IMG/VR virus record: IMGVR_UViG_3300027883_000033
Location: 1-21,601 of that record
From: a virus
DNA length: 21,601 nucleotides
Reading direction: 5' to 3' (one strand)
Positions 1 to 21,601 of this stretch are shown one piece after another. Below the pieces are notes generated by a model. That model was not told the origin of the DNA. It was given only the letters and a program-made list of their open reading frames with translations, and searched no databases. A program made the position numbers and the translations under genes. The first letter of the stretch is position 1, and each line of letters begins with the position of its first letter.

Positions 1-1124
1 GCATCTGCAGCCAATCCTCTAGTAGAAGCGTCGTTTAAGTATTTCCAGTCAGTTTTGTAGAAATCATAAGATCCACGTCTGAAACCAGAAAAACCTAAGT
101 TTAATGCCATTTGCTGATCGTTGTTAAATACACCGTAAGCAGATCCAGCTCCTGTGTTTCCACCGTCTAATCCAGCTAACATATCATCAAAAGCTAAAGC
201 AGTAGTTCTATTTAAGAAAAGCATGTTTTCTTCGATAGCCCCCTCTTTGTCTAGTCCTTTAAGAATAGCGTCAAAAGAAGATAAGTTTCCTCCATACGCG
301 CTATCAACTTGTCCTCTACCACTTACAGCAGCAAATAAACCTTCAGTACCATCAATTCCAGCTGGAGTGTCTCCGTTACCAGATTTCTTTTCTCCTTCAA
401 CTACAGCCATTTCTAAGTAATCTTCGAAACGTAATCTAGTTTCTCCTTCACCTTTTAAATACCATAAATATCCAGAATCTCCACCTTCAGTAGTTACTTC
501 AACCCATCCAATTTGAGATGCATCAGAACCACTTACTTCGTACTTGTCTTTAATAATAATTGGCTTGTTAGAGAACTGAGTGAAAGAAGGCTCAATAGAT
601 ACAGCTGTTGTATCAGTACCTTTTTTGTATTCAGAACCATAAACAAATATTTTAACTCCAGTTGCACCAACTAAAGCAAATAATTCAGCAACACTATTAG
701 AGTAACCTTTAATAGCTACAGTAGTTCCGTTTGTAATTGCAGAAACGTAAGCTTTTGCAGAAGCAGAACCATCAGCCTTGATAACTAATAAAGTTTGTCC
801 TACACCAATTACGTTGTTTGTTGGAAGCGCTGCTAGAGCACCTAAGTTTGTAAGAGTAAGTCCCGTGTAAGAAACATGCAATCTATTTTGTTCAGACCAA
901 ACTACTTGATCAGACGTCATAGGAATTTCAGCTCCTACCATTTTTAAAAATCCTCCAATAGTTCTGTTTCCGTATCTTTCAACTTCCGCTTCGTAAACTT
1001 CTGGAATGTATTGTTGTGCCCAGTTTGCGCTATCCGCATCTGCACTTGTAAAGTCGATATAGTTTTCTGATAATACCGATTTTTTTGCGAAGGGTGTTAA
1101 ACCCGATCCACCTGTTAATGCCAT
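1..1124 (-). CDS. Major capsid protein, 5' part (truncated by window edge)
   Basis: The reading frame opens at an ATG (bases 1122-1124) and stays open for 374 codons to the left edge, so the C-terminus is missing. The protein starts MALTGGSGLTPFAKKS and includes the segments QYIPEVYEAEVERYGNRT and MTSDQVVWSEQNRLHVSYT, which read like the N-terminal arm and first strands of a phage coat protein. It is the last gene seen in the order terminase, portal, acidic scaffold-like protein, capsid, exactly where a major capsid gene is expected. The gap from the preceding gene is only 17 bases and has no Shine-Dalgarno, just an A/T-rich leader. The role (forming the icosahedral shell) is inferred from position and general character, not from a definite motif. 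It could also be another abundant head protein, but that is less likely. Confidence 0.75.
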   Translation of the reverse strand, partial: MALTGGSGLTPFAKKSVLSENYIDFTSADADSANWAQQYIPEVYEAEVERYGNRTIGGFLKMVGAEIPMTSDQVVWSEQNRLHVSYTGLTLTNLGALAALPTNNVIGVGQTLLVIKADGSASAKAYVSAITNGTTVAIKGYSNSVAELFALVGATGVKIFVYGSEYKKGTDTTAVSIEPSFTQFSNKPIIIKDKYEVSGSDASQIGWVEVTTEGGDSGYLWYLKGEGETRLRFEDYLEMAVVEGEKKSGNGDTPAGIDGTEGLFAAVSGRGQVDSAYGGNLSSFDAILKGLDKEGAIEENMLFLNRTTALAFDDMLAGLDGGNTGAGSAYGVFNNDQQMALNLGFSGFRRGSYDFYKTDWKYLNDASTRGLAAD

Positions 1125-1141
1125 AATAAAATGTTTTAATG

Positions 1142-2200
1142 TTAATTATTAAATGTTTTTTTAATTCTTAATTTTGAGGAATCAACACCACTAATTGCTT
1201 TTACTTTAAATCCTCCAATACTAACTTCAGACGGCGCAGTCGACCTCGCTTCTGAACTAACATTTTTGGATTTCGCTACTACTTCTTTTACTGCATCAGC
1301 CTTGCCTTGCTCGTAAAAGTGTTTTGCGATAGTATCCGCGTTTTCTGCAGCATAAATAGCTTTGTGATAACCTTTCGTATCTGTTACTTCACCTTTGTCA
1401 TTTAGGAACTTCCCAATAAGGTTGTTAATGTTAGATTGGTTCTCTGCAACTTTTTCTACATTTTGAACGCCGTATCTAAATGTCTTTTCACCTAATTTGA
1501 AATCAAAACCTTTGAAATCCTGTGTAAACATTTGTTTAGTGCTTTCTTTAAATGTTGAATGCTGTTGCTCTGCTACTTTTTGATTCTCATTGTAGCGGTT
1601 GAAAAACTCTGAAGCTTTATCTTGTTCTGGTGACGATCCGGGTCTCAACTTGATTTCCGAATAATATTTGTCTTTCAGACCTTCTAAAAAATTCTTTGCT
1701 TCTGCAACCTCTTCTTTTTTTGCGAGTTTCTTTTTGCGGATGTCTCGCTCCTCATCAATATCTTCATCAAAATCAAACTTGTCTTCCATTAAGAAATCAA
1801 TCTCAGTGTTATCTAAATGTGATTTTGTTTGTTTGTAATACTCTCTTAACAACGTATCTGAATCTACTTTGCTATAATCTGCGTTTAACCTAACGTAATC
1901 TTGTACGGTTCCACCGGTTTCTTTCATAAAATCTACTAGCTTTTCTACGTTTTCAGGTAAATCTGCTTTTGGTGTAGACTCAATAATTTTTTCTACTTCC
2001 GCTATAACTTCAGTTTCTGCAACTTCGTTTATAGTGATTACTTCTTCTGGATCCGCAACTACTTCTGCAACTACTTCTTCAACTGTTTCCTCAACTACCT
2101 CTTCCACTGGAGTAACTGATTCAGACAAGTCAACTTTAGTAACGTTGTCTACTTCTACTTTAGGACCGTCTCTAAGATCCACTTTAATTGTTTCTGACAT
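1142..2200 (-). CDS. Acidic scaffold-like head assembly protein
   Basis: This 352-residue protein lies between portal and capsid genes, the usual place for a head scaffolding protein or capsid-maturation factor. Residues 1 to about 80 are extremely rich in Glu and Val (runs such as EEVVEETVEEVVAEVV). A central helical, charged segment follows (DKFDFDEDIDEERDIRKKK), and the C-terminal end is short and basic (LRIKKTFNN). Scaffolding proteins are typically acidic, helical and elongated with a basic capsid-binding tail, which fits. There is no recognisable enzymatic motif, so a protease-scaffold fusion is not supported. The start has an A/T-rich leader and no Shine-Dalgarno; it lies 31 bases after the portal stop. 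The function is inferred from composition and synteny. Confidence 0.6.
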   Translation of the reverse strand: MSETIKVDLRDGPKVEVDNVTKVDLSESVTPVEEVVEETVEEVVAEVVADPEEVITINEVAETEVIAEVEKIIESTPKADLPENVEKLVDFMKETGGTVQDYVRLNADYSKVDSDTLLREYYKQTKSHLDNTEIDFLMEDKFDFDEDIDEERDIRKKKLAKKEEVAEAKNFLEGLKDKYYSEIKLRPGSSPEQDKASEFFNRYNENQKVAEQQHSTFKESTKQMFTQDFKGFDFKLGEKTFRYGVQNVEKVAENQSNINNLIGKFLNDKGEVTDTKGYHKAIYAAENADTIAKHFYEQGKADAVKEVVAKSKNVSSEARSTAPSEVSIGGFKVKAISGVDSSKLRIKKTFNN

Positions 2201-2231
2201 GATATGATATTATAAAATTAGTAAATAGTTA

Positions 2232-4637
2232 TCACCTAGGTTCAAATTGTTCTAGGCCAAATCCACCGAGGTTGTCAAACCCTGCAGATTCAAAATTCTT
2301 TGGTAAAGAATCATTTTTTCTTTGATCAATTAACTCGCTTTGTTGAGTCGCTTGTATTTTTGTTCTATCGTCTTTACGATCTTCTTTATACTTTTCGTCA
2401 CTTTGTTTTGTGCCAGATTGAGCTTGAGCTAGTTGCATATTGTACTGGAATTCAACTTCCATTAATTGCTTTTTAATTTCCGCTTCCATCTGCATCTTCT
2501 GTATGTCAAACTGAGATTTCGATTGCTCTACTTGTATTTTAGTCTGTGATAAAGCTTGTTGCTTTTGCACTTCCGCCATTGCTGCAGCTTCTGATGCTTT
2601 AGCGTTTGCTTCTGCTTGAGCTTGTATATTTGCCAACTGAGCAGCTTTATCGCTTTCTTCTTTTTTCTGTCTTCTAAACTTAATAGATTCGTTAGCTAAT
2701 TTAATATTTTTAATTTGACGAATGTCAATAGCGTCCTCTAAGTTAATACCTCCTGATTGTAATGCTATCTGTATGTTTTGTTCCAACTGCTGCTGAGCCT
2801 CTTCATCTGGTTCTAACTCTAGATAAATACCAAAGTCATGCAAATTTAAAGTATCTATTTCATCTAATATTTCAGCGTTGTATATGGATACACTATTATT
2901 CATAGAATTACGAGTTAAAGGAAACTCTAATAAGTCTGCTATTTTTAACGAAACGTTTTCACACGTTTTAAGCGTTAAATATAAACCAGCTTGTAATATA
3001 TGTCTAGTAGCTACGTTAGACGCGTTAGCGGCCATCTTCTGAAGCCCTACTAATGAATTCTTATCCGGTTGACTACCATCTCTCGCTTCATTCAATCCCG
3101 TTACATCCCTTATCATTTGTAAGTAATACTGGTAAGTATTTATAAGAGCTGAAATCTTTCCTTGACCTGATGACGAAGATAACTCTTGCACAGGTATTTT
3201 CCCCCTGTTTAAATCACCGTCTTGTGTTAAAGATCTACCAACAACACTACCTGTTTGGAAATACATGTTTAATGCTTCGGCTGGATTGTAAGATGTGCCG
3301 TTACCAAGATCAACTTCAGCTAAACCATCCATATCTAAAAATACACCATCTGGTACTATTCTAGACATAACTTGTTGCAGCTTCAAATGAGTTAATTGAA
3401 TCATATCAGCGAAACCTGTTATACGACTAACTAAAGACTCTATTTTACCTTTATATATTTTAGGTGCACAAATAGAATAATTCATAGCCACCTTAGTGGT
3501 GTCTGCAAATGGTCTTGTCATATTTTCAGACATTTCCCACTTCAACATTTTATTATGGCCTAAAAGCTTAACACCTGTATATAAAACCTCTATAGTTCTA
3601 AATACTTTTTTAAACGAATCGTTTTCAGGTGGATTAAAACTGTCTGATTTTTCAATTGCTTTTTCAAGCCCTTGATCTGTTTTTTTAATTTTAAAGACTT
3701 GGTTCATATAAGTCTTGTATTCAAAATACATTAAAGAAACTTTTTCGTCGTCATTGCTACTATATCCACTTGTATAGTTACGTGAACTTGACATTTTTTC
3801 TATATCTTTTAGCTCCTCATTGCTTAACGATGGGAATTCTTTTGCAACCTCAGCAAGCGTTACTTCTTTCGCTTCACCTACATAATATAAATCTTCAAAG
3901 TTAGGATCTTCTGTGTAAGAGTAAACTATATTTGCAGGGTCTACATAATCAACTGTAATTCCTTCTGATTTATTAAAATTAGTTTTAGTAGCAGCAATAC
4001 CTATAACTGTTAAATCGTAGTCTAACCTACGCTTAGTTAAAGTATATTTATTGTTATCTAAAACGTTGTTTATTATTTCTTCTTGAGCTATTTCTATGTT
4101 TTGCTTATAGTCAAGCTGCATGTGAAGAGCTAGTTGGTTTTCATTTTCAGGAAGCATATCTGGATTCTCAACATTGTAAGTATCCATTCCCAATTTAGCC
4201 ATCATTTCCTCATTGAACTCTTTAGTACGCATATCAGCTACAATAGCCGAAACGTAATCTGTTCTTTTCTTACTAGACTCTGGATCTTGAGCGTAAGCTT
4301 TTATATCGTATGTTTTTTGGGACATACCGTTTACAACAATATCCACAAACTTAGGAATGATAGGTACTGGCTTCCAATCTAAATTAAGATAAGATAAATC
4401 ACCGTTTATAGACAACTCATCTTTATATTTTTGAATAGATTGTTCTCCCCTAGCATATAATCTAAGCTGGTGAAAAGCACCGTAATTAGACGAAAACCGA
4501 TTTTGTGATGATCTAGAACTTCCAAACCATTCGTGTTCTATAGCCCTAGCTACTTGTAAGCCGTATTCTGAACTGGCTTTTTCTTCGTCACTAACAGTTT
4601 GACTAGGAAAAGAGCTATTATAATTAGTTTCTATCAT
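2232..4637 (-). CDS. Portal protein
   Basis: An 801-residue protein directly follows the large terminase, with no spacer between the terminase stop and this ATG. The size and position match the portal proteins of crAss-like phages, which are larger than the roughly 500 to 600 residues usual elsewhere. Portals form the dodecameric DNA gate at one capsid vertex and dock the terminase. The N-terminal and middle parts are mixed alpha/beta with many aromatic residues. A segment around FQTGSVVGRSLTQDGDLNRG and IRDVTGLNEARDGSQPDKNS resembles the stretch before the portal stem and crown in crAss-like and related portals. Residues about 655 to 775 are a Gln/Ala/Glu/Lys-rich predicted coiled coil (for example QAQAEANAKASEAAAMAEVQ), followed by a Gly/Phe-rich tail. 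The portal call rests on synteny, length and overall character. Confidence 0.8.
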   Translation of the reverse strand: MIETNYNSSFPSQTVSDEEKASSEYGLQVARAIEHEWFGSSRSSQNRFSSNYGAFHQLRLYARGEQSIQKYKDELSINGDLSYLNLDWKPVPIIPKFVDIVVNGMSQKTYDIKAYAQDPESSKKRTDYVSAIVADMRTKEFNEEMMAKLGMDTYNVENPDMLPENENQLALHMQLDYKQNIEIAQEEIINNVLDNNKYTLTKRRLDYDLTVIGIAATKTNFNKSEGITVDYVDPANIVYSYTEDPNFEDLYYVGEAKEVTLAEVAKEFPSLSNEELKDIEKMSSSRNYTSGYSSNDDEKVSLMYFEYKTYMNQVFKIKKTDQGLEKAIEKSDSFNPPENDSFKKVFRTIEVLYTGVKLLGHNKMLKWEMSENMTRPFADTTKVAMNYSICAPKIYKGKIESLVSRITGFADMIQLTHLKLQQVMSRIVPDGVFLDMDGLAEVDLGNGTSYNPAEALNMYFQTGSVVGRSLTQDGDLNRGKIPVQELSSSSGQGKISALINTYQYYLQMIRDVTGLNEARDGSQPDKNSLVGLQKMAANASNVATRHILQAGLYLTLKTCENVSLKIADLLEFPLTRNSMNNSVSIYNAEILDEIDTLNLHDFGIYLELEPDEEAQQQLEQNIQIALQSGGINLEDAIDIRQIKNIKLANESIKFRRQKKEESDKAAQLANIQAQAEANAKASEAAAMAEVQKQQALSQTKIQVEQSKSQFDIQKMQMEAEIKKQLMEVEFQYNMQLAQAQSGTKQSDEKYKEDRKDDRTKIQATQQSELIDQRKNDSLPKNFESAGFDNLGGFGLEQFEPR

Positions 4638-6863
4638 TTATTTTATTATTTGCGAAGTAAATCCTTTATTATCATATTTCTTAAAAGGTAAAGTTATAGC
4701 TTTACGTTCTCTAACAGCCACAGGCGTATACCTATTTTTATTACAAGCCATAATTGCCAATCCTGAACTAATAGAAGCATCGTGTTTTGTTCTATTGTTT
4801 ATATTAAACTTAGCCCAATCTTCTAATGTTCGTTGCATATACATATTGCCATACGTTTCTCCGTTGTAACCAACGTGTGATTCTATATAAGATTCGATTG
4901 CCGCAGCGTGAGCTTGCTTTATATCCTCACTAGAGTTAGGTATTCCACCTATTTCTCTTTCGGTAACTGATAGTTTGTTCCAAACCTTATCTGGTCTATT
5001 CATACTAAACCCTCTGTAACCTCTTCTTTTAAAATGATATAGTAATCTAGGTTTGTTATTTTCGCAAAGTAAAGGCATACCATAAAATATACACGCCATC
5101 AATACGTCTTCAAAAAACATTTCAGCAGTTTGAGGCCGCGCTATATACTCTAAGAAAAAACAATTTGGAGGAGCATCTTCCATACTAAATTTAGTTAAGC
5201 CGTGCAAAGCACCGTTGGATCCTCTTTTATCAACAGTACCTGATATATCATAACTGTCACATCCAAATGCACCCATGTGATCATTACCTGGATATTTAAT
5301 ACCGTTTTTTACTATAACTTTATTTTGCAAATTAAATTGAGGAACCCAAGACACTTTAAATCTACCATCCTTATTAGGATGAAATACTACTTTGGTGTCT
5401 TTCATTCCATTTGCCCAGGAGAAGCTACCTGTTGTTACTACAGAGGTGTTTTTTAAATCTTCATTATAATCTACTTGCTCGTATATTTTAGTAAGATTAA
5501 AAATAGACTCTTTAGCTTCGTCTCTAAATGCGTGCTTTTCTGTTCTTGGAAACTGGCGATAGTATTCGTTCAAACCATCTTGATCATCTTTTAATCCATC
5601 AACTTCATTGTTCCAATGCTCTATAACACCCAAATCAATTAATTCTCCATCAACTCCTGCTACAGGTTTTTTTGGCGTGTCAAATACAGGTAATCCAAAA
5701 GCATCAATGTATCCTTCGTAGTTCCATTCCATAGGTATGAACAAAGAATAGAGTCCTGAACTAGTCTGTCCGTTGCGGTTTCTTTTATTAACATCTGAAT
5801 TATAGTATAACTGTTTAAAATTATTACCTCCTTTTTCTAAAGCATTTGATGTTGAACCCATCATACACTTACCTACTATCTTACTACCTAATCTTAAGCA
5901 CGTTTTTGTAACCCTCCAGTTGTTTAATATATTGTCAGGTCTTTCCCATTTTCCACTTTCATCGTGTACTAATAGTTTTAATTTTTCTCCATCATAGGAG
6001 TTATCTCCTGTGTTTTTCCAGTCAATAGTTGTATCTAGTCCTTCTAATTCTTCTTCAGTTTCACCTTCGTTAAGCTTTCTCCTGGTAAGCCTGGACGCGG
6101 GGATTCTATAGGCAAGCTCTGTTTTCGGCCTGTCCATACCGTCTTGGATTGGTTTAAAGAAGAACGGGTAGTTACTCGATATGGGTACAACCTTATCTGT
6201 AAACATTTTTTTCGCATCGGCTCCAGATTTGGACAATATTCCAAACCGTGAATCCGTTGATATGGTAGCCATATTGACTGTCTCCCCAGACGCCATGAAT
6301 GAAAATCCAGAACGTCTATTCTTGAGATATGACATACCATAACATCTTTTGTCGGACTTGCAAGCCTCCCAGAATATAAAGAATAATCTGTTTGATTCCC
6401 TAAAGTCTGCGTTCCCAACATCAATTTTGGACCACTGCAAGTACATGTAATGAGTACCAGTGATATAAGTAGGCTTACCGTTGTTATAAAACCAAAAACC
6501 TTGTTCTCTTTTTTCAAATTCTTTATCTATATATTCGTACCACTTTTCTTTAAAGTCATTTGGGTATTTTTCCCAATCAAAAACACTTTTTATTTTCGCT
6601 AGCTCTTTAGGGTATTCTAGCTTGCTCCAATACTGTTCTTCTTTCTTAGCTGAACGCTTTTGTATATTTTTTGGTTCTTCAGGTAGAGCGATGTTAAGAT
6701 CTTGGATAGTATATATTTCTCCAATTTTTCCAGTTTTGCTAATAACCACAACGTCATGCTCAGCATTATAACCATACTCCCATTTTTTATACCTATTCAT
6801 CCGCTTTATAACTTGCGGTTTTATATGATCAGTATTTACTTTATATAATGATTGCTTATACAT
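4638..6863 (-). CDS. terL: Terminase large subunit (packaging ATPase and nuclease)
   Basis: This 741-residue protein is the motor that pumps DNA into the prohead and cuts concatemers. A Walker A-like segment, KNRRSGFSFMAS, starts at residue 181; it is a deviant P-loop of the kind seen in crAss-like terminases. A Walker B segment, LKLLVHDESGKW, puts the acidic pair at D301-E302. The RNase H-like nuclease follows, with acidic positions D536 (in AFGCDSYD), E601 (in MPLLCENNK) and D695 (in RTKHDAS). All three metal-binding acids are therefore present and the enzyme looks intact. Its N-terminal 120 residues are long and basic. The start overlaps the upstream gene's stop in a TAATG arrangement, implying coupled translation, and the portal gene follows with no spacer. 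The assignment is firm; closeness to crAss-like enzymes is a judgement from the motif style and length. Confidence 0.93.
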   Translation of the reverse strand: MYKQSLYKVNTDHIKPQVIKRMNRYKKWEYGYNAEHDVVVISKTGKIGEIYTIQDLNIALPEEPKNIQKRSAKKEEQYWSKLEYPKELAKIKSVFDWEKYPNDFKEKWYEYIDKEFEKREQGFWFYNNGKPTYITGTHYMYLQWSKIDVGNADFRESNRLFFIFWEACKSDKRCYGMSYLKNRRSGFSFMASGETVNMATISTDSRFGILSKSGADAKKMFTDKVVPISSNYPFFFKPIQDGMDRPKTELAYRIPASRLTRRKLNEGETEEELEGLDTTIDWKNTGDNSYDGEKLKLLVHDESGKWERPDNILNNWRVTKTCLRLGSKIVGKCMMGSTSNALEKGGNNFKQLYYNSDVNKRNRNGQTSSGLYSLFIPMEWNYEGYIDAFGLPVFDTPKKPVAGVDGELIDLGVIEHWNNEVDGLKDDQDGLNEYYRQFPRTEKHAFRDEAKESIFNLTKIYEQVDYNEDLKNTSVVTTGSFSWANGMKDTKVVFHPNKDGRFKVSWVPQFNLQNKVIVKNGIKYPGNDHMGAFGCDSYDISGTVDKRGSNGALHGLTKFSMEDAPPNCFFLEYIARPQTAEMFFEDVLMACIFYGMPLLCENNKPRLLYHFKRRGYRGFSMNRPDKVWNKLSVTEREIGGIPNSSEDIKQAHAAAIESYIESHVGYNGETYGNMYMQRTLEDWAKFNINNRTKHDASISSGLAIMACNKNRYTPVAVRERKAITLPFKKYDNKGFTSQIIK

Positions 6864-7135
6864 TATTTTGATCTTCCTTCAGCGAAGCCTTTGAAAGCTT
6901 GTTTCTTCTCTTCTTTAGGTTTATCTTCTAACCTTTCCTCTTCCTCTTCTAATCTAGCTAATATTTCAAAAGCATCGAATATAGCTAGTTTTTTAGTGGC
7001 AGCAGCATTTTTAAGTTTATCTGCTGATAAATCTTCTTCTGAATCTACAATAGCTTCTTTAGCCACTTTAATTAATTCCTCAACGGCTATGTGCCCAGCT
7101 AGGATTATACTCTTCTTCGTCTCCTTTGTATTCAT
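6863..7135 (-). CDS. Small helical protein before terL; small-terminase candidate
   Basis: A 90-residue, strongly charged, mostly helical protein (LARLEEEEERLEDKPKEEKK near the C-terminus) whose stop codon overlaps the terL start in TAATG. Position directly before terL is where many phages keep the small terminase subunit, which recognises DNA and forms a ring. However, there is no clear helix-turn-helix and the protein is short, so that role is only a possibility. The only ATG start overlaps the preceding gene by 56 bases, an unusually long overlap, but the frame is open and the start has no nearby alternative. It might instead be a small head-assembly helper. I do not recognise a named family. 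Confidence 0.6.
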   Translation of the reverse strand: MNTKETKKSIILAGHIAVEELIKVAKEAIVDSEEDLSADKLKNAAATKKLAIFDAFEILARLEEEEERLEDKPKEEKKQAFKGFAEGRSK

Positions 7136-7685
7136 ATTTAATTACAATATCATTTGATTTCATACAATATAAACGCTTGTCTTCAAAAACAAACTCGAAT
7201 TCAGAGTTAGGTTTAAACCCAATTAAATCACCAGGTAGTATTTTAGCGTCTTTTAAGGACTTGTTACCGTATTTTAGTATACCAATAAGTTCTTTTTCTT
7301 TTTGGTTCTTTAAAACGTCTGTTTCAACAATAGGCGACACAAAGCAGTATTCCATATTAGCATACCAAGTATCGTTTCTTTTGTACATATATATTTGATC
7401 AGAGTTTGCGAAAAACAAATCTTCTTTAAAAAATGTAGAACCATTTCTTTCAAGACCTCTAATATCGTACCATCTTCTAAATATATTGTGATGCAGTATT
7501 ACTTTATCACCTGGTTTTATATCTGTTTTAAAAGCAGAAGGCACTGAAACAACAATAGCTTCTTTGCTAACAGATCTCCAATCCTCTACTTGAGTATTAG
7601 TAATTAGATCCTTATCACCTACTTTTATTTTATTATTATACCGATCATTTAAAGGCTTAACAATAAATTGACCAAGACTATTCAT
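7080..7685 (-). CDS. Tandem GroES-like (chaperonin-10 fold) protein
   Basis: This 201-residue protein appears to be two GroES-like beta-barrels in a row. The first half begins GQFIVKPLNDRY, like GroES RPLHDRV, then shows EAIVVSVPSA and KPGDKVILHHN (like the GEVLAVG and VGDIVIF strands of GroES), and ends FFANSDQIYMYK (like LIMSESDILAI). The second half repeats the plan: CFVSPI, GILKYGN, LPGDLIGFKP and LYCMKSNDIVIKYE. The canonical hydrophobic mobile-loop tripeptide after GG is not obvious in either half, so it may not cap a GroEL ring in the normal way. A true GroES lies about 3 kb upstream in the same transcription unit. Alternative roles are a virion or packaging protein that has adopted this fold. 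The similarity is from reading by eye; no structural comparison was done. Confidence 0.55.
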   Translation of the reverse strand: MNSLGQFIVKPLNDRYNNKIKVGDKDLITNTQVEDWRSVSKEAIVVSVPSAFKTDIKPGDKVILHHNIFRRWYDIRGLERNGSTFFKEDLFFANSDQIYMYKRNDTWYANMEYCFVSPIVETDVLKNQKEKELIGILKYGNKSLKDAKILPGDLIGFKPNSEFEFVFEDKRLYCMKSNDIVIKYEYKGDEEEYNPSWAHSR

Positions 7686-7912
7686 TAATACTCTAAATCA
7701 TATTCAACGGATATAGCCATGTTAGAATTAAATTTCTTCCATGGCATAGTCTCGTTGTTTTTTTGTATGTAGATGTTATAAGAGGCGTCATTTTCGTCAA
7801 GGAGTATTGCAGTTATTTCGTGGCCACCATATACGGTTTGACCTACAGAATAATGCATTGCATCGCTTTTATAATCTGAGCCTATACTTATTTTTCTAAC
7901 TATCTTGCTCAT
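7685..7912 (-). CDS. Small conserved phage protein (MSKIVRK type)
   Basis: I place the start at the ATG ending at base 7912, giving 75 residues that begin MSKIVRKISIGSDYKSDAM. A longer frame begins at 7948 but would overlap the upstream gene by 53 bases and add a poor N-terminus. The chosen start overlaps it by only 17 bases. The C-terminus (MAISVEYDLEY) ends at the base where the next gene starts, so translation is probably coupled. The protein is beta-rich (VGQTVYGGHEITAILLD, then ASYNIYIQK). Proteins with this N-terminus are, from memory, common in uncultured marine phages, but I know no function. Confidence 0.72.
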   Translation of the reverse strand: MSKIVRKISIGSDYKSDAMHYSVGQTVYGGHEITAILLDENDASYNIYIQKNNETMPWKKFNSNMAISVEYDLEY

Positions 7913-8135
7913 CTTCAACTTCTGTGTATTCTCCAGTTTGTAAATCAATATTTACTTTACCGTACTCGCTTTCTAGATCTTTCTTAGTATCCTCTAACTC
8001 CGCACTAACCTGAGCAAATGTATGCAGTAATTCATGCTTCTTAGCTTCTAGCATTCCTAAGTTAATGATAAGGTCATCTGATTTTCTTTTTTGCGTAGTA
8101 ATAGTTTCTAGTTGTTCTTTTGTAATCTTACTCAT
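7896..8135 (-). CDS. Small coiled-coil protein
   Basis: A 79-residue protein. Residues about 5 to 60 form a heptad-like charged helix (LETITTQKRKSDDLIINLG, then AQVSAELEDTKKDLESEYG), and the C-terminus is acidic (YTEVEDEQDS). The start follows an A/T-only leader (bases 8136-8157 contain almost no G or C), with no Shine-Dalgarno. It sits between a single-TM protein and the MSKIVRK-type protein. Such short coiled coils occur beside holin genes in marine phages, where they are sometimes guessed to be spanin or tail-assembly helpers. There is no signal peptide or lipobox, so a spanin role is not supported. Function unknown. Confidence 0.7.
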   Translation of the reverse strand: MSKITKEQLETITTQKRKSDDLIINLGMLEAKKHELLHTFAQVSAELEDTKKDLESEYGKVNIDLQTGEYTEVEDEQDS

Positions 8136-8186
8136 AATTTAATTTAGTTTAATTTGATTAATTAATTGTTTCTTAAGTTATAGTTA

Positions 8187-8199
8187 CCTGTAATACAGG
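8187..8199 (-). other. Small stem-loop after the 55-residue TM gene
   Basis: The 13 bases form a perfect hairpin with a 5-bp stem and a 3-base loop (CCTGT-ATT-ACAGG on the transcribed strand). It begins 5 bases after the stop of the single-TM gene. No U-run follows, so a strong intrinsic terminator is unlikely; it could be a weak attenuator, an mRNA processing or stability element, or chance. Confidence 0.3.
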
Positions 8200-8203
8200 A
8201 ATT

Positions 8204-8371
8204 TTAGTTTTTAGAGTCTTTATCTTTTTTGGTTAATAGATACCATTTATTTATTGTATACCCTATGGTAACTATTAACAATGATATTTTTAGAATGTTA
8301 TCTAGACTAGTCATTGATATTCCGAGTGTAAATCCGTTAATGCTGTAAATTTTTAAATCTTCTACGGTCAT
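8204..8371 (-). CDS. Short single-TM protein, holin-like
   Basis: A 55-residue frame starting MTVEDLKIYSINGF. A hydrophobic helix at about residues 26 to 44 (LKISLLIVTIGYTINKWYLL) is followed by a Lys/Asp-rich tail (TKKDKDSKN). One membrane segment with a charged C-terminus is typical of small holins, antiholins or pinholins. It starts 7 bases after the stop of the preceding small virion-like gene, and the larger holin-type gene lies two genes upstream, so this is probably part of the lysis cassette. There is no close match in memory that gives it a definite role. Confidence 0.68.
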   Translation of the reverse strand: MTVEDLKIYSINGFTLGISMTSLDNILKISLLIVTIGYTINKWYLLTKKDKDSKN

Positions 8372-8378
8372 ATGAATA

Positions 8379-8657
8379 TTAATTTATAGCTAAAATTTCA
8401 GTAGCTGTTGTTGCAACCAGCACAGCTTTTACTACTATACGTAAAAATGAACCCGCGGGAACCGCTTTGAAAACTACAGTTGCGTCACTATCGTCTCCAG
8501 CCATTCTAACGTGCACATCCCCTGCACCGCCTACATATAAAGCTGCTTCTCCTCTGGGTACAAATGCTTCTGTAAAATTTGTGTCACTTTTAGTTACTGC
8601 TTTTGCATTTCTACAGATTACTTTTGTTTCTTGTTCTAAGTTAAAATACTTTCCCAT
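8379..8657 (-). CDS. Small beta-rich virion-like protein (spike or decoration type)
   Basis: A 92-residue protein with a compact beta pattern: FVPRGEAALYVGGAGDVHVR, then ATVVFKAVPAGSFLRIVVK and a hydrophobic end, TTATEILAIN. The arrangement 'PRG-x-LYVGGAGD-V ... V-F-K-VPAGSF' is familiar from small phage structural proteins, including spike-base or decoration-type proteins found with gene-transfer-agent-like modules. I infer a virion surface role, but it lies between two membrane proteins of the lysis region, so another role is possible. It starts 10 bases after the holin stop. No signal peptide or TM helix is seen. Confidence 0.68.
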   Translation of the reverse strand: MGKYFNLEQETKVICRNAKAVTKSDTNFTEAFVPRGEAALYVGGAGDVHVRMAGDDSDATVVFKAVPAGSFLRIVVKAVLVATTATEILAIN

Positions 8658-8667
8658 TTTTTGTTTG

Positions 8668-9066
8668 TTATTTTGTTAAATTGTTTTTCTTTTCGTATGA
8701 TCTAAAACCTGCTAATCCTAACATTCCAAATAGAACTTGCATTGTAATAGTGGTATCTATAATAGGGAAAGTTGAATCCCACCCGTTTACTGTGAATATA
8801 AACCTAAGCATAGGTTCTAATAATACTGCATATAATAATCCAAAACCGCAAACCCAGCCTACAAAAGGTCTCCAGCCTGCAACAAATACAGATCTGTGAG
8901 TAGCTTCTGCTACATTGATTTTAGTTTGTACCTCTGCTAACTTAGCTGCAATATCAAGCTGCTTGTTAGGATCTAATTCTTTACCCTTGATAGCCTCTCT
9001 AATATCTTTAGCTAAACTACCTAATCCTTTTGTCCCGCTACCTAATAATCTGCTTAGCCAATTCAT
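8668..9066 (-). CDS. Holin of the three-TM (Holin_3TMs) type
   Basis: A 132-residue protein. Residues 1 to about 60 are amphipathic, with a helical charged region (KGKELDPNKQLDIAAKLAEV). The motif HRSVFVAGWRPFVGWVCGFG begins a membrane segment that runs through YAVLLEPMLRFIF. A second hydrophobic stretch, MQVLFGMLGLAGFRSYEKK, is near the C-terminus. 'WRPFVGW' followed later by 'G-x-AG-x-RSYEK' is the hallmark of the three-TM holin family found in phages and gene transfer agents. A holin makes the inner-membrane lesion that releases the endolysin. The amidase encoded upstream has no signal peptide and so needs such a hole, which supports the pairing. Confidence 0.82.
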   Translation of the reverse strand: MNWLSRLLGSGTKGLGSLAKDIREAIKGKELDPNKQLDIAAKLAEVQTKINVAEATHRSVFVAGWRPFVGWVCGFGLLYAVLLEPMLRFIFTVNGWDSTFPIIDTTITMQVLFGMLGLAGFRSYEKKNNLTK

Positions 9067-9076
9067 ATATTAATAT

Positions 9077-9331
9077 TTATTTTTTAGATTTAGCTCCAGA
9101 GCACTTCCATCTTTTTCTAGACAGATTGTTTGGAGTATTAGGATCGTTTTGCTTCTTTTTGCTTAATCCTTTTTTTATCCCTAAGCTTCTAGCACAATAG
9201 CTATCCCCTTTACTGGTACCTGGTCTAACGCGAGGTCCTCCGCTTTTAGCTGACCCAGCTTGTCCGTAACTTACTTTTTTACCGGACGCTGTTATTTTTA
9301 CTTTCGCTTTTCCTTTTCTAGGCGTTGCCAT
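9077..9331 (-). CDS. Basic DUF6321-like small protein
   Basis: An 84-residue, Lys/Arg-rich protein with the motif RVRPGTSKGDSYCARSLGIK and, later, NDPNTPNNLSRKRWKCSG. This pattern ('GDxYCARS ... NDPNxPNNLSRKRWKC') recurs in cyanophage and other marine phage proteins and corresponds, from memory, to DUF6321; the number should be checked. Two conserved Cys (in YCARS and WKCSG) could bind metal or form a bridge. The basic composition suggests nucleic-acid or capsid-interior binding, but no function is established. It starts very close to the end of the preceding Lys-rich gene, as discussed there. Confidence 0.78.
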   Translation of the reverse strand: MATPRKGKAKVKITASGKKVSYGQAGSAKSGGPRVRPGTSKGDSYCARSLGIKKGLSKKKQNDPNTPNNLSRKRWKCSGAKSKK

Positions 9332-9336
9332 AATTA

Positions 9337-9475
9337 TCAGTGTTTACAACCGCAAGGTTTTTTAGTATTTACTTTTTTTTTTAACAACTACTTTTTTAGT
9401 TTTTTTAGCATAAGCTTTTGCATCTGCTTTCCCTTTAGCTGTGTATGCAAATTTCTTTTTTCCTACTTTTGGCAT
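9337..9475 (-). CDS. Tiny Lys-rich protein with probable frameshift at an A10 run
   Basis: From the ATG at 9473-9475 the zero frame gives a 37-residue Lys/Ala protein (MPKVGKKKFAYTAKGKADAK) that stops at 9362-9364. At bases 9373-9382 the mRNA has a run of ten A. Leaving the frame there by +1 (or deleting one A) gives the plausible ending VNTKKPCGCKH and stops at 9337-9339. The alternate ending has a Cys-Gly-Cys-Lys-His motif and stops 5 bases before the next ATG, matching the dense packing here, whereas the zero-frame stop leaves a 30-base gap. This is either a homopolymer sequencing error or slippage during expression. The N-terminal form is familiar from small marine phage proteins; function unknown. 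Confidence 0.6.
9373..9382 (-). other. A10 homopolymer, candidate slippery site
   Basis: Ten consecutive A on the transcribed strand inside the tiny Lys-rich gene. Runs of this length cause both sequencing indels and RNA-polymerase slippage. Zero-frame translation stops within 21 bases of it, but a one-base change joins it to a plausible Cys-rich C-terminus. Confidence 0.45.
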
Positions 9476-9480
9476 AATAT

Positions 9481-9597
9481 TTATTTTTTACGTGTTTTCT
9501 TTTTAGGTACACAATTAGGTACCTTTCTACCTGACTTCATTTTTAATCCCACCATTTTGTGAGAGTCCCAACAAGGGGTTTTCTTTTTCTTTTTCAT
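9481..9597 (-). CDS. Tiny Lys-rich protein with KVPNCVPKK motif
   Basis: A 38-residue frame that starts MKKKKKTPCWDSHKMVGLKM and ends SGRKVPNCVPKKKTRKK. The pattern 'M-V/I-G-x-K-M-K-x-G-(R/K)-KVPNCVPK' is one I have seen repeatedly at the ends of marine phage proteins and as stand-alone small genes. It is followed by a 5-base gap and then the next small basic gene, and it begins 1 base after the amidase stop. The high Lys and Arg content suggests nucleic-acid binding or a virion role, but no function is known. Its two Cys might bind metal. Confidence 0.68.
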   Translation of the reverse strand: MKKKKKTPCWDSHKMVGLKMKSGRKVPNCVPKKKTRKK

Positions 9598-9598
9598 A

Positions 9599-10018
9599 TT
9601 ACCACATGTTAGTTATGTTTTCGTATTCTTTTGTAGCATCAAAACTAGGGCACGCTTTCGAAGAAAAATCCCTATGACCAAATATTTCTACCTTTGGGTA
9701 TTTAGTTTTATAATGTTCTAGTATATTACACAAAGCTTCTTTTTGACATTCCGTGCGAGTGTCTTTAGGGTTCATAGCTTTATCAACGCCTCCAACGTAA
9801 GCGATACCTATAGAGTTTTTGTTCTGACCTTTGCAATGAGCACCACTTCTTTCGATAGGTCTACCTTCATGAACAGTCCCGTCTAAGTAAATCATTATAT
9901 GATAACCAATATCGCTCCAACCTTTTGCCTTATGCCACTCACGTACATCTTCAACAGTAACAACTCTATTTTCAGGAGTAGCAGTGCAATGCACTATTAT
10001 TTTGTTTATCTCCCTCAT
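9599..10018 (-). CDS. N-acetylmuramoyl-L-alanine amidase (T7-lysozyme-like endolysin)
   Basis: A 139-residue Amidase_2/PGRP-fold protein close in size to T7 lysozyme. The zinc ligands are H10 (IIVHCTAT), H115 (FGHRD) and C123 (KACPSFD). The catalytic-support residues Y39 (DIGYHIMIY) and K121 match T7 lysozyme Y46 and K128. The segments NSIGIAYVGG and AHCKG also align with the T7 family. It cleaves the amide bond between MurNAc and L-Ala in peptidoglycan. There is no signal peptide, so it is a cytoplasmic endolysin that would need the holin encoded three genes downstream. In T7 this protein also binds RNA polymerase, but nothing here shows that. All key residues are present and the enzyme should be active. 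Confidence 0.93.
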   Translation of the reverse strand: MREINKIIVHCTATPENRVVTVEDVREWHKAKGWSDIGYHIMIYLDGTVHEGRPIERSGAHCKGQNKNSIGIAYVGGVDKAMNPKDTRTECQKEALCNILEHYKTKYPKVEIFGHRDFSSKACPSFDATKEYENITNMW

Positions 10019-10022
10019 AGTG

Positions 10023-10382
10023 TTATAATGAATTTAAGTCACCTATTATTTTTTCTTTAAGTTCTTGTTTAAACCCAGATGTAGAACCTTGTCTTTCATT
10101 ATTGCTTCCAAATACAGCGGCCGCTTGGTCTTGTGCTGCAGGGGGAAAAACAGGTGATGACGCGGCTGCGTTATAGGAATCAGACATGGGAACGTTTGGT
10201 CCTGAATTAGCTGCTCCGACGCCTCCTTGTTGCGCTGCGTTTTGGTTAGCGGACCATTCCATCATTCCTTTTACATCGAAAGGACTACCACCTTGACTCA
10301 TCCACCCCTGCATATCCATTGTAGAGCCGCTTCCGCTGCCTCCATTACCTCCACTAAATGCTCCTATTGCTGCTCCAAACAT
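10023..10382 (-). CDS. Gly/Ser/Ala-rich low-complexity protein
   Basis: A 119-residue protein starting MFGAAIGAFSGGNGGSGSGS and continuing with Gln-, Asn- and Met-rich segments (GWMSQGGSPFDVKGMMEWSA). It ends in a charged helix (GFKQELKEKIIGDLNSL). The Gly/Ser-rich N-terminus with an alanine-rich hydrophobic patch resembles small internal virion or injected proteins of short-tailed phages, but this is a guess. It starts 2 bases after the winged-helix gene stop and ends 4 bases before the amidase start. No catalytic motif or signal peptide is seen and I do not recognise the family. Confidence 0.65.
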   Translation of the reverse strand: MFGAAIGAFSGGNGGSGSGSTMDMQGWMSQGGSPFDVKGMMEWSANQNAAQQGGVGAANSGPNVPMSDSYNAAASSPVFPPAAQDQAAAVFGSNNERQGSTSGFKQELKEKIIGDLNSL

Positions 10383-10384
10383 AA

Positions 10385-10831
10385 TTATCTATTTTTATCT
10401 TTATTAACGTTATATATTGCTGTTTGTAAAACTTTATCCGTATAAGTTTTACCACGCATAATACTGTTTCTTTTTTCGCTAGAAGGTATATCTTCTTCCC
10501 CTAACATTATTCGATACATTTTGCTTATTAGCTGTTTACACTTAAAGGATACTTTATATATGTTATATTTTTGGGTGGTTCTATTTCGTGTTCTCCACAC
10601 TACAATCCATCCCTCTTTTAGTAACCTATTCCATCGTCTATTATCCCAGCTATAAGCGTATGTACCTATTTTAAAATCATGCTTAGTAAAAAATTCCATA
10701 CAATCAAAATAAATAAGTAGTTCAAGATCTGCATCGTTTAAACTGTTATTTCTGCATGCCCATTTACGTATAACACGATAATGTTTTAGCAAGTTCATAT
10801 CTTTAATATCCCTTGCTTCTAATCGTTTCAT
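10385..10831 (-). CDS. Winged-helix-like protein linked to groES
   Basis: A 148-residue protein starting MKRLEARDIKDMNLLKHYRV. Residues about 10 to 100 read like a winged helix: helices LLKHYRVIRKWACRNN and DADLELLIYFDCMEFF, then SWDNRRWNRLLKEGWIVVWR and a wing-like TQKYNIYKVSFKCKQLI. MarR-like and replication-initiator-like proteins have this plan. The start overlaps the groES stop by 4 bases (ATGA), so the two are translationally coupled. A role as a late regulator or as a packaging or DNA-binding factor is possible. Proteins with this N-terminus recur, from memory, in uncultured marine phages. Its function is unknown; DNA binding is inferred only from the predicted fold. Confidence 0.68.
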   Translation of the reverse strand: MKRLEARDIKDMNLLKHYRVIRKWACRNNSLNDADLELLIYFDCMEFFTKHDFKIGTYAYSWDNRRWNRLLKEGWIVVWRTRNRTTQKYNIYKVSFKCKQLISKMYRIMLGEEDIPSSEKRNSIMRGKTYTDKVLQTAIYNVNKDKNR

Positions 10832-11088
10832 AATACCACTACTACGTCTTGATTCTTTATAACGTGTAGTTTTTCATTATCTATTTCTATTCCGTGTCCA
10901 GCTGTTTTGTCGTAGTATATTACATCATCTTCATTTACACCTTCAACGTCTGTACCAACTGATACAATAGTAGCTTTGCGATATCTTATATCTTCTCTAC
11001 TTTTTTCATTAAGTATTAAACCACCTTTTGTCTTGGTAGTTGTTTCTTTAATGATTTTTATTATTAAGTTTCTACCTATTGCTTTCAT
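10828..11088 (-). CDS. groES: Co-chaperonin GroES (phage-encoded)
   Basis: An 86-residue protein, shorter than the roughly 97 residues of bacterial GroES. It begins MKAIGRNLIIKIIKETTTKT, matching the GroES N-terminal strand. The mobile loop carries the needed pattern GGLIL (residues 22 to 26), equivalent to the GGIVL that contacts GroEL. It continues with KATIVSVGTD (GEVLAVGNG in E. coli) and ends HVIKNQDVVVVL (LIMSESDILAIVE). The roof loop is shortened. It is translated from an ATG that overlaps the end of groEL by 17 bases, so stoichiometry may be coupled. As the heptameric lid of the chaperonin it would cap the GroEL ring encoded just upstream. The preserved hydrophobic tripeptide suggests it is functional. 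Confidence 0.88.
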   Translation of the reverse strand: MKAIGRNLIIKIIKETTTKTKGGLILNEKSREDIRYRKATIVSVGTDVEGVNEDDVIYYDKTAGHGIEIDNEKLHVIKNQDVVVVL

Positions 11089-12625
11089 CTTCTACTCTTA
11101 AGTTGTTGATTACACAATCTGTTGACAATATAGTTGTAGCTACTGATGCTGCATTTTTTAATGCGCTTTTAGTAACTAGTAAAGGATCAATAATACCAGA
11201 CTTAATCATATTAACGTCTTTACCGGTAACTACATTAATCCCTTTACCTTTTCCTTTTGGATATACTTCTTCTAAACCAGCGTTTTTAAGTATAGTTAAA
11301 TAAGGAGCTTTAATAGCTTCTAATAAAACCTGTTCGTTATTGTTGCTTGGCTTAACGTAAGTAGAAGCATTTAACAAAGCAATTCCACCACCTGGTACAA
11401 TACCTTCTTTAATAGCGGCTTTTGTAGCACACATTGCATCTTCAACTCTATCTTGCTTTTCTTTAAGCTCAACCTCTGAACTTGCACCTACTTTTATAAC
11501 AGCTACTTTACAAGATAATAAACCTAATCTTTTTTCTAATCTATTAAGCTTGCCTGGTAAAGTTTCTTTTTTAATGTCATCTTGTATAGAATCGATAACT
11601 TCTTGTACCTCAATAGAAGTGTCACCTACTTGTATAATGGTCTCCTGGTCGTTTGTAATGGACTTTAAACACTTTCCTAGCATTTCTACCTCTATCATAT
11701 CTAAGTCGTCACCAAGGTCTTCATTTACGACCGTAGCACCTGTTAGTAGAGCTAAATCTTGAAGCTTTTCTTTTCTGTATATTCCAAAGTCAGGAGTGTC
11801 AATGATATTGACCTTAATATTACCTTTCATTTTATTCATAGCTAAAGCAGATACGACTTGTTCGTCCGCTTCGCCAATAATTAATAAAGGCTCGTTGTTT
11901 TTTATAACATACTCTAAAACGCTTTGAATTTTACGTATGTTCTCTATTTTGTTTTCGACTAGTAATACTAATGGATTTTCAAGTACAGCTTCTTTTTTAC
12001 TTTCGTCTGTAATAAAGTGAAAGTTTTTTAAAGGTTTATCTATTGTAGCCCCATTTATTACTTCGTAACTTGTTTCGCTATCGTTTGAAACCTCCATAGT
12101 AACAACCCCATTCTTGCCTACTTGTTTAAAAGCTTCAGCAATGACATTACCAAGTTCCTTGTCATTGTTAGAAGAAATTGTTGCAACATGATTTACCATA
12201 TCCCCTTCAACAGGTACTGCTAGCTTTTCTAAATATGCAATTACTTTTTTGGTAGCTGATTCAATACCTTCTTTCATTTCCCTAGATCCGCTATTACTTG
12301 CAGCATATGCTTCTAATAATATTGAGTGTGCTAAGACTGTAGCTGTTGTGGTTCCATCTCCAGCTTCTTTCACAGTTTGCCTAGCTGCTTCCTTTAGAAG
12401 CGTTGCACCCATATTCTCAATAGGATCTCTAAGTGTTATTGAATTTGCGACCGTTACACCATCTTTGGTTATAACAGGTCGACCTAACTCGTTTTCTAGC
12501 AACACACATTTACCACTAGCCCCTAAGGTAGAGCTAACGGCTTTTGTGAGTTTTTCTATACCTTTAAATACGTTGTTTTTAGCTTCCTCGCCAAAGGCAA
12601 GGTTCTTAACAATTTGGTTTGACAT
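11072..12625 (-). CDS. groEL: Chaperonin GroEL (phage-encoded, divergent)
   Basis: A 517-residue group I chaperonin that folds proteins inside a ring driven by ATP. ATP-site residues are present: D55 in ITKDGV, D90 in GDGTTTAT, G412-G414 in PGGG, D396 in RVEDAM and D480 in GIIDP. The family signature around AGDGTTTATV is intact. The P-loop TLGPKG is changed to TLGASG (residues 33-38). In the apical domain, the E. coli segment GYLSPYF reads PLKNFHF here, and other substrate-binding positions are also changed (L234 to Gln, V263-V264 to Ala-Met). The C-terminus stops soon after TDCVINNL and lacks the Gly-Gly-Met repeat. It is an intact, divergent, probably active chaperonin. It likely helps fold virion proteins such as the capsid or fibre; that is an inference. 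Confidence 0.95.
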   Translation of the reverse strand: MSNQIVKNLAFGEEAKNNVFKGIEKLTKAVSSTLGASGKCVLLENELGRPVITKDGVTVANSITLRDPIENMGATLLKEAARQTVKEAGDGTTTATVLAHSILLEAYAASNSGSREMKEGIESATKKVIAYLEKLAVPVEGDMVNHVATISSNNDKELGNVIAEAFKQVGKNGVVTMEVSNDSETSYEVINGATIDKPLKNFHFITDESKKEAVLENPLVLLVENKIENIRKIQSVLEYVIKNNEPLLIIGEADEQVVSALAMNKMKGNIKVNIIDTPDFGIYRKEKLQDLALLTGATVVNEDLGDDLDMIEVEMLGKCLKSITNDQETIIQVGDTSIEVQEVIDSIQDDIKKETLPGKLNRLEKRLGLLSCKVAVIKVGASSEVELKEKQDRVEDAMCATKAAIKEGIVPGGGIALLNASTYVKPSNNNEQVLLEAIKAPYLTILKNAGLEEVYPKGKGKGINVVTGKDVNMIKSGIIDPLLVTKSALKNAASVATTILSTDCVINNLRVEDESNR

Positions 12626-12714
12626 GTTTATTTAATTAGATTATATTTTATTACTTAGTACGCCTTAGCCTACCTAGGTTTATTATTACGTGATTTAAGT
12701 AAATTTTACCTTTT
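12626..12714 (-). promoter_or_regulatory. Non-coding gap before groEL; weak promoter candidate
   Basis: This 89-base A/T-rich gap is the largest between two genes inside the operon. On the transcribed strand it has a TATAAT hexamer at 12640-12645, 14 bases before the groEL start, but no convincing -35 at the right distance. No Bacteroidota TAnnTTTG element is seen. A short palindrome, ACCTAGGT, lies at 12672-12679. It may carry a promoter giving chaperonin expression separate from the tail genes, but the evidence is thin. Confidence 0.25.
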
Positions 12715-13074
12715 TTATTCTGCTGGAGGTACGGGCTCTCCAATAGTTAAGGTTACTGAGGTTGGGTGTATAAGACTTTCTATCTGGCTAGCAATACTTG
12801 TTTCAATACCAGTAACTTGCTCTTCACCCATTGCAGCCTGTGTCCATTCAACTACTATTTCGTTAGTCAAATCTTTAAAAGGTATAAATGTACCTTCTGG
12901 ATTCCAAATTACGGTTTGTGTACCAATATTACCAGCTGAATAAGCATTTCCTTCAGGGTTTGTTTGATCTGATGTTCCCGTCACTCTCCAGTGAACATTA
13001 TATACTACATCTGTTTCCCCGTCCTCTAAAGGGCGAGCGTCTACTGTTCTACAATTCCAATCGTAATTAATCAT
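12715..13074 (-). CDS. Small conserved virion-like protein (MINYDWNC type)
   Basis: A 119-residue protein that begins MINYDWNCRTVDARPLEDGE, then VVYNVHWRVTGTSDQTNPEG and a C-terminal PTSVTLTIGEPVPP. This N-terminal pattern is familiar from small proteins encoded beside tail-fibre genes in marine phages; I recall such a family (possibly DUF7936) but cannot confirm it. It is beta-rich and acidic, with no TM or signal sequence. It follows the fibre-like 138-residue gene after an AAAT-repeat spacer and precedes the groEL gap, so it probably belongs to the tail module. Confidence 0.7.
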   Translation of the reverse strand: MINYDWNCRTVDARPLEDGETDVVYNVHWRVTGTSDQTNPEGNAYSAGNIGTQTVIWNPEGTFIPFKDLTNEIVVEWTQAAMGEEQVTGIETSIASQIESLIHPTSVTLTIGEPVPPAE

Positions 13075-13098
13075 AATTTATTTATTTATTTATTTATT
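13075..13098 (-). repeat. AAAT tetranucleotide microsatellite in an intergenic spacer
   Basis: The gap between two tail genes is a run of about five perfect AAAT units on the transcribed strand and ends at the ATG of the next gene. It carries stop codons in several frames and is an A-rich ribosome-entry leader of the kind favoured in hosts that use little Shine-Dalgarno pairing. Its length could vary by slippage. Confidence 0.8.
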
Positions 13099-13515
13099 TT
13101 AGCAATTTGTTATACCACTTACCCAACCAGAACCATTCCAATACCTTATAGATTGGTTGTATGGATTTCTATACCAATTAGCTGGAGCGAAAGCAGATGC
13201 TGATGAATTTGAATACATAGTATCAGTAAGGTTAAATGAAATAGAGTATTGCCATACATTAACACTAGTATTTGATGCACAAGCGGTATCTACATCAGTT
13301 CCAAATTTTATTGAATATCCATATAAGGTTTGTGTGCCATAGTTCCTAAAATTTAAAAGATTGTTATTTGTTCCGTCAGAATTAGGATTATGACTACTAT
13401 CAAAACTACCAGAGCTTGCATCATTAAAGCAATCAATCAAACCGTCTCCATTCTCCAACCCGAATTCATCTGTAACATCCCTTAAATTAAAAGTATTAGT
13501 ATCTGGTACCGCCAT
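13099..13515 (-). CDS. Tail fibre accessory protein (LLNFRNYG type)
   Basis: A 138-residue protein beginning MAVPDTNTFNLRDVTDEF and carrying DGLIDCFNDASSGSFDSS and NNLLNFRNYGTQTLYGYS. The combination 'FNLRDVTDEF ... LIDCFNDA ... LLNFRNYG' recurs at the N-terminus of tail or fibre proteins in phages of Bacteroidota. The C-terminal half is Asn/Ser/Tyr/Trp-rich (NWYRNPYNQSIRYWNGSGWV), suggesting a sugar- or surface-binding tip. It starts in TAATG overlap with the stop of the giant fibre, so it is likely translated together with it. A role as an adaptor or receptor-binding subunit is inferred. Confidence 0.68.
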   Translation of the reverse strand: MAVPDTNTFNLRDVTDEFGLENGDGLIDCFNDASSGSFDSSHNPNSDGTNNNLLNFRNYGTQTLYGYSIKFGTDVDTACASNTSVNVWQYSISFNLTDTMYSNSSASAFAPANWYRNPYNQSIRYWNGSGWVSGITNC

Positions 13516-16500
13516 TATATCCCTGCTTTTTCTAACCTTGCCTCTAACTCAGCAATTTTAGCTATTAATAAATCTATATAAGCAACAGACTTCATTCCTT
13601 CGTCATCTGTTCTTACAAACTCTGGATGCTTTTCTTCTAGCTCCTGAGCTATTACACCAGCCCTATACTCTCCTTCATTTTCTTTCATTTCAAAAGACTT
13701 CCAATTAACACTTATACTGTCTCTTGATAAATCTTTTACTTTAGTCTTTTTTCTTTCATCTGAAGACAATATGAAATTGGTTGCTGTTATAGTACCAGCT
13801 CTCATTTGAAAAGTAATAGGTACGGTGGTTACACCTGATCTAGTAATAAACCTTAATGCCTCATTGTTTTGGTAGTCAATACCTATAGTATGAGTGTCGT
13901 TGGTCATTTTAATTTCAGGAGAATACGTGTTTGAGTGAGATAATAATAAATCACCTGTCTGGAAAGTTGATCCACTTACACAAAGTTTAGCCTGTGTAGG
14001 ACTAACCGTTCCGATACCTACGTTGCCGTTATTACTTACTGTTAATTTAGCATCCGCAGGTGTTGCACTATTTTGATTTAATTCATTATTAACACATAAA
14101 TGCAATTTACCTCTTGCATAACTATCCCCTATATCCTCGAATAAAAGTGCTGATTTAGTATTAGTAGATTCTCCTCCAATACCTAATCCAGTCCAAACCC
14201 CCGCTTCGTTATTTGTACTACCCTCTATTCTTATAGCATAAGCGTTGTCAGTATCTGTATGCACGTGTAACTGATTAGTAGGGTTAGTTTGATCAATTCC
14301 TACGTAGCTTGTAAAATAAGATGTAGCTGTCCCTATAACAGCTTTAATGGCGTTTTGTCCTCTAAATGTAGCGATAGTGCCTGCTGAGTTACCTCTATTA
14401 AATGTTGATTCACCGCCATCTACGTAAAGCTTAGTGCCTGGACTATCCGTTCCGATACCTACGTAGCCGTTTACATCATCAATAACCATAGGCGTAATTA
14501 TCGTACCATTTCTTGATGCTTTAAATCGAAACTGACCTGTAGACGAAGACTCTCTACCTAGTTCCCAATAACTTGTTTGAGAAGCAGTACCCATCAATCT
14601 TAACTGCATATTACCATCGTCAGCACCCTGAATAGTTAATTTTCTATCAGGACTTTCCGTTCCGATACCTACGTTGCCGTCTCTCTGTATAAGCATTCTA
14701 ACATTTCCGCCTGCTCCTCCGTTTTCGTTTCCAATGGTAAAATCTCCTATATTTCCCCAGCCTCCTTCTCCAATAACCCACGCTTGATTTGTTGCTTGTG
14801 TTGATGTTCCGAAAAATCCTATTCCTGTTTCACCTAGCGTCGCAGAATCTCTATAAATTCTCATAGAGCCCCAGCTAGAATCATTGGTCTGTATTGTTAA
14901 CGGTCTATTGGGATTAGTCGACCCGATACCTACGTTGCCTGTGTTATCAATAGTCATCCTATCAGCTAACGCTCCTGCTGATCCTGTTGCTTTTGTTTGA
15001 AAAATAAGATTAGAATCAAATGCTCCTGCATCTTTAGTTATTATTTTAGAATGAATTCCTTGAGACCCTGGGCCGTTAAATTCAATAGCAACACCAGCCC
15101 CTGGTCCACCTACAATATTGGTTAATCTTAAAGTTGCACCTTGCCCGTTTTGAACACTTTTGCTTAATTCAAGCAATCTATCAGGACTAGTAGTCCCGAT
15201 CCCGACGTTGCCGTTCTGATCAATTCTCATTTGCTCTACAGCAGCATCACCTCCTGTAGTTGACGGGTGTGTAAAAAATGCCATACCCATTACATCACTA
15301 TCTGTAGCTTCTTGTACTGCTGAAATTGCTACAGAACCTGTACCTCTTGATAAAGCTATAGTTCCGTGGTAATTGTCAATTGCGCTTGCTCCGCTTGATT
15401 TTACCCTAATACCTGCTGTTGTTTGTATTCCTGTAAATAAACCAGCTTGCTGAACGTGTAATAGATTTTCAGGACTATCCGTTCCGATACCGACGTTGCC
15501 TGCTTCTATAACATATAAGCTATCTGCTATATTTAATTTACTACTTCCTGAAGCTCCAATATTATAGATATAAGCAGCGTTATTTAAAGCTGTGTTTTCA
15601 AAACCAACACGCCCACCTCTTAACCATAGATTTTGAGCATCCTGTACCGCTATAGCTCCTTCAACAGTTAATTTATAACCAGGATTAGTCACCCCGATAC
15701 CTACGTTGCCTGCTGTAAAAGTGGTATATCTGTTTGTTGGGGACATTGTTATAAATGGTATTTCACCACCTGTACCTACAGGATTGTTTATACCTAATTT
15801 ATATACACCGTTATTAGAATAAAAACTTGTATCATTTCCTGAAACTCCCGCATATAAAGCAGATGTATTACTTGCTGGTCTGTTAATTGAAAATATATTA
15901 CCGTTTGACTCCCTTCTAAGGCCTAATTTTACCCCAGGATCATCCGTCCCAATACCGACGTTGCCAAACTCATCTATACGCATTCTTTCAGTTAAAACCG
16001 GAGAGGCAAGACTTGCAGTAGTTGTATAAAAAGCTATTCTACCAGAAGCTTCGTAATTTTGATCGGGGACACCGCTCCCTACGATGCCTATTCTTGCATT
16101 TGGAACACCTGTATTAGTGTTTGAATCTGTTATATAAAAATCAATATCAGCTTTTTGATCGGCGGTTTGATCGTCCGAGTTAATGTTTTTTATTGATATT
16201 AAGGTGTTCTGTAAAGCCGATGCATTGGATTTTTCAACAACTAGCTTACCGCTAGTAGGACTAGCCGTCCCGATACCTACGTTGCCATCGTGGTCAATTC
16301 TTACAGCCTCATCTAATGTCTCATCATTTTGTGTAACAAAAAATCCTAAGCCTGTACTTGAATCAGTATCAGAAGCGATTTCTCTAATAGCAGCAATACT
16401 TGCTCCTACTAAACTATCTCCTGGTGTTGTTGTTGCATTACCAGCTATTCTAAATTTAATACCAACTCCTTCGCCTCCTAATTGGTTAATTAAATTACCA

Positions 16501-18287
16501 TCATCTCTTGAAGAAATAGTATATGGATAGTCTATAGTGGAAGCCGCTGACAAATTTTGACTAACTTCTAATAAAGAAGTAGGACTAACCGTTCCAATAC
16601 CTACGTTTCCTGATGGTAGGATAACCATATCTATATCACCCTCTGCATCCAATGTACCTGTCTTAAACTGTAGCCCTCCTGTGTCCATTAATATCTTAGG
16701 TACTCCTGTCCCTGTCTTGTCAAAAGCTAATATTGGAGATTGCCCTCTCAATACTAAAGAACCTCCATTAGTTGTATCTGTAATTATAGCTGTTGGGTTT
16801 AATGTTGTAATTCCGTTTGCTCCAATTGTAAGTTTACTATTAGGATTATCCGTTCCGATACCTACGTTGCCTGTACCTAGAATAGTCATTGCAGTTATAA
16901 AGTTAGTTTGACCTGCTCCTGTGTTTTGAGATACATCAAATTGAAGACCTCCATCGAAAGATTGTGACGCCCTTGCAGATATTCTACCTATAGAAAAAGG
17001 GTCGCCTCCTGTCCATTTATTATAAAATTCTATACCAACACCTGCTGATGGTACGTCTCCTGCATTTTCCGTATTACTTTGACCTGTTAATCTAATCAAC
17101 CCTTCAACAGTATCTTTGTCGATGTAGCTTGGATAAAGTATCTCTAACTGCTTATCAGGACTATCCGTTCCGATACCTACGTTTCCGTTACCTTTTATCG
17201 CAAATAAATCCGATGTAGTTGCCGAGTTTCTTACGTACATTGCAAAATTAGTACTAGAAGAACCTGCATCTATTAATAAACCAGAAGGCGTAGTTGTAGC
17301 GTTGTTGTCAATATGAGTCGCCCATCCAGCGACTGACGTTTGTACAGTCAAAGCGCCTGTAAGCGTTCCACCTGAAAGCGGCAAGAAAGCCCCAGAACTC
17401 CCGATAAAGTTTGTTGCGGTTACAGTTCCTGTTGAACTAACGTCCACTATATTTGTCCCACTAAACTGAAAAGAAAAAGGCGTGTCATCTACATCATCTC
17501 CCCAATTTATTACTGGTCTATAATGACCTGTAGCATAAGGTATAATACCAAAAAACGCTCCATCAGAGTTTGCTTGGTATTGTGTACCAAATCCACCTGC
17601 TATTGTTGAAGTCGGGAAACCCTGAGCGTTTGGCAGATCATCTGTTTTACCTGTAAATATTCTTGTATCCCAACCACGCCCTGAAGCATTAGTAGTATAC
17701 AACATATCTATTTTAGGAGTTTCATCTGTTGCTCCTAAAAATAAATGACCATCACCGTTTACTGTAAGTAAATCAGCAGCAGTTACATTTCCAGAAAAAG
17801 TTGAGTTTCCTGAAGTGTCTATTGATAATCTTGTTACAGCAGCTGTTGCGTCATCTAAATTAAAAGAACCATCTGTGCCTATAAAGGTCCTATAAATTCT
17901 TGCTCCTGTTCCATAAGGTTCAAACCCTATACCTGAAGTATAAGAACCTGTAAAACCGGCAATTGAAATCCTAGACCCTGGAACTTGAACCCCTACCCCT
18001 AAGTCTCCCCCACTTGTAAGGAACATTCTAGCTCCAGGGTTAACACTTGTGTCAGAGGTTGTTGAGAATTGAAGATGTGTACCCGTGCTGGTATTTGTCC
18101 AAGCACTAGAGGCTACGGCGGTAATATTAGCTCCAGTAGAGTAAGTTGTTCCTAAATTATAAGCGTTGAAGCTTAACCTTCCAATAAAACTACCATTACT
18201 AGTTGGTATGGATGCTTTTTGAGCTATTAAAATCGTACCCGCTACGTCCCCGCTAAATACCCCGTCATTTAAAAATTGTAACGCCAT
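13515..18287 (-). CDS. Giant tail fibre with S74 intramolecular chaperone
   Basis: A 1590-residue protein that starts MALQFLNDGVFSGDVAG. Most of it is a series of beta-rich units, each ending in a GNVGIGT-(D/N/S)-P-x-x-L-x-(I/V) motif; I count about 13 such motifs. The last 90 residues are a peptidase S74 (chaperone of endosialidase) domain: SSDERKKTKV (S1509 and K1514 as the candidate Ser/Lys dyad), then AGVIAQELEEKHPEFV and a C-terminal helix LIAKIAELEARLEKAGI. S74 domains assemble a trimeric fibre and then cut themselves off. The fibre probably binds the host surface. The next gene begins in TAATG overlap. The S74 call is strong; receptor specificity is unknown. Confidence 0.92.
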   Translation of the reverse strand: MALQFLNDGVFSGDVAGTILIAQKASIPTSNGSFIGRLSFNAYNLGTTYSTGANITAVASSAWTNTSTGTHLQFSTTSDTSVNPGARMFLTSGGDLGVGVQVPGSRISIAGFTGSYTSGIGFEPYGTGARIYRTFIGTDGSFNLDDATAAVTRLSIDTSGNSTFSGNVTAADLLTVNGDGHLFLGATDETPKIDMLYTTNASGRGWDTRIFTGKTDDLPNAQGFPTSTIAGGFGTQYQANSDGAFFGIIPYATGHYRPVINWGDDVDDTPFSFQFSGTNIVDVSSTGTVTATNFIGSSGAFLPLSGGTLTGALTVQTSVAGWATHIDNNATTTPSGLLIDAGSSSTNFAMYVRNSATTSDLFAIKGNGNVGIGTDSPDKQLEILYPSYIDKDTVEGLIRLTGQSNTENAGDVPSAGVGIEFYNKWTGGDPFSIGRISARASQSFDGGLQFDVSQNTGAGQTNFITAMTILGTGNVGIGTDNPNSKLTIGANGITTLNPTAIITDTTNGGSLVLRGQSPILAFDKTGTGVPKILMDTGGLQFKTGTLDAEGDIDMVILPSGNVGIGTVSPTSLLEVSQNLSAASTIDYPYTISSRDDGNLINQLGGEGVGIKFRIAGNATTTPGDSLVGASIAAIREIASDTDSSTGLGFFVTQNDETLDEAVRIDHDGNVGIGTASPTSGKLVVEKSNASALQNTLISIKNINSDDQTADQKADIDFYITDSNTNTGVPNARIGIVGSGVPDQNYEASGRIAFYTTTASLASPVLTERMRIDEFGNVGIGTDDPGVKLGLRRESNGNIFSINRPASNTSALYAGVSGNDTSFYSNNGVYKLGINNPVGTGGEIPFITMSPTNRYTTFTAGNVGIGVTNPGYKLTVEGAIAVQDAQNLWLRGGRVGFENTALNNAAYIYNIGASGSSKLNIADSLYVIEAGNVGIGTDSPENLLHVQQAGLFTGIQTTAGIRVKSSGASAIDNYHGTIALSRGTGSVAISAVQEATDSDVMGMAFFTHPSTTGGDAAVEQMRIDQNGNVGIGTTSPDRLLELSKSVQNGQGATLRLTNIVGGPGAGVAIEFNGPGSQGIHSKIITKDAGAFDSNLIFQTKATGSAGALADRMTIDNTGNVGIGSTNPNRPLTIQTNDSSWGSMRIYRDSATLGETGIGFFGTSTQATNQAWVIGEGGWGNIGDFTIGNENGGAGGNVRMLIQRDGNVGIGTESPDRKLTIQGADDGNMQLRLMGTASQTSYWELGRESSSTGQFRFKASRNGTIITPMVIDDVNGYVGIGTDSPGTKLYVDGGESTFNRGNSAGTIATFRGQNAIKAVIGTATSYFTSYVGIDQTNPTNQLHVHTDTDNAYAIRIEGSTNNEAGVWTGLGIGGESTNTKSALLFEDIGDSYARGKLHLCVNNELNQNSATPADAKLTVSNNGNVGIGTVSPTQAKLCVSGSTFQTGDLLLSHSNTYSPEIKMTNDTHTIGIDYQNNEALRFITRSGVTTVPITFQMRAGTITATNFILSSDERKKTKVKDLSRDSISVNWKSFEMKENEGEYRAGVIAQELEEKHPEFVRTDDEGMKSVAYIDLLIAKIAELEARLEKAGI
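14002..17190 (-). repeat. VGIGT-type repeat array inside the giant fibre gene
   Basis: On the plus strand the sequence tccgatacctacgttgcc, or close variants, recurs about 12 times (around 14010, 14450, 14662, 14922, 15197, 15482, 15693, 15948, 16269, 16592, 16855 and 17167). It encodes the VGIG(T/S) turns of the fibre. Spacing varies from about 210 to 450 bases, so these are degenerate protein repeats with insertions, not a satellite or CRISPR array. Confidence 0.85.
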
Positions 18288-18309
18288 GTATTATATTTAA
18301 TTAGTTATT

Positions 18310-19710
18310 TTATATGTGAGACAATAAAACTTGGTAAGCATCATTTGCTATGGTGCCTGAAAAAGCCACTGTCATACTTGCTGACCCACTTCTAGAAACA
18401 ACAGCATAAACTGTTGCAAAAGGAGCCGATGCATCCGTAACTTCTACTTTAACATTTTCAGCTAAAGCCCCTGTTCCAAATATTTTCCAAACAGGAGTAA
18501 CTCCCTCGGCCGATTGAGTAATGTCTATAGTAAATGTTGTTTGTCCCCCGGCTTCTGCTCTTGAAGAAGGAGCTGTATTGTTTAACACTTGCTTAGCTCC
18601 ATAAGGATTTGCTTGAGGTAATAATGTTACCCAACCAGAAGCTGTTACATCAAAGCTTGCTGAATCAAAACCAGCAACACCTTTTTCAGTAGCACCATCT
18701 GTTGCACCTTTTCCTGCTATATTTGCATCCGCAATAACATATGTGTAGTTCGCCTCAACAGGACTGCTGTTAACAGCTATGTTTGTATTAGCAAATACCA
18801 TATCGCCAACCTCTAAATCTTTAGTAAATAAAGTACCATCAGCTGTAACTACATAGAAATCGCCATTACCAACAGCAACGTTACTAGCTCCGCTTAAAGC
18901 AGGTGTATTTGTAGCTGCATCATATCCACCTTGAAAAGATCCTAGCCCTGCTACCAGTGTTTCTACTTGACCTAAGTTAACACCGTCAGTTGCAACTGTA
19001 CCAGTTTTAACATTTTCAAGCTTGTGATTTGTCATATCAACAATACCCGCGAAACTAGATGTACCAGTTCCAGATACCGCTAATTCGCCTCCGACTGTTA
19101 AATCGTCGACTATAATTACATCATCTGTTAAATTAACCGTTATAGCCGAAGTTCCTGCGTCGCCTGATATATCTATTCTACCCGCTGTACCTGTAAAGTT
19201 AACAGGATCAGTTCCTCCATCGCTATCAGTCAGGGTTATTACACCCGTTGTTGGAGCACCTGGTGCAACAGTACCCGCTGTGACAGGTAATGTATATGTG
19301 GTATTATTATCAGATACAGTTACTGTTTTTATATCGACAGCGGTAATATGCCCTGTTGAATTAGTTGTAACTGAATTTACAACTGGAAACGCGTTAGCAC
19401 TCACCGTTGAGGTAGTATCTGTTCTAGTTGTTAAATCGTGGTTAATTGTAGGTATAGGTCCATCAGCATTGTCGATGTTTATATATGTGCCTTCTATTAA
19501 ACTTGTAAGATCACCTGAAACGCTAGCCCAAACAGCATTTGTAGGAGCAGCTGTACTAGCTGTTACACAAATTTTAAGCACGCTATCAACTGTGTTATAG
19601 TATACTTGTCCTAATACCCCAGTAGCTGGATCTGTAGTTAGGTTTTGTATAGCCGCATTGTTAAGCTGGTTCTTATTAAGATCAACCGTATTTAAAAAAT
19701 TAATTGCCAT
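18310..19710 (-). CDS. Tail fibre or tail appendage protein
   Basis: A 466-residue protein starting MAINFLNTVDLNKNQLNN. The N-terminal region (NAAIQNLTTDPATGVLGQVYYNT) resembles the tail-attachment part of many phage fibres. The middle is Thr/Ser/Gly/Asp-rich, with the repeated-turn segments VSDNNTTYTLPVTAGTVAP and FTGTAGRIDISGDAGTS. A segment KTGTVATDGVNLGQVETLV and FQGGYDAATNTPALSG matches a unit common in phage fibre proteins. The C-terminal domain (TTFTIDITQSAEGVTPVWKI to NDAYQVLLSH) is beta-rich and could be a receptor-binding or trimerisation module. No S74 domain is seen. Its start shares MAxxFLN with the giant fibre, hinting at a common attachment peptide. Confidence 0.78.
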   Translation of the reverse strand: MAINFLNTVDLNKNQLNNAAIQNLTTDPATGVLGQVYYNTVDSVLKICVTASTAAPTNAVWASVSGDLTSLIEGTYINIDNADGPIPTINHDLTTRTDTTSTVSANAFPVVNSVTTNSTGHITAVDIKTVTVSDNNTTYTLPVTAGTVAPGAPTTGVITLTDSDGGTDPVNFTGTAGRIDISGDAGTSAITVNLTDDVIIVDDLTVGGELAVSGTGTSSFAGIVDMTNHKLENVKTGTVATDGVNLGQVETLVAGLGSFQGGYDAATNTPALSGASNVAVGNGDFYVVTADGTLFTKDLEVGDMVFANTNIAVNSSPVEANYTYVIADANIAGKGATDGATEKGVAGFDSASFDVTASGWVTLLPQANPYGAKQVLNNTAPSSRAEAGGQTTFTIDITQSAEGVTPVWKIFGTGALAENVKVEVTDASAPFATVYAVVSRSGSASMTVAFSGTIANDAYQVLLSHI

Positions 19711-19716
19711 GTTTTG

Positions 19717-20442
19717 TTAGTTTAAATATGCTTTCCCTGCAAAAGGCGCGGAGAAATGTAGTGTTATGTTATTATTATCTATATATGTATATTCTCCGTT
19801 GACAACCGTGCCACCTGTATCTATTACTGTTATTGATGGGAATTTTCCTAAGTTATGAGTTACAACTTTAGGAGAGCCATCACCCCACTCTGTAGCAGGC
19901 GTTCCTTGCTCAAACACATAAGTAGGTGTTCCTTGCGTCGGTAGAGTAAATACCGCAAAGTCATAGTATAACAGCTCTGTTAAATTACCATTACCTGCAA
20001 TATTAGTTAGGTTTAATGTGTAAAAACCATCATCTGGGTTATTGATTGTGTAGCTATCTATTTTAAAGTGGCCAAAAGTGCTTATACTGTTCTGCTCACT
20101 TATGAGAATATTGTTACCTACTATGTAATTCATAAAACCAACAACCTCTTGCTTTGAAATATCTTCCACAGAAAGTTGCATTGTAGTTATGCTTATCATA
20201 GCAGAACCCTCTGCTGGGCCAGAAAAATCTCCAGCGCCAGGAGCCGGATAATTAGCTGCATTATTTGTCCAATACTTAAACACCATTTGAGCAGATATAG
20301 ATATCTTACCTTTAATGTTTAAGTACTCTGCTACAGACTCCGCTGTGTATTGTTTAGTAAACTTAGTAAAAGAGTCAGAACCCACCCACGCATCTTTGTC
20401 GTTTATCGTAAGGTCAACGGGGAAAGTATTTATTATAGCCAT
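19717..20442 (-). CDS. Tail appendage protein with C-terminal fibre-type domain
   Basis: A 241-residue protein starting MAIINTFPVDLTINDKDAWV. The first ~150 residues contain KGKISISAQMVFKYWTNNAA and ISKQEVVGFMNYIVGNNILI. The C-terminal domain, VVTHNLGKFPSITVIDTGGT to FSAPFAGKAYLN, is a unit found at the ends of many phage fibres and tail proteins and may be a carbohydrate- or trimer-contact module. It lies between two other fibre-like genes, with a 6-base gap to the next. A tail-fibre or baseplate role is inferred from its composition and neighbours. No catalytic motif is seen. Confidence 0.75.
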   Translation of the reverse strand: MAIINTFPVDLTINDKDAWVGSDSFTKFTKQYTAESVAEYLNIKGKISISAQMVFKYWTNNAANYPAPGAGDFSGPAEGSAMISITTMQLSVEDISKQEVVGFMNYIVGNNILISEQNSISTFGHFKIDSYTINNPDDGFYTLNLTNIAGNGNLTELLYYDFAVFTLPTQGTPTYVFEQGTPATEWGDGSPKVVTHNLGKFPSITVIDTGGTVVNGEYTYIDNNNITLHFSAPFAGKAYLN

Positions 20443-20450
20443 GTTTTATA

Positions 20451-20906
20451 TTATGCTTGTGTTATTACAAAAACCCCTCCATTACCCATAGTTACTTTAT
20501 AGTATGTCATGTCTGGAGACATCATATAGATGGCAGCGGTTGGGGATGTTAAATTGATAGCCGCATTACTGCTTTGCATTGTTATATCACCCGTAATGTT
20601 TAAACCAGTTTTAATACTAGCACTTAGATTACCAATAAAGATTGTCCCAGTAACATCGGTACTAATATTAGCAAACCCGCTATTTACTTTTAAAGTAAGA
20701 GCGCTGTCTATCGCTAAGTTCCCTGTTATAGTTCCACCTGCTAAAGATAAATATGTCCCTCCTACTGCTAAGTCTACTAAAGACTGCACTGTAAAGTTTC
20801 TCGTAGGAGTATCTGTTTCAGAAGATAAGGGATCCGGTGTTTGCGTACCTACTACTAGATCACTAGCTTTAGGTGTTGCTATTGGATATGTGAAAGTTAT
20901 TGCCAT
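20451..20906 (-). CDS. Small tail fibre-like protein
   Basis: A 151-residue protein starting MAITFTYPIATPKASDLVVG, followed by TYLSLAGGTITGNLAIDSAL, a typical 'LSGGTxTGNL' turn of phage fibre shafts. The rest is Ser/Thr/Ile/Ala-rich beta sequence ending YYKVTMGNGGVFVITQA. It is the first tail gene of the block, 3 bases after the stop of the small basic gene, and its MAI start is shared with its neighbours. It may be a short fibre or an adaptor to a longer one. Confidence 0.72.
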   Translation of the reverse strand: MAITFTYPIATPKASDLVVGTQTPDPLSSETDTPTRNFTVQSLVDLAVGGTYLSLAGGTITGNLAIDSALTLKVNSGFANISTDVTGTIFIGNLSASIKTGLNITGDITMQSSNAAINLTSPTAAIYMMSPDMTYYKVTMGNGGVFVITQA

Positions 20907-20909
20907 GTT

Positions 20910-21197
20910 TTATTTTTTAGTTTTTTTTGTCGATGTCTTCTTTTTTCTCTTACGATCCCCATTTTTAAACGTGTCTCTATTACTTGCTACCGATACTCTT
21001 TTGGTATTACCCACTTGACCTTTAACATGATGTATATCTGAAGTACTGCGTTGACCAATTTTTTGATTCTCCGCTTTCTTTGCTTTTCTTTTGTGCTGCG
21101 ATGTGGGTTTACCATTCCAAGCTATTCCCTTAGCATAAGCGATATCTCTTGCTTTTTTAGTAGCCGCTCCCTTAGCCGATAGTTTTTGTTTTCCCAT
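20910..21197 (-). CDS. Small basic HNH-like protein
   Basis: A 95-residue, very Lys/Arg-rich protein (MGKQKLSAKGAATKKARDIA). The central part, STSDIHHVKG then KRVSVASNRDTF, resembles the D-x-H-H and Asn elements of a beta-beta-alpha metal (HNH) finger (D54, H56, H57 and N73), but the zinc Cys pairs are absent and the protein is too short to be sure. The C-terminus is almost all Lys and Arg. It is the first minus-strand gene after the non-coding region. HNH proteins often sit near packaging genes; here it precedes the tail genes. It might equally be a virion DNA-binding protein. Confidence 0.6.
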   Translation of the reverse strand: MGKQKLSAKGAATKKARDIAYAKGIAWNGKPTSQHKRKAKKAENQKIGQRSTSDIHHVKGQVGNTKRVSVASNRDTFKNGDRKRKKKTSTKKTKK

Positions 21198-21491
21198 ACC
21201 TTATATACTTACGCGTATACCTTGTTACTTACATAGGCTCATAATGCGACGTTAGCCTCTTACTATAATATATAACTACCTATTGTCGCACTGGGGATCA
21301 AAAGAGATTTTTTTTTGAAAAAATTTTTTATTAGATACTTAGAGCTTGGGGGTTATATACTATTTTCTACTAGCCCATTGAAACGATAAACCCGTTTACA
21401 TTTGACCCAGTCCCCGTTTGTTTTTGAGGTTTAGGGATAATCTTTTACCTTTCAGTACGTTTTCCTGTGTATTGTTGAGGTATCCCGAGGT
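21198..21491. promoter_or_regulatory. Divergent intergenic region with candidate promoters
   Basis: No well-supported gene lies in these ~290 bases. A candidate minus-strand promoter is a TTTTG (-33-like; plus-strand 21299-21303) and, 20 bases on, TAGTTATA (plus-strand 21271-21278), a partial fit to the Bacteroidota TAnnTTTG element with two mismatches. It lies upstream of the HNH-like gene and could drive the late block. An inverted pair TGCGAC / GTCGCA (21245-21250 and 21285-21290) brackets that -7 region. An A/T homopolymer block occupies about 21307-21330. On the plus strand, GAGG at 21477-21480 is a possible ribosome site for the divergent gene. Confidence 0.4.
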
Positions 21492-21599
21492 ATGTACTGG
21501 TGTGCCGTGCTCGGATCGTGTTGTATCCTGACCCTGACCCTGGGTCTGTGCTGCGTGCTGATGCTGCTGGCAGAGGTAAAGCGTAGCGTAGCGAAGCGT
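21396..21599 (-). other. Stop-free minus-strand stretch at the right edge (weak partial gene candidate)
   Basis: Read in this frame from the right edge, 67 codons are open until a TAA at 21396-21398, ending LNLKNKRGLGQM. It could be the C-terminal end of a gene entering from the right. The same GC-rich bases are also open in the other two minus frames for about 50 codons and encode a better-looking plus-strand start, so the openness is probably an effect of base composition. Confidence 0.15.
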
Positions 21600-21601
21600 A
21601 T
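21492..21601 (+). CDS. Start of a divergent membrane protein (partial)
   Basis: From the ATG at 21492-21494 a plus-strand frame stays open to the edge (36 codons): MYWCAVLGSCCILTLTLGLC, then CVLMLLAEVKRSVAKR. Residues about 3 to 27 are strongly hydrophobic and are followed by a basic segment, as in a signal anchor or single-TM protein. GAGG at 21477-21480 is 11 bases before the ATG, a spacing suited to a Shine-Dalgarno. It would be the first gene on the plus strand in the window and suggests that genes to the right are read in the opposite direction, as in phages with divergent arms. The GC content is unlike the rest, so this could also be chance or an assembly-end artefact. Confidence 0.4.
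   Translation, partial: MYWCAVLGSCCILTLTLGLCCVLMLLAEVKRSVAKR

Follow-up and report, generated by a model that had tools for sequence, protein, structure and literature searches.

A probable non-coding boundary between diverging late and early gene arms in marine Bacteroidetes phages, with a putative operator dyad and an early promoter-like motif

The window analysed here is a marine phage fragment of 21,601 bases that makes up the whole of a linear viral record, so the feature under study sits on a contig end. According to the open reading frame (ORF) list, long minus-strand ORFs tile the window, and the long plus-strand ORFs face longer minus-strand ones. PHROGs names a virion structural protein, the portal, the terminase, an amidase and GroEL among the minus-strand products; beyond these genes lie long proteins with no assigned function, which are probably tail fibres, and then two small genes without a match. 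Within this late arm the GroEL gene is accompanied by a gene of GroES size (10828–12625, minus strand), and genes of both types are annotated in MW202828, elemoF and phi38:1. The first late-arm gene (20910–21197, minus strand) encodes a basic protein of 95 aa with relatives in 15 IMG/VR loci and no match in Pfam or in phage records. In seven of the 15 relatives the contig stops no more than 1.1 kb beyond the outer side of this gene, compared with 1.31 expected; these contigs are L002, L009, L010, L012, L013, L015 and L016, and the window stops likewise. This clustering of ends may reflect a genome end or an assembly break.

Using tblastn, the terminase and the portal matched 87 records each, and the first words of these records, among the matches listed, were Flavobacterium (68), Cellulophaga (15), Tenacibaculum (2), Caudoviricetes (1) and Maribacter (1). 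Judged by the homology of these two proteins, the phage is kin to the Elemovirus, Pervagoviridae and Pachyviridae phages. The comparison with crAss-like phages drawn in the earlier note gained no support, as the matches listed contained no record with a Bacteroides or crAss name, although phi14:2 is itself a Cellulophaga phage by name.

The 95-aa gene is followed by a conserved non-coding block (21198–21496), about 85% identical to L003–L006 and L009 by blastn and alignment, and then by a GC-rich, fast-changing segment (21497–21584) that aligns poorly with the relatives and contains indels. Across the equivalent of this segment the relatives carry CAGGACCAG-like repeats on the minus strand. 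The GC content of 21492–21601 is 0.573, compared with 0.32–0.41 in 1-kb steps of the window. The last 17 bases (21585–21601) are identical in L003, where they lie 4 bases before the TTTACAAG of the first copy of an early promoter-like motif described below; placed from L003, the first copy is expected to start about 3–5 bases past the end of the window. No near copy of the window end was found in viral contigs with a 29-base pattern, nor any of 20000–21601 in phage records by blastn. The RNA fold of 21330–21601 is no more stable than that of shuffled sequences (z −0.44), and Rfam gave no match in the window and only two tRNAs in eight pieces of the relatives.

At the right-hand end, the earlier note had placed a plus-strand membrane protein gene at the head of a rightward operon. 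The elements that it described are present: an ATG at 21492–21494 opens 36 codons up to base 21599, where the contig end cuts the frame; the translation, MYWCAVLGSCCILTLTLGLCCVLMLLAEVKRSVAKR, includes a hydrophobic stretch; one GAGG ends at 21490, one base before the ATG, and another at 21480; and the preceding 21198–21491 holds no firm gene, with no ORF of at least 50 aa in 21198–21395. By chance, 28% of random sequences with the composition of the segment, and 12.5% of those with that of the whole window, keep a run of 35 codons open. The GC3 of the frame is 0.72 compared with 0.17–0.31 in 16 chosen window genes, CTG supplies seven of its eight leucines compared with 1.8% of the leucine codons in the 16 genes, and its codon score falls below all 305 36-codon slices of those genes, from which the codon table used for scoring was also built. 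Three relatives that are about 85% identical to the window alongside, L003, L005 and L009, have a TAG directly after the aligned ATG. With the sequence of L003 as its continuation, the frame would run into the first early motif, which it precedes, and reach a stop after 18 further codons. No ATG-started ORF of at least 30 aa lies between the dyad (see below) and the first motif in L003–L006, and the ORFs of other relatives in this place are unlike the frame, save for a 40-aa ORF of L009 that shares its last six codons, RSVAKR. The best Pfam match has an E value of 0.58, far below the cut-off. Two minus-strand frames are also open at the contig end (21396–21599 and 21445–21600); both score below every gene slice, and L003 and L009 carry stops in the corresponding sequence, so that a gene is supported on neither strand. 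The codon score, the ATG–TAG of the relatives and the lack of a conserved ORF led us to reject 21492–21601 as a plus-strand gene, and for all its open frame and hydrophobic stretch we consider a real membrane protein gene here extremely improbable.

The boundary itself, where a leftward late block meets a rightward one, was well guessed, even if the membrane protein offered as evidence for it was not: the divergence is borne out by the relatives, by MW202828 and elemoF, where the strands diverge at about 43.8 kb and 17.9 kb, respectively, and by nine long contigs. The window itself covers the late side only, and the two-arm layout is seen in its relatives. In L003 and L008, small genes on the other strand lead away from the late gene. 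Near the start of the early arm, small genes of one VRKSWLGRNQ-like family are duplicated (L003 3626–3946 and 4891–5208; L008 4476–4706 and 5290–5520). In the nine related contigs (59–68 kb; ORFs called from ATG only, at least 45 aa), the terminase arm and the motif-bearing arm lie on opposite strands, with short opposite-strand runs as exceptions in some, such as six genes in G041; two of the contigs, G033 and G029, seem to start within the early arm, and G042 yielded no boundary dyad. Comparison with these genomes makes it probable that 21198–21601 is a non-coding control region, with the minus-strand late arm leading away on one side and, on the other, a plus-strand early arm that lies outside the contig.

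The motif of the early arm has a rigid core, TACAAA-N6-ACGA-N9-GATAATATA, within a full length of 46 bases, nattTACAAAntnaatACGAnnannnntnGATAATATAtatGaAtn, built from 25 sites, and lies upstream of the outgoing genes. Because the motif pattern was used to retrieve the nine contigs, its presence in them follows from selection, but its strand and distance to genes do not. All 72 sites of at least 18 bits lie on the strand opposite to the terminase, none lies deep within a same-strand ORF, and an ORF starts 10–55 nt downstream of 52 of the 72, compared with 8.7 on average, and never more than 17, when the sites were shifted in 500 sets. At 13 bits the motif is absent from the window and from shuffled sequence, as well as from MW202828, elemoF, phi38:1 and the first 48,000 bases of phi19:3 and Gundel_1; six whole phage records, Maribacter phage Panino among them, contain no match to the core even when 3 mismatches are allowed, and a reversed pattern gave no match in nine records. 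Scanning viral contigs yielded at least 119 stretches, and 36 of 37 contigs drawn from these contain a terminase relative (35 at 72–81% identity, one fragment at 67%). A collection of bacterial and archaeal genomes gave 19 stretches, mostly with a single site outside the multi-site contigs; the latter were in Bacteroidetes, Sphingobacteriales and Flavobacteriaceae bins and also in Ilumatobacteraceae and Aliivibrio bins, and those outside the Bacteroidetes are presumably misbinned phage contigs or chance matches. The placement of the motif, its strand and its spacing from ORF starts suggest that it serves as the early-gene promoter. A virion or T7-like RNA polymerase as its reader found no support. 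A search for PF00940 found nothing and was silent in control genomes too, and a scan for DxDGD-type motifs in the large proteins of the nine contigs and three phage records, where one contig piece may miss a polymerase gene and the window holds none, gave scattered single matches only. Giant virion RNA polymerases are highly divergent in sequence.

On the late side of the boundary, 21246–21289 forms a 44-bp dyad, an imperfect palindrome with the half-site GTGACAWTAGSC and an AT-rich centre, which is probably an operator for a phage DNA-binding protein. The boundary copy is present in the window and in all 15 IMG/VR loci (among which L003–L006 are near-duplicates) and in six of the nine long contigs, and the pattern gave no match in 0.8 Mb of shuffled DNA. 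Short ORFs are called over three of the boundary dyads (47 aa in G041, 61 in G050 and 66 in G031), and G032 has a called minus-strand ORF of 93 aa that separates the dyad from the first motif. The dyad recurs within the early block and over the start codon of a conserved protein of about 206 aa. Several early-block copies, in G033, G032, G050 and G028, are 51–89 nt before an early motif; the G033 dyad at 207 was counted among early-block copies despite an adjacent minus-strand ORF, because it stands beside an early-block RNA-like element. The early block also contains a conserved non-coding sequence about 46 nt long, TGGCCTGATCTTGAAATA..ATCGGAAGAGTAGACTCCGYCCTACG, often beside a dyad (L003 at about 4440–4485, minus strand; L007 at 890, L101 at 4104, L107 at 1883, and others); its pattern gave nine stretches in viral contigs, and the pieces searched had no match in Rfam.

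The gene for the 206-aa protein occurs once in each of the nine contigs. The first set of such genes was picked by the dyad pattern, and a later profile search covered all loci without it, giving 41 rows, of which none was dropped for a late start and 37 were left after identical starts were removed. In 33 of these 37 distinct genes the dyad lies at about −37 to +7 of the start codon; three have it slightly upstream of the profile-derived start, and one has a diverged copy only, as is found at the regulator start of G042, where the pattern used detects no dyad. The structure was predicted with a mean pLDDT of 88.7, and in fold comparison residues 148–205 align weakly to mostly helix–turn–helix (HTH) domains (best Z 5.6), while several HTH families of Pfam match below the cut-off. 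No match was found in phage records by tblastn, no solved relative below an E value of 0.19 and no PDB fold match below 0.8; the one viral fold match is A0A516MIB4 (TM 0.61). In elemoF, a weak match to profile positions 54–177 (NC_055853.1, 19088–19459; E 3.6e-4) lies about 1 kb from the boundary. Both the regulator gene and the early motif are absent from the window and are carried over from its relatives.

Facing the late gene, the minus-strand element GTAAGTATATAA (21201–21212) resembles a late promoter and ends 3 bases before the ATG; we infer that it is the late promoter. Elements of this kind come after the dyad, no more than 90 bases away, in 30 distinct contexts, at 25–56 nt in 24 of them, compared with 58 of 4000 random 90-base stretches. 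The distances appear stepped, and we make no claim of helical phasing. With 2 mismatches allowed, the longer, 17-base form of the element occurs once in the window and is at the boundary in only four of the nine contigs; elsewhere it gave three matches, one of them opposite to the terminase strand, and shuffled DNA gave two. Were GTAAGTATATAA the late promoter, transcription of the late genes in this subgroup would begin at the ATG of the first of them or directly beside it (21196–21212), giving a nearly leaderless mRNA.

The best reading of these positions is that the dyad is the operator of a self-regulated early/late switch protein. The HTH protein would bind the dyad over its own start codon and repress its own synthesis; it would also bind in the early block and at the boundary, upstream of GTAAGTATATAA, where the late operon would start, and by binding at these three places may turn the programme from early to late.

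Replication origins are known at strand boundaries of this kind, and the HTH protein could instead bind the dyad as an origin or as a site of recombination; the dyad's position at the boundary would then reflect replication rather than transcription control. Such a role would suit the small number of dyads per genome, one to three in eight of the nine contigs, and the long imperfect palindrome around an AT-rich centre. It does not account so readily for the copy over the start codon in 33 of 37 regulator genes, since an operator across a regulator's own start codon is the usual sign of self-regulation, nor for the early-block copies close before an early motif in four contigs, and we regard an origin or recombination site as unlikely. 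Folding into an RNA hairpin, perhaps one that acts as a translational operator for the regulator, would likewise explain why the dyad covers that start codon. Among 137 unique dyads, however, agreement between the arms is within 0.07 of that of independent arms at 15 of 16 positions and lower at position 7, with positions 11–16 the cleaner test because the collecting pattern constrains positions 1–10. As the agreement is no higher than for independent arms, a DNA site is favoured over an RNA stem; the boundary and early-block copies, moreover, do not overlap conserved gene starts, and a hairpin is in our view quite improbable.

Among the closest known phages, MW202828 (Caudoviricetes sp. isolate ctfjg026, Manatee Spring) is similar in its terminase (64% identical), portal (53%), GroEL and chaperonin-10 genes and diverging strands, but has no early motif (up to 3 mismatches), dyad or regulator homologue. 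The Flavobacterium Elemovirus phages (elemoF 6-3D) share the terminase (45%), the portal (43%) and the strand divergence, and differ in having neither motif nor dyad and only the weak regulator profile match. Cellulophaga phages phi38:1 (Pervagoviridae) and phi19:3 (Pachyviridae), with terminases 37–38% identical and late genes on one strand, lack the motif and the regulator, and no dyad was found in the whole of phi38:1 or in bases 1–48,000 of phi19:3. The Crassvirales (crAss001, phi14:2) also have early/middle and late gene blocks; no conserved DxDGD-type motif was found in the large proteins scanned here; the early genes of phi14:2 are read by a virion RNA polymerase, according to the portion of PMC10136315 consulted. 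The region is of an ordinary kind, and its promoter-like motif and operator-like dyad are lineage-specific.

To our knowledge, few early promoters or temporal regulators have been mapped in flavobacterial podoviruses. Literature searches, including the consulted portions of PMC10136315, PMC8375218 and PMC7886860, found no description of the early motif or the dyad. In summary, we tentatively propose, as one possible account, that a large uncultured group of marine Bacteroidetes phages combines a rigid, lineage-specific early promoter with a new family of self-regulated HTH proteins, in which 44-bp dyads would link the boundary, the early block and the regulator's own gene, such that early genes are repressed and late genes activated, a switch absent from the literature searched. 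The frame at the contig end illustrates that a GC-rich spacer of an AT-rich phage can mimic a membrane protein. The motif alone singles out this phage group among 2.9 million viral contigs, and from it follow testable promoters and operators, together with one candidate regulator per genome.
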